DNA of 64,000 nt from contig NZ_CP092480.1 of assembly GCF_022429645.1 (NCBI RefSeq), positions 1,904,501 to 1,968,500 on the forward strand. The letters are read 5' to 3'. Position 1 is the stretch's first letter, and each line of letters begins with the position of its first letter. The DNA comes from Lutibacter sp. A80 (GTDB taxonomy: Bacteria > Bacteroidota > Bacteroidia > Flavobacteriales > Flavobacteriaceae). The notes under the pieces are model-generated. The model saw only the letters and a program-made list of their open reading frames with translations. It was not told where the DNA came from and searched no databases. Of the stretch, positions 1 through 64,000 are shown one piece after another. The translations under genes and the position numbers were made by a program.

Positions 1-1312
1 ACAATACGAATCTATAGAACCTTTAATAGATCGTACTAGAAAAGGTGAACAAAATATTTTTTGGCCTACACATATTAGATGGTTTGCAAAATCTAGTGGA
101 ACAACAAATGCTAAAAGTAAATTTATTCCCGTAAGCGATGAAGCTTTAGAAAACTGCCATTTTAAAGCAGGAAAAGATATGCTTTGTTTGTATTTTAACA
201 ATAATGAAGAAGCTCAACTTTTTACTGGTAAAGGCTTACGTTTAGGAGGAAGCAGTGCTGTATATGAAGATAATGACACGTATTTTGGTGATTTATCTGC
301 TATAATTATTGAAAACATGCCATTTTGGGCAGATTTTAGAAGTGCACCTAAACAAGAAACTGCTTTAATGGAAGAATGGGAAACCAAATTAAATGCAATT
401 GTTAAAGAAACTATTAACGAAGATATTACAAGTTTAGTAGGTGTTCCTTCTTGGATGCTGGTTTTATTAAACAGAGTTTTAGAAAAAACAGGAAAAGATA
501 ATATTCTAGAAGTTTGGCCAAATTTAGAAGTATATTTTCATGGCGGTGTAAATTTCAATCCATACAGAGAACAATTTAAAAAACTAATACCAAAAAAAGA
601 TTTTAAATATTACGAAACCTACAATGCTTCTGAAGGATTTTTTGCAATTCAAGATGTAAATGATTCTTTAGACATGTTATTAATGCTCGATTATGGAATT
701 TTTTATGAATTTATTCCTATGCACGCATTTAATGGTGAAGATTCTGAAGCTATTCCGCTTGAACAAGTAGAATTAAATACCAATTACGCCATTGTTATTA
801 CTACCAATGGTGGCTTATGGCGCTACTTAATTGGTGATACTGTAAAGTTTACATCATTAAACCCTTATAGAATTCGAATAACCGGACGCACAAAACACTT
901 TATCAATGTTTTTGGTGAAGAATTAATTGTAGAAAATGCTGAAGAAGCATTAAAACAAGCTTGCTTAAAAACAAATGCTGAAATTTCTGAATACACTGCT
1001 GCACCTGTTTTTATGGATAACAAAAAAAGTGGTAGACACGAATGGATTATTGAATTTAAAAAACTTCCAGAAGATATCGATTATTTTACAGAAATACTTG
1101 ATAACACAATTAAAGCTATAAATTCAGATTATGAAGCTAAAAGGTATCATGATTTAACCTTAGAAATGCCTAAAGTAAATGTAGCTCCAGAAGGTTTATT
1201 TTACAATTGGTTAAAACTTAAAGGTAAATTAGGCGGACAACATAAAATACCAAGGCTTTCAAATTCTAGAAAACATTTAGAGGAATTATTAGAACTCGAA
1301 TTGGTAAATTAA
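1..1312 (+). CDS. GH3 auxin-responsive promoter family protein, 5' truncated
   Basis: The reading frame is open from base 2, upstream of the first Met at 179, so the gene begins before the window. About 436 residues are visible of a family that is usually near 500. The upstream part holds the GH3 nucleotide-binding signature FAKSSGTTNAKSKFIPVS (codons near 86-140), and the rest matches GH3 acyl-adenylate-forming folds, including the GRTKHFINVFGEEL motif near the start of the C-terminal lobe. Plant GH3 enzymes conjugate acyl acids to amino acids by an adenylate intermediate; the substrate of bacteroidetal members is not known to me. Its stop codon directly abuts the stop of the convergent helicase, with no intergenic base. 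Confidence 0.85.
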   Translation, partial: QYESIEPLIDRTRKGEQNIFWPTHIRWFAKSSGTTNAKSKFIPVSDEALENCHFKAGKDMLCLYFNNNEEAQLFTGKGLRLGGSSAVYEDNDTYFGDLSAIIIENMPFWADFRSAPKQETALMEEWETKLNAIVKETINEDITSLVGVPSWMLVLLNRVLEKTGKDNILEVWPNLEVYFHGGVNFNPYREQFKKLIPKKDFKYYETYNASEGFFAIQDVNDSLDMLLMLDYGIFYEFIPMHAFNGEDSEAIPLEQVELNTNYAIVITTNGGLWRYLIGDTVKFTSLNPYRIRITGRTKHFINVFGEELIVENAEEALKQACLKTNAEISEYTAAPVFMDNKKSGRHEWIIEFKKLPEDIDYFTEILDNTIKAINSDYEAKRYHDLTLEMPKVNVAPEGLFYNWLKLKGKLGGQHKIPRLSNSRKHLEELLELELVN

Positions 1313-3970
1313 TTACTTCCAAAGCACCTCTGTTTTAGAGGTGTTTTTATCGTTTTCTGAAATATATTTTAGATTTTGAATTTTTGCTTTTAACAATAAT
1401 TTTTTTCCTTCTAAACTTCTAGAATAAAGCAACTCTGATTTTCCAACATACTTTTTCCAATTTTTATAAAACAATGTAGCTGATTTTTTATTAGAATCGA
1501 AAATATTTGGCACTGAATGCATATTGTAAATTCCTATTTTATCCTTCATCCAATTTTTTCGTGAAATAATATATCTAGGATTTTTTATTGGTTGTAATAT
1601 TTCATTTAAACTTGTTACAAAAAGTGAATTTTCAAAATAAGACGCCCCAATTAACGAACAACTAATTGCTCCTTTTTTATCTTTAACAACTTCAATTTGA
1701 ATGGTGTTAAAATCTGTTTTTATTAAATTTGATTGTAACATAGTTTGTAAAACTGCTTTCCCAATTTTACTAACTAGCTTATCTACATTTCCTAAAACAT
1801 AATACAGTCTAATTACTTTTAATGTTCTTGGTAGAAACACAATAAATAAACTTACTATAAAATATTTTAATACAATTAAAAAATTACCTCTTAATAAGTT
1901 AACAAGATTATTGGTTATGTATTCAGTTGTAAAATATAAAAAACCAAGTCCCAATTCAATAAATCCATTTTTAGATAATTTAGTATAAACTGCTTTTTTA
2001 CCTTTCTTAAAAGCTGGTGTTGTTAAATAATCAACTTTTACAATTTTTTTAATATTATAACCTTTTGCAATAGCTGTATCCCAATCTTTAATTAAATCCG
2101 TTCTATTTTTAGCTTTATTAAACGTTTTTTTATTTAATTCATCTAAATCTAGATTATAAAAATTTGAAGGAATATTTAGCCTTTTAATTCCATTTTTAAT
2201 AGTAGTTCCTATTACACTTAAACCTGTAAAAGCTTCAAATCTTTGAGTAAGTTTATTTATATCTTCACCACCATTTACGTGAGTAGTATCTATACTTGCT
2301 AAATGCCAAATATGACCAGTTTTATTGGCTTGTTTTACCCTTATTGCCCTACCTCTCATTTGATTAGATGAAGCAAAAGAACCAATATTTGAAGCTAAAA
2401 TTAATGAATTTATTGAAGGAGCATCCCATCCTTCTCCTAATAAAGATTTTGTACCAATTAAAATTTTTATAACTCCTTTTTCAAACAACTGAGTAATTAC
2501 TGCTACAATTGTATTTCTATAGGACTTACTTACCACAAGTTCCACAAAGTTATTTGAATTATCTATACTTTTTGTATGAAAGTCTTCAGGTGAAATAGCA
2601 TCACTTAATTTTTCTAGACAACTCTTATTTAAAATAATAATAGATCCAGATAATACAGCAATTGAAGAAGTATCTTCAATATATTTTTTTAGATAATTAA
2701 AAATTGGTATCACTCCAATTTTATTAATTTGCTTGGTATAATTTTCATTTAAACCTAAAAATTCTTTTCTAATAAAATCCGTTAAAATAACCAACCTTAA
2801 ATCTCCTTTAAGCTGTTCTTTTTCAAATTTCACAATAGAGACAATACTTTGTAATTTATTGGTACTATTTGTTATTTTTTTAAAAATTTTTTGATTGGCT
2901 AATAAGTTTACTTTTTTATTATGAATTCCTCCTACTTTTTTTAAATCTTTCTCAATTAAACTTAAAGACTCTTCGAAATACTCTAAAGAGGTTCTATATT
3001 CAAATAATATTTTTTGTAATAAAATTGCTATCCAATTTAAATCTAAAACTGGAAACTCAATAGTTTCATTTTTTTCAAAACCTAAAAACTGTAATTTTTC
3101 TTGTGAAATTAGCTCTCCACATTCGTTTAAAAAAATTAAAATAGATGAATAGTATGAAGGATCATTATAAATTTCTTCAATATATTGTTTAGGAAACTTA
3201 TAAAAAGCATGTGTTTTTAAAAAATTAATAAATTTTTCATCTTCTTTTAAAAACTGGATAAATGTTGCTATACGTTTTCTAAAAGTAACAATGTATTCAA
3301 TTTCAACATCGTTTGGTTTTGAAAAATAAATAAAATCTTGGTGTGGACATAATGCTCTTTCTTTTACCAAATCTGGTATTGAAATTTCATCGTCTACCTC
3401 TCCACATAAACTAAAATATCTGTTAAGCTCCAAGGGTGAACTATCTATTGGAGGAGTTGCTGTGAGTGCTATTATTGCTAAATTAGCATATTGCTTAAGC
3501 TCGAAAAGCACTCTCCACCACTCTTGTTTTAAATGATGTGCTTCATCTAAAACTAACACTTCAATACCATTATTTTTAAAATAGTTAATAAAGTCTTCAG
3601 AAGTTTCAAAATCTTTACGTAACGAAAATACACCTTGATAAGTACTAAAATTTAAATCTGATAATTCTTTTAAATTATCAGAATAATTAACAAACTTATT
3701 TTCAACATCAAAAAAAGTTTTAAATTTCTCTTGCCATTGGTGTTTAATGGTTAATGTAGGTGTTAACACTAGCGTTTTTTTATTTATACGCCGTAACATT
3801 TCTATACCAAGAATAGTTTTTCCTGCTCCAGGAGGAGCAATAACATGCAAATGATTATCTACAAAATGTGTTTCAAAATTATCTAAAAAAAGTTTTTGGT
3901 AAGATCTCCACGTAAATTTAAAACCTATAAAATTATTAAAAATTAGGTTATTTTTTTCGTTCAATAACAT
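1313..3970 (-). CDS. Superfamily 2 DEAD/DEAH-type helicase with C-terminal hydrophobic segment
   Basis: The protein has 885 residues. Helicase motifs in order are APPGAGKT (Walker A, about 45-52), DEAH (142-145), LTATPP (169-174), LLGEGWDAP (about 510-518) and QMRGRAIR (537-544, motif VI). The layout resembles restriction-type and DNA-repair SF2 ATPases with a long insertion between the two RecA-like lobes. After the helicase core comes a strongly hydrophobic stretch (about 695-714, FLIVLKYFIVSLFIVFLP) preceded by another apolar region (about 670-690), then a basic tail of about 170 residues, so it could be membrane-attached. The start overlaps the end of the polyprenyl synthase gene by 23 bases, which suggests translational coupling. 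No nuclease or methylase domain was recognised. The biological role is unknown. Confidence 0.8.
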   Translation of the reverse strand: MLLNEKNNLIFNNFIGFKFTWRSYQKLFLDNFETHFVDNHLHVIAPPGAGKTILGIEMLRRINKKTLVLTPTLTIKHQWQEKFKTFFDVENKFVNYSDNLKELSDLNFSTYQGVFSLRKDFETSEDFINYFKNNGIEVLVLDEAHHLKQEWWRVLFELKQYANLAIIALTATPPIDSSPLELNRYFSLCGEVDDEISIPDLVKERALCPHQDFIYFSKPNDVEIEYIVTFRKRIATFIQFLKEDEKFINFLKTHAFYKFPKQYIEEIYNDPSYYSSILIFLNECGELISQEKLQFLGFEKNETIEFPVLDLNWIAILLQKILFEYRTSLEYFEESLSLIEKDLKKVGGIHNKKVNLLANQKIFKKITNSTNKLQSIVSIVKFEKEQLKGDLRLVILTDFIRKEFLGLNENYTKQINKIGVIPIFNYLKKYIEDTSSIAVLSGSIIILNKSCLEKLSDAISPEDFHTKSIDNSNNFVELVVSKSYRNTIVAVITQLFEKGVIKILIGTKSLLGEGWDAPSINSLILASNIGSFASSNQMRGRAIRVKQANKTGHIWHLASIDTTHVNGGEDINKLTQRFEAFTGLSVIGTTIKNGIKRLNIPSNFYNLDLDELNKKTFNKAKNRTDLIKDWDTAIAKGYNIKKIVKVDYLTTPAFKKGKKAVYTKLSKNGFIELGLGFLYFTTEYITNNLVNLLRGNFLIVLKYFIVSLFIVFLPRTLKVIRLYYVLGNVDKLVSKIGKAVLQTMLQSNLIKTDFNTIQIEVVKDKKGAISCSLIGASYFENSLFVTSLNEILQPIKNPRYIISRKNWMKDKIGIYNMHSVPNIFDSNKKSATLFYKNWKKYVGKSELLYSRSLEGKKLLLKAKIQNLKYISENDKNTSKTEVLWK
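1325..1348 (+). terminator. Intrinsic terminator of the GH3 gene, inside the opposing coding region
   Basis: CACCTCT (1325-1331) pairs with AGAGGTG (1337-1343) across a 5-nt loop and is followed by five T. It lies 12 bases after the GH3 stop, inside the last codons of the convergent helicase, so the same bases encode that protein's C-terminus. Confidence 0.75.
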
Positions 3971-4925
3971 AATTCATCATAATAAGCAACGATTCTTTAT
4001 ATGGAGAATCTGGATAGGTATTTAAAATTTCTAATGCTTTTGTTTGGTATTCTTTCATTTTAGAAATTGTGTATTCAATACCTCCGTTTTCTTTAACAAA
4101 AGCAATAACTTCTTTTACTCTTTTTTTATCCTTATTATGGTTTTTAACCGAGTTTATTAACCATTTTTTTTCTTTGGTAGAACAATTATTTAAGGTGTAA
4201 ATAAGTGGCAAAGTCATTTTTTGTTCTTTAATATCAATACCGGTAGGTTTTCCAATATGGGCTTCGGTATAATCAAATAAATCATCCTTAATTTGAAAAG
4301 CGGTTCCAATTAATTCTCCAAAAAGTCGCATTTTTTCTACCTCCTCTTCTGAAGAGCCAACAGAAGCTGCTCCAATACCACAGCATGCAGCAATTAAAGT
4401 TGCTGTTTTCTGACGAATAATTTCAAAGTAAACACTTTCTGTAATATCTAATTTACGTGCTTTTTCGATTTGAAGTAACTCTCCTTCACTCATTTCTCGA
4501 ACAGCAACTGATATTAATTTTAAAATATCAAAATCTTCATTATCTATTGAAAGTAATAATCCTTTAGATAATAAAAAATCACCAACTAGAACGGCTATTT
4601 TATTTTTCCAAAGTGCGTTTACAGAGAAAAATCCACGTCTTCTATTACTATCATCAACAACATCGTCATGCACTAAAGTAGCTGTATGGATTAATTCTAT
4701 AATTGAAGCTCCTCTATAAGTTCGTTCTTCAAATCTACCGTTTGAAACCATTTTAGCAACCAAAAAAACAAACATCGGTCGCATTTGTTTTCCTTTTCTT
4801 CTAACTATATAATGTGTAATTCTATTTAACAGCGGAACCTTAGTTATCATAGCTTCTCTGAATTTACTTTCAAAGAGCTCCATTTCTTTAAGTATAGGCT
4901 GTTTTATTAGTTCTACTGGTTTCAT
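3948..4925 (-). CDS. ispB: Polyprenyl diphosphate synthase (trans-isoprenyl synthase family)
   Basis: This 325-residue protein has the family hallmarks: KGKQMRP (about 44-50), the first Asp-rich motif DDVVD (87-91) followed by basic residues, and the second Asp-rich motif DDLFD (214-218). These bind the Mg-diphosphates of the allylic substrate and of isopentenyl diphosphate. In this lineage the enzyme most likely makes the long side chain of menaquinone, which fits a respiratory chain built on alternative complex III, but chain length cannot be read reliably. It is the first gene of a two-gene unit with the helicase. A TAnnTTTG match (TATTTTTG) lies 9 bases before the start codon. Confidence 0.85.
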   Translation of the reverse strand: MKPVELIKQPILKEMELFESKFREAMITKVPLLNRITHYIVRRKGKQMRPMFVFLVAKMVSNGRFEERTYRGASIIELIHTATLVHDDVVDDSNRRRGFFSVNALWKNKIAVLVGDFLLSKGLLLSIDNEDFDILKLISVAVREMSEGELLQIEKARKLDITESVYFEIIRQKTATLIAACCGIGAASVGSSEEEVEKMRLFGELIGTAFQIKDDLFDYTEAHIGKPTGIDIKEQKMTLPLIYTLNNCSTKEKKWLINSVKNHNKDKKRVKEVIAFVKENGGIEYTISKMKEYQTKALEILNTYPDSPYKESLLIMMNYVIERKK

Positions 4926-4947
4926 AACAATTACAAAAATAACAGAA

Positions 4948-4960
4948 TTTTTATACCAAT
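4948..4960 (+). repeat. 13-bp direct repeat, copy 1
   Basis: TTTTTATACCAAT occurs here and again at 5299-5311, on either side of the same intergenic region. The flanking bases differ. Function unknown. Confidence 0.5.
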
Positions 4961-5212
4961 CTAAATTAATTTGACTGCATATTTAATTATTGAAAATTCT
5001 CAATATTTTAATACCCAAAAAGCATTTAAATACACGCTTTAAAACATTAAATTATAGTATTACAAATTAATACTATTTACCAATAAAAAAAAATAATTTA
5101 TTGTTTTATACTGCTTTAATATAGTTTATATAAAAACCACTTATCACTACAGTTAACAACCCTAAAAACAAGCACTTTAGGGCAAACTTAAACAAACACA
5201 ACTATTTGCTAT

Positions 5213-5244
5213 AAAAAAATAAAACGCTTAAAAATAAGCGTTTT
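5213..5244 (-). terminator. Intrinsic terminator of the phenylalanine/tyrosine operon
   Basis: A perfect 10-bp stem, AAAACGCTTA (5221-5230) with TAAGCGTTTT (5235-5244), has a 4-nt loop. Read on the minus strand it is followed by a T-rich run (5219-5213). It lies about 190 bases after the last gene of the operon. Confidence 0.75.
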
Positions 5245-5298
5245 ATTAAAGTTGTTTTTATAATACAATTCCGTTATGCAGTATAACCCTTAAAATAG

Positions 5299-5311
5299 TT
5301 TTTATACCAAT
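5299..5311 (+). repeat. 13-bp direct repeat, copy 2
   Basis: Second copy of TTTTTATACCAAT, 351 bases from the first (4948-4960). Confidence 0.5.
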
Positions 5312-5434
5312 TTATGCATGTATAGATAAAAAATAAGTTTGAAAATTACAATTCTTAATAATTCTAATTAGCACACTTAAAAAGGCCAAAATAATTAAAT
5401 ACGTTTCATTAAAATGCAGAACGGATACTGTTAA

Positions 5435-6511
5435 TTATTTTATATTACGTTGAATATTTATAGATTCAACATGTATTGCTTTAAAAACTTCCTCTACAAA
5501 TTCTTTACTTAAGCCTTTGCTAGTTCCAGTTTCTATCATAGCCGATAAAATATCTGACCATCTTCCACTTTGTAAAATAGCAACATTTTCTTTATGCTTT
5601 AATTTTCCAATTTCTTCAGCAACACCCATTCTATCGCTTAAAATATCAATAATATTACCATCAATTAAATCTAATTCTTTACGGAATAAATTCAATTTAC
5701 TTTGGAAACTTTCTTTCGAACTATTTTTCTTACGGATTTTTAAATCTTTTGTAATTTCATCCAATCTTGCAGGTGTAATTTGTTGAGCTGCATCACTCCA
5801 AGCATTGTCTGGATCAATATGAGTTTCAATCATAAATCCATCAAAATTTAAATCCAATGCAGTTTGAGAAACATCTAAAAGAGTATCTCTTCTACCACAA
5901 ATATGTGATGGATCAAGAATAATTGGTAAATCTGGGAATTCTTTTTTCAATTCAATTGCAATATGCCATTTTGGTTTATTTCTGTAATGACCTGTATTGT
6001 ATGCCGAAAATCCACGGTGAATTACACCTAATTGTGAAATTCCATTTGCTTGAAAACGTTCAACTCCACCTAACCATAAAGCTAAATCTGGATTCACTGG
6101 ATTTTTTACCAATACTGGTTTATCAACACCTTTTAATGCATCTGCAATTTCTTGAACGGCAAATGGGTTAACAGTAGTTCTAGCTCCAATCCATAAAATA
6201 TCTACATCTGCTTTTAAAGCTAATTCTACGTGATTTGCATTTCCAACTTCAGTTGTAATTTTCATACCTGTTTCTTCACGAACGCGTTGTAACCATGGCA
6301 AACCAATACCCCCAACACCTTCAAAACCTCCTGGTCTTGTTCTTGGTTTCCAAATACCAGCTCTAAACACATTTGTATCTGTATCTTTTAATAAATGAGC
6401 TGTTTTTAAAACTTGTTCTTCAGTTTCAGCACTACAAGGTCCTGCAATAACAATTGGATGATCTAACCCCATGTTATCTAACCACTTTCTGTTTTCTTTT
6501 GTAATTTCCAT
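5435..6511 (-). CDS. Bifunctional DAHP synthase / chorismate mutase (type II)
   Basis: The protein has 358 residues. Residues 1 to about 260 form a DAHP synthase of the small KDO8P-like class, with AGPCSAE (23-29) and the metal/substrate segments FRAGIWKPRT and ILDPSHICGRRD. From about residue 269 a chorismate mutase helix bundle follows (RKELDLIDGNIIDILSDRM), the typical AroQ N-terminal helix. The first domain condenses PEP with erythrose 4-phosphate, the entry step to aromatic amino acids; the second makes prephenate from chorismate. The fusion is usual in Bacteroidota. It is the last gene of the four-gene Phe/Tyr operon, 18 bases after tyrA, so the operon encodes both the pathway entrance and the Phe/Tyr branch. 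Confidence 0.93.
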   Translation of the reverse strand: MEITKENRKWLDNMGLDHPIVIAGPCSAETEEQVLKTAHLLKDTDTNVFRAGIWKPRTRPGGFEGVGGIGLPWLQRVREETGMKITTEVGNANHVELALKADVDILWIGARTTVNPFAVQEIADALKGVDKPVLVKNPVNPDLALWLGGVERFQANGISQLGVIHRGFSAYNTGHYRNKPKWHIAIELKKEFPDLPIILDPSHICGRRDTLLDVSQTALDLNFDGFMIETHIDPDNAWSDAAQQITPARLDEITKDLKIRKKNSSKESFQSKLNLFRKELDLIDGNIIDILSDRMGVAEEIGKLKHKENVAILQSGRWSDILSAMIETGTSKGLSKEFVEEVFKAIHVESINIQRNIK

Positions 6512-6529
6512 CTTATTTTTGTTTCTTAT

Positions 6530-7396
6530 TTAGTCGTTTTCTTGAATTCCGTTTAAAATTGATTTTATATAATTTGTATCGTTCATAGTTACTCTTAATC
6601 CATCGTCATCTGCATGTTCTATTAAAGATTTAAATTCAGTTAAATTTTTAATATACTCGTCTAGAGATCTAATAACATTTTCTTTATTTTCTAAAAAAAT
6701 TGGTGCCCAAGTATTTGCATTACTTTTTGCTAAACGCACTGTAGATGCAAAACCTGTACTAGCCATATCAAAAATTGCTTGTTCATTTTTTTCAATTTGC
6801 AATACTGTTTTCCCTAACATAAAAGAACTAATATGCGATAGGTGAGAAACATACGCAATATGTCTATCATGTTCTACTGGTTGCATCATTTTAATACGCA
6901 TATCTAAAAGTTTAAATAAACTTATTGCTTTATCTAAAATTTTCCAATCTGTTTTATCTGCTTCACAAATAATATTTACTTTATGATCAAACAAATTTAA
7001 AATAGCAGCTTCGGGACCTGAAAACTCTGTTCCTGCAAGCGGGTGTGCCGCTACAAAGTTTTTACGATTTTTATGATTTTCTACTGCCTTACAAATTTCA
7101 TTTTTTACAGAACCAACATCAAAAACCAACGTTTTATCAGATATAATATCCAATACTTGTTTTGTAATTTTTGGAATAATATTAACTGGTACTGCAATAA
7201 TTACCACAGCTGCATCAGCAATTTCAGAAAAATTAATTTCCTCATCAATTACTCCAAATTTTAGTGCTGCTTTTACATGTTCAGGATTTTGATCTACTCC
7301 ATAGACTTTGTAATTTCCTCTCTTTTTCAAATCCAAAGCTAAAGAACCGCCTATTAAACCTAAACCAATAACTACTAACTTTTCCATGCTACACAT
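6530..7396 (-). CDS. tyrA: Prephenate dehydrogenase
   Basis: This 288-residue protein has an N-terminal NAD-binding Rossmann motif, VVIGLGLIGGS, and the helical dehydrogenase core with the segment AHPLAGTEFSGPEAA. It oxidatively decarboxylates prephenate to 4-hydroxyphenylpyruvate for tyrosine. The first Met (7396) overlaps the upstream aminotransferase by 8 bases (ATGTGTAG). A second Met three codons later (7387) lies just after that stop and gives the more usual N-terminus MEKLVVIG, so either may be the true start. No separate chorismate mutase or ACT domain is attached; the mutase comes from the next gene. Confidence 0.92.
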   Translation of the reverse strand: MCSMEKLVVIGLGLIGGSLALDLKKRGNYKVYGVDQNPEHVKAALKFGVIDEEINFSEIADAAVVIIAVPVNIIPKITKQVLDIISDKTLVFDVGSVKNEICKAVENHKNRKNFVAAHPLAGTEFSGPEAAILNLFDHKVNIICEADKTDWKILDKAISLFKLLDMRIKMMQPVEHDRHIAYVSHLSHISSFMLGKTVLQIEKNEQAIFDMASTGFASTVRLAKSNANTWAPIFLENKENVIRSLDEYIKNLTEFKSLIEHADDDGLRVTMNDTNYIKSILNGIQEND

Positions 7397-8546
7397 TTAT
7401 AGTAATTATTCTATTTAACACTTCTTCTAGTACCTCTTCTGAAACACATAATGATGCTCTTAAATAACCAGCTCCATTAGAACCAAAAATAGTTCCTGGT
7501 GTTATAAATACATTTTTATTATACAATAAATCGTCTGTAACATCTTCAGATTTTATGCCTTTTGGTAATTTTGCCCAAACAAACAAACCTCCAATATTTT
7601 TATTATAGGTACAACCTAGTGCATCAAATATCTGCCAAACTAATGCTCTTCTTCTTTTATAAATTTCATTTTGAGATTTAAACCAATCATCCGATAATTT
7701 GAATGCTTCCACAGCTCCTTTTTGAATACCAAAAAACATACCTGAATCCATATTACTTTTTACCTGTAAAATTGTTTTAATAATTTCGGCATCTCCCACA
7801 ACCATTCCTACTCTCCAGCCTGCCATATTAAATGTTTTACTTAAAGAATTTAACTCTATAGCAACCTCTTTAGCTCCTTCTATTTCTAAAATACTAAGTG
7901 GGTTTTCATTTAAAATAAAACTATATGGATTGTCGTTAACAATTAAAATTTGATGTTTTTTAGCAAAAGCTATCAATTCTTTAAAATCTTCTTTTGAAGC
8001 AACAGCACCTGTTGGCATATGCGGATAATTGATCCACATAATTTTAACGTTATTTAAATCTTGTTGTTCTAATTCTTTAAAATTAGGCAACCAATTAGTT
8101 GAATCTGTTAAATTATATAAAATCGGTTCAGCTTCAACCAAATTTGTAACAGATGCATATGTTGGATATCCTGGATTTGGTATTAATACTTTATCGCCTT
8201 TATTTAAAAACGCCATAGAAATATGCATAATTCCTTCTTTAGAACCCATTAGGGGAAGAATTTCTGTAGCTGGATTTAAGGTAACATTGTAGTTTTCTTT
8301 ATAAAAATCTGAAATCCCGTTTCGTAATTCTGGAATTCCTTGATAACTTTGATATTGATGTGCATCTGGCAATGTTACAGCTTTTTGAATTGCTGTTATT
8401 ACACTAGTTGACGGCGCTAAATCTGGGCTTCCAATTGCTATATTTATTATTGGTTTACCTTGATTTCTTAAAGCCGCTACTTCTCTCAATTTTTTTGAGA
8501 AGTAGTATTCTTTTACATCATTTAATCTATCAGCTTTTTGTATCAT
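7389..8546 (-). CDS. Class I/II PLP-dependent aminotransferase of the Phe/Tyr operon
   Basis: This 385-residue fold-type I aminotransferase carries the PLP lysine in NSLSKTFNMAGWRVG (Lys 237) and the substrate arginine near the C-terminus (YLRASLCV). Database names for such proteins vary between aspartate and LL-diaminopimelate aminotransferase. Its place between pheA and tyrA argues that it transaminates phenylpyruvate, 4-hydroxyphenylpyruvate or prephenate. In the usual NPTG segment the first residue is Met (PHMPTG). The start codon overlaps the pheA stop by one base (TAATG), so translation is probably coupled. Confidence 0.88.
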   Translation of the reverse strand: MIQKADRLNDVKEYYFSKKLREVAALRNQGKPIINIAIGSPDLAPSTSVITAIQKAVTLPDAHQYQSYQGIPELRNGISDFYKENYNVTLNPATEILPLMGSKEGIMHISMAFLNKGDKVLIPNPGYPTYASVTNLVEAEPILYNLTDSTNWLPNFKELEQQDLNNVKIMWINYPHMPTGAVASKEDFKELIAFAKKHQILIVNDNPYSFILNENPLSILEIEGAKEVAIELNSLSKTFNMAGWRVGMVVGDAEIIKTILQVKSNMDSGMFFGIQKGAVEAFKLSDDWFKSQNEIYKRRRALVWQIFDALGCTYNKNIGGLFVWAKLPKGIKSEDVTDDLLYNKNVFITPGTIFGSNGAGYLRASLCVSEEVLEEVLNRIITINV

Positions 8547-9364
8547 TATCTTTTACCTTTTGTGTATTCTCCTAATATTTTTACTATTTCAACTTTTTCT
8601 TTAATTTCATCTATTGCATCAAAATAATCTGCATAACTTTTAAAAATAAAATCAGCAAAAAATGCATATTTCCAAGGGGTATTTATAACTGGCATAGATT
8701 GAATTTTAGACATATTTAAATTATGCTTAGCTAAAATTGAAAGTACTTCTGCTAAACTTCCAGAATCGTTACTTGTAATAAATTTTATAGAAGCTTTATT
8801 TGCAGAAACACTACTTTTATCTTTATTGTTATTTAAAATAAAAAAGCGAGTTGCATTTTCTTTAATAGTTTGAATATCTGTTGCTATAATATCTAAATCA
8901 TATATTTCTGCAGCCAATGTACTTGCAATTGCGCCTACACCTGTTAAGTTATCATCTTTAATTCTTTTAGCAACAGAAGCTGTATCTTTATCTTCTATAA
9001 GCTTGATATGCGGATAGTCTTTAAAAAAATTATGACACTGTAATAGTGCCATAGGATGAGAATATACTTCTTTAATATCTTCAATTTTTTGACCTTTCAA
9101 ACCCATTAAATTATGGCTAATTGGTAAATGAAATTCACCACAAATATTTAATTGAAAATCATCAATTAATGCGTAATTAGGCAATATTGCCCCAGCTATA
9201 GAATTTTCTATTGCCATAATTAAGACATCAGCTTTTTTGTCTAATAAAAGGTTTGGCATCTCAGAAAAAGATAAACATTCTAGTAAATCTATGTTTGCTC
9301 CAAAATATTGTTGCGCCACAATGTGGTGAAAAGACCCTTTTATACCTTGAATTGCTACTTTCAT
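8546..9364 (-). CDS. pheA: Prephenate dehydratase with C-terminal ACT domain
   Basis: In this 272-residue protein the periplasmic-binding-like dehydratase domain (about 1-180) ends with the catalytic TRF motif (KENATRFFIL). An ACT domain follows (about 190-265, SGSLAEVLSILAKHNLNMSKI). It converts prephenate to phenylpyruvate. In most homologues the ACT domain carries ESRP, which binds phenylalanine for feedback inhibition; here the matching segment reads QSMP. It is the first structural gene of the operon, and its start codon lies 16 bases after the T-run of a leader terminator, so its transcription is probably set by attenuation. Confidence 0.92.
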   Translation of the reverse strand: MKVAIQGIKGSFHHIVAQQYFGANIDLLECLSFSEMPNLLLDKKADVLIMAIENSIAGAILPNYALIDDFQLNICGEFHLPISHNLMGLKGQKIEDIKEVYSHPMALLQCHNFFKDYPHIKLIEDKDTASVAKRIKDDNLTGVGAIASTLAAEIYDLDIIATDIQTIKENATRFFILNNNKDKSSVSANKASIKFITSNDSGSLAEVLSILAKHNLNMSKIQSMPVINTPWKYAFFADFIFKSYADYFDAIDEIKEKVEIVKILGEYTKGKR

Positions 9365-9379
9365 TTTTAATTTTTGTTC

Positions 9380-9407
9380 AAAAAAAAATCTCGAAATAAT
9401 TTCGAGA
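9380..9407 (-). terminator. Attenuator terminator in the leader of the Phe/Tyr operon
   Basis: On the minus strand TCTCGAA (9407-9401) pairs with TTCGAGA (9395-9389) around a short AT loop and is followed at once by nine T (9388-9380). This is a strong intrinsic terminator, yet it lies just before pheA and not after a gene, so it can only act as a conditional stop in the leader. Confidence 0.85.
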
Positions 9408-9449
9408 CTCTATAATTTATATTTTGTTAATCAACACATACAAAGCCTC
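9404..9449 (-). promoter_or_regulatory. Predicted antiterminator pairing in the Phe/Tyr leader
   Basis: GAGGCTTTGTA (9449-9439), which begins inside the leader peptide stop codon, can pair over 11 positions (three G-U) with TATAGAGTCTC (9414-9404). The latter contains the 5' arm of the terminator, so the two structures exclude each other. GAGGCT can also pair with AGCTTC (9486-9481) in leader codons 9-10, giving the 1:2, 2:3, 3:4 logic of classical attenuators. The pairing was found by eye. Confidence 0.65.
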
Positions 9450-9510
9450 ACCCCTTATTGTTAAAATAAAAGTAAAAATAGAAGCTGTTAAATGTGTTAT
9501 TTGTAATCAT
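9448..9510 (-). CDS. Phe/Tyr leader peptide (attenuator peptide)
   Basis: This is a 20-codon ORF ending in TGA: MITNNTFNSFYFYFYFNNKG. Eight of its residues are aromatic (five Phe, three Tyr), seven of them in one run of alternating Phe and Tyr codons at positions 10-16. It lies 83 bases before pheA, upstream of the terminator and antiterminator. The design matches leader peptides such as E. coli PheL, in which a ribosome stalled for charged tRNA prevents termination. The mixed Phe and Tyr codons fit an operon that makes both amino acids. No Shine-Dalgarno sequence precedes the ATG, as expected in this phylum; the upstream bases are A-rich. Confidence 0.85.
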   Translation of the reverse strand: MITNNTFNSFYFYFYFNNKG

Positions 9511-9528
9511 AATTGTTTTAATACCCGA

Positions 9529-9536
9529 CAAATCTA
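9529..9536 (-). promoter_or_regulatory. Promoter -7 box of the Phe/Tyr operon
   Basis: TAGATTTG matches the flavobacterial TAnnTTTG box and lies 18 bases before the leader peptide ATG. No clear TTTG was found at the -33 position. Transcription from here would give a leader of roughly 150 nt before pheA. Confidence 0.55.
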
Positions 9537-9775
9537 TACATTAATTTTAAAAAAACATTCTTTTTTATAAAAAAATTTAAATACTTATTGAAAATTTAAT
9601 ATTTAACGACTTATAATATGCTTTTCTAAAATACAATACCTAATTTTTAATAATTATTAAAACAATTCAGTTTTAATTTAAAAATACTTTAGCGTAATTT
9701 AAACACATGGTACTTTAAAAACTAAACTATTATTCATAAAACAAGCTTTTACTGCAACCTTAATATAAATTTATT

Positions 9776-9783
9776 TAACTTTG
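9776..9783 (+). promoter_or_regulatory. Promoter -7 box of the wzi-like gene
   Basis: TAACTTTG fits TAnnTTTG and lies 29 bases before the TTG start at 9813. The 240 bases between it and the divergent aromatic-operon box are AT-rich, and nothing else was recognised in them. Confidence 0.5.
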
Positions 9784-9812
9784 ATTTTATATTTCATTTA
9801 AATTTTTAAATA

Positions 9813-11177
9813 TTGAAACACCTTAAAATTATATTGAATTTAACCCTATTTTTTAGCATATTTTTTGAAGTACATGCTCAAAATTACGCTATTGAACTAA
9901 ATTCAAATATTAGCAGTAAAGAAACACTTCCTTTTTTTTTAACATCAAATAAATTTGGCGCAATACCAAACAGCGATAATATTATATTGAATACAGCTAT
10001 TTTTTCTGATTTTAAAAATAACAACAACACTTTTAACATTGCTTATAAAGCATCAATATCAGGTTTTATTGCTGATAAAAATGAAGTTTTAATTAACGAA
10101 CTTTACACCAGTATTGCTACTAAAAATTTGCAATTAGACCTTGGTAGTAAAAATGAAGAAATTTTGTTTGAAGGTTTATCTGTTTCTAACGGTAATATTA
10201 TAAATTCAATTAACACAAGAGCTTTTCCTGGAATTAACTTAAAAACCAGATCTTACTTAACGCTACCTATTGCCAAAAACTGGTTAAAAGTTAAAGCTAA
10301 TTATGCTGAGTATTTTTTAAATGATAAACGCGCTGTAGAAAATGCTCATTTACATTATAAAAGCTTGTATTTAAAATCTAAGCTAAGTACTAAATTAAAT
10401 TTAATAACTGGATTAGATCACTATGTTGTTTGGGGTGGAACATCTGAAGAGTTTGGAAAACAACCTACAGGTTTTAATAATTATTTAAAATATATAACTG
10501 GACAAGGAGATGGCATTAATACCGATGAAAGCATTAATTCATCAAACGCCTGGGGAAATCATGTTGGTAATTATTTAATTCAATTAGATTATGCTGGTGA
10601 AAAAACTAACTGGAGTTTTTATGTATCACATCCTTTTGAAGATAGATCTGGAAGAGAATTTTCTAATTACCCAGATGCATTGTATGGTTTTTTTATAGAT
10701 TTAAAAAAACCAAAAAGCTTTATCACTCACTTTATTACTGAGTTTCAATACACCAAACATCAAGGAAAAAATACTTCAGAAAACGGTTTAATTGATAACT
10801 ACTTTAACAATACCGTTTATAGTAGTGGATGGACCTATTTTGGACGCACAATTGGGTCACCATTTTTCACTACAAAAACACCTATAAATGGCATTACTTA
10901 TGGTATTGCTGAAAATAGATTTACATCAATTAATGTAGGTTTTAAAGGCTATTTAAGTGAAACTATTCAGTACAAAACAAATGTTACGTATACAAAATAC
11001 CCTGGATGGTTTAACACCCCTCTTAATAAATCTTTATTTTCACCATATTTAGAAGTTTTTATTTCTAATAGCTCTATACCTTTTGAAATAACAGTTGGTA
11101 CAACTGGAGATTTCGGAGACTTTTTACCAACTAATTTTGGAGGTTTTTTAAAATTAACTAAAACTGGAATTTTTTAA
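9813..11177 (+). CDS. Wzi-like outer-membrane capsule assembly protein
   Basis: This 454-residue protein has an N-terminal signal peptide ending in VHAQ (cleavage near residue 22) and many alternating aromatic beta strands. The segments LDHYVVWGGTSEEFGKQP and YLKYITGQGDG are typical of the Wzi/capsule-assembly beta-barrel family, in which Wzi binds exported polysaccharide at the cell surface. The start is TTG: an in-frame stop lies two codons upstream, and the signal peptide needs this codon. It is followed after 3 bases by the PHP phosphatase, so the two form a unit facing the wzc-wza genes. Confidence 0.8.
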   Translation: MKHLKIILNLTLFFSIFFEVHAQNYAIELNSNISSKETLPFFLTSNKFGAIPNSDNIILNTAIFSDFKNNNNTFNIAYKASISGFIADKNEVLINELYTSIATKNLQLDLGSKNEEILFEGLSVSNGNIINSINTRAFPGINLKTRSYLTLPIAKNWLKVKANYAEYFLNDKRAVENAHLHYKSLYLKSKLSTKLNLITGLDHYVVWGGTSEEFGKQPTGFNNYLKYITGQGDGINTDESINSSNAWGNHVGNYLIQLDYAGEKTNWSFYVSHPFEDRSGREFSNYPDALYGFFIDLKKPKSFITHFITEFQYTKHQGKNTSENGLIDNYFNNTVYSSGWTYFGRTIGSPFFTTKTPINGITYGIAENRFTSINVGFKGYLSETIQYKTNVTYTKYPGWFNTPLNKSLFSPYLEVFISNSSIPFEITVGTTGDFGDFLPTNFGGFLKLTKTGIF

Positions 11178-11180
11178 GCT

Positions 11181-11921
11181 ATGCTGTCTTTATTTAAAAA
11201 AAACAAACATACAATTACAACGTTATTTCCTGAAACTTATATAGATATTCATTCGCATTTATTACCAAATATTGATGATGGCTCTAAAAGTTTTGAAGAA
11301 TCTACCCTACTTCTAAAAAAGCTTTCTAGTTATGGAATTAAAAACTTTGTTATTACACCACATATAATGGATGGTGTTTGGAATAATACTACGCAAATAA
11401 TAAATCAAAAACTTTTTGAATTAACTAACTATTTAAAATCGCAAGGCATAGATGATTTAAACATTAGAGCTGCAGCAGAATATATGATAGATGCTAATTT
11501 TGAAAAATTATTAAGTGAAAAAGACTTACTTACTATTAAAGACCAATATGTACTTGTAGAATTATCATATTTTAACCCTCCAATAAATTTAAATGAAATA
11601 CTTTTTAATATTCAAATAGCTGGATATAAACCTATTCTTGCACATCCGGAAAGGTATATTTTTTACCATTCTAATTACAAAAAATATTACGAATTAAAAG
11701 AATTAGGCTGTTTATTCCAATTGAATTTACTTTCATTATCACAGCATTATGGTTCTAAAATAACTAAAATAGCTGAACGCTTATTAAAAGATAACTTAAT
11801 AGATTTTACAGGAACAGATACGCACAATATACGTCATTTAAACACTTTAGAGACTATTAACAACAGTAAACTATTAAAGTTAATAACTCCAATTTTAGAA
11901 AACAACGCTAAGTTGCTTTAA
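11181..11921 (+). CDS. PHP-domain tyrosine-protein phosphatase (CpsB/YwqE type)
   Basis: This 246-residue metal-dependent phosphatase has the PHP motifs in order: DIHSHLLPNIDDGS (metal His 24 and 26), TPHIM, the conserved Glu of AEYMID, AHPERY, and TDTHN near the C-terminus. CpsB/YwqE enzymes use Mn and dephosphorylate the tyrosine-rich tail of the polysaccharide co-polymerase kinase. The target here is probably the Wzc-like kinase encoded convergently 24 bases away, which ends in a Tyr-Gly repeat. The kinase-phosphatase pair would control chain length and export. Confidence 0.9.
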   Translation: MLSLFKKNKHTITTLFPETYIDIHSHLLPNIDDGSKSFEESTLLLKKLSSYGIKNFVITPHIMDGVWNNTTQIINQKLFELTNYLKSQGIDDLNIRAAAEYMIDANFEKLLSEKDLLTIKDQYVLVELSYFNPPINLNEILFNIQIAGYKPILAHPERYIFYHSNYKKYYELKELGCLFQLNLLSLSQHYGSKITKIAERLLKDNLIDFTGTDTHNIRHLNTLETINNSKLLKLITPILENNAKLL

Positions 11922-11945
11922 ACTAAACTCCGTAATAAAAGCTTT

Positions 11946-14294
11946 TTAAAAAGACATTATTTTTTGCCACCATTTTTTTGACTTAAGTCCTCTTTCGGTA
12001 TAACCATAACCATACCCGTAACCATAGCCATACCCTCTTTCTAGATCGGTATCGTTTATTAAGGCTGCCATATTTGGCAAGCGCTTATCTTTATATAATT
12101 TATTAGGAATTTCTAGTAAGCGTTTGTCTAAAAAATTAGCTCTTACAACATAAATAAATAAATCTGCATTTTTACTAAATAATAAAGTATCTGTTACAAT
12201 ATTTATAGGAGCAGTATCAACAATTACATAATCGTAATGCGTTTCCCCATAAGCTAAAATTTCATCAAAACGGCCATTCATTAATAATTCTGAAGGATTA
12301 GGGGCAACAATTCCAGATTCTAAAATATCAAAATTAGTTTCTTTAAATTGCTCAATTACATCAGGCACTTGTAATGATGGATCCATTAAAAAATGTGAAA
12401 GTCCTTTTTTAGTAGATTTAATTTTTAAATATTCAACAATTTTAGGCTTTCGAATATCACCTCCAACTAACAATACTTTTTTATTTGTTAACGCCAATAC
12501 AGATGCTAAATTTATAGCAATAAAGGTTTTCCCTTCACCAGCCAAAGTAGATGTTATAAATATAGTTTTAGAAGCTTTTTTAACGCTAGAAAGCATAAAG
12601 TTCACATTGGTTCTTAGCAGTCTAAAAGATTCTGATGTACTATCTCTATCCTTATCTGAAATAATTACTTTCTTTTCTGATTTAGATTGTGGGATATCTC
12701 CTAAAATAGGAATATCAACTAATGCTTCTACCTCTTTACGAGTGTGTACTTTATTATCTAATAAAAATAGAATATACAATGTTGCAAATGGTAAAATTAA
12801 GCCTACAAGTAAGGCTGCTAAAAAATACATTCTACGATTTGGAGCTACAGGATAACCACTACCATAAGCTTTATCAACAATTTTTGCATTAGGCAATGTT
12901 ACTGCTAAAGAAATTGCATTCTCTTCACGTTTTTGCAATAAATACAAGTATAAAGATTCTATTATTTGTTGTTGCCTTTGAATATCTCTATACTCTCTCT
13001 CTTGTTTTGGAACTGCTGCAATTTTTGAATTAAACCTAACTTCTTGACTCTTTATATCGTTTAAAGATATTGTTAACGAAGATTTTAAGTTTGACAAACT
13101 CTGCGAAATATTTTCTCTAAATTGACGTAATTGTAAATTTAAATTCACAATTGTTGGATGTAGTTCACTTGTACTTTTTAATATTCTATTACGCTCTAAC
13201 AAAACTTGGTTATACTTAGTAGTGCTTTCGGCAATTGAACTATTTTCTAAACCTAAGTCCGCAGGAATTAACTGCTCTCCATTTGTTGAAATATATTCAT
13301 CAACAAAATCAACCAACTTTAACTGTGTGCTTAAAGCTATAATTTGCTTAGACAAATCATTTTTCGATTGTAAAGCAATTCCAGCCTCCGAAGAAATATC
13401 GGTTAACCCATTTTGGGTTTTAAATTGCTCTACACCTGCTTCAATAAGAGATAAATCCTTATCAATAATTGAAATTCTATCATTAATAAATTCATTGGTT
13501 CGCTTCGCTATTAAACTCTTATCTGTAACAGCATCATCATTATACTGCTTTATTAAATTATCAAGAATTTCTTGTGCTTTTTCATTAACCCTATCTCTTA
13601 AAATTAAACGAATAACACTAGAATTTTTAACTACAGCAACCTGAATTCTATTTCTATAACTCTCAACAACAGATTTTAAAGGAATAATTTTAATAATTGT
13701 TTCATCTCCAACTCTTAACTTATCCAAATCTTTAGGCGTTATAATAATATCTCCAAAAGGCAAACTTACTTTTTCTCCAAAAGCCACTTTTTTTTCATCT
13801 AAATTTGTTTTTACAACAATATCTGTTTTAGATTTTACAATAATTGAAAACGTAGTGCTTAAGTTTTCTAAAATAGAATCGCTAATTAAAAAATTAATAT
13901 TCAGCTGCGAACTTTTATTAATAAATTCGGCTTCAATTACTCTTCCTTGGGTATAATAAGTAACATTTAATTTTAATTCTTTCGCAACTCTTTCAATTAA
14001 GTTTCTAGACTTTAGTAGCTCTATTTCATTTTCTAAAGATGCTTGTGAACTACCTACTAAACCTAAATCTTTAAATGCAGAAAGTTCATTATTTTCAACA
14101 TCTTCAATTAAAATAGTTGCAGAAGCTTCATATAGATTTGGTGTATAACGTAAATAAACATAAACAATAGCAAGCGCTAAAAACGTGCTAAGCACAAACC
14201 ATTTCCAATGGTAAACATACCGTTCAATTTCTTCACGTATATTTATGGTCCCCTCGTTAAAATTTATGGGGCTATGTTCCTTGTTTCCTTGCAT
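11946..14294 (-). CDS. Wzc-like polysaccharide co-polymerase / BY-kinase
   Basis: The protein has 782 residues. An N-terminal Wzz domain begins with a membrane segment (about 34-50, FVLSTFLALAIVYVYL). A long coiled-coil periplasmic region follows, then a second membrane segment (MYFLAALLVGLILPFATLYILFL, near 500). The cytoplasmic BY-kinase has Walker A SAGEGKT-like TLAGEGKT, Walker A' VGGDIRKP and Walker B YVIVDTAP. The C-terminus carries alternating Tyr and Gly (YGYGYGYGYGY), the usual autophosphorylation cluster. Such kinases drive chain elongation and export by cycling between phosphorylated and free states. It lies one base after the wza-like gene and is transcribed with it. Confidence 0.92.
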   Translation of the reverse strand: MQGNKEHSPINFNEGTINIREEIERYVYHWKWFVLSTFLALAIVYVYLRYTPNLYEASATILIEDVENNELSAFKDLGLVGSSQASLENEIELLKSRNLIERVAKELKLNVTYYTQGRVIEAEFINKSSQLNINFLISDSILENLSTTFSIIVKSKTDIVVKTNLDEKKVAFGEKVSLPFGDIIITPKDLDKLRVGDETIIKIIPLKSVVESYRNRIQVAVVKNSSVIRLILRDRVNEKAQEILDNLIKQYNDDAVTDKSLIAKRTNEFINDRISIIDKDLSLIEAGVEQFKTQNGLTDISSEAGIALQSKNDLSKQIIALSTQLKLVDFVDEYISTNGEQLIPADLGLENSSIAESTTKYNQVLLERNRILKSTSELHPTIVNLNLQLRQFRENISQSLSNLKSSLTISLNDIKSQEVRFNSKIAAVPKQEREYRDIQRQQQIIESLYLYLLQKREENAISLAVTLPNAKIVDKAYGSGYPVAPNRRMYFLAALLVGLILPFATLYILFLLDNKVHTRKEVEALVDIPILGDIPQSKSEKKVIISDKDRDSTSESFRLLRTNVNFMLSSVKKASKTIFITSTLAGEGKTFIAINLASVLALTNKKVLLVGGDIRKPKIVEYLKIKSTKKGLSHFLMDPSLQVPDVIEQFKETNFDILESGIVAPNPSELLMNGRFDEILAYGETHYDYVIVDTAPINIVTDTLLFSKNADLFIYVVRANFLDKRLLEIPNKLYKDKRLPNMAALINDTDLERGYGYGYGYGYGYTERGLKSKKWWQKIMSF

Positions 14295-14295
14295 A

Positions 14296-15051
14296 TTATC
14301 GTGTTAAAATTAGCACTAAAGAAAGTAATGCAGAAGCTATTGAAATTAAAGAAGAAGTAGTTCCTATTGCAGATGAATTTACTTTTGCCCTGTTAGGCTC
14401 TACATAAACAATATCATTTTGAGCTAGGTAAAAATAAGGCGATTTAAACAACGTTTTATCAGTTAAATCTAAACGAATACTTTCTACTTTTTCACCAGTA
14501 GTTCTTAATAATAAAATATTTTTTCTTTTCCCTTGAATAGTTAAATCTCCAGCCATAGCAAGTGCTTCTGGTATAGATACTTTTTCGTTCTCTAAGTTGT
14601 AAGGCCCAGGAGATTTTACTTCACCTAAAATTGAAACTCTAAAATTTTCTAATCTAATAGTAACAATTGGGTTTGTAATAAATACCTCTAAGCGTTTAAT
14701 TAAATCATTTTTTAATTGATTTGTTGTCAATCCACTAACTTTAATTTTCCCAAGCTCTGGGAACGTAATGTTACCTTCATTATCTACTAAATAAGTAATT
14801 GGATTTGAAGAACCTGTTTGCCCTCCACCTTGATATAAATTATAAACTATAGCAGCTTCAGGTTCACGAGCACTAACTGTAATATTTAGAATGTCGTCTG
14901 TTTGAATTTTTGGAGCATAATTTTTATGCAATTCATTTGATATCACCTCATCATTCTGAAAATAAATCATATCTTTTTTAGATGCACAAGAAGAAGCAAT
15001 AATTAATATTAAAAAAAATAATCCAAAATTAAATAGGCTGTTTTTTTTCAT
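14296..15051 (-). CDS. Wza-like polysaccharide export lipoprotein
   Basis: This 251-residue protein has a lipoprotein signal (SSC, lipid Cys at about residue 22). A Poly_export domain follows (about 45-130, DILNITVSAREPEA), then an SLBB segment (about 135-215, VSILGEVKSPGPYNLE). A hydrophobic C-terminus (LISIASALLSLVLIL) may form the outer-membrane helix. Wza-type octamers form the outer-membrane channel for capsule or exopolysaccharide and contact the Wzc-like protein encoded next. Confidence 0.92.
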   Translation of the reverse strand: MKKNSLFNFGLFFLILIIASSCASKKDMIYFQNDEVISNELHKNYAPKIQTDDILNITVSAREPEAAIVYNLYQGGGQTGSSNPITYLVDNEGNITFPELGKIKVSGLTTNQLKNDLIKRLEVFITNPIVTIRLENFRVSILGEVKSPGPYNLENEKVSIPEALAMAGDLTIQGKRKNILLLRTTGEKVESIRLDLTDKTLFKSPYFYLAQNDIVYVEPNRAKVNSSAIGTTSSLISIASALLSLVLILTR

Positions 15052-15086
15052 TCTCTTTTTTTACAAATATATTTAATAAAAATTTG

Positions 15087-16976
15087 TTATTTATCTAGTG
15101 CTTCGTATTTTGAATTATTTGAAATAAACTCAGGAACAATTTCTTTCATTTTTAAAACCGTTAATTCATTATTTTCTTCATTATTAATAGCGCATAAATC
15201 TTTAATTTGTTGTTTAACAATTTTAGCTTCTAAAGGTATCACTTGAGCTATCATTATTTTTTCATTATGCGTTGCAATTGTATTTTCTGAAGTAGCTAAT
15301 AGTTCTTCATAAATTTTTTCTCCTGGGCGTAAGCCTTTAATTTCAATAGATATATCTTCTGGGTATTTTAAACCTGACAAACGTATCATATTAACTGCTA
15401 AATCATAAATTTTAATAGACTCTCCCATATCAAACACAAAAATTTCACCTCCTTTTCCCATTGATCCCGCCTCTAAAACTAGTTGACAAGCTTCAGGAAT
15501 TGTCATAAAATACCTTGTAATATCTTTATGAGTTACAGTTATAGGGCCTCCATGTTTAATTTGCGATTGAAATAACGGAATTACCGAACCATTAGACCCA
15601 AGCACATTTCCAAAACGTGTTGTAATAAATTTTGTTGTTTTATTACTACTACTTAAACAATTTATATACATTTCTGCAATTCTCTTAGTTGCTCCCATTA
15701 CATTTGTTGGGTTTACAGCTTTGTCTGTAGAAATCATTACAAACTTTTCAACATTATGCAGTACCGATAAATCTGCAATATTTTTACTCCCCATAATATT
15801 AGTTCTAACGGCTTCGTAAGGATTTTCTTCCATAAACGGCACATGCTTATATGCTGCAGCATGAAAAACTATTTGAGGTTTGTATTTATTAAAAATTGTA
15901 GCAATTCTTTTTTTATTTTTAATATCAGCAACAATAGCTGTAATGTTTTCTATATTTTTATTTATAAAAAATTGTTGAAGATTATAGAGATCCGATTCTG
16001 CCTGATCTATTAAAATTAATTGTTTAAATTTAAAACTAGATACTTGCCGTACAATTTCACTCCCTATAGAGCCTGCTGCTCCAGTTATTAACACTACTTT
16101 ATCAGTATATTCTTTATGTAATATTGGGTTGTTTAATTCAATAGGTATTCTTCCTAATAAATCTTCAATCTTAACAGTTTTAATCTGTTTTACTTGTAAG
16201 TCTCCATTTATCCACGTTTGTACAGCTGGCACTATTTTAACTTCTAAAGGTAACTTAGATAATGCTTCAACAATTTCAATTAATTTTGAAGGTTTAATTT
16301 TTTGAATCGCCAAAATTATTTCATCAACACTTCTTTTTTCAACAAAAAATTTATTAATTTTTTTAGCATTAAAAATACGAACTCCATTTAATTTACTACC
16401 AACTTTATGCTTATCATCATCAATAAACCCTACTATTTGAACTCTATTGGTTTTATCTTCTTTTAATAAAGAATGTACTAACATACCCGCTTCACCTGCT
16501 CCGTATATTAGAACTCTTTTTGCTACTGAAGAACCTGAGACTAAATAAGTATAAATCCCTTTATATAAAAACCTAATTGCTATTAATACAAATACGTTTA
16601 ATAAAAAATGAATAGCAATAATTGATTTTGGTATTGTAAATTCTGGAATAATTTCAAAATGATGATTTACCATAACACAGGTAATCAAAAGCCAAAAAAT
16701 TATTAAACTAGAAAATAACACATTAATAGAATCTCTAACACCTGTGTGCCTTATAACACCTTTATAAGAACCCACCAATAAAAAACTAATTAATGCAATA
16801 ATTATTACAGCTGGTAGCTGCAAAATAAATTTTGAGGTATCAAAATTAAAACTAAAATTAAATCGAATTAAATAAGATATTATAAATGTATTAATTACAA
16901 TATAAATATCAATTATCAATACAAGCCATCTAGGTGTATTTCGAATTAATAATTGTTTAAAAACTCTATTTAACAT
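15087..16976 (-). CDS. Membrane nucleoside-diphosphate-sugar 4,6-dehydratase (CapD/WbpM/PglF family)
   Basis: This 629-residue protein begins with four predicted membrane helices (about 15-135). A first Rossmann domain (VLIYGAGEAG) and a large SDR domain (TGAAGSIGSE) follow. The catalytic region differs from classical epimerases, as in FlaA1/PglF: the usual YxxxK active site appears as an MGATK segment. Members convert UDP-GlcNAc to the 4-keto-6-deoxy sugar at the inner membrane. The aminotransferase encoded one base upstream is the expected partner, giving a 4-amino-4,6-dideoxy sugar such as a bacillosamine precursor. The exact product is inferred. Confidence 0.88.
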   Translation of the reverse strand: MLNRVFKQLLIRNTPRWLVLIIDIYIVINTFIISYLIRFNFSFNFDTSKFILQLPAVIIIALISFLLVGSYKGVIRHTGVRDSINVLFSSLIIFWLLITCVMVNHHFEIIPEFTIPKSIIAIHFLLNVFVLIAIRFLYKGIYTYLVSGSSVAKRVLIYGAGEAGMLVHSLLKEDKTNRVQIVGFIDDDKHKVGSKLNGVRIFNAKKINKFFVEKRSVDEIILAIQKIKPSKLIEIVEALSKLPLEVKIVPAVQTWINGDLQVKQIKTVKIEDLLGRIPIELNNPILHKEYTDKVVLITGAAGSIGSEIVRQVSSFKFKQLILIDQAESDLYNLQQFFINKNIENITAIVADIKNKKRIATIFNKYKPQIVFHAAAYKHVPFMEENPYEAVRTNIMGSKNIADLSVLHNVEKFVMISTDKAVNPTNVMGATKRIAEMYINCLSSSNKTTKFITTRFGNVLGSNGSVIPLFQSQIKHGGPITVTHKDITRYFMTIPEACQLVLEAGSMGKGGEIFVFDMGESIKIYDLAVNMIRLSGLKYPEDISIEIKGLRPGEKIYEELLATSENTIATHNEKIMIAQVIPLEAKIVKQQIKDLCAINNEENNELTVLKMKEIVPEFISNNSKYEALDK

Positions 16977-16977
16977 A

Positions 16978-18096
16978 CTAAAAATTATTTAGAACCCCAA
17001 TAACTCTATTCAATTCATTTTCAGTAATATTAGAACCACTTGGCAAACATAATCCCCTATTAAATAATTGTTCTGAGTTTCCGTTTAAAAAACTTAAACA
17101 ATCTTTAAATACAGGTTGTAAGTGCATTGGTTTCCACAATGGTCTAGACTCAATATTTTCTTGTTCGAAAGATAATCTAATTTTTTTACTTATTTTATTA
17201 GAAGGCGTTAAAATACAAGTCAACCATCTATTTGAGTAATAACCCTTTGGCTCATTTAAAAATTTAAAATCTGAATTTTTAACTGTTGATTTATAAAAAT
17301 TATAGTTAAACCTTCTTGCCGCAACGCGATCTTTTAGCACTTCTAATTGTCCTCTTCCTATACCAGCTACAATATTAGACATTCTATAATTATAACCAAT
17401 TTGGCTATGTTGATAATGTTGTGCATTATCTCTAGCTTGTGTAGCTAAAAATACGGCTGTATCTTTGTCTTGTTTACTTTTACTAATTAGAGCACCTCCA
17501 CCCGAGGTTGTTATTATTTTATTTCCATTGAACGATAAAATTGCAAGATCTCCAAAAGTTCCACATTTTCTATTTGATACTTTACTCCCTAAAGCCTCGG
17601 CACTATCTTCTATAATTGGAATTTCATATTTTTTCCCTAATTCGCTAATTTTTTCAACATTATAAGGCATACCATACAAATGAACCGCAATAATTGCTTT
17701 TGGCTTTTTACCATTTTTTATTCTGTGTAAAATGGCAATTTCTAATTGCTCTGGACACATATTCCAAGTTTCTAGTTCACTATCTATAAAAACGGGTGTT
17801 GCTCCTTGGTAAACTATCGGATTTGCTGATGCAGAAAATGTAAAACTTTGACAAAGCACTTCATCTCCCTTAGTTACTCCTAATAAAATTAATGCTAAAT
17901 GTATGGCTGCAGTTCCAGAACTCAACGCTGCTATATGCGAACCTTCTTCTAAATAATTCTCTAAACTATCTTCAAAAGCATTAACATTTGGGCCTAATGG
18001 AGCTACCCAATTTGTATCAAATGCTTCTTGAACATATTTTTGCTCTGTACCTCCCATATGAGGAGATGATAGCCAAATTTTATTTTTCATTTGCAT
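16978..18096 (-). CDS. DegT/DnrJ/EryC1/StrS-family sugar aminotransferase (PglE-like)
   Basis: In this 372-residue PLP enzyme, LSSPHMGGTEQKYV and NWVAPLGPNVNAFE at the N-terminus, SSGTAAIHLAL, and SFNGNKIITTSGGG (PLP Lys) identify the DegT family close to PglE-type UDP-4-keto sugar aminotransferases. It would use glutamate to aminate the product of the neighbouring dehydratase. It is the first gene of the four-gene minus-strand run; a TAnnTTTG match (TAGTTTTG, 18123-18116) lies 19 bases before its start. No glycosyltransferase, flippase or polymerase gene lies in this window, so the rest of the polysaccharide pathway must be elsewhere. Confidence 0.88.
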   Translation of the reverse strand: MQMKNKIWLSSPHMGGTEQKYVQEAFDTNWVAPLGPNVNAFEDSLENYLEEGSHIAALSSGTAAIHLALILLGVTKGDEVLCQSFTFSASANPIVYQGATPVFIDSELETWNMCPEQLEIAILHRIKNGKKPKAIIAVHLYGMPYNVEKISELGKKYEIPIIEDSAEALGSKVSNRKCGTFGDLAILSFNGNKIITTSGGGALISKSKQDKDTAVFLATQARDNAQHYQHSQIGYNYRMSNIVAGIGRGQLEVLKDRVAARRFNYNFYKSTVKNSDFKFLNEPKGYYSNRWLTCILTPSNKISKKIRLSFEQENIESRPLWKPMHLQPVFKDCLSFLNGNSEQLFNRGLCLPSGSNITENELNRVIGVLNNF

Positions 18097-18290
18097 TTTT
18101 ATTCTTTATGGATAGCAAAACTACAGTATTTATTCTAAAAGAGACTACTAATATTACTTCTCAGTTATTTAAAAAACTTGATTTTAAAGCAAAAAAGAAA
18201 CTAAATAACTCAATAACAAAACGTACAAAGCTTCATTTTTTTAAATTCACTTGAAAATAGTATTTCTATATAACGAAACTAATATGCTTT

Positions 18291-19610
18291 TTATTCTTCT
18301 AAAGGATAAATTGTAACACTATATCCTAACCAATTTTGAAGTTTTTCGTAAATCAGTTCTTTATCTTTGATAGAAAAATCTTTAATTCTAGTTGTATGAG
18401 AACCTTTTTTAAGAACCACTTTTAAGGCATCTACATGTGGTTTTGGTGTTGGAGCACAAGCTCCCCAAGTATCATACTCTCCATAAATATAAAGTATATT
18501 TTTCCCTTTATTTTCTACAAAATCACGCACTTCATTAATATATGTTGGACTGTAAGTTAAGTCTACATTTTTAGGTGCAAACCTTAAATTTGTTGGTTCT
18601 TTAACCACTTGCAGCAAATCTTTAACCGGCGTGGTATCAAATCCGTAATACCCTAATTCTGTTAAATGCTGGTAATATGAAGGCAGTAAATCGTAATAGG
18701 TTTTATCGTTATAAAAACCAATACCAACAATTTTATTTATATAATTAAACATTTCTTTGGCTGATGCATTTTCATTAGGAATTTCTTCGCAACTGCCTCC
18801 CCACTGCCAAAAAGAAAAAGGAAATTCTAGCACACTATATTCCAATGCTTCTTCAATAGAAAGCTCTGTGAAATTCATGTTTTTTTCGGTGGCAAAGTTT
18901 GAAATTTCTAATAAAACCGCTTTTCTATTTTTTAAAACTTCTTGTTGAAATGCAGTAATTTTAGCACGACACTCTTCTGTTCCAATAGTATTAATATGAT
19001 TTTGAGTTCTACTATCTTCCTGAGCATTAATTAGCGGTGCAACATAAGACACAGCAACATCTACATCCCAAGGGTATTTACTTTTGTGTATTAATACCGT
19101 CTCTCCTCCTTTGCTAATTCCCGTTGAAATCCATTTACCCGTATATAATCTTTTTAGTTTTGAAATTATTTTATGATAATCTTCAATAGCTAAATCGTTT
19201 TTTAAATATTGCCACGGAATGGTATCTGGACGCGATTTCCCATAAAAACGATATTCTACCTGCACTTGATTCCCTTTAAATATTTTACTTAATTCGTACG
19301 TTCTTGGAGTTGCATTATAACCTTCAGTAATAAAAACTGTTGGTTTAGTTTCATCTACATGCGATAGATAGAAATAATGTTTAAATGTACCTGCTTCAGG
19401 GTTTTTATGATCTAGTGGCTGGTCTAAAACTACTTGGTAAGCTTTGGTAAAATGGTCTTTTACCTCCATTTTAGAAACTTCAGCATTTGGAAATAATTTT
19501 TCAATTTTTTGCTGAAATGTTAAAATTACAACTGGTTCTAATTTTACTCTACAACCAACTAAAACAGTACTAAGGGTTATAAATAAAAAAACGGATTTAA
19601 ATAATTTCAT
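18291..19610 (-). CDS. Secreted S37 (PS-10)/S28-like serine peptidase, lipoprotein
   Basis: This 439-residue protein has a lipoprotein signal (TVLVGC, Cys 20). VVLDQPLDHKNPEAGTF and ITEGY are typical of the S37 PS-10 tripeptidyl aminopeptidases, which are related to the S28 prolyl peptidases (alpha/beta-hydrolase clan). The likely nucleophile is Ser 166 in STGISKGGE; YGEYDTWG and KGSHTTRI would give Asp and His. It probably removes short peptides from the N-terminus of extracellular peptides for nutrition. It stands alone, and a TAnnTTTG box (TATTTTTG, 19689-19682) lies upstream. Confidence 0.8.
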   Translation of the reverse strand: MKLFKSVFLFITLSTVLVGCRVKLEPVVILTFQQKIEKLFPNAEVSKMEVKDHFTKAYQVVLDQPLDHKNPEAGTFKHYFYLSHVDETKPTVFITEGYNATPRTYELSKIFKGNQVQVEYRFYGKSRPDTIPWQYLKNDLAIEDYHKIISKLKRLYTGKWISTGISKGGETVLIHKSKYPWDVDVAVSYVAPLINAQEDSRTQNHINTIGTEECRAKITAFQQEVLKNRKAVLLEISNFATEKNMNFTELSIEEALEYSVLEFPFSFWQWGGSCEEIPNENASAKEMFNYINKIVGIGFYNDKTYYDLLPSYYQHLTELGYYGFDTTPVKDLLQVVKEPTNLRFAPKNVDLTYSPTYINEVRDFVENKGKNILYIYGEYDTWGACAPTPKPHVDALKVVLKKGSHTTRIKDFSIKDKELIYEKLQNWLGYSVTIYPLEE

Positions 19611-19839
19611 GAAACTTGTTTATAGGTTTAAGTTAGTAATAGGTTTTTTCACCAACTTTACTTAATAATTAAATTATATAACAAAAATAAGAATTAAAAT
19701 CAGATAAATTTTTAATAATTTAATTTATCATATTTCATATAAACAACTAAAATTCCAACTGAAAAGTAGTGGGCTTCAATTTTATTGATAACTATTAAAA
19801 TTATGTATTCTATAAGAATGCTCGAACTATTTTACGTAC

Positions 19840-20913
19840 TTAAATCAAGCGTTTTTCAATATACCTGGAATTCATAATTCTTAAAGCTCCCATATATTTC
19901 ATTTTAAAAGAGACTACATCTCCAACTTTGTATTTTTTACGTGTAACATTTAAATCTACCACCAACATATCTGAACTTGCACCTATAAATGTAATTTTTT
20001 TATCTACAGGTTCTAAAAAATCTGTAGTCGCAATATCTAACAAGCCAACATCTAAAATACCTCTTTTATGTGTAGTTCCATAATCTTCTGGATCTATTTC
20101 TAGTATTTCTCCGGAAGGATTTTCTTCTAAATCACCATAAGGAATTATAGGTTTTTCTGTAACTTCTATTATTTCAGCATGCAATAGAAACACATCGCTT
20201 TTCATTTTTGGAATAGTTTTGTTTGAAAACAAATCAACTCCAAAAAACAAGGTCTCTCCAATTCTAAAATGATTTACACCTTTAGGAATTTGCTTTTTCT
20301 GCAACAAAGGAATCATTACAGAAGAACCACCTGTTACATTTTCAATTCTTTCACCAAATTTAGCTTCAATCAATTGCTCGTATAAACTCAATTGAATTAA
20401 TTTATCTTTACTTGGCATAACACCACTCAAGCAATTTAAATTTGCTCCAATACCCACAACTTTTATGTTAGGTAATCCAAATACTTTTTTATAAAACTCT
20501 AATAAATGTTCACCTAAAATACCTTCACGCAAATCACCAAGTTCTATCATAATAATTATACGGTGTACTTTATTTTGCGCTTTAGCCTCTTCAGACAACC
20601 ATTTTATAGTTGAATATTCAGTATTAAAACTTACATCGGCATATTTAATTACACTTTTAATACTTCTTTTTGCTGGTGGTTTAATATAAATAGTTTCAAC
20701 TTCTGGATTTATAGATTTTATAGTTTTTAAATTTGTAAGTCGCGCATCACAAACTTGCTCTTTTCCTAACGACAATAAATACTCTAGAAATTGCTTATGA
20801 CCACATAGCATTTTTACTACTGGAGCCCATTCTTTATCGTGTTTTTTAAAGAGTTCTTGTAAATACTTATAATTTATTGATAATGATTTTTTATTAAGTG
20901 TTACATAAGCCAT
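19840..20913 (-). CDS. Alanine/ornithine racemase family PLP enzyme
   Basis: The 357-residue protein is a fold-type III enzyme (alanine-racemase-like TIM barrel) with the likely PLP lysine in APVVKMLCGHK (Lys 34). GGSSVMIPLL and HFRIGETLFFGVD match the group annotated as alanine/ornithine racemase, in which the C-terminal beta domain provides the second catalytic residue. It would interconvert L- and D-forms of an amino acid; the substrate is not deducible. It is the last gene of a tight run (rpsU, GNAT, symporter, racemase), starting 3 bases after the symporter, so the transporter may import its substrate. Confidence 0.75.
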   Translation of the reverse strand: MAYVTLNKKSLSINYKYLQELFKKHDKEWAPVVKMLCGHKQFLEYLLSLGKEQVCDARLTNLKTIKSINPEVETIYIKPPAKRSIKSVIKYADVSFNTEYSTIKWLSEEAKAQNKVHRIIIMIELGDLREGILGEHLLEFYKKVFGLPNIKVVGIGANLNCLSGVMPSKDKLIQLSLYEQLIEAKFGERIENVTGGSSVMIPLLQKKQIPKGVNHFRIGETLFFGVDLFSNKTIPKMKSDVFLLHAEIIEVTEKPIIPYGDLEENPSGEILEIDPEDYGTTHKRGILDVGLLDIATTDFLEPVDKKITFIGASSDMLVVDLNVTRKKYKVGDVVSFKMKYMGALRIMNSRYIEKRLI

Positions 20914-20916
20914 AAC

Positions 20917-22320
20917 TTAATTTTTAATTGACAAATAACTAAATAAGGATAGTAAAATACCTATTATAATTGGGTCTAACCCAAACGGTATGGGAGCCTG
21001 TAAAATAGATAATATTAAAGTAGAAAAACCGCCTAACAACATAGAAACAAGTGCTGCTTTAGGTTTTCTTTTCTTAGATATTAGAATTCCTAATACAGGA
21101 ATTAACAATCCAGAAACCATAAAAGAATAAGAAAGTAACATTAACTCTAATACACTCTGCATTGAACTTGCAATTAAAATAGCCAATCCTCCAATTATAA
21201 AGGTTGTAATTTGTGAAATTTTAATTGTATTGGGACTTAAATCTTTAAATCCTAAAATATCAGTAACAAAATTTCCCGAAGCTGCTAAAAGACAACTATC
21301 TGCTGTTGACATAATTGCTGAAAAATAAGCAGATAACATTAAGCCCATAAAACCAATAGGAAGCACTTTTTTTAATAATAGAGGCATTCCAATTTCAGGA
21401 TCCATTAACAAAGCATTATCAAATCCTGCAGAAGCAAATAAACCTTGTTCAGCTGCTACACGAGCAAATAAACCTAGAATTACTCCCATAAATGCCATAA
21501 TAGGATATTCAAATAAACCAGCAATAAGCCAAGCTTTTTTGGCTGTTCTTTCGTTTTTACAAGCATAAATTCTCTGGTACAATGTCATACCAACAAACCA
21601 AATAGGAACAATAATTACAAACCAATTCACCAACTGAACCCAAGTAACATTTTTTAAAGAATAAAATTTACTAGGCAATACATTAACAATTTCATTATAA
21701 CCACCTAAATAGTTATACGAAGCTGGAATTCCTATAAAAATTAAACCTGCCATTAAAATAAGCCACTGAAAGGTATCTGTATAAATAACAGCCTTCATGC
21801 CTCCAAAAACAGTATACACAAGGGCAATTCCGCCCATAATTAATAAAGCATCTAATAAATCTAAACTCGGAAAAGTTCCAATAGCTAATTTTGCACCCGC
21901 TAAAAATTGAGATGAAGTAAAACCCAAATATCCTATAAAAGATATAACACCAGCAACCATAGCTACTGTTACACCATAATTATGTTTTAAAAATTCGGGA
22001 AATGTTAAAAAACCGTATAAGTTACCTTGCTTTACTACTTTTGGAATTAAAAATACTGCACTTAACCAAGCACCTATTAAACCTGTAAATAGCATCCAAG
22101 AACCGGAAATTCCCATCATAAATCCCAAACCACCTAAACCTATAGAAAATCCACCTCCAACATCTGTAGCCACAACGGAAAGACCAATATGTGCACTACT
22201 CATTTTTCCACCACCAATATAATAATCTTTTACATCCTTATTCTTTTTGAAATAGTAAAAACCTATTCCAAGAACTAAAATCATGTATATTACAAAGACT
22301 ATTACGTCTATAGTTTCCAT
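20917..22320 (-). CDS. Sodium:solute symporter (SSS family)
   Basis: This 467-residue membrane protein has about 12-13 hydrophobic helices. The SSS signature region DYYIGGGKMSSAHIGLSVVATDVGGG follows the first helix, and MLSAYFSAIMSTADSCLL is the Na-site helix 8 motif typical of PutP and SglT relatives. It imports an organic solute with Na. The adjacent racemase suggests an amino acid, but SSS substrates cannot be told from sequence this way. Confidence 0.88.
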   Translation of the reverse strand: METIDVIVFVIYMILVLGIGFYYFKKNKDVKDYYIGGGKMSSAHIGLSVVATDVGGGFSIGLGGLGFMMGISGSWMLFTGLIGAWLSAVFLIPKVVKQGNLYGFLTFPEFLKHNYGVTVAMVAGVISFIGYLGFTSSQFLAGAKLAIGTFPSLDLLDALLIMGGIALVYTVFGGMKAVIYTDTFQWLILMAGLIFIGIPASYNYLGGYNEIVNVLPSKFYSLKNVTWVQLVNWFVIIVPIWFVGMTLYQRIYACKNERTAKKAWLIAGLFEYPIMAFMGVILGLFARVAAEQGLFASAGFDNALLMDPEIGMPLLLKKVLPIGFMGLMLSAYFSAIMSTADSCLLAASGNFVTDILGFKDLSPNTIKISQITTFIIGGLAILIASSMQSVLELMLLSYSFMVSGLLIPVLGILISKKRKPKAALVSMLLGGFSTLILSILQAPIPFGLDPIIIGILLSLFSYLSIKN

Positions 22321-22332
22321 AACTAATTTCGG

Positions 22333-22776
22333 CTATTTTTTTAAGCGCATTTCTAAATACTTGTTTTCAAAACCTAGTTTTTCGTACAAAAATTTTGCTG
22401 GATTATTTGGTTCTACATGCAAAGCAATATCGCCATCTGCAGTTTCAATTGCTTTTTGCATTATTTTTTTACCAACTCCTTTACCCCTAACTTTATTATG
22501 AACTGCTATATAAACAAGAATATTTTCAGGAATATAATCTTCCATTCCCGTTTTATTAACTATTGTAATTCCTAAGTTTTCGGTTTCATCACTTAAAACC
22601 AAAACAAAACCACCCAATCCAGCATCAGAATCTTGCACTGCAAAATTTAAGCATTTTAGGATAGCTTCTTTTTCATCGCCAAAAGCTTCTAAATGTGTAT
22701 GAAGGAAATTAACAATTTCTTGTTTTTCGTCCTCAGAAGGTGTAGAAATTTTATTGTAGATTTTAAACTTAAACAT
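22333..22776 (-). CDS. GNAT-family N-acetyltransferase
   Basis: In this 147-residue single-domain GNAT, the acetyl-CoA loop is VRGKGVGKKIMQKAI (motif A, R-x-x-G-x-G) and the C-terminal motif B is PAKFLYEKLGFE. The substrate is unknown. It starts 2 bases after rpsU and ends 12 bases before the symporter, so it should be on the same transcript. Confidence 0.85.
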   Translation of the reverse strand: MFKFKIYNKISTPSEDEKQEIVNFLHTHLEAFGDEKEAILKCLNFAVQDSDAGLGGFVLVLSDETENLGITIVNKTGMEDYIPENILVYIAVHNKVRGKGVGKKIMQKAIETADGDIALHVEPNNPAKFLYEKLGFENKYLEMRLKK

Positions 22777-22778
22777 TT

Positions 22779-22973
22779 CTATTGGTCTTGTTGATCTCGT
22801 AAATGTTGTTTATACTCTGCTTTTTCTATTTGTTTTCTTCTTTTAACCGACTTTTTAGTAAATTGTTTACGGTCTCTTAATTGATTTAATATTTTGGTAT
22901 TTCTAGTCTTTCTTTTATAACGTTTTAAAGCTCTATCTATATTCTCACCTTCTTTTACAGGAATTATTAACAT
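22779..22973 (-). CDS. rpsU: 30S ribosomal protein bS21
   Basis: This is a short, very basic 64-residue protein with the bS21 pattern: IIPVKEGENIDRALKRYKRK, then a long Arg/Lys helix. In Bacteroidota bS21 helps to cover the anti-Shine-Dalgarno end of 16S rRNA. The 40 bases before this start contain no AGGAG-like sequence, only A/T. A 26-bp palindrome lies 38-63 bases upstream of the start codon and may be an operator or leader hairpin. It is the first gene of a four-gene run with GNAT, symporter and racemase. Confidence 0.93.
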   Translation of the reverse strand: MLIIPVKEGENIDRALKRYKRKTRNTKILNQLRDRKQFTKKSVKRRKQIEKAEYKQHLRDQQDQ

Positions 22974-23010
22974 ATAATTTTATTGTTTTTTAAATTTTAC
23001 GCTAAAATAC

Positions 23011-23036
23011 AAAATAGTTTCTACAGAAACTATTTT
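23011..23036. repeat. 26-bp palindrome upstream of rpsU, copy 1 of a repeated core
   Basis: AAAATAGTTTC (23011-23021) and GAAACTATTTT (23026-23036) form a perfect 11-bp inverted repeat around TACA. The core TAGTTTCTACAGAAA recurs at 23129-23143. It lies in the promoter or leader of rpsU. On the minus strand no good T-run follows, so an operator or RNA hairpin is more likely than a terminator. Confidence 0.65.
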
Positions 23037-23128
23037 TAACAATCAATTTTTTTTAAGATATACTATAAATTCCTACAAAAAATTCAATATATTTAATATA
23101 ATTATACATTAAATATTTAATTTCTTAT

Positions 23129-23143
23129 TAGTTTCTACAGAAA
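23129..23143. repeat. Second copy of TAGTTTCTACAGAAA
   Basis: This exact 15-bp copy of the core of the 23011-23036 palindrome lies 113 bases from the first, 25 bases after the marR stop. The inner 12 bases, TTTCTACAGAAA, are an inverted repeat. Confidence 0.65.
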
Positions 23144-23167
23144 GTTTAAGTATTGATAAAAATTAAT

Positions 23168-23647
23168 TTATTTTTCAGTTTGAAATTCCTCAGCAGTAAT
23201 TATAGGTGAAGCATCTAACTCATCAACTTCCATTATTTGTGTTAACAGATCAATCCCTTCTATAATAGTTAATAGTTTTTCTGGTGGAAGTGCTTGTAAT
23301 TTTTCACTCAATTTTTGCTGAAATGTTATTGGAGCAGACTGTAGCAAATCCATACCACTAGCCGTTAATGAAATAAGAGTTACTCTTTTATCAGTTGCTT
23401 TAGGCAGTTTTGCAACGAATCCTTTTTTTTCTAATCGGCGTAAAATTCCTGAAATAGTACTCGCATTTAAATTTAAAAATGCTTTTAGCTTAGCTGCATT
23501 TGTTTTATAATCTTCTTGTTCTGCTAAGTATTGCAAACACAAAAGTTGTGGAATACTAACACCTTGTTCTTTCTCTACCCGTTTACTTTCTAGGTTTACA
23601 GAGCGAACAATCTTACGCAATCTAATTAGAATATCAATAATAGTCAT
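23168..23647 (-). CDS. MarR-family transcriptional regulator
   Basis: This 159-residue protein has a winged helix-turn-helix: recognition region LNLNASTISGILRRLEKKGFV, then the wing KATDKRVTLISLTASG with the conserved DKR. Dimerisation helices flank it. MarR proteins repress genes near their own and respond to small ligands. It lies 58 bases after the aldehyde dehydrogenase on the same strand. The repeated TTTCTACAGAAA palindromes just downstream are candidate binding sites, but this is only a positional guess. Confidence 0.88.
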   Translation of the reverse strand: MTIIDILIRLRKIVRSVNLESKRVEKEQGVSIPQLLCLQYLAEQEDYKTNAAKLKAFLNLNASTISGILRRLEKKGFVAKLPKATDKRVTLISLTASGMDLLQSAPITFQQKLSEKLQALPPEKLLTIIEGIDLLTQIMEVDELDASPIITAEEFQTEK

Positions 23648-23705
23648 ATGGTAAAATTACAAAAATTTGATTAGTAGCTTTATTTTATTATAAATAAGAC
23701 CTTAT

Positions 23706-25286
23706 TTAAATTACATCTACAGTATGTTTTCCATTAACTGAACGATAAATTCCTAATGGATTTTCATTTTTTAATTCGTTTGGCAATAATTTATCTGGCC
23801 AATTTTGATAACAGATAGGTCGCACCCAACGTTTAATTGAATTTACTCCAACTGCTGTAAATCTACTATCTGTAGAAGCAGGATAAGGACCACCGTGCAC
23901 CATTGCATCACAAACTTCAACACCTGTAGGAACTCCATTAAAAATAATACGTCCTACTTTATTTTGAAGTGCATTTACAATTTCCAAATTATTTTCCAGT
24001 TCATCTTCAGCCAAAATAGTCCCTGTTAATTGACCTTCTAATTTTGAAATTACCACTTGTAATTGTTCCACATTTTCACATTGTACAACCATAGAAAAAG
24101 GCCCAAAAACTTCTTGATGTAGAGTTGTGTTTTCCAAAAATCTTACAGCATCTACAGTTGTAATAATTTGACGTCCGTAATTTTTAGAAACCTCGCCATT
24201 ATAATCAACTACCATTTTCACTCCTTTTTGTTGCTGTATTGTTGATTTATTATCTTCAAAAGCGCCAATAATGTTGGGATGTAACATACAAACAGGTTTA
24301 ATTTTTATAATTTCTTCAGCTAAAGTTTCAATAAAACTTGTTAAACCTTCACTTTTCACTGCTAAAATTAATCCTGGATTTGTACAAAATTGTCCAGCTC
24401 CTTGAGTAATCGATTTCGCATAATTTTTAGCCCAAAATACAGCCTTTTTACTTGCAGCATTTGGTAATAAAATTACTGGATTTACACTTCCCATTTCAGC
24501 AAAAACAGGTATTGGCTCTGGACGTTGAGAGGCAGTATTATACAAACTCCTACCTCCTCTAACACTACCTGTAAAACCAACCGCTTTTACAGCTGGGTGT
24601 TTTACTAAAGTAACTCCAACTTCAATACCACTACTGTTTAAATTAGAGAAAACACCATTTGGCATCCCTGTTATTTCTGCAGCTTTTATAACAGCATAAG
24701 CTACTAATTCGCCAGTTCCAGCATGCATTGGATGTGATTTAACAATTACAGGACAACCTGCCGCAAGTGCCGCAGCAGTATCTCCACCTGCTGTTGAATA
24801 AGCCAAAGGAAAATTACTTGCTCCAAAAACAACAATTGGTCCCAATGGCATTAACATTTTACGTAAATCTACTTTTGGAACTGGAGTTCTTTCTAAATTG
24901 GCAGTATCTATAACAGCTTCAACCCAAGAGCCATCTTTTACCAAATCTGCAAAAGAATGCAATTGAAAAATGGTTCTAGTTCTTTCGCTTATAGCTCTCT
25001 CTTTAGACAAACCAGACTCTAAACAATATATATTTAATAAATTATCTCCTAAAGCCAATATTTGATTTGCAATTTCATTCAAAAATTTACTTTTTGCTAC
25101 TCCAGAAATAGTTTTAAATATTTTAAATGCTTCCCTTGCCAATTCCACAGCTTGCTCAATCTCTATAGTTGTTGCTTCTGTAAAAACAACTTCATTTTCT
25201 TGATTTTTTTGAGGATTAAAAGTTTTAAAAGTTGTATTTCCTGTAGCAGATAAAACGTTTCCTATATAGTTTTTCCCTGTTATCAT
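23706..25286 (-). CDS. Aldehyde dehydrogenase (NADP+), 2,5-dioxovalerate dehydrogenase type
   Basis: This 526-residue protein matches the alpha-ketoglutaric semialdehyde dehydrogenase group: PLGPIVVFGASNFPLAYSTAG, catalytic Glu in FAEMGSVNP, catalytic Cys in GQFCTNPGL, and GWPTG-like GVPTGVEV near the C-terminus. Such enzymes oxidise 2,5-dioxopentanoate to 2-oxoglutarate at the end of hydroxyproline or sugar-acid breakdown. No other gene of those pathways is next to it, so the substrate is uncertain. The MarR gene follows. Confidence 0.85.
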   Translation of the reverse strand: MITGKNYIGNVLSATGNTTFKTFNPQKNQENEVVFTEATTIEIEQAVELAREAFKIFKTISGVAKSKFLNEIANQILALGDNLLNIYCLESGLSKERAISERTRTIFQLHSFADLVKDGSWVEAVIDTANLERTPVPKVDLRKMLMPLGPIVVFGASNFPLAYSTAGGDTAAALAAGCPVIVKSHPMHAGTGELVAYAVIKAAEITGMPNGVFSNLNSSGIEVGVTLVKHPAVKAVGFTGSVRGGRSLYNTASQRPEPIPVFAEMGSVNPVILLPNAASKKAVFWAKNYAKSITQGAGQFCTNPGLILAVKSEGLTSFIETLAEEIIKIKPVCMLHPNIIGAFEDNKSTIQQQKGVKMVVDYNGEVSKNYGRQIITTVDAVRFLENTTLHQEVFGPFSMVVQCENVEQLQVVISKLEGQLTGTILAEDELENNLEIVNALQNKVGRIIFNGVPTGVEVCDAMVHGGPYPASTDSRFTAVGVNSIKRWVRPICYQNWPDKLLPNELKNENPLGIYRSVNGKHTVDVI

Positions 25287-25377
25287 AAAAAAATTAATAT
25301 TTTTTTAATTTAAAATTCATTAAAAAAAAGATCTCTATTGTTAATTGGATAAAGTTAATTAATTTAGTAAGATTAAT

Positions 25378-25402
25378 TGTTGATTCATTAAAAGAATCAA
25401 CA
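25378..25402 (+). promoter_or_regulatory. Hairpin in the leader of the small unknown gene
   Basis: TGTTGATTC (25378-25386) pairs with GAATCAACA (25394-25402) around a 7-nt loop, ending 13 bases before the start codon at 25416. It could affect translation or be an operator. Confidence 0.45.
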
Positions 25403-25415
25403 TATAAAAATTGAT

Positions 25416-25838
25416 ATGGAACAGAGAAATGACTTAATATTGCGTGAAATAGAAAAATTGGGATTACTTCTAAAAAAGTTAATTAAAGATATTCATGACG
25501 CAAATTCTAAAGATATAGAAACTGAAATTAACCAAATAAATGAAGTTTTGACTTCTGAATTTAATTTATCTATTTCAACTATTACTAAACTTAATAATGA
25601 TGAATTATTAGAAAAAACTAATAACCTTCACGAATCTCATTTAGAAAAATTGGCTGAATTATTACATGAAGTCATAAAAAAAATGAATCAAGAAAACAAA
25701 GAATATGGGCTTAATCGTGAAGAATTAACTAAAAAAGCTATTGTTTTAATTGATTATATAGACAGTAACTCAACTACGTTTTCTATAGATAGAATGCATT
25801 TAAAAAACGCTTTACAACTTCAAATGGATATTTTTTAA
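25416..25838 (+). CDS. Small helical protein of unknown function
   Basis: This 140-residue protein was not recognised. It is highly charged, rich in Glu, Lys, Leu and Ile, and looks almost wholly alpha-helical, with coiled-coil-like stretches. It has no signal peptide, membrane segment or Cys-based motif, so it is probably cytoplasmic. ATG start; a short hairpin lies just upstream. It is convergent with the deacetylase gene, 8 bases apart. Length, composition and isolated position on the plus strand support a real gene. Confidence 0.7.
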   Translation: MEQRNDLILREIEKLGLLLKKLIKDIHDANSKDIETEINQINEVLTSEFNLSISTITKLNNDELLEKTNNLHESHLEKLAELLHEVIKKMNQENKEYGLNREELTKKAIVLIDYIDSNSTTFSIDRMHLKNALQLQMDIF

Positions 25839-25846
25839 TATTATTT

Positions 25847-26515
25847 TTATCCAATTTTTTTAAAACTGTATCCTTTTACCGAATAATATTCTAAAATTTT
25901 TGGCAATACATACTTTAGTTTTTCGCTAGCTTTAACACTATCATGAAAAACTATTATACTACCATTTGCCGTATTTTTAACAACATTATTTAAACAACGT
26001 TTAACTGAAATTTCAGTATCAAAATCTGCACTAATCACATCCCAAGCAATTATTTTATAGCCTTTATCTCTAATTTTTTTACTTTGTTTTAACGACATTT
26101 TACCATAAGGCGGACGAAACAGTTTTCTAGTTTCTAAACTAACACTAGAGGCTTCTGAAAATAAACCTGTATTATTATATATTGTTGAATCAGCTTTTTC
26201 GAAATTTTTAAAATACTCTTGTGTATTAGTTTTCCAACCATTAAGATGGTTGTGAGTATGATTTCCAATAGCATGTTTTTCCTTAATTATTTTCTGAAAA
26301 ATTTCCGGATGATTTTCAACATTTTTCCCAATACAAAAAAAAGTAGCTTTGGCTTTGTATTTTTTAAGTTGTTCTAAAGTCCATTCAGTAATTTCAGGTG
26401 TAGGACCATCATCAAAAGTTAAATAAATATTTTTTTCTTTAGCAGAAAAACTCCAAGACCATTTACTAAAAATAATTTTTAATAGACTTGGAGTTTTTAT
26501 AAAATAAGGTTTCAT
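25847..26515 (-). CDS. Polysaccharide deacetylase family protein (NodB homology domain)
   Basis: In this 222-residue protein the NodB motifs are in order: TFDDGPTPE (motif 1, catalytic Asp and metal Asp), HTHNH (motif 2 metal His pair), RPPYGKMS (motif 3) and WDVISADFD (motif 4). CE4 enzymes de-N-acetylate or de-O-acetylate chitin, peptidoglycan or similar polymers with a divalent metal. No clear signal peptide is visible, so location is uncertain. Confidence 0.88.
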   Translation of the reverse strand: MKPYFIKTPSLLKIIFSKWSWSFSAKEKNIYLTFDDGPTPEITEWTLEQLKKYKAKATFFCIGKNVENHPEIFQKIIKEKHAIGNHTHNHLNGWKTNTQEYFKNFEKADSTIYNNTGLFSEASSVSLETRKLFRPPYGKMSLKQSKKIRDKGYKIIAWDVISADFDTEISVKRCLNNVVKNTANGSIIVFHDSVKASEKLKYVLPKILEYYSVKGYSFKKIG

Positions 26516-26614
26516 GTGATTATTTTATTGTTTTTATTAGTCACATGCTATTCGCAATTTACCATTAGTTTGGTAATAAAATTTCGAATGCGTTCATTTC
26601 GTTTTAATAAATTA

Positions 26615-29600
26615 CTATTCTTGATCAGGCATTAAAAAATCAAAAAGTTGTAAATATTTAAAATACTCGTCTTTAATTTCCTGAGCATAGGCTTCATCAT
26701 CTAATCTAATTGATGATTTTACAATTTGATCGTACATTAAAAAATTACGCTCAATTTGATTAAAAACAATATCTATTTTTGATTCATCATACTGACTAAA
26801 GTAGACTAATTTTTCTTGCAAAACGTTTTTTAACTCGGAAGTTAATTTACGCGCTTTTTCTGTTTCCTCTAGAAAATAGTATAAATCTATATAAGAAATT
26901 AACATGCTATAATGCCCAAACTTATCTACAGGCATTTTTTCTAAAGAAGTATCTAAAATTTCCAATGCTTTTTCTGACTTCCCTTCACTTATTAATTCCC
27001 TTGCCAATCGTTCCATATTATTACGATAGGTTACAGAATTTTTACGTGTTTCTACGTCTAAATAAATATTATCATCAGTGATATTACGCCAATCCCAATT
27101 TTTAACATTCTCGTACATAATATCGGTATTAATTCTTCCCATTTCAAAGAAGTTACCATCGTTTTTAGTATATATTGGCACTAATTTATAAGTCATCCCA
27201 TCTAATTGCAGATAATCTTTCATCCAAATATATTCTTCATCGGCTTGTGCTCCTCCAGTAAAATAGATTGGTTTTTCCCAATTATTATTAGCTATAATAT
27301 CAAGCATTAAAATTCTATTTTTTGTAATAGCACTTCCAATTTCAATATCAATATAAGGAACAATTAAATCAGCATCTTTTTCAGCTACAATACCATTTTT
27401 AAGAACAGCTTCTTTATCAACTGGTATTCTAATTTTATTAGAAGGCAATACTTTCTCTGGAATTCCATCATCATCTAAGTCGTATTGTGTAATTTCTTTA
27501 TCGCTTTCAATCCATTTCATAAAGTAATCTATATCAACAACCGAATCTTTTAATTGTGGGAAAATTTCTTCAAAATAATAAGCCACGTCTAAAGTTCCCC
27601 ACTTGTATTTGTCGTGCGTTAATTGAGACGGAATTGGATCAGCTTCATACGTTTTACGTTTCATTTGATCTATATACCAATCCGTTTGAAATAAACTGGT
27701 ATTTATCAATTTCATATCTGTTCTATAATTTTCAACTTCTTGCATATACCAAAGTGGAAACGTATCGTTATCTCCAATTGTAAATAAAATTGCATTTTCA
27801 TCGCAAGAATCTAAACATGCTTTAGCGTTTAAGTGTGCTGTATATCTATTAGATCTATCGTGATCGTCCCAGTTTTGTGAAGCCATAAGTGTTGGTACAG
27901 CTAATAAACTAATAACAGAAACAGCTATTGCCACAGTATTTTGATTGGCATATTTTTTCAATTTTTCAAAAATAGCCAATACTCCAAAGCCAACCCAAAT
28001 TGCAAAAATATAGAACGAACCAACCACTGCGTAGTCTCGTTCTCTAGGCTCAAAAGGTTTTGGGTTTGTATAAAATATAATTGCTAAACCAGTAAATGCA
28101 AAAAACAATAGCAACACATAAAAATCGTTTTTATCTTTTTTAAGGTGAAAAAGAAGTCCTATAAAACCTAAAATAAATGGTAAGAAAAAGTAAGTATTTC
28201 TTCCTTTATTATTTTCAACATCTGAAGGTAAATTAGATTGTGGGCCTAAACGTAATTCATCAATAAATTTAATACCACTTAACCAATTTCCATTTTGTAA
28301 ATCTAAATTCCCTTGTACATCGTTTTGCTTACCAACAAAATTCCACATAAAATACCTTCCATACATATAACCAAATTGAAAATCGATCATATATTTAATA
28401 TTTTCAATAAAAGTTGGTCTTCTTTTACTGTTTTCAGGAATACCAGCAATGGATTTATAATTTTTAATTACAGATCCATCTGTACTCACCATTCTAGGTA
28501 TTATCCCTTTATGTCTATCACTGTAATTTGGCAAAGCATCTTTATAGTGATTAACAATAACATATTTACCTAGTTTTTCGTCTTTTTCGTATTTTGGTTT
28601 ATCATCTTTAGTAGGGTTACTACTATCTATCTCTCTATTAAATATTATAGAGTAATACGTATCGTAAAACACACTTGCATCTCCATATTGCTCTCTATCG
28701 TAATAGGCTAATAATTCACGTGCACTAGATGGATTGTTTTCGTTAATGGTAGTATTTGCATTGGCTCTTATTGGAAGCATTAACCAAGAAGAAAAACCAA
28801 TCATAATAAACAATATTGAAAGCAATATGGTATTTGCTTCAACCTTATTGTTTTTATGAGTATAAGTTAATCCTATATAAAATGCTACAATTAATAAAAT
28901 AGCGGCAATAATACTTCCTGAGTTAAAAGGCAATCCTATTGAGTTTACAAAAAACAACTCTAAAGCACTAAAATATTTTAATGTATATGGAAACAACATT
29001 TTAAAAACAAAAAGCAATACTAATATTGCTACTGCATTTGCAATTATAAATTGCTTAGCATTTAAATTTTTATACTTTTTATAAATGTAAAGAAATACAA
29101 TTGAAGGTATTACAAGTAATGATAAAATATGCACCCCAAATGACAACCCAACAACAAAACTGATTAATAGTAACCATTTATCTCCTCCTGGCTTACCTAT
29201 TTCTGCTTCCCAACGTAGCCCTAGCCAAAACAGTAAAGCCATTAAAAATGAAGACATTGCATATACTTCACCTTCAACAGCACTAAACCAAAAACTATCT
29301 GAAAAAGTATATGTTAAAGCACCTACAACAGCACTTCCTAAAACAGCAATTGCTGTGCTTTTAGTAATTTCAGTTGATTTTAGTACTAATTTTCTAGCTA
29401 AAATAGTAATCGTCCAAAACATAAATAAAATAGTAAATGCACTGGCTAATGCAGACATAAAGTTTACCATTTTAGCAATATGAGTAATATCTGTAGTGAA
29501 CATTGCAAAAAACGCACCTAACATTTGAAATAAAGGAGCTCCAGGTGGATGTCCAACTTCTAACTTTACAGATGTTGCAATATATTCACCGCAATCCCAA

Positions 29601-29704
29601 TAACTAACTGTTGGTTCTAATGTTAAAGTATAGGTAATTAAAGCAATTGCAAAAATTGCCCATCCAATAATGGTATTCCATTTAGAGAAATTGAGTGACT
29701 TCAT
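26615..29704 (-). CDS. DUF2723 / glycosyltransferase family 117 membrane protein
   Basis: In this 1029-residue protein the N-terminal half has about 12 membrane helices and the DUF2723 signature early in the chain: TLEPTVSYWDCGEYIATSV, then VGHPPGAPLFQM, which resembles the catalytic loop of GT-C mannosyltransferases. A large extracytoplasmic region follows, with TPR-like helices at the C-terminus (ALEILDTSLEKMP). The family is now called GT117 and is thought to glycosylate proteins or lipids with lipid-linked sugars. It stands alone; 99 bases separate it from the deacetylase. Confidence 0.88.
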   Translation of the reverse strand: MKSLNFSKWNTIIGWAIFAIALITYTLTLEPTVSYWDCGEYIATSVKLEVGHPPGAPLFQMLGAFFAMFTTDITHIAKMVNFMSALASAFTILFMFWTITILARKLVLKSTEITKSTAIAVLGSAVVGALTYTFSDSFWFSAVEGEVYAMSSFLMALLFWLGLRWEAEIGKPGGDKWLLLISFVVGLSFGVHILSLLVIPSIVFLYIYKKYKNLNAKQFIIANAVAILVLLFVFKMLFPYTLKYFSALELFFVNSIGLPFNSGSIIAAILLIVAFYIGLTYTHKNNKVEANTILLSILFIMIGFSSWLMLPIRANANTTINENNPSSARELLAYYDREQYGDASVFYDTYYSIIFNREIDSSNPTKDDKPKYEKDEKLGKYVIVNHYKDALPNYSDRHKGIIPRMVSTDGSVIKNYKSIAGIPENSKRRPTFIENIKYMIDFQFGYMYGRYFMWNFVGKQNDVQGNLDLQNGNWLSGIKFIDELRLGPQSNLPSDVENNKGRNTYFFLPFILGFIGLLFHLKKDKNDFYVLLLFFAFTGLAIIFYTNPKPFEPRERDYAVVGSFYIFAIWVGFGVLAIFEKLKKYANQNTVAIAVSVISLLAVPTLMASQNWDDHDRSNRYTAHLNAKACLDSCDENAILFTIGDNDTFPLWYMQEVENYRTDMKLINTSLFQTDWYIDQMKRKTYEADPIPSQLTHDKYKWGTLDVAYYFEEIFPQLKDSVVDIDYFMKWIESDKEITQYDLDDDGIPEKVLPSNKIRIPVDKEAVLKNGIVAEKDADLIVPYIDIEIGSAITKNRILMLDIIANNNWEKPIYFTGGAQADEEYIWMKDYLQLDGMTYKLVPIYTKNDGNFFEMGRINTDIMYENVKNWDWRNITDDNIYLDVETRKNSVTYRNNMERLARELISEGKSEKALEILDTSLEKMPVDKFGHYSMLISYIDLYYFLEETEKARKLTSELKNVLQEKLVYFSQYDESKIDIVFNQIERNFLMYDQIVKSSIRLDDEAYAQEIKDEYFKYLQLFDFLMPDQE

Positions 29705-29835
29705 AAGTTAAATTTAGTACTTCGCGAATTTAGTAAAATTAAACTAAATTCTTTAAATTAAGTTTTGTTTGAAAAGTTAATAAAGTGCTAAAATAGAGCT
29801 CTAAAAAAAATTATTCAAAAAAAACATAAATTTTA

Positions 29836-29866
29836 TTTGCAAAATAGAAACTTTCCCTTAAATTTG
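29836..29866 (+). promoter_or_regulatory. Promoter of tRNA-Gln
   Basis: TTTG (29836-29839), 19 bases, then TAAATTTG (29859-29866) is a full match to the flavobacterial sigma-A consensus. The tRNA begins 11 bases later. Confidence 0.8.
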
Positions 29867-29877
29867 CATCCGCAAAA

Positions 29878-29948
29878 TGACCTATGGTGTAATGGTAGCA
29901 CTCCGGTTTTTGGTATCGTCAGTCAAGGTTCGAGTCCTTGTAGGTCAA
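29878..29948 (+). tRNA. tRNA-Gln, anticodon TTG
   Basis: The acceptor arms TGACCTA (29878-29884) and TAGGTCA (29941-29947) pair fully. The D-arm has GTGT/GCAC around a GG loop. The T-arm is CAAGG-TTCGAGT-CCTTG. The anticodon loop TTTTGGT gives TTG at positions 34-36, for CAA codons. The anticodon stem is weak, with one mismatch at its base and one G-T pair by my alignment. CCA is not encoded (the 3' end is A then CA). Confidence 0.92.
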
Positions 29949-29958
29949 CATTTAGCTA

Positions 29959-29995
29959 ATGCAATCACTTTATAATTAAGTGATTGCATTTTTTT
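29959..29995 (+). terminator. Intrinsic terminator of tRNA-Gln
   Basis: ATGCAATCACTT (29959-29970) and AAGTGATTGCAT (29978-29989) form a perfect 12-bp stem followed by seven T, 11 bases after the tRNA. Confidence 0.92.
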
Positions 29996-30131
29996 ATGCA
30001 AAAAATGTATCGCTTTTTGTAAAATCAAGGAATCAAGAATATGAATAACTTAAAGAACACTTGTTGTGTTTCAACAAAACTTACAACTTATTTATATTTA
30101 AAAAAGTTATTTTATTACAACCACTTCTAAC

Positions 30132-30170
30132 AAAAAAAATAAGCACACCTCTTTTAGAAGTGCACTTATT
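30132..30170 (-). terminator. Intrinsic terminator of the transporter-kinase pair
   Basis: AATAAG/CTTATT (30138-30143, 30165-30170) enclose a second stem with internal mismatches. On the minus strand eight T follow (30139-30132). It lies 57 bases after the transporter stop. Confidence 0.7.
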
Positions 30171-30226
30171 AATATTTTTATTAAGTAAAATAAAGTTTCT
30201 ATTTTAGAAAACCTATAAAACTCAAG

Positions 30227-31414
30227 CTATTTTTTTGAAGCTACTACTGCTGAAAACAATATGTATATTAAACAAGCTAATGGCACTAAAAAGCCTAATA
30301 AAACACTTGTTGAATCTGCTACATATCCCATTATTGGAGGTACAAAAGCACCACCTACAATAGCAGTTACCATTAAACCACTTAGCTCATTTGCGCGTTC
30401 TGGTAATTTATCTACTGTGATTGAGAAAACTAAAGGGAAAATATTTGCAAATCCTAAACCTACTAAAATAATTCCTGTATATGCTAATACTGTGTTTCCA
30501 AATATTAATAAAAACACACCTATTATTGATAAAATTACTGTTACAAATAAAAACTTAATTGGTTTTATTTTTGTTAGAATTGCAGCTCCTGAAAATCTAC
30601 CAATTAATATTGGTAGGAAAAATAAAGCCCAACTTAACCATAAACTAAAACCTTCTATTCCAAACTCTTCTTTCAATAAAATTGGAATTCCTGAACTCAT
30701 TGAAACTTCGGCTCCTACATATACAAATATTGCCATCACCATCATTAAAACATATTTGTTCTTTAAAAGTGATAAACAACTAACTAAAGAGGCTGGTGTT
30801 TCGTCTTCGTGTTTTACTTCTTCAATTTTTAATTTGCTTGTCCAAGCAAATGTAATTAAAATTAGTACCGAATAAATTGGAAATAACAAAGTCCAGTCCA
30901 TTCCTGCCATTACAGCAAAAGGAGGTAATAAAAAACCTAACGAAGAACCGATAGCTTTTATTGATTGCCCTAAAGACAAATTACTAGAAAACATTCCTGG
31001 TGCTGATACATCTCGCATTATTGGATTTCCTGAAACTTGTAAAACGGTTGCTCCTGCTCCTAACAATAATATAGATCCTAAAATTACATAAAATTTAGAT
31101 TGTAAATCTACTGCTGCAACCTCTATTATTGGCCCGTACATTCCAGATAAAATAGGCATTAAAAGTCCTATAAAAGCAATTGCTAAACCTATTAATAACA
31201 CTTTTTTCTTTCCTTTTCTATCTTGGTATATTCCCATGGGAATAGATAATATTCCAAACATTAAAAACCCACTAAAAGGCAATAAGGTTGCTAAAAAATT
31301 TGTTAGCTCAAAAGTTTCTTTTGCTAAACTTACCATTGGCCCAACAACATCTCCAAAACCCATACATAAAAAGGCTAAAAATATTGGTAACGTATTTACT
31401 TTTTTATTACTCAT
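30227..31414 (-). CDS. MFS transporter, probable sugar porter
   Basis: This 395-residue protein has about 12 membrane helices. It carries the MFS loop 2-3 motif (YQDRKGKKKVLL) and resembles FucP/NagP-type sugar:H+ symporters found widely in Bacteroidota. The ROK kinase gene ends 9 bases upstream, so a sugar imported unmodified here is probably phosphorylated by that kinase. The sugar is not deducible. Confidence 0.83.
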   Translation of the reverse strand: MSNKKVNTLPIFLAFLCMGFGDVVGPMVSLAKETFELTNFLATLLPFSGFLMFGILSIPMGIYQDRKGKKKVLLIGLAIAFIGLLMPILSGMYGPIIEVAAVDLQSKFYVILGSILLLGAGATVLQVSGNPIMRDVSAPGMFSSNLSLGQSIKAIGSSLGFLLPPFAVMAGMDWTLLFPIYSVLILITFAWTSKLKIEEVKHEDETPASLVSCLSLLKNKYVLMMVMAIFVYVGAEVSMSSGIPILLKEEFGIEGFSLWLSWALFFLPILIGRFSGAAILTKIKPIKFLFVTVILSIIGVFLLIFGNTVLAYTGIILVGLGFANIFPLVFSITVDKLPERANELSGLMVTAIVGGAFVPPIMGYVADSTSVLLGFLVPLACLIYILFSAVVASKK

Positions 31415-31423
31415 AATCGTTTT

Positions 31424-32326
31424 TTATTTAAATAAGGTTACTGCACCTAACATAGCTGCACTTTCTTTTAAAACTGATACTTTAAATGGAATCTGAACTC
31501 CTTTTTCTTTTAATTCTGAATATAAACTTGGTTTAAACAACTCAAAAGCTTCTGCTATATTTCCTCCCATAACAACTACATCTGCACTAAAATTTATTAG
31601 ATGCTCTGCTAAACAATCAGCTAAATTTTTACCAAAATTATTAAATAATGAAATTGCTTCTTGATTTCCTGACGTTGCTAATTCAGCAATTCGTTTAACT
31701 CCTGTAACCTCTTCTTTAGAGAGCTCATTAAAACTGTTTACAAACCATCTTGTAGAAAAATAATCATCTGCAATTCCTTCTTTAAAAGGCTTATCCCATA
31801 AATATCCATTTTCTGGAACTGTAGTTCCCTCTTCAATGGCTTCACCTTCACTAATAAATGATGATCCAAATCCTGTGCCTAAGGTAATAGCAACCATTTT
31901 ATTGTTCCCTTTACCGCTTCCGTACCAAAAACATCCCAATGAAAAAGCTGTAGCATCATTTACAAATCTAATTTGATCTTGTGGCAATGCCAAACTCTCA
32001 GACAGCGCTTCTTTTACATTAACATTTATTAAATCCACAAATTTTTGATTTGAATTATCGAACAAACCAATCCCTTTTTCGTAATCAAAAGGACCAGGAA
32101 TAGCTAATCCTACTCCTAAAAATTCTGAATTGTCAGGTAAATTTTCTTTACACATTGCTATTGCTTTTGTCCAAGCAGCAATTAAAACTTCTTTTGATTC
32201 TGAATTTTCAACTTTAATATTAATTAATGAGTTTTCTAAAACAACACCTGTGTCTACGCCAATAATTGCACAACTTATATGGCTCCCTCCTATATCGCAA
32301 CCGATACTATATCTATTTTTATTCAT
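31424..32326 (-). CDS. ROK-family sugar kinase
   Basis: This 300-residue protein has the ATP-phosphate motif DIGGSHISCAIIG at the N-terminus, the sugar-binding and catalytic segment (FVNDATAFSLG, with Asn-Asp for the catalytic Asp), and TLGTGFGSSFI. The Cys-rich zinc motif CxCGxxGCxE, usual in ROK kinases, is absent; the corresponding region reads ENGYLWDKPFKEG. Likely role: phosphorylation of a hexose or amino sugar taken up by the adjacent transporter. Confidence 0.85.
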   Translation of the reverse strand: MNKNRYSIGCDIGGSHISCAIIGVDTGVVLENSLINIKVENSESKEVLIAAWTKAIAMCKENLPDNSEFLGVGLAIPGPFDYEKGIGLFDNSNQKFVDLINVNVKEALSESLALPQDQIRFVNDATAFSLGCFWYGSGKGNNKMVAITLGTGFGSSFISEGEAIEEGTTVPENGYLWDKPFKEGIADDYFSTRWFVNSFNELSKEEVTGVKRIAELATSGNQEAISLFNNFGKNLADCLAEHLINFSADVVVMGGNIAEAFELFKPSLYSELKEKGVQIPFKVSVLKESAAMLGAVTLFK

Positions 32327-32667
32327 CTTTATTGGTTAACATATTATACAGTAAAGCTATTTAATTTTCATGCTATATTTAAAAAATTTCGATAAACAAC
32401 CTAATTGAAATTATAAACGGAAGTTATTCTCAATTTGCTTAATACTTTACTTAATTAACTTTCAGCTATTTTATTATTTCATCATAAAAATTACTTAAAA
32501 CAATCTCTCTAGAAATGTAAATTGTTTAAACTTATGTTAGTTAGTTATTTTATAAATTAAATTTAATGAAATTATTCTGTGTCAAAAACTTTTTTCTTAA
32601 ATCTTCAAGATCTTCTCCTTTAAAATTTTCATATTTTTACAATTCATATAATTAATTTATAAAAAAG
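32327..32667. other. Intergenic region between ROK kinase and tag (divergent)
   Basis: No ORF of interest was found in these 341 AT-rich bases. Promoters for both divergent genes must lie here, but I found no full TAnnTTTG match for either. No strong hairpin was seen. Confidence 0.5.
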
Positions 32668-33246
32668 TTGAAAAATAATAGATGTGATTGGTGCGGAAAC
32701 GACCCTCTTTATATTGAATACCACGACAAGGAATGGGGGACTCCTATTTTTGATGATGCTGAATTATTTGAGTTTTTAATTTTAGAAACTTTTCAGGCAG
32801 GATTAAGTTGGATTACTATTCTTAAAAAACGAGAAAACTTTAGAGAAGCTTTTGATAATTTTAATTATAAAAAAATAGCAAATTATAATGAAATTAAATT
32901 TCAAGAACTTCTTAAAAATAAAGGAATAATTAGAAATAAATTAAAAATAAAAGCAACTATTTCTAACGCTATTTCTTTTATTGAAATTCAGAAAGAATTT
33001 GGTTCTTTTTCTAATTATATATGGAAATTTACCAACGGAAAGCCTTTAAACAACGAATACAAAACATTAAGTGAAGTTCCTGCTAACACAGCTCTATCCG
33101 ATACTATTTCTAAAGATTTAAAAAAACGCGGATTTAAATTTGTCGGTTCTACGGTAATTTACGCTTATATGCAAGCCACTGGCATGGTAAACGACCACCT
33201 TACAACGTGTTTTAGATATCAAGAAATTAACAAACTAAATTTTTAA
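32668..33246 (+). CDS. tag: DNA-3-methyladenine glycosylase I
   Basis: In this 192-residue protein the family zinc ligands are present: Cys 6 and His 19 at the N-terminus (RCDWCG, EYHDKEWG) and His and Cys in NDHLTTC near the C-terminus. The helix-hairpin-helix fold removes 3-methyladenine from alkylated DNA. The start is TTG at 32668; it places the first zinc Cys at the usual distance, and no ATG lies before it. Confidence 0.93.
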   Translation: MKNNRCDWCGNDPLYIEYHDKEWGTPIFDDAELFEFLILETFQAGLSWITILKKRENFREAFDNFNYKKIANYNEIKFQELLKNKGIIRNKLKIKATISNAISFIEIQKEFGSFSNYIWKFTNGKPLNNEYKTLSEVPANTALSDTISKDLKKRGFKFVGSTVIYAYMQATGMVNDHLTTCFRYQEINKLNF

Positions 33247-33259
33247 AACATCAAATAAC

Positions 33260-34627
33260 CTATAATTTAAAATGCATTAGAAACTTAATAAGTTTCAGTT
33301 TTAAATTTGTTAGTGGATGGTATTTCAAATTAGGTTCAAACCAAGTGCTTTTTCTTAAAATGGATTTATAATGTGAAAATGTTTTAAAACCGTATTCTCC
33401 ATGGTACGAGCCTATACCACTGTTTCCGACACCTCCAAAAGGTAAATTTTCATTCGTTATTTGCATAATGGCATCATTAATTGCTCCCGAACCAAATGAT
33501 ACTTCTTTTTCAATTTTTTTTATGAAAGTATTATTATTTGAAAAAATATAACACGCTAAAGGCTTGGGTTTTAATTTTATTTGAGTTATTATTTCATCAA
33601 TATTTTTATAGCTTATTATAGGTAGAATTGGGCCAAATATTTCATCAGCCATAATTTCATCATTAAAATTAATATCGGTTAAAATAGTTGGATCAATAGT
33701 ATTTTCTTCAAGCTTATAAGTCCCTCCAAAATAAATTTTTTCTGTATCAATTAATGAAACCAAACGTTTCATGTTTTTTCGATCAATTATTTGAACATAA
33801 TTGTTGTTTTCAATTTTAAAATTAGATGCTTTAATTTCTAACGTTAGTTGTTTTAAAAACTCAGTTTTAATTGACTCATGAACACACACATAATCTGGAG
33901 CAATACAGGTTTGACCTGCATTTAAAAATTTTGCCCAAACCAACCTTTTAACACCTACTTTTATATTAAATTTTTCATCAATAATTGCAGGACTTTTCCC
34001 TCCGAGTTCTAAAGTAACAGGTGTTAAATTTTTTGCAGCTGCTTTATAAATTATTTTTCCTACTGCAGTACTTCCTGTAAAAAATATTTTATCATATTTT
34101 TCATTTAGTAACTGAGTAGTTTCTAAAACTCCACCTTCAATAACTTTAAAAAATGCTGGATCAAAGGCTTCATTTAAAATTTTTGCTAATAAAGAACTTG
34201 TTTCTATTGCAATTTCACTAGGTTTTAAAATTACAGTGTTTCCGGCTGAAATTGCAGCAATTGCGGGAGATAATGATAATTGATAAGGATAATTCCAGGC
34301 TCCAATAATTAATGTAACACCCAATGGTTCTGGAATGATATAACTTTTCCCAGGAAAATTTAAAAAATTTGTTGACACCCTTTTAGTACGTGCCCACTTA
34401 TGTAATTTTTTACATGTTAACTGAATTTCACTATAAATTATACCTAATTCTGTTGTATAAGTATCGAATTCAGATTTTTTAAAATCTTTAAATATGGCCT
34501 CATTTAAAAGTTGCTCATTTTCCTTTAAAAGCTGCTCTAACTTTTTAAGCTGTTGAATTCTAAATGAAATACTTTTAGTAACATTTGTTTGAAAATATTT
34601 TTTTTGAGCAGTTACAATTTCGTTCAT
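33260..34627 (-). CDS. Class 3-type aldehyde dehydrogenase
   Basis: This 455-residue protein has VTLIIGAWNYPYQLSLSP, catalytic Glu in TLELGGKSP and catalytic Cys in NAGQTCIAPDY. Its short length without the N-terminal extension of other ALDHs and its C-terminal SHYKSILRKS match the class 3 / fatty-aldehyde group (CalB-like). It probably oxidises medium- or long-chain aldehydes to acids with NAD(P). It lies 18 bases after the SRPBCC protein, in the same direction. Confidence 0.88.
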   Translation of the reverse strand: MNEIVTAQKKYFQTNVTKSISFRIQQLKKLEQLLKENEQLLNEAIFKDFKKSEFDTYTTELGIIYSEIQLTCKKLHKWARTKRVSTNFLNFPGKSYIIPEPLGVTLIIGAWNYPYQLSLSPAIAAISAGNTVILKPSEIAIETSSLLAKILNEAFDPAFFKVIEGGVLETTQLLNEKYDKIFFTGSTAVGKIIYKAAAKNLTPVTLELGGKSPAIIDEKFNIKVGVKRLVWAKFLNAGQTCIAPDYVCVHESIKTEFLKQLTLEIKASNFKIENNNYVQIIDRKNMKRLVSLIDTEKIYFGGTYKLEENTIDPTILTDINFNDEIMADEIFGPILPIISYKNIDEIITQIKLKPKPLACYIFSNNNTFIKKIEKEVSFGSGAINDAIMQITNENLPFGGVGNSGIGSYHGEYGFKTFSHYKSILRKSTWFEPNLKYHPLTNLKLKLIKFLMHFKL

Positions 34628-34645
34628 TTAAAACAATTTAAACTA

Positions 34646-35656
34646 TTAATTTATAGGAATATAGATTTCAGTAACCCATTTTGCAGGGTTTGGATTATCT
34701 GTTGGACGTACGGTATATACCTCGAAAGGTTCACTAGTATCTAAAGTTGTAAAACCTTGTTCTGTTAATTCTTTATATGCAGCTTCCCAAGCTTTATGAG
34801 AATATTGATAGCTTCCATAAAAAATGGTTTTAAAAGTTTTTTGTGGCTTTAAAAATCCAGTTAAAACATTGCCTGTAGTTACAATTCTTTCCTTAACAGG
34901 AACCGCTGTTGAAAACATAGTTGTATTATTTGTTTCATCCCAATTATGAGTTAATAAAAACGGTTTTCCAGCAGGATCTATAGTATTTTCTGCCATATAA
35001 TCTATAACTGTTTTAAACATCTCTTTCATATTTTTATCAGCATCATCAATTTTACAAGAAGTTGATTGGTATAAATAAAACCCACCTCCATAGTCTACCT
35101 CTCCAATAATTTTAAAAGAGTGTTTATCCATTTCTGTTAATAAATGTTGTTCTAATAACTCAAGCCCACGATCATACATTGGTTTCAGGTTTTTTTCGAT
35201 ACCTCCTTGTGTTAACCAATATGCTTTTTCGCTAAAAGAACTTTCTCCTCGCATTCCCCAGGTTACTTTATTTCCAGTTGCTGTTTCTGTTATATCCCAA
35301 TAAACTTCAGGTTTAGTTCCTGTTCCAAAATCTATTTCTTGAATTAATTGTTTGTTGGGTACCAATGAGATTGTTTTCATAGCACCAGTTCCTTCTTTTC
35401 CAGTCCACGAATAAGAAGCTCCAACACCTACTGTTACCTCTGGATAACTAGCTACAATAGTAGAATCTATTTCATACCAAGGTCCCCAATATTGCCAGTT
35501 TTTAAAATCGTTAATATTTTCAAAAATTAGAGAAGCATGCACTTTCATAATTTTTGAACTTTTAATATCATAATTACCTGGTAAGGTTGCAATATAAATT
35601 GCAGTACCAATTATTAATATTAATAAAAAAAACAGTAGATATTTAAAAAACTTCAT
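34646..35656 (-). CDS. SRPBCC-family protein with C-terminal GyrI-like effector-binding domain
   Basis: This 336-residue protein begins with a membrane anchor (about 4-25, YLLFFLLILIIGTAIYIATL). An SRPBCC polyketide-cyclase-like domain follows (NWQYWGPWYEIDST, VGVGASYSWTGKEGTGAM). From about residue 180 a GyrI-like / AraC effector-binding fold follows (YQSTSCKIDDADKNM, AWEAAYKELTEQG, EVYTVRPTDNPNPAKWVTEIYIPI). Both folds bind hydrophobic small molecules. Its function is unknown. Confidence 0.8.
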   Translation of the reverse strand: MKFFKYLLFFLLILIIGTAIYIATLPGNYDIKSSKIMKVHASLIFENINDFKNWQYWGPWYEIDSTIVASYPEVTVGVGASYSWTGKEGTGAMKTISLVPNKQLIQEIDFGTGTKPEVYWDITETATGNKVTWGMRGESSFSEKAYWLTQGGIEKNLKPMYDRGLELLEQHLLTEMDKHSFKIIGEVDYGGGFYLYQSTSCKIDDADKNMKEMFKTVIDYMAENTIDPAGKPFLLTHNWDETNNTTMFSTAVPVKERIVTTGNVLTGFLKPQKTFKTIFYGSYQYSHKAWEAAYKELTEQGFTTLDTSEPFEVYTVRPTDNPNPAKWVTEIYIPIN

Positions 35657-35742
35657 AACAATAAAATTTATATTAATTTAATGCTAAATTACTAAATAAT
35701 GCGATTTTAATTCAACTTTACATGAATTAAACTTTTGAGATT

Positions 35743-37434
35743 TTACCAGCTTCCTCCGCCTCCGCCTCCGAAACCTCCACCTGAAGAACCTCCTCCACCT
35801 GAAGAACTACTTGAAGGTGTGCTAACCATAGCAGATTTAGCTGTATTAATTGAATTTGAAAAAGAGTTGGTAAAATTATGCATATTTACCACTCCTGAAG
35901 ATGAACTATACCAGCTTGGCGGTTGTAAGTTAAGATCTTCAAACTTTTTTGACCAACTATTAAACATCCCAAATGCAAGTGCATAGCCCATTGTAGATTC
36001 AAAATAAGTTGGATTATCTTTTAAAAGCATTTTTAATTTATTTTCTTCAGCTACTTTAATAAATTGTTTAAACCCTTTTAATTCAGAAAAAAGAGTATTC
36101 CCTATTGCATTTTTTTTAACTAAATAAAATGACATAATCAATAAAAATATTGCGACTGGTATAACAGAAAGAGCTGCTAAAAGTCCCCAAATATTTAAAA
36201 AGATAAAAAAACTTAAAATTGTAATAATTAAAATTGCAACAATTACCTTAGTTTGCATTTTTCTAGCTGCTTCAACATAGTAAATTTGTGCTTTTTCTTT
36301 TAAAACCTTTTTTGCTTCAAACATGGTAGTATAAAAAGTATTTTTTAAACTACTAATCAATACTTCGTTAGAACCCTCTTTATGAAAACTACCAAAAAGA
36401 CCTTTAAAAATTTTCTTTTCATACTCTGGAGCATCAACAGGCAAAGCTTTTAATGAAATTAATTTAGTATCTTCTTTTGAAAAAAACCCATCTTTTGCAA
36501 TATATTCCATTTTAATAATTCCACGTGAGCCCCAGTGTGGTATAAGCGAAATTAAATCTTGTGTATCGCCTCTATCGTTAATTAAAAAACCAGCCATTGC
36601 AGGATCTACACCACTTGGCGGAAAATAACTAATAGCTGCTACTACTTCATCATCTTTTCCAAATTTATTCCAAACCCAATAGAATGCCGCTAAAAACAAC
36701 CCAATTAATAATGTCCAGCCATAATTAGTCCAAAATGGCCATAAAGGCTTTATTTCGGTTATAGAATTGGGTGGAAGGTTTAATAATACCGTAACGCTTT
36801 GTCCGAAAGCAGATTTAAAATTGGTTGTGCTTTTGGCTGTATAAACACCATTAGAATACGTAATTTCAAACTCATTATTATTTTTAGTAGTACCTGTATC
36901 TCCTGAGTACACAAAAATATTATTTAAATTTGTAGCTATATTTTCTGGAAGATGAATTGTAAAATCTAATTGTTGAAAAACAGTATTCCATCCATCTGGC
37001 TTTACATTCCAGTAAAATTGTACTTTAGAATCATCAAAAAGAAAAGCATTATAAACTCTATATTTTATTTGATAATGTTGTGGACCAATTAGTGAAATAT
37101 TTTTATCTCCTATTTTTATATTAAGCCTATCACTTAATTGTTGTTCAAAATCGAAATCAACATCAAACTTATAATTTGGAACTTCAACATTTTTAATTTT
37201 TATTTTACGTTTTTCTTGGGTTCCTTCTGCTGTTAGTAAGTTGTATTTGGTTTGTATATCTCGATAAATACCGTGTTTATGTATCTCGAAAGTAAGATCA
37301 TAATTTTCAACAACATCAAAATAACCTTCTTCGTGAATAAAAATTTCTATATGACTTTTATTCACCGTAAAATCTTGTGCTACAGCTTTATAAAAAAATA
37401 AAAACCCGAAAAGAAGTAAGTATACTTTTTTCAT
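35743..37434 (-). CDS. DUF2207 membrane protein with glycine-rich tail
   Basis: This 563-residue protein has a signal peptide (to VAQ, about residue 19) and an extracytoplasmic DUF2207 domain. A membrane segment lies near 245 (WTLLIGLFLAAFYWVW) and a further hydrophobic pair near 400-440. The Gly/Ser-rich C-terminus ends in GGGSW, typical of the family. DUF2207 proteins are regularly encoded beside LemA, as here (11-base gap). The function is not established; a role in the envelope is usually assumed. Confidence 0.88.
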   Translation of the reverse strand: MKKVYLLLFGFLFFYKAVAQDFTVNKSHIEIFIHEEGYFDVVENYDLTFEIHKHGIYRDIQTKYNLLTAEGTQEKRKIKIKNVEVPNYKFDVDFDFEQQLSDRLNIKIGDKNISLIGPQHYQIKYRVYNAFLFDDSKVQFYWNVKPDGWNTVFQQLDFTIHLPENIATNLNNIFVYSGDTGTTKNNNEFEITYSNGVYTAKSTTNFKSAFGQSVTVLLNLPPNSITEIKPLWPFWTNYGWTLLIGLFLAAFYWVWNKFGKDDEVVAAISYFPPSGVDPAMAGFLINDRGDTQDLISLIPHWGSRGIIKMEYIAKDGFFSKEDTKLISLKALPVDAPEYEKKIFKGLFGSFHKEGSNEVLISSLKNTFYTTMFEAKKVLKEKAQIYYVEAARKMQTKVIVAILIITILSFFIFLNIWGLLAALSVIPVAIFLLIMSFYLVKKNAIGNTLFSELKGFKQFIKVAEENKLKMLLKDNPTYFESTMGYALAFGMFNSWSKKFEDLNLQPPSWYSSSSGVVNMHNFTNSFSNSINTAKSAMVSTPSSSSSGGGGSSGGGFGGGGGGSW

Positions 37435-37445
37435 AATTATTAGGC

Positions 37446-37997
37446 TTAGTCAAAACTTACTTTAACATTTTCTCTACTTACATCATCAACTTCAAAAAAG
37501 TCGAAATGTTGATAATTAAATACCCCAGCAAATAAGGCTCCAGGTAAACTTTCTCCATAGGTGTTATTTTCTCTTACAGTACCGTTGTAATACCTACGAC
37601 TGCGTTCTAAATTTTCTTCAATTTCATTAAGTTTTTGCTGTAAATCCAAATAATTTGTATTTGCTTTTAAGTCTGGATAGGCTTCGCTTAAAGCAAAAAT
37701 ACTACGCAACGTTTTTTGCAATTGATTTTCGGCTTTTATCTGAGCATTTATATCCGTTGAAGGTACTTCCATAGCGGAATTTCTTGCTTTTATAACATTT
37801 TCTAATGTAGCTTTTTCATGTTTTGCATAACCTTTTACGGTTTCAACAAGATTTGGTATTAAATCATATCGGCGTTTTAATGCTACATCAATATTACTCC
37901 AGGCATCTTTTACAACATTCCTATTTTTTACAAATCTGTTAAAGACAGTTACAATAAAAAAAATAATGATTACAAGGGCTCCTAAGAAAATAAACAT
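37446..37997 (-). CDS. lemA: LemA family protein
   Basis: This 183-residue protein has one N-terminal membrane helix, then a helical domain with FNRFVKNRNVVKDAWSNIDVALKRRYDLIPNLVETVKGY, the LemA signature, and RRYYNGTVRENN toward the end. LemA proteins are membrane-anchored helical bundles of unknown role, often paired with DUF2207 or a peptidase. First gene of the lemA-DUF2207 pair. Confidence 0.92.
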   Translation of the reverse strand: MFIFLGALVIIIFFIVTVFNRFVKNRNVVKDAWSNIDVALKRRYDLIPNLVETVKGYAKHEKATLENVIKARNSAMEVPSTDINAQIKAENQLQKTLRSIFALSEAYPDLKANTNYLDLQQKLNEIEENLERSRRYYNGTVRENNTYGESLPGALFAGVFNYQHFDFFEVDDVSRENVKVSFD

Positions 37998-38176
37998 AAG
38001 ACTAATAGTTAATTTGATTTATATAAATATTTAAAATCTATGTAATTAATACATTTTACAAATACTAAGATAGTGTATTTTATATTATCTAGTATTTCAT
38101 TCATTTAAAAGAAGAAAAATAACCAACATTTAAGCTTGCTTAAACAGTGAATAATAGAACTTAAATAGAAAAGTAT

Positions 38177-38362
38177 TTAGTGTAAGGAGAAAGTAATTAA
38201 TGTGAAAATAGCAATTATTAAAAAAACGGCAATTACAACAATAAAGGTATTTTTATAGTGTTTTTTATGGATTTTTATATCCTTTCTATAACTCCAAATC
38301 ATTAAAATTGTAAATGCTATTACAAAAAAAGCTGCAAAAATAAGTTGTCCTTTACTAAACAT
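38177..38362 (-). CDS. Small two-helix membrane protein, unknown function
   Basis: In this 61-residue protein two hydrophobic helices (about 7-25 and 40-60) are joined by a basic loop (RKDIKIHKKHYKN), giving a hairpin topology with the loop probably inside. A TAnnTTTG match (TATTTTTG, 38392-38385) with a TTG 16 bases further upstream lies 23 bases before the start, which supports expression. Family not recognised. Confidence 0.65.
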   Translation of the reverse strand: MFSKGQLIFAAFFVIAFTILMIWSYRKDIKIHKKHYKNTFIVVIAVFLIIAIFTLITFSLH

Positions 38363-38477
38363 ATCTAATGAATGTATTTGAAATCAAAAATACATAAATT
38401 TTCTATAACAATTACTTCTCTTTAAACTGACTTTAAGTATTTCTCTAAAATTAAATTGAATGAACATACAATCACAT

Positions 38478-39056
38478 TTAGTATCTAAACTGCCTTGGTT
38501 TCAAATTTTTACTCGCATTATAAGCTATTTCAAAAACCCTCTTTTTTCTAGTCTCTTTCCGTTTAGCAGAAACAATCCAGTACAATAAAATCTTTTTATT
38601 AGAATTACTTAGTCTTTTAAAAAATGTTAAGGAGTTATTATGCTTTGTAAATTCTTCCTTTAAATCTTCTGGTATTATTAGAGCTTCAATCTGACCTAAA
38701 AATGTCCAAGAACCATTTGCTTTGGCAATTTCAATACTTTTATAACCATTTTCTTTCATAAGACCTTGCTCTATTAAGAATTGAACTTTATCCTTATTAA
38801 TTTTAGACCAATTACTTTTTGGTTTACGTTTGCTAAAATATTGCTTATATGTTTCTGTATCTATTGTTTTTTTAACACTATCAATCCAACCAAAACAAAG
38901 TGCTTGATCTACAGAATCGCTCCAACTTAGATTAAATTTAGGAGATTTTTTCTTATAAAATATCAACCAAACTCCATCTTTTTTATTGTGATTTAGTTCT
39001 AACCATTTTCTCCAATCTTGGTAGTTAGCAGGACAATAATCTTCAACGTTTTTCAT
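38478..39056 (-). CDS. YdeI/OmpD-associated family protein
   Basis: This 192-residue protein has the YdeI pattern: NYQDWRKWLELNHNKKDGVWLIFYKK, SWSDSVDQALCFGWIDS (conserved), YKQYFSKRKPKSNWSKIN, and a C-terminal helical part with WIVSAKRKETRKKR. Its function is poorly defined. It follows the cox operon terminator. Confidence 0.87.
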   Translation of the reverse strand: MKNVEDYCPANYQDWRKWLELNHNKKDGVWLIFYKKKSPKFNLSWSDSVDQALCFGWIDSVKKTIDTETYKQYFSKRKPKSNWSKINKDKVQFLIEQGLMKENGYKSIEIAKANGSWTFLGQIEALIIPEDLKEEFTKHNNSLTFFKRLSNSNKKILLYWIVSAKRKETRKKRVFEIAYNASKNLKPRQFRY

Positions 39057-39091
39057 ACCATACTATTTTAGGAAGGAATAATTCTAAATTA

Positions 39092-39127
39092 AAAAACGCC
39101 TTTTTAATATGTTAAAAAGGCGTTTTT
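39092..39127 (-). terminator. Terminator of the act-cox cluster
   Basis: A perfect 16-bp stem (39092-39107 with 39112-39127) has a 4-nt loop and core ACGCCTTTTTAA. It ends in six T on the minus strand, 20 bases after coxA. Its symmetry would let it work in both directions. Confidence 0.9.
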
Positions 39128-39146
39128 GATATTATATTTCTAAAAA

Positions 39147-40898
39147 TTAAGATTCTTCTTCTCCCTCTTTTAGAGGTGTAGATTGCAAAACAAAATCTTC
39201 ATCTAATCCTGGTTTACTATAATCATAAGCCCATCTATGCACTTCTGGAATTTCACCTGGCCAGTTTCCGTGAACATGTTCAACCGGAGTTGTCCATTCT
39301 AAAGTATTTGCTTTCCAAGGGTTTTGTGTTGCTTTTTTACCTTTATAAATACTAATAAAGAAGTTTGCCAAGAAAATTAACTGAGCAGCTCCTCCCATTA
39401 TTGCAAACATTGTAATTACAATATTAACATCAGCTACATCATCAAATAAAGGAAAAGCAGTATTTGCATAATACCTACGTGGTAAACCTGCTAAACCTAC
39501 AAAATGCATTGGGAAGAAAACTCCATAAGCAGCAACTACAGTTATCCAAAAATGCCAGTATCCCAATGTTTTATTCATCATTCTACCATACATTTTAGGG
39601 AACCAATGATACACTCCTGCAAACATACCATAAATAGCAGATACACCCATTACTAAATGAAAGTGTGCAACAACAAAATAAGTATCATGTACATTAATAT
39701 CTAAAGCACTATCTCCAAGAACTAGTCCTGTTAACCCTCCAGAAATAAATGTTGAAACAAATCCAATGGAAAAAAGCATTGCGGTATTCATTTGAATATT
39801 TCCTTTCCACATAGTTGTTAGCCAGTTAAAAGCTTTAACTGCAGAAGGAATTGCAATTAATAAGGTTGTAAATGTAAATACAGAACCTAAAAACGGATTC
39901 ATACCTGAAACAAACATATGATGCCCCCAAACAATTGTAGATAAAAACGCAATTGCTATAATAGATCCAATCATGGCTCTATAACCAAATATTGGCTTTC
40001 TAGAATTACAAGCTATAATTTCTGATACAATTCCCATTGCTGGTAAAATAACTATATAAACTTCTGGATGTCCTAAGAACCAGAATAAGTGTTCGAATAA
40101 TACTGGAGAACCTCCTTGATAGTGTAATACTTCACCTTGAATAAATATATCTGACAAGAAGAATGATGTTCCAAAACTTCTATCAAAAATTAATAACAAA
40201 GCAGCAGATAATAAAACTGGGAATGATACTACACCAATAATTGCAGTAACAAAGAATGCCCATATTGTTAATGGTAATCTTGTCATTTTCATTCCAACAG
40301 TTCTTAAATTTAATACTGTTACAATATAATTTAAAGCTCCGATTAATGAAGATGCAATAAATATTGCCATTGAAATTAACCAAAGTGTCATACCCATTCC
40401 AGAACCAGGTATTGCTTGTGGTAAAGCACTTAAAGGTGGATAAATTGTCCAACCTGCAGAAGCTGGTCCAGCTTCAACAAAAAGTGATATAACCATAATT
40501 ATACTTGATAAGAAGAATAACCAATACGAAACCATATTTAAAAACCCTGAAGCCATATCTCTTGCACCAATTTGTAAAGGAATTAAAAGGTTACTAAAGG
40601 TACCACTTAAACCAGCTGTTAATACAAAAAATACCATTATAGTACCGTGTATAGTAACAAGGGCTAAATATATATCTGGAGACATTACACCTCCGTCTTG
40701 ATGGTTTCCTAAAAATGCTTCAATAATTGTAAAAGATCTATCTGGCCAAGCAATTTGTAAACGAAATAGCATTGACATAAATACACCTATAATACCCATA
40801 AAAATACCAGTAACTAAATACTGTTTAGAAATCATTTTATGGTCAGTACTAAAAACGTATTTAGTAATGAATGTTTCTTTATGATGATGATCTGACAT
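39147..40898 (-). CDS. ctaD: Cytochrome c oxidase subunit I
   Basis: This 583-residue heme-copper oxidase subunit has about 12 helices. WFLGHPEVYIVILP carries the CuB His and the cross-linked Tyr, WGHHMF the two further CuB His, and DTYFVVAHFHLVMG the heme a/a3 His pair. It reduces O2 to water and pumps protons at the inner membrane. It lies 38 bases after coxB and is the last gene of the respiratory block, so it receives electrons from alternative complex III through subunit II. Confidence 0.96.
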   Translation of the reverse strand: MSDHHHKETFITKYVFSTDHKMISKQYLVTGIFMGIIGVFMSMLFRLQIAWPDRSFTIIEAFLGNHQDGGVMSPDIYLALVTIHGTIMVFFVLTAGLSGTFSNLLIPLQIGARDMASGFLNMVSYWLFFLSSIIMVISLFVEAGPASAGWTIYPPLSALPQAIPGSGMGMTLWLISMAIFIASSLIGALNYIVTVLNLRTVGMKMTRLPLTIWAFFVTAIIGVVSFPVLLSAALLLIFDRSFGTSFFLSDIFIQGEVLHYQGGSPVLFEHLFWFLGHPEVYIVILPAMGIVSEIIACNSRKPIFGYRAMIGSIIAIAFLSTIVWGHHMFVSGMNPFLGSVFTFTTLLIAIPSAVKAFNWLTTMWKGNIQMNTAMLFSIGFVSTFISGGLTGLVLGDSALDINVHDTYFVVAHFHLVMGVSAIYGMFAGVYHWFPKMYGRMMNKTLGYWHFWITVVAAYGVFFPMHFVGLAGLPRRYYANTAFPLFDDVADVNIVITMFAIMGGAAQLIFLANFFISIYKGKKATQNPWKANTLEWTTPVEHVHGNWPGEIPEVHRWAYDYSKPGLDEDFVLQSTPLKEGEEES

Positions 40899-40936
40899 AA
40901 TTTATTTTTTTAGTAGTGTAGTAGTAGTTAGTTTAG

Positions 40937-41944
40937 TTATTGCACAACTTGCGCCATCGTTTTTTGGTCTTTCATCCAATTGTTAAAATCAGCTTCTTCT
41001 TCAACAATAATTTTCATCTGCATATTGTAATGAGAAGAACCACAAATTTTGTTGCATAAAAGTAAATAATCAAACTCATAAGGATCTTCTCCTTTTTCAG
41101 CTCTAATTTTATTAATTCCTTCAACTTTAGCTATAGTTTCATCATTTAACCTCATTTCTTCTGTAGTTAATGAAGGTGTAAATGCAAATTGAGTAACCAT
41201 ACCAGGAACACAATTCATTTGTGCTCTAAAATGCGGCATATAAGCAGAGTGCAATACATCTTGTGAACGAAACTTAAATATTACCTTTCTACCTTTTGGT
41301 AAGCGTAATTCACGAACAGGTACATCATCTAACGCATTTATATCAGACATATCTACACCCATAGTATTAATTCCTTTTATGTTTCTAACATTTGCTAGAC
41401 CTAACTCATTATCTTCTCCTGCATAACGAGCTTCCCAAGAAAACTGTTTTGCATAAACTTCAACAATTAAAGGATTTTCAGCATCTGATGGATCCATAAC
41501 ATCTACCCAAACAGATAGACCGTACAATACTAAACCTGCAAGTACAACTGCAGGAACAACAGTCCAAATCATTTCTAATTTGTGGCTGTCTGCATAAAAC
41601 AATGCTTTTCTTCCTTTTATTCCTCTGTATTTAAACGCAAAGTAGAAAAGTAGAAATTGAGTGATTGCCTGAACTACTAGAATTAATATCATAGTAACGG
41701 CATATAAAGTATCATAGCTTTCTCCTTCAACAGAAGCTGCATCTGGTAGTAAAATCACCGAGTATTTTACAAACGTAAAGATCATTAATCCATAGAAGAA
41801 AATTCCAAAAATTGCGAATAAAATACCTTGGGTATTATTATCTTTTTCGGTAGCTATTACGCTTTTAAATTTTAGAATACTTGCAACTTGCCAAATAGCT
41901 ACGGCAACAACAATTGCCAGTAAAATATAAAGTAATGCTGTCAT
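40937..41944 (-). CDS. ctaC: Cytochrome c oxidase subunit II
   Basis: This 335-residue protein has N-terminal membrane helices and a cupredoxin domain with the CuA site: DVLHSAYMPHFRAQMN, then LLCNKICGSSHYNM, which provides two Cys, His and Met. WTVVPAVVLAGLVLY is the typical second transmembrane segment. No cytochrome c domain is fused, so electrons must come from ActA/ActE or a separate carrier. A terminator and a promoter box lie between it and actF. Confidence 0.95.
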   Translation of the reverse strand: MTALLYILLAIVVAVAIWQVASILKFKSVIATEKDNNTQGILFAIFGIFFYGLMIFTFVKYSVILLPDAASVEGESYDTLYAVTMILILVVQAITQFLLFYFAFKYRGIKGRKALFYADSHKLEMIWTVVPAVVLAGLVLYGLSVWVDVMDPSDAENPLIVEVYAKQFSWEARYAGEDNELGLANVRNIKGINTMGVDMSDINALDDVPVRELRLPKGRKVIFKFRSQDVLHSAYMPHFRAQMNCVPGMVTQFAFTPSLTTEEMRLNDETIAKVEGINKIRAEKGEDPYEFDYLLLCNKICGSSHYNMQMKIIVEEEADFNNWMKDQKTMAQVVQ

Positions 41945-41973
41945 TTTTTTAGTTTAGATTTTTTTAGTTGTGC

Positions 41974-41981
41974 CAAATATA
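41974..41981 (-). promoter_or_regulatory. Promoter -7 box before coxB
   Basis: TATATTTG, a TAnnTTTG match, directly follows the T-run of the internal terminator and lies 29 bases before coxB. No clear -33 TTTG. Confidence 0.5.
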
Positions 41982-42011
41982 AAAAAAATCCTGAATATTT
42001 TGTATTCAGGA
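41981..42011 (-). terminator. Internal terminator between actF and coxB
   Basis: On the minus strand TCCTGAAT (42011-42004) pairs with ATTCAGGA (41996-41989), and eight T follow. It lies 28 bases after the actF stop. Confidence 0.8.
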
Positions 42012-42038
42012 CCCTTTTCTATGAGTATATTTTAATTT

Positions 42039-43364
42039 TTAGTAGTGATATTGTTCACTTTCTTTTGTAAATGGATTACCTTTTGCTAATAAAGGAGCTT
42101 TAGAGATTGCGTTAAACACTACATAAATAAATATTCCAAGCACTAATAATGCTGCACCTATTTCTGTAATTCCGAAGAACCATTGATCTCCAACTGTAGC
42201 AGGCATAATCATCACAAAAATATCAATATAATGTCCTATTAATATTATAATACCTGTTGAAACAATAAACCAATTTACACGTTTATAATCACTATTCATT
42301 AATACTAATAAAGGAAATACAAAGTTTAGTACTAGCATTCCTAAAAAAGGTATTTTATAATCATTAAATCTTGTAACAAAATAAGTAACTTCTTCTGGTA
42401 TATCCGCGTACCAAATCAACATAAATTGTGAAAACCATAAATATGTCCAAAAAATACTAAAACCAAACATAAACTTCGCTAAGTCATGCATGTGGCTGTC
42501 ATTTACAAATTCTAAATAACCTTTACCTTTTAAGTAAATTGAAACCAAAGCAATAGTTGTTATTGCTGAAACTATCATACTTGCAAAAAGGTACCACCCA
42601 AATAAAGTACTAAACCAGTGTGGATCTAAAGACATAATCCAATCCCAAGACATCATAGATTCTGTAACTAAAAAGAATACTAAAAATGCAGCAGAGCGTT
42701 TAAATAATTTTGTATAATTACTTAAGTCTGTAGCGTTATCTTGTGCCAATGTTAATTTTCTTGAATGCTGACGATACCATATCCAACCAGCTATATAAAT
42801 TGCCGCTCTAATTAAAAAGAATGGAACATTTAAATAACCTGCTTTATTTTGAATTAATTCATCATGTGCTACTACTTCTGGATCCATCCACACAAATAAA
42901 TGATTTAAATGTAGTGATGAAAGAACAAAAAACACAAATAATAAAATTCCTCCTATTGGTAAATAAGCTGTAATTCCTTCCATTACTCTAAATAGTACTA
43001 TAGACCATCCAGCTTGAGAAACATGTTGAATTGCGTAAAACGCTAATGTTCCTAATGAAATCATAAAAAAGAAAAATAGCGCAACATAAACTGCTGACCA
43101 AGGTTTATTCATTAAATAATGAAAAGCATGTTCTGCATGCGCATCATCTGAATGTGCTGTATCGTGTGTAGCCTCAATATCATTCGCCTGTGTATCATTT
43201 TGATGCGTTGCAGTTGCACCATGAGTATCATGACTTTCTTGAAGCATTATTTTAACATCTTCTACTGAACTTGGTGTAGTAAAAAAACCGTAAGCAACAC
43301 CTAAAATACCTACTATCATTAAGGCGTAAGAAAATGTTTTTAATTTACTTGAAAAGGTATACAT
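42039..43364 (-). CDS. actF: Alternative complex III subunit ActF
   Basis: This 441-residue integral membrane protein has about 10 helices. It belongs to the quinol:cytochrome c oxidoreductase subunit F group, related to the NrfD-like ActC. An N-terminal helix (about 12-28) is followed by a His-rich extracytoplasmic loop with eight His between residues 45 and 82. Core segments include SMMSWDWIMSLDPHWFSTLFGWY, typical of ActF. It is the sixth act gene, 28 bases after actE. Confidence 0.92.
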   Translation of the reverse strand: MYTFSSKLKTFSYALMIVGILGVAYGFFTTPSSVEDVKIMLQESHDTHGATATHQNDTQANDIEATHDTAHSDDAHAEHAFHYLMNKPWSAVYVALFFFFMISLGTLAFYAIQHVSQAGWSIVLFRVMEGITAYLPIGGILLFVFFVLSSLHLNHLFVWMDPEVVAHDELIQNKAGYLNVPFFLIRAAIYIAGWIWYRQHSRKLTLAQDNATDLSNYTKLFKRSAAFLVFFLVTESMMSWDWIMSLDPHWFSTLFGWYLFASMIVSAITTIALVSIYLKGKGYLEFVNDSHMHDLAKFMFGFSIFWTYLWFSQFMLIWYADIPEEVTYFVTRFNDYKIPFLGMLVLNFVFPLLVLMNSDYKRVNWFIVSTGIIILIGHYIDIFVMIMPATVGDQWFFGITEIGAALLVLGIFIYVVFNAISKAPLLAKGNPFTKESEQYHY

Positions 43365-43392
43365 ATCTTTAAATTCTATCTTAGTAAAAGTG

Positions 43393-43947
43393 TTATTTTA
43401 ATAATTCAGTTCTAAGTTGTTGCACGTACATAGTAACTTGCCAACGTTCCTTAGTTGTTAATTGGGAAGCATGAGAACCCATTAAGTTTCTACCGTGCAT
43501 AATTACATGGTAAATACTTCCTTCGGTAATATCTCTATCTTTATAATTAGGTACTCCCAAAAACTTTTCTCTTTCAACCAATACTCCATCTCCTGCTCCA
43601 GATTTACCATGACAAGATAAACAGTATATATTGTACATTTTTTCACCATTTTCTAAATTAGCTTCAGAAATCTCTAAAGGATTTTTAAGTTCTAATTTAG
43701 CCGTTTCATAACCTTCATTAGTATCTGTATATTCGTAAGGTACGTTACCTCTAGCAATAGTTCCTTCAGCAGGTAACTGCGTAGTCATACCATTAGAATA
43801 ATTAGGATTTTCTGAATACGTTTCATAGCCAACAGACTTATACATATCTGGCATATACTGATAATTTGGTTTTGATTTATCTCCCCAACAAGATGATAAA
43901 ACAATTAAGAATACCAGTGCAATTGTTATTTTTAAAATGTTCTTCAT
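43393..43947 (-). CDS. actE: Alternative complex III monoheme cytochrome ActE
   Basis: This 184-residue lipoprotein (SSC, Cys 20) has one c-type heme site CLSCH and a distal Met in RNLMGSH-like context. RGNVPYEY and MYNIYCLSCHGKSGAGDG are typical of ActE, which carries electrons from ActA toward the oxidase on the periplasmic side. Five bases separate it from actD. Confidence 0.93.
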   Translation of the reverse strand: MKNILKITIALVFLIVLSSCWGDKSKPNYQYMPDMYKSVGYETYSENPNYSNGMTTQLPAEGTIARGNVPYEYTDTNEGYETAKLELKNPLEISEANLENGEKMYNIYCLSCHGKSGAGDGVLVEREKFLGVPNYKDRDITEGSIYHVIMHGRNLMGSHASQLTTKERWQVTMYVQQLRTELLK

Positions 43948-43952
43948 TTTAA

Positions 43953-44477
43953 TTAATGCTTTTCAGTTACTTTAATTTCAACAGTTCCAGTGTTTTCTAA
44001 AAATGAAACCAATTCTTTTTCATTTCCATCAACAGCAACCTCCATAACAAACATATCGTCTGTAGTTCTAGGGTCTGGATTTTCAGCTTCTTTAAATGGC
44101 CATAATCTACTTCTCATATAAAAAGTAATTACCATTAAATGCGCTGCAAAAAACACACTCATTTCAAACATAATAGGTACAAATGCTGGCATATTTTGTA
44201 AAAATGTAAAACTTGGTTTACCTCCAATATCTTGTGGCCATTCTTCTATCATCATATAATTCATCATCCAAATAGAAAATACGAAACCAACACAACCATA
44301 CATAAAAGCAGTAATTGCAATTCGTGTTCCTTTTAGCCCCATTGCTTTATCTAATCCATGAACTGGAAATGGTGTATAAACTTCTTCGATATGATGATTT
44401 GCTGCACGAACTTCTTTTACAGCATCCATAAGGATATCATCATCATTATACATTGCTTGTATTACTTTTGAGCTCAT
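43953..44477 (-). CDS. actD: Alternative complex III subunit ActD (DUF3341)
   Basis: This 174-residue protein has a soluble N-terminal part (HHIEEVYTPFPVHGLDKAMG, the DUF3341 signature) followed by two membrane helices (about 57-77 and 101-121). It is a structural subunit of the complex. Gaps of 5 bases on each side place it in the act operon. Confidence 0.93.
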   Translation of the reverse strand: MSSKVIQAMYNDDDILMDAVKEVRAANHHIEEVYTPFPVHGLDKAMGLKGTRIAITAFMYGCVGFVFSIWMMNYMMIEEWPQDIGGKPSFTFLQNMPAFVPIMFEMSVFFAAHLMVITFYMRSRLWPFKEAENPDPRTTDDMFVMEVAVDGNEKELVSFLENTGTVEIKVTEKH

Positions 44478-44482
44478 AATTA

Positions 44483-46195
44483 TTACCCGTTATTTTTTAA
44501 GTTTTTAGCTTGTCCTGCCCAATCATCACGTTTTGCTCTTCCTTTAAATGACTCTAAAAGAGAATCTAACAAATCGTATTCTTTTTCAGTCATTTTACTA
44601 ACTTGATCAAAACTATAAATACCAATAGTATTTAATGTTTTTTCCAACTTTGGACCTACTCCACTAATTAATTTTAAATCATCAGCTTTTTGGGTAGAGT
44701 TATCAAATACCCCTAAACTTCCTAACAAATCGTTTTTTTGTACTGCTGTATCTTTAACTTCTTCTGTTGTAGTTGAAACTTTAACTACTTTAGTTGGTGC
44801 TGGATTTTTACCTCCTGCATCTCTATATCTTTTATAAGCTTCTCCAGAAGATTTTAATATAGACTTAACCTCTGCTTGAGCAATTACAGGGAATGTTCTT
44901 GCATATAGCAAAAATAATACAAAGAAAAATCCTATTGTTCCTACGTAAATTCCAATATCAACAAATGTTGGTGAAAACATTGTCCAAGATGATGGTAAAT
45001 AATCTCTATGTAAAGATGTTACAATAATTACAAAACGCTCGAACCACATTCCAATATTAACAACAATTGAAATAAAGAAAGAGAACATAATACTTGTACG
45101 TAACTTTTTAAACCACATAAATTGTGGAGAAAGTACATTACAACTCATCATTAATAAATATGCCCACCAGTAAGGACCAGTTGCTCTATTTAAAAATGCA
45201 TATTGTTCGTATTCTACACCCGAATACCAAGCAATAAATAACTCAGTAATATAAGCACAACCTACTATTGAACCTGTAATCATAATTACAATGTTCATTA
45301 ATTCTATATGTTGTTTTGTAATATATGCTTCTAAGTTTGATACTTTTCTCATTATAATAAGCAAGGTATTTACCATTGCAAATCCAGAGAATACCGCTCC
45401 AGCAACAAAGTATGGAGGGAAAATTGTTGTATGCCATCCAGGAATTACCGATGTAGCAAAGTCAAAAGATACAATTGTATGTACAGAAAGTACTAATGGT
45501 GTTGCTAAACCAGCTAACACTAAAGAAACTTCTTCAAAACGTTGCCAATCTTTTGCTCTACCAGTCCATCCGAAACTTAATAAACTATAAATTTTCTTTT
45601 GAAAAGGTCTTACAGCTCTATCACGTAACATTGCAAAATCAGGTAATAAACCTGTCCACCAGAAAACTAATGAAACCGATAAATAAGTTGAAATTGCAAA
45701 AACATCCCATAATAATGGCGAGTTAAAGTTAGTCCAAAGTGTACCAAATTGGTTTGGAATTGGCAATACAAAATGTGCGTTCCAAACACGTCCCATGTGA
45801 ATTACTGGGAACAAACCTGCTTGAACAACAGAGAAAATTGTCATTGCTTCTGCAGAACGGTTAATACCCATTCTCCATTTTTGACGGAATAATAACAGTA
45901 CAGCAGAAATTAAAGTACCAGCATGACCGATACCTACCCACCATACAAAGTTGGTAATATCCCAGGCCCAACCTACGGTTTTATTTAAACCCCAAACTCC
46001 AATTCCTGTTCCAATGGTGTATATAATTGCTCCTAGCCCCCAAAGGAATGCTATAAGTGCAATTGTAAAAGCTGTCCACCATAATTTATTTGCTTTACCT
46101 TCAACTGGAGCTGCAACTTCCAAAGTAATATCATGGTAGCTTTTATCTCCAACAATTAAAGGTCTTCTAATAGGTGCTTCGTAATGAGACGACAT
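44483..46195 (-). CDS. actC: Alternative complex III NrfD-like subunit ActC with C-terminal helix-hairpin-helix extension
   Basis: This 570-residue protein's first 460 or so residues form the NrfD/PsrC-like membrane subunit with about 10 helices (WWVGIGHAGTLISAVLLLF; GMWFERFVIIVTSLHRDYLPSSW). It binds menaquinol and probably moves protons. Beyond the usual end is a linker of about 45 residues, then a compact domain at 505-566: LKLISGVGPKLEKTLNTIGI, ending in RDDWAGQAKNL. This is the helix-hairpin-helix-like module also found fused to some NADH dehydrogenase and ribosomal proteins. Its role in a respiratory subunit is unknown. Confidence 0.93.
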   Translation of the reverse strand: MSSHYEAPIRRPLIVGDKSYHDITLEVAAPVEGKANKLWWTAFTIALIAFLWGLGAIIYTIGTGIGVWGLNKTVGWAWDITNFVWWVGIGHAGTLISAVLLLFRQKWRMGINRSAEAMTIFSVVQAGLFPVIHMGRVWNAHFVLPIPNQFGTLWTNFNSPLLWDVFAISTYLSVSLVFWWTGLLPDFAMLRDRAVRPFQKKIYSLLSFGWTGRAKDWQRFEEVSLVLAGLATPLVLSVHTIVSFDFATSVIPGWHTTIFPPYFVAGAVFSGFAMVNTLLIIMRKVSNLEAYITKQHIELMNIVIMITGSIVGCAYITELFIAWYSGVEYEQYAFLNRATGPYWWAYLLMMSCNVLSPQFMWFKKLRTSIMFSFFISIVVNIGMWFERFVIIVTSLHRDYLPSSWTMFSPTFVDIGIYVGTIGFFFVLFLLYARTFPVIAQAEVKSILKSSGEAYKRYRDAGGKNPAPTKVVKVSTTTEEVKDTAVQKNDLLGSLGVFDNSTQKADDLKLISGVGPKLEKTLNTIGIYSFDQVSKMTEKEYDLLDSLLESFKGRAKRDDWAGQAKNLKNNG

Positions 46196-46228
46196 ATTCT
46201 AGTTTAATTATTATCTTATATTAATATT

Positions 46229-49200
46229 TTATGCTTCTTTCGTATTTCTAACTTTTACATGGTAAACCACGTTTGGTTTTGTACCAATATGTTCAAGTAA
46301 ATGGTATGCTCTTTTATCTTTTGCTAAACTTGCAACGGCATCTTCTTTCTTATTAACATCTCCAAATACCATAGCGCCAGTACTACAAGCGTTAGAACAA
46401 GCTGTTTCAAACTCGTTAGTATTTACTGGTCTTCCTTCTTTTTTAGCTTTTAAAATTGTTGCTTGTGTCATTTGAATACACATAGAACATTTTTCCATAA
46501 CTCCACGTGAACGAACAGTAACATCTGGATTTAACACCATTTTACCTAAATCATCGTTCATATTGTAATCAAATTCACTATTATTTGGATAATTAAACCA
46601 GTTGAATCTACGTACTTTATATGGGCAGTTATTTGCACAATATCTAGTTCCTACACAACGATTATAAGCCATTTGATTTTGACCTTGACGACCATGAGAA
46701 GTTGCTGCTACTGGACAAACTGTTTCACAAGGTGCGTGATTACAATGTTGACACATTACAGGTTGAAAAGCTACAGAAGGATTTTCTGAAGGGTCTTCTA
46801 AGGCTGCCATTGTATCTTTATAACCAATAACTCCTGTTCCAGCTTCTTTCTTTTCGTTATCTCCAGCAAAATCTTCTTCATGAGAATAATATCTATCAAT
46901 ACGCAACCAGTGCATATCTCTAGATTTTCTAATCTCTTCTTTTCCTACAACCGGTACATTATTTTCAGCATGACAAGCTATAACACAAGCTCCACAACCT
47001 GTACAGGCATTTAAATCTATAGACAAGTTAAAATGATGACCTACTGTTCTATCAAATTCTTGCCATAAATCTACAGAGTTTGCTTCAACTTCATTATGAT
47101 CTAAAGAAACTACAGGAACTTTATTCCATTCTTTAGAATCTAAATTGTTGTAATCTTCAATAGTTGTTTCTTTAATAATATCTCCCCTACCCATTAAAGT
47201 GTTATGTAACTGTACACACGCAAATTTGTGTTCTCCAGCAGCTAACTTTAACGTTACGTTAGATTGATATTTATTAAAGTCTTTATAAAATTGATATCCA
47301 TTTTTACCGGTTTGCATTTCTGCTTTTAAGCCTTGCTTACGACCATAACCTAAGGCTAAACCTATTGAACCTTTTGCTTGTCCTGGTTGAATTAAAACAG
47401 GTAAAACTTCAGAAATACCATTTAAAGACATTTCAACAAAACTACCATTTAAAGCGCCATTTGCTACATTATGGTTTACTACACCAAGAGCTTCAGCATC
47501 TGCTTTAGACATAGTTAAGTAGTTGTCCCAAGAGGTTCTAGTTATTGGATCAGGCAATTCTTGTAACCAAGGATTGTTAGCCATTTGTCCATCTCCTAAA
47601 CCTGTTTTTGTATATAATGAAAGTTCAAATTCACTTCCTTTAATTTTTGCTAATTCAGAACCAGCTGCATCAATATCAACTTCATTTATAACAATTTCTT
47701 GCTCTTCAGTAGCATCTGCTACAAATACTCCATCATGTAAAGCTTGATTCCAAGATTGTCCTTTCAATATTTCTACGCTCCAATATTCTTTTAGAAAATC
47801 GTAATATGTAGAAGTATTTCCTGTCCAAGCTAATAAAGCATCTTGAAATTGACGTGTTTTAAATAAAGGCTTAATAGTTGGTTGCATTAAACTATACTGT
47901 CCTTTTTTAATAACAACATCTCCCCAAGACTCTAGGTAATGCGGAGTAGCCAATGCAAATTGAACAGCATTTGCAGTTTCATTATCTTGCATAGAAAATG
48001 CTACAGATAATTTCACTTTTTTCAATCCTTCCACAAACTCCGTTGAATTTGGAAGTGTATAAACAGGATTGGAATTATTTATTATTATTGCTCCAATTTT
48101 CCCAGCATTCATATCTGAAATTAATTGAGCTACAGCTGCATCATCTCCTTTTCTTACATTTTTAGTATTTACAACGTCAATAACAGTACTATTAATAGCC
48201 TTATTAATTGCCAATGCTAATAATTGTGCGTTTTTATCTTGTATACCAGTTACTACAACTGCTTTGCTACCTGCTTTTTTAATTTGAGCTGCAGCTTTTA
48301 AAATAACATCGTTTAAAGGACTAGCTTCTCTTGTAGCTATACCTTTAACAACTGCATTGTATAATTTAATTAATGCTAAATTTTGTTCAGATGGTTTTAC
48401 CATAAAACGTTTATCGGCATTAGCACCAGATAAAGTCATATTAGATTCAATCTGAATATGGCGTGACATTTTTCCATTAGTTGGAACACGTCCTTTAGCA
48501 TAACCAGCTTCAAAACCTCCACCTTGCCAATCTCCTAAGAAATCTGCACCAATAGAAACTATAACATCTGCTTTTTCAAAATTATAATCTGGTAAAGCTC
48601 TTGAACCGTACATTGCTTCAAATGCATCTAAAGCAGCAGATTCAGAAACAGCATCATAAACAACATGATTTACGTTCCCAAAAGTTTCACTAAAGTTATT
48701 TATAAGTTTCTTAGTAGAAGGACTAGCACAAGTTCCAGTAAGAACAGCAATTGGTAAATTAGCCGCTTTAACTTCATTTAACTTAGCTAGTATTTGTTTG
48801 TCTGCGTTTTCAGAAGAAATAGCAGCTCCATTTTCGTTAAACCTAGATTCTTTTAAACGCAAACTATCATACAATGATAACACAGATGCTTGCACACGTG
48901 CGTTTGTAGATCCGTTAGCTTCTTTATTAGGTTCAATTTTTATTGGACGTCCTTCTCGAACTTTCACTAAAACATTTGCAAAATCAAAACCATCAGCCAT
49001 TGTAGTAGCGTAGTATTCTGCAACACCAGGAATAATATCATCTGGCTTAATTACATAAGGAATTGATTTAACAACTGGACCTTCACAGGCAGCTAAAGAA
49101 GCTGCTGCTGTGGTAAACCCAACATATTTTAAAAAGTCTCTACGTGTTGTTGATGAAGTTTCTAAACTCTCTTTATTACTTAAAAATTCATCAGTAGGAA

Positions 49201-49297
49201 TTTCTTCAACAAACTCGTTTTGTTTTAACGTATCAACAATAGAGCTTTTTGTATTTAGCTCTTCAACACTTTTCCAGTATTTTTTGTTTGATGCCAT
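46229..49297 (-). CDS. actB: Alternative complex III iron-sulfur subunit ActB
   Basis: This 1022-residue protein has an N-terminal twin-arginine-like signal (TTRRDFLKYVGF) ending near AACEGP. A molybdopterin-oxidoreductase-like domain without evident cofactor residues covers about 60-740. A ferredoxin-type domain holds four cysteine clusters: ACTGCGACVIACHAEN, CQHCNHAPCETVCPVA, RYCANNCPYK and KCSMCIQ with ACSNACSTGA. This gives iron-sulfur centres that would carry electrons from ActC to the hemes of ActA. It lies 32 bases after actA. Confidence 0.95.
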   Translation of the reverse strand: MASNKKYWKSVEELNTKSSIVDTLKQNEFVEEIPTDEFLSNKESLETSSTTRRDFLKYVGFTTAAASLAACEGPVVKSIPYVIKPDDIIPGVAEYYATTMADGFDFANVLVKVREGRPIKIEPNKEANGSTNARVQASVLSLYDSLRLKESRFNENGAAISSENADKQILAKLNEVKAANLPIAVLTGTCASPSTKKLINNFSETFGNVNHVVYDAVSESAALDAFEAMYGSRALPDYNFEKADVIVSIGADFLGDWQGGGFEAGYAKGRVPTNGKMSRHIQIESNMTLSGANADKRFMVKPSEQNLALIKLYNAVVKGIATREASPLNDVILKAAAQIKKAGSKAVVVTGIQDKNAQLLALAINKAINSTVIDVVNTKNVRKGDDAAVAQLISDMNAGKIGAIIINNSNPVYTLPNSTEFVEGLKKVKLSVAFSMQDNETANAVQFALATPHYLESWGDVVIKKGQYSLMQPTIKPLFKTRQFQDALLAWTGNTSTYYDFLKEYWSVEILKGQSWNQALHDGVFVADATEEQEIVINEVDIDAAGSELAKIKGSEFELSLYTKTGLGDGQMANNPWLQELPDPITRTSWDNYLTMSKADAEALGVVNHNVANGALNGSFVEMSLNGISEVLPVLIQPGQAKGSIGLALGYGRKQGLKAEMQTGKNGYQFYKDFNKYQSNVTLKLAAGEHKFACVQLHNTLMGRGDIIKETTIEDYNNLDSKEWNKVPVVSLDHNEVEANSVDLWQEFDRTVGHHFNLSIDLNACTGCGACVIACHAENNVPVVGKEEIRKSRDMHWLRIDRYYSHEEDFAGDNEKKEAGTGVIGYKDTMAALEDPSENPSVAFQPVMCQHCNHAPCETVCPVAATSHGRQGQNQMAYNRCVGTRYCANNCPYKVRRFNWFNYPNNSEFDYNMNDDLGKMVLNPDVTVRSRGVMEKCSMCIQMTQATILKAKKEGRPVNTNEFETACSNACSTGAMVFGDVNKKEDAVASLAKDKRAYHLLEHIGTKPNVVYHVKVRNTKEA

Positions 49298-49329
49298 TTT
49301 ATATTTAGTTATTTACTTCGTAATTAATA

Positions 49330-50898
49330 TTAGTAGTGACATTTTCCACATTCTAAACCTCCCATTTGAGCGGCAGTCACTTTTTCTACACCGTACTTTT
49401 TAGCTAATTGATCGTGAATATTTTTGTAATATCCGTTTTCAGTCATATCTACTTGAGTATCTCTATGACATTCAATACACCATCCCATTGTTAATGGAGA
49501 GAACTGATGCATTTCGTGCATTTCTTCTACTGGTCCGTGACATTTTTGACAATCTAAACCTGCAACAGTAACGTGTTGTGAGTGATTGTAATAAGCAAAA
49601 TCAGCCAAGTTATGAATTCTAACCCATTCTATAGGTTTTTCTTCGTATCCTTCAATGTATTCCATCTTGTCTTTATCCCAACCAACTGCATCGTAAATTT
49701 TTTGAATTTCATTATCTAAGTCTTCTTTTGTATGACCATCAAATAATGGACCTGTATACTCAGATATTGACTTATGACAATTCATACAAACATTTGCCGT
49801 AGGAATTCCAGAAGTTTTACTATGTTTAGCTGATGAGTGACAATATTGACAATCTATTTTATTATCTCCAGCATGAACAGCGTGTGAAAAAGTTATAGGT
49901 TGAATTGGTTGATAACCTTCATTTACATCAATTTGCATTAACCATCCAAAAAAGAACCATGCTCCACCTAATAAAACAAAAATTATAGTTAAGAATCTTA
50001 AAAACGGATTGAAAAACATTGTTTTCAACATGTTTTCTGTAGACTCTTCTCCTTCTTCTACTTTTTTATTTGTAGTTGCTGCTACAATTAATGAAAGCAA
50101 TAAAAACGCTAAAATTGTAACACCTAATGTTGGTAAAACACCAAAACCTGGTTTATTAAAAATTTGCTCACTTGAAGCATCTCCAGTTGCTACAGCAACA
50201 GCTTTTACATCTCCAACTGCAAAATATTTTAATAAATCCTCTAAATCTTGATCAGCTAATTGAGGGAAAGGAGTCATTACAGCAGGATTACTTGCCTGAA
50301 CTTCTTTTGCCAATTTATCTCCAGAAGCAGCTAAAGCATTGTTATCTTTAATCCAAGCTTTTAACCACTCATGTTCACGACTGTCTGTGATTTTAAACAA
50401 TTCCGGACCAATTAACTTACCTTCCATTTTATGGCAGGCAGCACAATTAGTTTTAAATATTTGTTTACCACGTTCTACACCCGGATCAACCTCTTGAGTA
50501 GCAGGTGCAGCTTGTGGCGCAACTTCTTCTCCTTTAGTATATTCTAAAATATCCACAATATCTTGATCAGATAAATGCGGATTCGCTATCATTGGCAATT
50601 TATTGTTTTCTTCGAAAACCTGAATCGCTAATTTATCTCCTGACTTAATCATCCCTGGACTATCCTTAATCCAGGCAATTAACCAGTCTTGTTCTCTTTT
50701 ATCAGTTATTCCTTTTAGAGCAGGGCCAACTAATTTTTTATCAAGTTTATGACAAGCAGCACAATTAGCTTTGAAGAGTTTTTCTCCATTTGCTACATCG
50801 GTTTGTTGCGCAGATAAACTGAGTGAAAATAATAAAAGGAAAGCAAGACTACTATTGACTAATCTTGATAATGGACTGTGTTGTTTCACACTTTTCAT
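49330..50898 (-). CDS. actA: Alternative complex III multiheme cytochrome ActA with duplicated N-terminal cytochrome c domain
   Basis: The 522-residue protein has a signal peptide (to SAQ, about 30). Two closely similar monoheme cytochrome c domains follow (CAACH at 46-50 and 152-156), each with SREHEWL/KREQDWL and a C-terminal DQDxxDxLxY helix. Two hydrophobic segments lie near 250-270 and 295-315. The C-terminal part has five more heme motifs: CQYCH, CMNCH, CQKCH, CIECH, CGKCH. That makes seven heme c sites. The pentaheme part is the classical ActA core; the tandem domains would extend the electron wire. First gene of the act-cox block. Confidence 0.93.
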   Translation of the reverse strand: MKSVKQHSPLSRLVNSSLAFLLLFSLSLSAQQTDVANGEKLFKANCAACHKLDKKLVGPALKGITDKREQDWLIAWIKDSPGMIKSGDKLAIQVFEENNKLPMIANPHLSDQDIVDILEYTKGEEVAPQAAPATQEVDPGVERGKQIFKTNCAACHKMEGKLIGPELFKITDSREHEWLKAWIKDNNALAASGDKLAKEVQASNPAVMTPFPQLADQDLEDLLKYFAVGDVKAVAVATGDASSEQIFNKPGFGVLPTLGVTILAFLLLSLIVAATTNKKVEEGEESTENMLKTMFFNPFLRFLTIIFVLLGGAWFFFGWLMQIDVNEGYQPIQPITFSHAVHAGDNKIDCQYCHSSAKHSKTSGIPTANVCMNCHKSISEYTGPLFDGHTKEDLDNEIQKIYDAVGWDKDKMEYIEGYEEKPIEWVRIHNLADFAYYNHSQHVTVAGLDCQKCHGPVEEMHEMHQFSPLTMGWCIECHRDTQVDMTENGYYKNIHDQLAKKYGVEKVTAAQMGGLECGKCHY

Positions 50899-50952
50899 AC
50901 TTAAAAAAAATCTTTTCTTTCTTGATTTGGTACAATATTTTCATTAAAAAAC

Positions 50953-50984
50953 AATGATATAAATCATTATTTTATAAATGATTT
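50953..50984. promoter_or_regulatory. Clustered inverted half-sites in the actA leader
   Basis: AATGAT-ATAA-ATCATT (50953-50968) has the 5-4-5 layout of Crp/Fnr-type operators (ATGAT N4 ATCAT). The right half is reused in a second inverted repeat, AAATCATT (50961-50968) with AATGATTT (50977-50984). The site lies just downstream of the promoter box and could be an operator or two exclusive RNA hairpins. Confidence 0.45.
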
Positions 50985-50986
50985 CA

Positions 50987-50994
50987 CAAAAGTA
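50987..50994 (-). promoter_or_regulatory. Promoter -7 box of the act operon
   Basis: TACTTTTG fits TAnnTTTG. It lies 88 bases before actA; no clear -33 TTTG was found. Confidence 0.45.
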
Positions 50995-51094
50995 CTATTT
51001 AAAAGTAAAACTAAAAATCTAAAAATTGTGTTAAAGTTAATTTATACTGATTCTAAATAAGGTTATTTTCCTTTTACGTTTAATCTGAATACTC

Positions 51095-51102
51095 TAAATT
51101 TG
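51095..51102 (+). promoter_or_regulatory. Promoter -7 box of the SPOR-protein gene
   Basis: TAAATTTG fits TAnnTTTG. Its last three bases are the TTG at 51100 that could be misread as a start codon. Transcription from this box would begin after that TTG, so the ATG at 51118 must be the start. Confidence 0.6.
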
Positions 51103-51117
51103 AAAAAAATTATAACA

Positions 51118-51486
51118 ATGAAGTTTTTATTTAAAATAAAAAACACGTGCTTATTAATAGCTTTATTAACAGGTGGAGTCGTATTTTCACAAACAGAATC
51201 TCAAAAAATTGAGAGTTTAATTAGCCAAAAAAAAAGCTATAATCAAGAGAATAAAAATACTGTTGTATATAAAATTCAACTCTACAATGGTTCGGAAAGC
51301 GAAGCTTATAAGATTAAAAATAATTTTAAAAGTGCTTTTCCAGAGTACAAAGCAAAAATTATTTACAAACAACCAGAATGGAAAACTCAGGTTGGAGATT
51401 TTGAAACTAAATTAGAAGCCGATAGAGTATTATTACTTATTAAAGAGGAATTTTCAGGTGCTATTGTTTTAGAAGATCTTATTTAA
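51118..51486 (+). CDS. Small SPOR-domain secreted protein
   Basis: This 122-residue protein is read from the ATG at 51118. It has a signal peptide (KIKNTCLLIALLTGGVVFSQ) and a SPOR-like domain: VVYKIQLYNGSESEAYKIKNNF, YKQPEWKTQVGDFETKLEADRVLLLIKEEF. SPOR domains bind denuded peptidoglycan glycan at division sites. Its stop codon abuts the stop of convergent dnaG with no spacer base. Confidence 0.82.
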   Translation: MKFLFKIKNTCLLIALLTGGVVFSQTESQKIESLISQKKSYNQENKNTVVYKIQLYNGSESEAYKIKNNFKSAFPEYKAKIIYKQPEWKTQVGDFETKLEADRVLLLIKEEFSGAIVLEDLI

Positions 51487-53526
51487 TTACACAACCCTAT
51501 TTAGTCTTTCAAACAGACGTTGTTTTAAATTTGTATAGTTTACTACTGATTCTAAAATTTGCTCTCGCTCGTTATCTTTTGTCACATTTGTTATTAAAGA
51601 ATTTATTTTCTGTTCAATAAGTACACGTCTTAAATTATAAATTGCGTCGAGCACCATTTTAGAAAGGTCACTTTCTTTACTTTTAACCACAATATCTTTA
51701 CGTTCCCAATTACTTAACACATGTTTTTCATCATCCATTAAAATATTGGTTACTAAATTCGAAATTTCTTGATTTGTATGATTTACCAAAACATCAACCG
51801 ATATATTTTTATTTTGATTTAGTTGGTTAATAATATCGTAATATATCTGTTTAAATATTTCATTGGTAAATTCAACTTCATCGTCTTGTAGGTTTAAATA
51901 GATTTCTTTTGAAACCAAATTTTGGAAATGTTCTTTTTTCAGTGCTTGAAAACCTCTTCCATCAACACTTTCATCCTCTACAAAATCAACAAAATCTACT
52001 TCATTATTACCATATAATAATAAAATTTTAATTATTTCACGTTCGTATTTTTGAAGCTCATCAACCTTTTCAGTTTGAGGTGTTTTTTGAAGTTGCATCA
52101 TTTCTGGATACAACACTTCCATTGGAGGTTCATTGGGATCTGGACGATTTCCAGTATTAAAATTACTAGTTTTTTTACTCGTATTTTTTGAAGCCTCTCT
52201 TTTTAATTTATTATCTATTTGAGCCAATTCATTAAAAAGCACGTTTTCTGAAATATCCATTATTCTGGAACATTCTTGTATGTAAACTTCTCTTTGAATT
52301 CTGTCTGGAATTTTTGAAATACTAACAACAATATCTCTAATTAACCCTGCTTTTTTAACCGGATCGTTTTTGGCTTCTTCCATTAATAAAGAAACCTTAA
52401 AATTGATAAAGTCTTGTGAATTATTTTCTAAATAATCTTTTAGCTCTGTTTCTGAAACTTTTTTAGCATAACTATCAGGATCATCTCCATTTGGAAACAT
52501 TAACACCCTAACATTCATTCCTTGCTCAAGTATAAGGTCAATTCCTCTTATAGAAGCTCTAATACCCGCAGCATCTCCATCAAATAAAATAGTTATATTT
52601 TTTGTTAGACGATTTATTAATCGAATCTGATTTTCTGTAAGTGCTGTTCCAGATGAAGAAACTACGTTTTCTATACCACATTGATGCAAGGTTATTGTAT
52701 CTGTATAACCTTCAACTAAATAACAATTATCTTCGCGCGCAATAGTTTTTTTTGCATAGTGAATTCCATACAACACATTGCTTTTATGGTAAATATCGCT
52801 GTCTGGTGAGTTTAAATATTTGGCAGCTTTTTTATCGTTTGTTAAAATTCTCCCTCCAAAACCCAACACTCTCCCACTCATACTGTGAATAGGAAACATA
52901 ACACGACCTTTAAATCTGTCGAATTGTTTATTATTATTTGGATTTTGAGAATCTTGTTTTACAATTGTAAGACCTGTAGATTCTAAATATTTTAAGTTAT
53001 ATCCTTTATTTAATGCTTCTGAAGTAAAAGCTTCCCATTCGTTTAACGAATAACCTAATTGAAATTTTTTAATGGTTTCTTCGGTATAACCTCGCTCCTT
53101 AAAGTAACTTAAACCAATTGCTATTCCTTGAGGGTCTTCCAATAAATTTTTATGAAAATAATCACGAGCATATTCTGAAACCAAAAACATACTTTCTCGC
53201 TCATCAGCTTGTTGTTTTTGCTCATCAGTTTGCTCTATTTCATCAATTTCAATATTGTATTTTCTTGCTAAAAAGCGAATAGCTTCTGGATACGAATAAT
53301 GCTCTTGTTCCATTAAAAAAGAAACTACATTACCCCCTTTACCTGTACTAAAATCTTTCCAAATTTGTTTTACAGGCGACACCATAAAAGATGGTGTTCT
53401 TTCTTCGGAAAAAGGACTTAGCCCTTTAAAATTACTTCCCGACTTTTTTAATTGAACAAATTCACCAATAACCTCCTCTACTCGGGCGGTTTCAAAAACT
53501 CTATCTATAGTTTCTCTTGAAATCAA
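51487..53526 (-). CDS. dnaG: DNA primase, zinc ligands missing
   Basis: This 679-residue protein has the order of a standard primase: N-terminal CHC2 finger region (about 30-70), RNA-polymerase (Toprim) core (YLVEGYTDTITLHQCGIENVVSSSGTALTENQ; LFDGDAAG) and a C-terminal DnaB-interaction part. It makes RNA primers at the replication fork. The finger keeps its shape residues (GLSPFSEERTPSF, KQIWKDFSTGKGGN), but the four zinc ligands read Ser 37, Ser 40, Asp 58 and Thr 61, so it cannot bind zinc in the classical way. The rest looks intact. Confidence 0.94.
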   Translation of the reverse strand: MISRETIDRVFETARVEEVIGEFVQLKKSGSNFKGLSPFSEERTPSFMVSPVKQIWKDFSTGKGGNVVSFLMEQEHYSYPEAIRFLARKYNIEIDEIEQTDEQKQQADERESMFLVSEYARDYFHKNLLEDPQGIAIGLSYFKERGYTEETIKKFQLGYSLNEWEAFTSEALNKGYNLKYLESTGLTIVKQDSQNPNNNKQFDRFKGRVMFPIHSMSGRVLGFGGRILTNDKKAAKYLNSPDSDIYHKSNVLYGIHYAKKTIAREDNCYLVEGYTDTITLHQCGIENVVSSSGTALTENQIRLINRLTKNITILFDGDAAGIRASIRGIDLILEQGMNVRVLMFPNGDDPDSYAKKVSETELKDYLENNSQDFINFKVSLLMEEAKNDPVKKAGLIRDIVVSISKIPDRIQREVYIQECSRIMDISENVLFNELAQIDNKLKREASKNTSKKTSNFNTGNRPDPNEPPMEVLYPEMMQLQKTPQTEKVDELQKYEREIIKILLLYGNNEVDFVDFVEDESVDGRGFQALKKEHFQNLVSKEIYLNLQDDEVEFTNEIFKQIYYDIINQLNQNKNISVDVLVNHTNQEISNLVTNILMDDEKHVLSNWERKDIVVKSKESDLSKMVLDAIYNLRRVLIEQKINSLITNVTKDNEREQILESVVNYTNLKQRLFERLNRVV

Positions 53527-53556
53527 TTTTGTTCGTTTTAATTTTACAGAAATAAC

Positions 53557-53589
53557 AAACCTAACAGATTTTTAAAACCTGTTAGGTTT
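53557..53589. repeat. 33-bp near-perfect palindrome between clpX and dnaG
   Basis: AAACCTAACAG (53557-53567) and CTGTTAGGTTT (53579-53589) flank a TTTTTAAAA centre. Only one position breaks full symmetry. On the minus strand the following T-run is weak, so it is a poor terminator. It may be a dispersed palindromic element. Confidence 0.6.
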
Positions 53590-53600
53590 AAATTTTTAAC

Positions 53601-54842
53601 TTACGAAACTGCTTTCAACTTTTTTAAGGTTGATTTTCTAATTTTATTTTCAGCATATTTTTCAGTTACTTTAAGCTCTGTAGCATCTGTACCAGGAAGC
53701 TCAAACATAGCGTCTGTTAAAATAGCTTCACAAAGCGAACGTAAACCACGTGCTCCTAACTTATACTCAACAGCCTTACCTACAACATATTGTAATGCTT
53801 TTTCATCAATAGAAAAATCGATACCATCCATTTTAAACAACTTTTGATATTGTTTAATAATTGAATTTTTAGGTTCCGTTAAAATTGACCTTAAAGTTTC
53901 TGCATCTAAAGGATTCATATAAGTTAGTGCAGGTAAACGACCTATTATTTCTGGAATTAAACCAAATGATTTTAAATCGCTTGGAATTATATATTGCAAT
54001 AAATTATCCTCATCTACTTTATCTACTTTTATAGATGCACTATACCCTACTGCTTGTCTGTTTAAACGTTTTCCAATTAATTTGTCAATTCCTGAAAAAG
54101 CACCTCCTGCAATAAAAAGTATATCTTTAGTATTTACTTCAATAAACTTTTGATCTGGATGTTTTCTACCTCCTTTTGGTGGCACATTTACAACAGCTCC
54201 TTCTAATAATTTTAACAATGCTTGTTGTACACCTTCACCAGAAACATCTCTTGTTATTGATGGATTATCGCCTTTTCTGGCAATTTTATCAATTTCATCA
54301 ATAAAAACTATACCGCGTTGTGCTTTAGTTACATCGTAATCTGCAGCTTGTAATAAACGTGTTAAAATGGTTTCTACATCTTCACCTACATAACCAGCTT
54401 CTGTTAAAACTGTAGCATCTACAATACAAAAAGGCACATTTAACATTCTTGCAATTGTACGCGCAATTAATGTTTTACCAGTTCCGGTTTCACCTACTAA
54501 AACAATATTACTTTTTTCAATTTCAATAGCGTCTTCGTCTTTTGTATTTGGTTGTAATAATCTTTTATAATGATTATAAACAGCCACAGCCATTACACGC
54601 TTAGCTTGATCTTGACCAATCATATATTGGTCTATAAATTCCTTTATTTCTAAAGGTTTTTTTAAAATCAATTCAGAATTAAGAGAATTAGAAGAGTTTT
54701 CAGCCATTTCTTCCATTACAATCCCATGAGCTTGTTCAATGCATTTATCACAAATATGTGCATCTAAACCCGCTATCAACAAATCCGTTTCTGGCTTTTT
54801 TCTACCACAAAACGAACACTCTAAAACTTCATCTTTTGCCAT
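53601..54842 (-). CDS. clpX: ATP-dependent Clp protease ATP-binding subunit ClpX
   Basis: This 413-residue protein has an N-terminal zinc-binding domain (CSFCGRK, CDKC), Walker A GETGTGKT, Walker [10 protein letters not shown] and the C-terminal AAA+ lid with ARGLRSLCE. It unfolds tagged proteins and feeds them to ClpP. It lies 17 bases after clpP, as in most bacteria. Confidence 0.97.
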
Positions 54843-54859
54843 ACTTTATATTCGTATTT

Positions 54860-55519
54860 TTACTTTCTTTCTAAAATTTCATCAATCATTCCATACGCTT
54901 TAGCTTCATCAGCTTTCATCCAATAATCTCTATCAGAATCGTGGTGAACTTTTTCAATAGTTTGTCCAGAATGCTTTGAAATTATTTGATACAATTCGTC
55001 TTTTAATTTTAAAATTTCACGTGCTGTAATTTCAATATCACTTGCTTGACCTTGCGCTCCACCTAAAGGTTGATGAATCATAACACGAGAATGTGGTAAA
55101 GCCGAACGTTTTCCTTTTTCTCCAGCACACATTAAAACTGCTCCCATAGAAGCTGCCATTCCAGTACAAATTGTAGCTACTTCTGGTTTTATAAATTGCA
55201 TAGTATCGTAAATTCCTAAGCCAGCATAAACTCCACCACCTGGAGAATTTATGTAAATTGAGATATCTTTTGAATTATCTACACTTTCTAAAAATAATAA
55301 TTGTGCTTGTATAATATTTGCAACATTATCATCTATTCCAGTACCTAAAAATATAATTCTATCCATCATTAAACGAGAAAACACATCCATTTGTGCTACG
55401 TTTAACTGTCGTTCTTCAATAATATAAGGTGTTACACTACTAACAATCTTATCGTAATATGTGCTACTAATACCTTGTTCTTTAGTCGCAAACTTTTTAA
55501 ATTCTTTTCCGTAATCCAT
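54860..55519 (-). CDS. clpP: ATP-dependent Clp protease proteolytic subunit ClpP
   Basis: This 219-residue serine protease has catalytic Ser 124 in [10 protein letters not shown] and His 149 in [10 protein letters not shown]; the handle region and [11 protein letters not shown] are conserved. It forms the proteolytic barrel for ClpX. First gene of the clpP-clpX(-dnaG) run. Confidence 0.97.
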
Positions 55520-55845
55520 TTTATAGTTTTATAAAATTATGGGGGTAAAGATAAGAAGTATTCATGAAACATGAAGCCTCTGACTCAAATAGTAAATTTT
55601 GAACGACTTTATATAACAGTATTTTAACAGAAAATGATTATTTTTATTAAGTTTATCTCATAAAAACAATCACCTATTGAAATTACAAAACTACTTCCGG
55701 TTTTAAAAATTATACACCTTTACAACATTAGATTAAAAGTTTATTTTTACAATTATTAACCTAACTGTTTAAACTTTCAACATCATTTTTATTTAAAATG
55801 GTATTGTTTTTAAGTATATTTGAACTTCAAAAAATAAACACCCAC
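55520..55845. other. Divergent promoter region between clpP and the M1 peptidase
   Basis: These are 326 bases without a gene. They hold a possible clpP promoter box (TAGTTTTG, 55693-55686), an inverted repeat TTCATG-AAA-CATGAA (55561-55575) close to clpP, and a TAnnTTTG box for the M1 peptidase at 55815-55822 (TATATTTG). Confidence 0.5.
55815..55822 (+). promoter_or_regulatory. Promoter -7 box of the M1 peptidase gene
   Basis: TATATTTG lies inside the reading frame that opens at 55798, which means the Met at 55798 cannot be the start of a transcript made here. The ATG at 55846 is 24 bases downstream. Confidence 0.55.
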
Positions 55846-57444
55846 ATGAAATTTATTATTAAAATTAGTTTTCTTTTTTTCGGATTCTGTAATATACTTT
55901 TTGCACAAACAAACAATGCACAATATAATAATATAGATGTGCAACATTATAAATTAACACTATCCGTTAATGATTCTACCGATGTAATAGACGCAGAAAT
56001 GGAAGTTTCTATAAAATTTAAAAGATCTTTAGATTTATTTGAATTGGACTTAATTACAAAAGACTCTACAGGAATTGGAATGCAAGTAGATAGCGTCTAT
56101 CAAAATAACATTGTTGTAGACTTTAGTCAGAAAAACAACAAACTGGCAATTGAAGCAAAACATGTATTTCCTCGTTTACCATATACTTACACAATTAAAT
56201 ATAGTGGAATACCTAAAGATGGTTTAATTATTTCTGAAAACATGTATGGAGATCGTACTTTTTTTGGTGATAATTGGCCAAATAGAGCGCATAATTGGTT
56301 TCCTTGTGTAGATCATCCTTCAGACAAAGCAACAATTGAATATTTTATTAAAGCACCAAACCATTACCAAGTAATAGCCAATGGCTACCAAGTTGAAGAA
56401 ACAAATTTAACCGAGAATTTAAAACAATATCATTACAAAACTAAGGTTCCTTTACCAACAAAAGTAATGGTAATTGGCATTGCTAAATTTGCAGTTCAAA
56501 ACACTGGTATTACACACAATATTCCTGTTTCTACTTGGGTATATCCACAAACAAAAGCAGCTGGTTTTAACGATTTTGCTATTGCTAAAGACATTTTAGA
56601 TTTCTTTATTGAAAAAATTGGCGATTATCCATTTCAAAAATTAGCAAACGTGCAATCTAAAACACGTTATGGAGGTATGGAAAATGCCGGTAATATATTT
56701 TATTTTGAAAAATCTGTAACCGGAAACCAAGAACATAAAGATTTAATAGCACACGAAATTGCACACCAATGGTTTGGAAATTCTGCAACAGAAATTGAAT
56801 GGTCTCACTTATGGTTAAGTGAAGGTTTTGCAACCTACTTTACTAATTTATATATTTTAGAAGCCGATGGTGAAACTGCATTTAAAAAACGTTTAACTGA
56901 AGAACGCGAAAAAGTTTTAAACTTTTATAAAATGCAACAAACACCTATTATTGACACTAAAACAACTGATTATTTAAAATTATTAAATCCGAACTCATAT
57001 CAAAAAGGAGCTTGGGTTTTACATATGTTAAAAGCTACAGTTGGTGAAGAAAACTTTTGGAAAGGAATTAAAACCTATTACAATTTTTATAAATTTAAAA
57101 ACGCTTCTTCAAACGATTTTAAAAATGTAATGGCTCAAGTTTCTGGAAAAAATTTAGATGTATTTTTCACACAATGGCTTCAAAAAACAGGGCAACCAAA
57201 AATAAAAGCATCTTGGATTCACGGTGGCGATAAATTAAGAATTATGGTAGAACAACTTCAAGAAACTACTTTTGAATTCCCGTTAGATCTTGAAATTATT
57301 TATTCCGATGGAACTTCAGAAATTAAAACCGTTGAAGTTACTACTCAAAAAGAACCTTTTGTAGTTACAACAAAAGCCTTAGACGTAAAAGAAATTAAAT
57401 ACGACCCCAACGTAAATTTATTGTTTGAAATGGATAATGAATAG
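55846..57444 (+). CDS. M1 family metallopeptidase (aminopeptidase)
   Basis: This is a 532-residue protein when read from 55846, where a signal peptide begins (MKFIIKISFLFFGFCNILFAQ). An upstream Met at 55798 would add 16 residues in front of it and is rejected. The M1 zinc site is complete: HEIAHQWFG with the third ligand Glu in LSEGFATYF, and the GxMEN-like GGMENAG exopeptidase motif precedes it. It is a periplasmic or secreted zinc aminopeptidase acting on peptide N-termini. It is shorter than full-length PepN because the C-terminal helical domain is missing, as in many bacteroidetal members. Confidence 0.9.
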   Translation: MKFIIKISFLFFGFCNILFAQTNNAQYNNIDVQHYKLTLSVNDSTDVIDAEMEVSIKFKRSLDLFELDLITKDSTGIGMQVDSVYQNNIVVDFSQKNNKLAIEAKHVFPRLPYTYTIKYSGIPKDGLIISENMYGDRTFFGDNWPNRAHNWFPCVDHPSDKATIEYFIKAPNHYQVIANGYQVEETNLTENLKQYHYKTKVPLPTKVMVIGIAKFAVQNTGITHNIPVSTWVYPQTKAAGFNDFAIAKDILDFFIEKIGDYPFQKLANVQSKTRYGGMENAGNIFYFEKSVTGNQEHKDLIAHEIAHQWFGNSATEIEWSHLWLSEGFATYFTNLYILEADGETAFKKRLTEEREKVLNFYKMQQTPIIDTKTTDYLKLLNPNSYQKGAWVLHMLKATVGEENFWKGIKTYYNFYKFKNASSNDFKNVMAQVSGKNLDVFFTQWLQKTGQPKIKASWIHGGDKLRIMVEQLQETTFEFPLDLEIIYSDGTSEIKTVEVTTQKEPFVVTTKALDVKEIKYDPNVNLLFEMDNE

Positions 57445-57557
57445 TAAATTATACATTTTACAACTACAATTCAACTTTAAAGAGGGGCAAAAATGTAAGT
57501 TTTTCAAAAGTTATAGTGAATAATAGATTGATTTACTTTAAACTATAATTTAAGACT

Positions 57558-57565
57558 TATATTTG
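57558..57565 (+). promoter_or_regulatory. Promoter -7 box of the DEAD-box helicase gene
   Basis: TATATTTG fits TAnnTTTG, 14 bases before the ATG at 57580. No matching -33 box. Confidence 0.5.
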
Positions 57566-57579
57566 CAAAAACTAAAAAA

Positions 57580-58911
57580 ATGACTTTTTCCGATTTAAAT
57601 CTAAACCGCTTTTTACTCGACGCCCTTACTGAAATGGGTTTTGAAACACCAACACCTATTCAAGAAAAAGCTTTTAATGTAATTATGAGCAGTAGAGATG
57701 TAGTTGGAATTGCACAAACCGGAACCGGAAAAACCTACGCTTATTTATTACCAATTTTAAAACAACTCACCTATTCTGAGCAAAAACATCCACGTGTTTT
57801 AATTGTAGTGCCAACTAGAGAATTGGTAGTTCAGGTAATACAAGAAATTGAAAATTTAACACCTTATATAAATGTGCGTTTTACCGGTGTTTATGGAGGT
57901 ACAAATTTAAATAAGCAAAAACAAATTGTGTATCAAGGTCAAGATATTTTAGTTGCAACTCCTGGAAGATTGTTAGATTTAGCCTTGGATGGTATTTTAA
58001 AGTTAAAGCAAATTCAGAAATTGGTAATTGATGAAGTTGATGAAATGATGAACCTAGGTTTTAGAGCGCAACTAATAACTTTATTAGATTTATTACCTAA
58101 AAAAAGACAAAATATTTTATTCTCTGCAACTTTAACTAAAGAAGTGAACGATTTACTCCACGACTTTTTTAAATCGCCTATAAAAATTGAAGTTGCAGCA
58201 AGCGGAAGTCCTTTAGATACTATTAAACAATTGGCTTATCCAGTTCCAAATTTTTATACAAAAGTCAACTTTTTAGTGCAATTACTAAAAGATAAAGAGA
58301 CTTTTAAAAAAGTATTGGTATTTGTAAAAAACAAGAAACAAGCCAATATCTTATTCGAAGAATTAGAAGGTTTAATTCCGGGTGATACAAATGTAATTCA
58401 CTCTAATAAAACCCAAAATTATCGTTTACGAGCAGTAACTAATTTTGAAAAAGGTTTTTTTAATGTGCTAATTGCAAGTGATATTATTGCGCGAGGTTTG
58501 GATTTCACAGATGTGAGTCACGTAATTAATTTTAATATTCCTGAAGAACCTGAAAATTATATGCACCGAATTGGTAGAACTGGTAGAGCGGAACAAGAAG
58601 GTACTGCTATTTCATTTTTTAATGAAGAAGAAGCTGAATATTTAGGTGAAATTGAATTGTTGATGAATACTGAAATTGATGTTGAAGATTTACCGGAAAC
58701 CATTGAAATTTCCACCAGATTGATTGATGAAGAACTACCAAAAGTTGAACCAGAAAAGAGCAGTAGAAAAAAGACAATAACAGAACCAAGTGGTGCTGCT
58801 TTTCACGAGAAAAAAGAAAAAAATAGCAAGAAAAATCTTGGCGGATCTTATAGACGCGAAATAGCAAAAAAATACAAGAAACCTAAAACTAGAGGTCAGA
58901 AACGCAAGTAA
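57580..58911 (+). CDS. DEAD-box family RNA helicase (motif II DEVD)
   Basis: This 443-residue protein has a Q motif near FETPTPIQ, Walker A AQTGTGKT (45-52), PTRELV, TPGR, motif II DEVD (151-154), SAT, and HRIGRTGR (motif VI). A basic C-terminal tail (about 390-443, KKTITEPSG, KKYKKPKTRGQKRK) probably binds RNA. It belongs to the RhlE/CsdA-like helicases used in ribosome assembly or RNA decay. The motif II Ala-to-Val change is conservative. Confidence 0.92.
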   Translation: MTFSDLNLNRFLLDALTEMGFETPTPIQEKAFNVIMSSRDVVGIAQTGTGKTYAYLLPILKQLTYSEQKHPRVLIVVPTRELVVQVIQEIENLTPYINVRFTGVYGGTNLNKQKQIVYQGQDILVATPGRLLDLALDGILKLKQIQKLVIDEVDEMMNLGFRAQLITLLDLLPKKRQNILFSATLTKEVNDLLHDFFKSPIKIEVAASGSPLDTIKQLAYPVPNFYTKVNFLVQLLKDKETFKKVLVFVKNKKQANILFEELEGLIPGDTNVIHSNKTQNYRLRAVTNFEKGFFNVLIASDIIARGLDFTDVSHVINFNIPEEPENYMHRIGRTGRAEQEGTAISFFNEEEAEYLGEIELLMNTEIDVEDLPETIEISTRLIDEELPKVEPEKSSRKKTITEPSGAAFHEKKEKNSKKNLGGSYRREIAKKYKKPKTRGQKRK

Positions 58912-58987
58912 CAATTATCATTTTTTTAGGCATTCAATTAGCAATAATTATACTAAATATTAGTACTTTTAATTCAAATTTTTAAGT

Positions 58988-60820
58988 ATGCTTTTTGAAA
59001 CCGAAAAACTAGAAGAAATACGTATTCAAATAGATTTAATTTTAGAAAAAATCTTAGAATATGAGAATAGGTATAAAAACCAAATTTTAGGTGTACATCC
59101 AAATTATACGGAAAGTGCTAAAAACTTAATTCACTACTTAGCACTTAGAAGTTTTGATAATGCTGTTTTTCAAGATAAATTAAGTAAAATTGGATTGCCA
59201 AATACATCAAGCTCAGAAAGCAGTGTTTTACACAACTTACTTGTTTATAAAACAATCATAAATCATTTATTAAACAACCATAAGACTGAAAAAACTTCTG
59301 GATTTTTAACAAAAAGTGAAAGCAAAAAATTAATAAAAAAACACGTAAATGCTTTATTTGGTAAAATAGATAGAAACCGTAACACGCGTATTTTAGTAAC
59401 CCAACCTACTCTTGCTTCAGAAGATAAAGACTTTGCAAAAAACCTTACAGCTCTAGGAATGGATGCTGCCCGTATTAATTGCGCCCACGATTCTGAACCA
59501 GTTTGGAGCAAAATTATTGCTAACACAAAACAAGCAAATCCAACTTGTAAAATATTTATGGATTTAGGTGGTCCAAAATTAAGAACTGGCAAAATGAAAC
59601 CTGGTTACAAAGTAATTCATATAAAACCAAAACGAAACACTTTAGGCCAAGTTATAGTGCCTGCAAAAGTATGGCTAGCGCCTTTTGGAATGCTTCCACC
59701 AGAAAACGCTGAAGTTGATGCTATTATTCCCGTAAATAAAAAATGGTTGCAAAAAACCCGAAAAGGCTCTTATGTTACTTTTTTAGATTCTAGAGGTAAA
59801 AAATGTAAAATCACCATTGAAAGCAAAGAAGGTTATGGAAGATGGGCTTCTTGTTCAGATTCTGCTTTTGTTACTACTGGCACACAATTAACAGTGTTTT
59901 TGGAGAAAAAATCGACTTCAGAAATACATACCGTTCACGAAATATTACCCTTAGAAGAAGTTATTTTTTTATTTGAAGGCGATACTTTAAAATTAAATAA
60001 AGCACCAATTTTAGGAGAACCTACAAAATATGATGAAGCTGGAAATTTAATTGAATATCCACATATTTCGTGCACATTACCTCAACTGTTTTCTGAAGTA
60101 AAAAAAGGCGAATTAATTTATTTTGACGATGGTAAAATTGAAGGTATTATAAAAGAAGTTGCTTCAGATTTTTTATTGGTAAAAATCACCAATGCCAAAA
60201 AAAATGGAAGTAAACTTAAAGCGGATAAAGGAATTAACCTTCCGAATAGCGACTTAGGAATTAATGGTTTAACCGAAAAAGATAAAGAAGACTTAAAGTT
60301 TGTTGCTAAAAATGCTGATGCCGTAAATTTTTCTTTTGTAAACTCTAAAAACGACGTTGAAGATCTACTAAATGAATTTAAAAAACTGAATGCTGATTTA
60401 AGTATTGTATTAAAAATTGAAACCAAAAAAGCCTTTAGAAATTTGCCAAGTATTTTATTAAAAGCAATGGAAAATTATCCAATTGGAGTTATGATTGCTC
60501 GTGGAGATTTGGCTATTGAAACGGGATGGAAAAATTTTGCAGTTATTCAAGAAGAGATAATTCATATTTGTGAAGCTGCCCATATACCCGATATTTGGGC
60601 AACTCAAGTATTGGAAAATTTAGCAAAAAAAGGAATTCCTACGAGAGCTGAAATTACTGATGCTGCAATGTCTCAACGTGTTTCTTGCGCAATGTTAAAT
60701 AAAGGCATATATATTGAAAAAGCTGTAAAAATGCTCGACAAAATTTTATGTAAAATGCAATCTATTCAAAATAAAAAGATGGCAGTATTACCTAAATTAG
60801 AATTTTCTAAAGAATTGTAG
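58988..60820 (+). CDS. Pyruvate-kinase-like protein with N-terminal extension
   Basis: This 610-residue protein has a helical extension of about 130 residues before a pyruvate-kinase barrel: ARINCAHDS (for RLNFSHG), FMDLGGPKLRTGK (for LLDTKGPEIRTG), VLKIETKKAF (catalytic Lys segment), IARGDLAIE and ATQVLENLAKKGIPTRAEITDAA. The barrel carries a large inserted B-domain (about 210-390). The usual ending DAVMLSGETA is changed to SCAMLNKGIY, and the C-terminal allosteric domain is absent. The fold is clear, but catalysis of PEP to pyruvate is uncertain. Confidence 0.8.
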   Translation: MLFETEKLEEIRIQIDLILEKILEYENRYKNQILGVHPNYTESAKNLIHYLALRSFDNAVFQDKLSKIGLPNTSSSESSVLHNLLVYKTIINHLLNNHKTEKTSGFLTKSESKKLIKKHVNALFGKIDRNRNTRILVTQPTLASEDKDFAKNLTALGMDAARINCAHDSEPVWSKIIANTKQANPTCKIFMDLGGPKLRTGKMKPGYKVIHIKPKRNTLGQVIVPAKVWLAPFGMLPPENAEVDAIIPVNKKWLQKTRKGSYVTFLDSRGKKCKITIESKEGYGRWASCSDSAFVTTGTQLTVFLEKKSTSEIHTVHEILPLEEVIFLFEGDTLKLNKAPILGEPTKYDEAGNLIEYPHISCTLPQLFSEVKKGELIYFDDGKIEGIIKEVASDFLLVKITNAKKNGSKLKADKGINLPNSDLGINGLTEKDKEDLKFVAKNADAVNFSFVNSKNDVEDLLNEFKKLNADLSIVLKIETKKAFRNLPSILLKAMENYPIGVMIARGDLAIETGWKNFAVIQEEIIHICEAAHIPDIWATQVLENLAKKGIPTRAEITDAAMSQRVSCAMLNKGIYIEKAVKMLDKILCKMQSIQNKKMAVLPKLEFSKEL

Positions 60821-60833
60821 ATTTGACATTTAA

Positions 60834-60961
60834 CGTCATTGCGAAGGAGGCACGACTGCGGCAATCTGTTTATTTGAAACTAAAAATATAATTGTATCTA
60901 TTATTTATGAGATTGCTTCGCCGTGTTTTTCATTGCATTACAAACACTTCTCGCAATGACG
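60834..60961. repeat. Palindromic MITE-like element
   Basis: The terminal inverted repeats CGTCATTGCGA (60834-60844) and TCGCAATGACG (60951-60961) enclose 106 bases. Inside is a second inverted pair, GCAATCT (60861-60867) with AGATTGC (60910-60916), flanked by imperfect CACG/CGTG arms. Base composition is richer in G+C than the surroundings. The motif resembles a dispersed non-coding repeat seen in many genomes. The ORF at 60892-61083 lies mostly in it and is not a gene. Confidence 0.75.
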
Positions 60962-61036
60962 GACAGGTTGGTTTCGTGCCTAGCAATTACGTGTCTTATA
61001 AACTTTCTAAAACGTCTTTATTAATTTTTAAGCCAC

Positions 61037-61070
61037 AAAAAAACTCCTTAAATTGCTTTAAGGAGTTTTT
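61037..61070. terminator. Bidirectional intrinsic terminator
   Basis: A 13-bp stem (61040-61052 with 61057-61069, core ACTCCTTAAA) has loop TTGC, A-run on the left and T-run on the right. It can serve both the pyruvate-kinase-like gene and trigger factor, which converge here. Confidence 0.85.
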
Positions 61071-61089
61071 AAAATTTATTTAAAATTTT

Positions 61090-62412
61090 CTATTTGTAAA
61101 CTTCTTTTACAAAGTCTTCGTAATTCATTTCTTTTACTTTGAAAGTAATTTTTTCTTTATAGAAAGCTAATAATTTTTGACTTACTAATTGTTCTTGTAA
61201 ACGTTTAGCTTCATCTTGATTACTTAATACACGTTGTACAATATCATCCAATTCTTTTTCTTCTGGATTTAATTGTCCGTATTGAGCCATTTGCGCTTTT
61301 ACAAAACCTTTAGTAAAGTCTTTTAACTCTTCAAAATCAAGTTTTATATCGTTATCTTTTAATACTTTTCCTTCAATTAATTGGTAACGTAAACCTTTTT
61401 CAGATTTTTCGTATTCTTCAGCAGCCTGTTCAGCAGAAATTGGTTTTTCACCAGCAACAGCTAACCATTTTTTCAAAAATTCTGCAGGTAAATCGAATTT
61501 AGTATTTTCTACTAAATATTCTGTTACTGCATTTAATAATTGTTGATCTGCTTGTGTTTGGAATTGCTTTTCAGCATCTTCTTTTATTTTTTCTCTAAGT
61601 TCTTCTTCAGATTTTACAACATCTGGTCCAAAAACTTTATCAAATAATTCTTGATTAACTTCAGCAAGTTCAGTTACATTAATTTCTTCAATAGTAAATG
61701 TTAATGGAATATCTAAATCGTGAATTTCATCGTGACCAACACCTAAAGCACCCATTAATTTATGCTCATCATCAAATAAACCTTTTGATTTTACTTCAAT
61801 AACATCTCCAACTTTAGCACCTATAAATTTCTTTTGATTTACTTTTCCTTTAATTGAAGCTAATTCAATTGTAGATTTTTTATCAATTCCTTTATCTTCA
61901 TTAGCAAAAGTACCTGCAATATTAACACCTTCTTCTACTACTTCTTTAGGAATAATTTTTCCAAAACGTTTTTGGATATTTTCAACTTCTTTATCTAACA
62001 ATTCATTATCTGCAACAATATTGTATTGTGTAATTTTATTTTTTGCTTCTAAATCCACATCAAATTCAGGAGCCAAACCTAATTCAAATTCGAATGAATA
62101 GTCTTCTTTATCCCAATTAAAATCTTCTTGCATTTTAGGTAATGGATTTCCTAAAATATCTAATTTTTCTTCAACTAAATAATTGTTTAAAGATTCTTGA
62201 AGTAATTTATTAACCTCATCAATCATTACAGATTTTCCATATTGTTTTTTTACCATTCCCATTGGCACATGACCTTTTCTAAATCCTGGAATGTCAGCTT
62301 TTTGACGGTAATCTTGTAAAATCTTTTCTACTTTATCTTGGTAATCAGCAGCTGAAATTTCAACCTTTACTACTGCATTTAATGCATCAACACTTTCTTT
62401 TGTAATATTCAT
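61090..62412 (-). CDS. tig: Trigger factor
   Basis: This 440-residue ribosome-bound chaperone has the N-terminal ribosome-binding domain with the signature loop GFRKGHVPM (about 43-51). A modified PPIase-like middle part follows, and then a long helical C-terminal chaperone domain (about 245-440). It shields nascent chains at the exit tunnel. The promoter upstream is a complete consensus. Confidence 0.95.
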   Translation of the reverse strand: MNITKESVDALNAVVKVEISAADYQDKVEKILQDYRQKADIPGFRKGHVPMGMVKKQYGKSVMIDEVNKLLQESLNNYLVEEKLDILGNPLPKMQEDFNWDKEDYSFEFELGLAPEFDVDLEAKNKITQYNIVADNELLDKEVENIQKRFGKIIPKEVVEEGVNIAGTFANEDKGIDKKSTIELASIKGKVNQKKFIGAKVGDVIEVKSKGLFDDEHKLMGALGVGHDEIHDLDIPLTFTIEEINVTELAEVNQELFDKVFGPDVVKSEEELREKIKEDAEKQFQTQADQQLLNAVTEYLVENTKFDLPAEFLKKWLAVAGEKPISAEQAAEEYEKSEKGLRYQLIEGKVLKDNDIKLDFEELKDFTKGFVKAQMAQYGQLNPEEKELDDIVQRVLSNQDEAKRLQEQLVSQKLLAFYKEKITFKVKEMNYEDFVKEVYK

Positions 62413-62451
62413 TTTATGTTGTTTTTATCTAAAATCATTCAAAATTGGGTG

Positions 62452-62482
62452 CAAAAGTACTACTTTTTGCTTACTTGACAAA
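62452..62482 (-). promoter_or_regulatory. Promoter of tig
   Basis: On the minus strand TTTG (62482-62479), 19 bases, TACTTTTG (62459-62452) is a full match to the flavobacterial consensus, 39 bases before the start codon. Confidence 0.75.
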
Positions 62483-62504
62483 TATTTAACCCGTTCAAAT
62501 TCAA

Positions 62505-62855
62505 CTATTTTTGTTTATCTTCTTCTAAAAAAGAGTACAATACCGATTGGAATATTGATAATAGCACACTAAATAATAATGCTATCCAAAATCCTGAAAC
62601 CGAAAATCCGCTTACAAAATAATCTGCTAGTAAAATAATTACTGCATTTATTACCAATAAAAAGAGTCCGAGTGTTACAATGGTAGCGGGTAATGTAAAA
62701 AATATTAATAATGGTTTTACTGTTACGCGTAATAATCCTAAAACTACAGCTACTACTATTGCACTTGTATATCCTTGTATTTGAACGCCTGGTAAAAAGC
62801 TTGCTAAAACTACAACAGCAATTGCAGTTAAAAGTATTCTTAAAATTAATTTCAT
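62505..62855 (-). CDS. Small four-helix membrane protein (phage holin family 4-like)
   Basis: This 116-residue protein has four hydrophobic helices. The family pattern YTSAIVVAVVLGLLRVTVKPLLIFFTLPATIVTLGLFLLVINA matches the DUF/holin superfamily IV proteins, which are common chromosomal genes. No other phage gene is near, so a lysis role is not supported. It lies between tig and the hydrolase. Confidence 0.85.
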   Translation of the reverse strand: MKLILRILLTAIAVVVLASFLPGVQIQGYTSAIVVAVVLGLLRVTVKPLLIFFTLPATIVTLGLFLLVINAVIILLADYFVSGFSVSGFWIALLFSVLLSIFQSVLYSFLEEDKQK

Positions 62856-62913
62856 ATTTATAACTATTTTATAATGAACTATAAATTTAACTATAATTGT
62901 GCCAATTACTGAA

Positions 62914-63681
62914 TTAGCTTAAAAAGCTGACAACTTCACTATAAAATTGCTTAGGATTTTCTGCGTGTAGCCAATGTCCTGCATTTTTGACAGTTACAAT
63001 TTTTGAATTTGGAAAATGAGCTTCAATTAAACCTACTTCATTTTCGGTAATATAATCAGATTTTTCTCCTTTTAAAAATAAGGTTTCACCTTCAAAATGT
63101 GTAAATGATGGTAAAGCAGCGCCAACTTCATCGTTATTTTCAGTTAAACTATGTAAATTAAACCTAAAACCCAATTGATCTTTTGTTTTACGATGAACAT
63201 TTTTAAGCATAAATTGAAGAATTCCAGTATCTTGAATATATATTTTCAAAACATCTTCTACTTCTTTTCTTGTATTTTGAATTTCAAAATTTACAGCATT
63301 TAATGCAGCCAAAATAGGTTGATGATGCGGCTTATAATATCTTGGACTTATATCTGCAACTATTAATTTACTTACAAAATCTGGGTAAGTAACCGCAAAA
63401 AGCATTGCTACCTTCCCTCCCATTGAATGGCCTAATAAACAAACTTTATCTAAATTAAAATGTTGAATATAGTTGTACAAATCTTCTACCAACAACTCAT
63501 AATCAAAATCATCCGTATGAAAACTTCTTCCATGATTACGTTGATCTATTAAATGAACTTCATAATCTTTAGAAAACAAATTTGCCAAAGATTTCCAGTT
63601 GTCACCCATTCCAAAATACCCATGCAAAATAAGTAAAGGAGTTCCTTCTCCTAATATTTTTGAATGTAATATCATGTTCAT
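62914..63681 (-). CDS. Alpha/beta-hydrolase (YbfF-like esterase)
   Basis: This 255-residue protein has the oxyanion segment LHGYFGMGDNWKSL, DQRNHGRS, nucleophile elbow LLGHSMGGKVAM and catalytic His in NAGHWLHAENP. It is probably a cytoplasmic carboxyl- or thio-esterase. It follows pdxJ after 41 bases in the same direction, so the two may be co-transcribed. A second Met two codons in (MNM) is an alternative start. Confidence 0.9.
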   Translation of the reverse strand: MNMILHSKILGEGTPLLILHGYFGMGDNWKSLANLFSKDYEVHLIDQRNHGRSFHTDDFDYELLVEDLYNYIQHFNLDKVCLLGHSMGGKVAMLFAVTYPDFVSKLIVADISPRYYKPHHQPILAALNAVNFEIQNTRKEVEDVLKIYIQDTGILQFMLKNVHRKTKDQLGFRFNLHSLTENNDEVGAALPSFTHFEGETLFLKGEKSDYITENEVGLIEAHFPNSKIVTVKNAGHWLHAENPKQFYSEVVSFLS

Positions 63682-63722
63682 TTTTCGTTTTTAATTATTA
63701 ACTTTTAAATTAACGCCTGCCT

Positions 63723-64000
63723 TTAAACTTTTAACTTATACTTATACATATTTATAACATTTTCCAATCCCAAATAAAGTGATTCGGTAATTAATGCATG
63801 ACCTATAGAAACCTCTAATAGATTAGGTATATTTTCAGCAAAATATTTAATATTATTTAAACTTAAATCGTGTCCAGCATTAATTCCTAAGCCAAGTTCA
63901 GTAGCTAGTTCTGCACTTTTAGTATATGGAATTATGGCATCTTTATTTCCTAATTCATATTGCGTAGCAAAATCTTCGGTATACAATTCAATTCTATCTG
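63723..64000 (-). CDS. pdxJ: Pyridoxine 5'-phosphate synthase, 3' part only
   Basis: The frame runs on past the right edge of the window, so the N-terminal part (about 60 percent) is missing. The 92 visible codons include DRIELYTEDFA, GLGINAGHDLSLNNI (catalytic His and phosphate loop) and EVSIGHALITESLYLGLENVI, which are diagnostic of PdxJ. It closes the pyridine ring of vitamin B6 from aminoacetone phosphate and deoxyxylulose 5-phosphate. Confidence 0.93.
   Translation of the reverse strand, partial: DRIELYTEDFATQYELGNKDAIIPYTKSAELATELGLGINAGHDLSLNNIKYFAENIPNLLEVSIGHALITESLYLGLENVINMYKYKLKV

Follow-up and report, generated by a model that had tools for sequence, protein, structure and literature searches.

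A putative ribosome-mediated attenuator with a mixed Phe/Tyr leader peptide at the head of the aromatic amino acid operon of Lutibacter sp. A80 and relatives in the class Bacteroidia

The aromatic amino acid operon of Lutibacter sp. A80, comprising pheA, an aminotransferase gene, tyrA and a DAHPS/CM gene, is very probably controlled by a ribosome-mediated transcription attenuator, in which translation of a short leader peptide would sense charged tRNA-Phe and tRNA-Tyr. In the window, by which we mean the whole stretch of 64,000 nucleotides that was analysed, the leader ORF lies on the minus strand at positions 9448-9510, begins with ATG, counts 20 codons and translates as MITNNTFNSFYFYFYFNNKG followed by a UGA stop codon; 83 nt separate this stop from pheA. 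It holds eight aromatic codons in total, namely the regulatory run Phe-Tyr-Phe-Tyr-Phe-Tyr-Phe at codons 10-16 (9463-9483, minus strand) and one extra Phe at codon 7, and translation of 9448-9510 reproduced exactly the ORF that had been described in the initial annotation of this DNA.

The order of the downstream genes given at that time also agreed with their Pfam assignments. All four genes lie on the minus strand: pheA (8546-9364) encodes a prephenate dehydratase (Pfam PDT, with an ACT domain slightly under the Pfam cut-off), and is followed by a PLP-dependent aminotransferase of class I/II (7389-8546; Pfam), by tyrA, encoding prephenate dehydrogenase (6530-7396; PDH_N/PDH_C), and by a DAHP synthase-chorismate mutase fusion, DAHPS/CM (5435-6511; DAHP_synth_1 and CM_2). 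Two of the three gene junctions overlap and the remaining one is a gap of 18 nt. The aminotransferase is presumed from its operon context to act on aromatic substrates; its best NCBIfam match, which is sub-threshold, is LL-diaminopimelate aminotransferase. DAHPS/CM seems to be the genome's sole DAHP synthase: PF00793 matches just one further protein, KDO-8-P synthase, and PF01474 matches none.

Eight aromatic codons in twenty had been judged very unlikely to stand by chance before precisely this operon. For a single sequence these odds were overstated, and they leave some room for the ORF being a chance product of AT-rich DNA: given the nucleotide frequencies of 9365-9812, any one codon is aromatic with a probability of 0.168, and at least eight of 20 occur with P = 0.012. 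Seven consecutive aromatic codons are a rarer event at the same composition (P = 4e-6). It is the comparison with relatives and shuffles that settles the question against chance. As the initial annotation had expected for close relatives, the leader was found throughout the genus: pheA is present in 36 of 38 Lutibacter genomes, and all 36 carry a leader and a terminator. A strict test, which asks for six of ten codons to be aromatic together with a terminator, was passed by 220 of 246 pheA loci anchored by tblastn, representing 202 distinct sequences (the 246 include some genomes twice; L001-L004, L041 and L189 had been omitted before this count as repeats of the window or of L038, or as chance DNA matches). 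Dinucleotide shuffles of the upstream regions passed the leader-plus-terminator test in only 2 of 606 cases, none with seven or more aromatic codons. When the window was cut into 390 overlapping tiles and both strands were examined, the test was positive at this locus only. Control stretches from the named loci, again on both strands, passed in 6 of 2098 cases; one of the six, at locus L151, is an aromatic leader with a terminator before a DAHPS/CM gene, and the other five have six aromatic codons in ten. A chance ORF is refuted by these relatives and shuffles, and we regard its probability as negligible.

Three possible helices were recognised between the start of the leader and pheA, all on the minus strand, and the region folds better than expected (9365-9515, z -3.66; 0 of 200 shuffles as low). 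Segment 1, the 5' arm of a 1:2 hairpin, lies within the leader ORF at 9481-9499, as seen in the minimum free energy fold and the genus alignment. Segment 2 (9432-9449), supported by folding and alignment, overlaps the leader stop codon and can pair with segment 1 or, through 9439-9449, with segment 3 (9404-9414), which is the 3' arm of the predicted antiterminator and overlaps the 5' arm of the terminator. The predicted intrinsic terminator (3:4) spans 9380-9411, consists of a 12-pair hairpin (9385-9411) and a T tract, and ends 15 nt before the pheA ATG. The 2:3 helix joins 9439-9449 to 9404-9414 through 11 pairs with no mismatch. Helices 2:3 and 3:4 use one and the same terminator 5' arm and their computed energies are equal, at -11.5 kcal/mol apiece; which of the two prevails should therefore depend on the sequence in which they form as the RNA is transcribed.

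These helices lend themselves to the 1:2, 2:3 and 3:4 scheme of the E. coli pheL/pheA attenuator. Transcription would start slightly upstream of the leader ORF. With Phe-tRNA and Tyr-tRNA both well charged, the ribosome would reach the UGA stop and cover segment 2, whereupon 3:4 would form and RNA polymerase would terminate 15 nt before pheA. If either Phe-tRNA or Tyr-tRNA were scarce, the ribosome would stall within codons 7-16, where it would cover segment 1 or hold the 1:2 hairpin open; segment 2 would then be left free to pair with segment 3, and the operon would be transcribed.

Support for the 1:2 and 3:4 helices was sought among the 36 sequences of the genus. The 3:4 helix is paired in 99.1% of alignment cells (28-69% in versions slid along the alignment) and the 1:2 helix in 83.1% (40-50% in slid versions), and the covariation scores of both exceed all 500 shuffles and every slid version. 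Counting the pairs in which both sides have changed does not decide the matter: there are five in 1:2, a value that 72 of 500 shuffles attain and that a slide of -2 surpasses with six, and three in 3:4, which 11 of 500 shuffles attain and a slide of -1 surpasses with four. Pairs 21-76, 24-73 and 25-72 of the 1:2 helix are weak, and the comparison for this helix covers genus sequences. Helix 2:3 is paired in 85.6% of cells; within the genus four of its 11 pairs never vary, there is no two-sided change and there is no excess over its shuffles.

The predicted antiterminator does track the terminator arm across the wider set of loci, a correspondence that is not visible in the genus alone. Among the 202 distinct loci, the core of the terminator arm is TCTC in 116, TCCC in 46, TCCT in 29, TTCC in four and of another kind in seven. 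When segment 2 was scored against the arm of its own locus, the mean 2:3 scores of the three main classes were 16.9, 18.6 and 19.7; exchanging the arm for those of the two remaining main classes lowered them to 10.4-14.0. Arms taken from another species of the same class gave 16.2 for TCTC, 18.1 for TCCT and 14.7 for TCCC, the last being the weakest class, as this value hardly exceeds the 14.0 obtained with the TCTC arm; the TTCC class shows little separation from TCTC arms (15.9). Over all 202 loci the mean 2:3 score was 17.7, against 10.8 for shuffled segments. With 50 shuffles per locus, none matched the observed score in 97 loci, at most two did in 161 and more than two did in 41.

The position of segment 2 appears to be set by the aromatic run rather than by the stop codon. 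It starts at a median of 12 nt past the last aromatic codon (interquartile range 11-14, standard deviation 2.1; 200 of 202 loci, the two left out having a 2:3 score below 12). The distance from segment 2 to the stop codon scatters more widely (standard deviation 8.8), because the leader extends from 1 to 13 codons beyond the run. We then folded the RNA under an equilibrium model in which the ribosome is assumed to shield the RNA between a point 15 nt 5' of the P site and one 13 nt 3' of the A site's first base. In the window, with this assumed footprint, the probability of 2:3 pairing is 0.94-0.96 for an A site at codons 2-16; past the last Phe codon it falls to 0.50 at codon 17 and 0.18 at codon 18, and is 0 from codon 19 to the stop. 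Its value with no ribosome is 0.49. Mean probabilities for aromatic stalls, the stop state and the ribosome-free state are 0.91, 0.00 and 0.46 in the genus, and 0.88, 0.025 and 0.61 in the other 166 loci. The probability is higher for aromatic stalls than for the stop state in all 36 genus loci and in 163 of 166 others, and higher than for the ribosome-free state in 34 of 36 and 119 of 166; in the remaining 47 of the 166 it is not. According to this model, the spacing would let a ribosome stalled on the run free segment 2 and a ribosome at the stop codon cover it. The ribosome-free state comes out as intermediate, so that it would not be clearly off, and this is the weak point of the equilibrium treatment. 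The terminator and the antiterminator, which the initial annotation did not give, are together with the spacing the strongest evidence for its proposal of a leader-peptide attenuator, which the comparison with relatives supports.

The ORF could in principle encode a small hydrophobic peptide that plays an independent role, such as a membrane micropeptide, with the terminator being a separate element. Its shortness, its aromatic middle and the preservation of its sequence within the genus would suit such a peptide. Leu, Ile and Val, which a membrane peptide would use, are nevertheless rare, amounting to 36, 68 and 50 respectively (154 of the 3006 codons before the end of the run in the 202 leaders), the part of the ORF beyond the run is anywhere between 1 and 13 codons long, and it is the run, not the stop, that is locked to segment 2. 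Inspection of the same genome also pointed to candidate leaders before three other operons, each carrying the amino acid of its own operon. A candidate Trp leader, MKNNTLNNNWWWNSLSS, stands before trpE (L304, 2062-2115, minus strand); its terminator is strong, and a sequence resembling TAnnTTTG lies upstream of it. A candidate His leader with HHH, MRTIQLHHHLNTCNQAS when read from an inner ATG, precedes hisG (L303, 2221-2319, minus strand) and likewise has a strong terminator. A candidate leader rich in Ile, Val and Leu and ending in NILINIISIIVSVIIHK precedes ilvD (L306, 2901-2984, minus strand), and its terminator, also strong, lies about 280 nt before the apparent ilvD start. These three come from a single-genome inspection, with one look at each; of the two PF04715 and the two PF00920 matches in the genome, one of each has such a leader. 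The Phe/Tyr leader would have company in the WWW, HHH and I/V/L-rich candidates, and we consider a peptide with its own function very improbable. The trp, his and ilv leader-peptide attenuators follow the same plan as the attenuator proposed here and differ in their regulatory codons and operons.

Control of the terminator by an element that dispenses with a leader ribosome was considered as well. T-boxes, riboswitches and elements bound by RNA-binding proteins likewise operate via a competing terminator and antiterminator, and would account for that part of the structure. A scan of the window with Rfam 15 (4227 families, which we take to include those covering proteobacterial amino acid leaders and the T-box) gave no family at the leader at the gathering threshold, the sole match being a tRNA. 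Such an element would give no reason for the presence of the ORF, for its choice of codons or for the 12 nt that separate the run from segment 2, and it strikes us as less probable still than the independent peptide.

Turning back to the leader-peptide attenuator, a candidate promoter was found where its transcription might begin. The element TAGATTTG at 9529-9536 on the minus strand starts 26 nt 5' of the leader ATG and fits TAnnTTTG, which we take to be the Bacteroidota -7 promoter consensus. Within 70 nt of the leader ATG this motif is present in 34 of the 35 genus upstream regions that are long enough, with 5.1 expected from shuffles; outside the genus an exact TAnnTTTG was found in 40 of 166 loci, with 13.0 expected. 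Matches to a sigma-70-type promoter in 5000-9900 were at shuffle level (26 against 30.2) and were not used.

Beyond the genus, the leader was traced through the family and, more unevenly, through the order and class. In the family, pheA is present in 268 of 299 genomes, 265 of them outside Lutibacter, and all 68 loci examined outside the genus (L042-L108 and L237, mostly better-scoring ones) have the leader. Among the best 80 of 583 named loci, the leader lies within 650 nt of pheA in 79, the exception being Cecembia rubra (L151). Other families of the order passed the strict test in one of five loci (f15, with three more showing a weaker leader), two of three (f2), one of one (f3), three of three examined out of four (f9) and none of one (f12); f11 and f13 each hold one further match. 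No leader was seen before pheA in the six f16 loci examined out of 19, from genomes whose size of about 0.6 Mb suggests reduced endosymbionts, or in the ten f5 loci examined out of 19. The PheA profile matches of the f5 genomes are much weaker, and the ten loci, which tblastn did not anchor and which stand outside the 246, were judged leader-less by position. Elsewhere in the class, beyond this order, 50 genomes have a match; among the 24 loci with the best scores there, 11 pass the strict test and 13 fail. Several failing loci retain part of the arrangement: L191, L192 and L196 have five aromatic codons and a good terminator, L216 has a leader with a weak terminator, L242 and L251 have a short QTYFWFYP leader with a terminator, and L262 has a terminator only; the remaining misses in the 246 are L151, L239, L240 and 16 others. 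An in-frame ATG lies within 60 nt of the run in all 202 distinct leaders. The reading of L133 and L149 as leader-less was rejected: their leaders lie 545 and 407 nt upstream of pheA and were counted as present. At L133 (Gelidibacter), GC-rich hairpin units CCCGCYGAAAGGCGGG that share a flank recur within the 350 nt before pheA, between it and the leader.

The exceptions at L151, L239 and L240 indicate that the putative leader is tied to the aromatic operon and not to pheA itself. In Cecembia rubra (L151), pheA is preceded by ORFs recognised by eye as aroB, aroA and a small gene, and a leader of 31 codons, with eight of ten codons aromatic and its own terminator, precedes by 68 nt a DAHPS/CM gene situated further up than these ORFs. 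From this arrangement a leader was predicted further upstream of L239 and L240, where pheA has none and, in L239, an aroA-like ORF directly precedes it; it was then found in the same genomes at L263 and L264, 68 and 67 nt before the DAHPS/CM match. Three other genomes of family f30 (L265, L266 and L267) have the leader directly before pheA. In Cecembia rubra two DAHPS/CM genes stand in tandem (L151, 77-754 and 1066-2166) with the aromatic leader between them, and the same is seen in L264; this second copy 5' of the leader calls for caution, and the leader would be only the presumed head of the operon. A survey of 18 genomes (nine of f5, three of f16, and G344, G392, G533, G610, G481 and G522) showed scattered ORFs with five or six aromatic codons in ten near the DAHPS/CM matches, none of which was judged by eye, from position and terminator, to be a leader.

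The initial annotation had further suggested asking whether the run is kept as its surroundings change. Outside the genus it remains rich in aromatic codons: the run uses TTT and TTC, and TAT and TAC, freely, Phe and Tyr codons trade places between lineages, and flanking codons vary. Among the Lutibacter leaders no variation is seen at codons -1 to -5 of the run, synonymous sites included, and coding and RNA-level constraint are therefore inseparable there. Over the 3006 codons that precede the run end in the 202 leaders, 930 are Phe, 599 Tyr and 107 Trp; owing to how the run is chosen, its last codon is necessarily aromatic and aromatic codons close by are favoured, with no effect on the Phe/Tyr split or on the presence of Trp. 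Asn, Ser, Gly and Thr occur within the last eight codons of the run, mainly towards its 5' end.

Whether Tyr codons are read at all bears on a variant of the same attenuator that responds in practice to Phe only, its Tyr codons being passengers or setting distance. The mixed leader AroR (Phe-Tyr-Phe) of Corynebacterium glutamicum is reported to answer to Phe limitation, with Tyr having no effect (PMC11802643, accessible text), Phe is the commoner codon before the run end, and our footprint model makes no difference between a stall at Phe and one at Tyr, so that it cannot tell the two apart. Neutral Tyr codons would, on the other hand, be expected to drift to others, and yet both Phe and Tyr precede the run end in 202 of 202 leaders and the two swap between lineages; the operon, moreover, makes both products. 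On balance we find the Phe-only variant rather unlikely, and sensing of both tRNAs the better reading.

Trp codons add a third amino acid. They occur in 106 of the 202 leaders overall and in 29 of 36 in the genus. Set against the 107 of 3006 codons before the run end, Trp accounts for 6 of 1557 codons after it and for 17 of 1307 in the proteins encoded by the window's four operon genes. Counted back from the run end, codon -10 of the 36 Lutibacter leaders is Trp in 29, Phe in five, Tyr in one and Thr in one, the window species having Phe, and the Trp codons of the genus may represent one inheritance. A Trp codon in the leaders of relatives would make sense if, as in the window genome, the operon holds the sole DAHP synthase. 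The chances seem to us evenly balanced that the leader serves much of the class Bacteroidia as a general sensor of aromatic amino acids, reading Phe-, Tyr- and, in the 106 leaders concerned, Trp-tRNA and travelling with the operon; reading of three tRNAs would follow from the operon holding the only DAHP synthase of the genome, as found for the window. Bacteroidota make little use of Shine-Dalgarno sites, and under this general reading the wide conservation of the leader would imply that transcription and translation are coupled closely enough for attenuation.

Several known systems resemble the one proposed here. In E. coli, the Phe leader peptide pheL lies upstream of pheA and exerts control by charged tRNA-Phe (PMC11802643, accessible text). 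The Lutibacter leader likewise precedes pheA and differs in alternating Phe and Tyr, in heading an operon that also holds tyrA and DAHPS/CM, and in having no Rfam match. The aroR leader of C. glutamicum, before the aroF (DAHPS) operon, is induced through ribosome stalling and is likewise a mixed Phe/Tyr leader before an operon with a DAHP synthase; it belongs to an actinobacterium and has Phe-Tyr-Phe where seven alternating codons stand here, and no Trp is mentioned for it in the same accessible text. Closest to our case, a 2021 paper on Flavobacterium psychrophilum reports a transcribed, structured 5' element upstream of pheA that is conserved in other Flavobacteriaceae genera and has no Rfam match, names a hisG 5' element too, and speaks of 'strong clues' for leader-peptide attenuation of amino acid operons generally (PMC9723704, main text). 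F. psychrophilum is outside the loci compared here, and its pheA element is probably the same as ours. The part of PMC9723704 that deals with this element names neither a peptide nor its codons, and mentions no alternative structure and no occurrence outside the family; further detail may stand in Table S7 and Appendix D9 of that paper. Small ORFs resembling leaders, within long 5' UTRs, are also described in Bacteroides thetaiotaomicron, the example being a hypothetical protein gene, BT_4401, and not an aromatic operon (PMC7366714, accessible part).

The novelty implied for such an attenuator in a flavobacterium is thus lowered by PMC9723704 and by Corynebacterium AroR, and would lie in the peptide, the switch and the geometry. 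The Phe/Tyr leader peptide found here is not described in the parts at hand of PMC4833913, PMC9723704 (its supplement aside), PMC7366714 and PMC11802643, and the literature found, as far as its text was available, has no account of the switch, the geometry or the Trp codon of the pheA leader. The mechanism itself is classical; what deserves to be followed is how widely the leader is spread, that it moves with the operon, and that its codons cover three aromatic amino acids. What emerges is a concrete and conserved candidate regulator of aromatic amino acid synthesis, in a phylum for which the literature found holds only general mentions, with a short leader ORF of a kind that annotation probably overlooks. 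The mixed codons raise the question of whether one attenuator reads two tRNAs or three, and the predicted switch would be a natural reporter of how closely the leading ribosome follows RNA polymerase in Bacteroidota.

Elsewhere in the window, positions 11946-14294 (minus strand) hold the gene of a Wzc-like polysaccharide tyrosine autokinase whose C-terminal tail alternates Gly and Tyr, GYGYGYGYGYGY. It is adjoined at 11181-11921 by the gene of a Cps4B-like protein, the match being under the NCBIfam cut-off.
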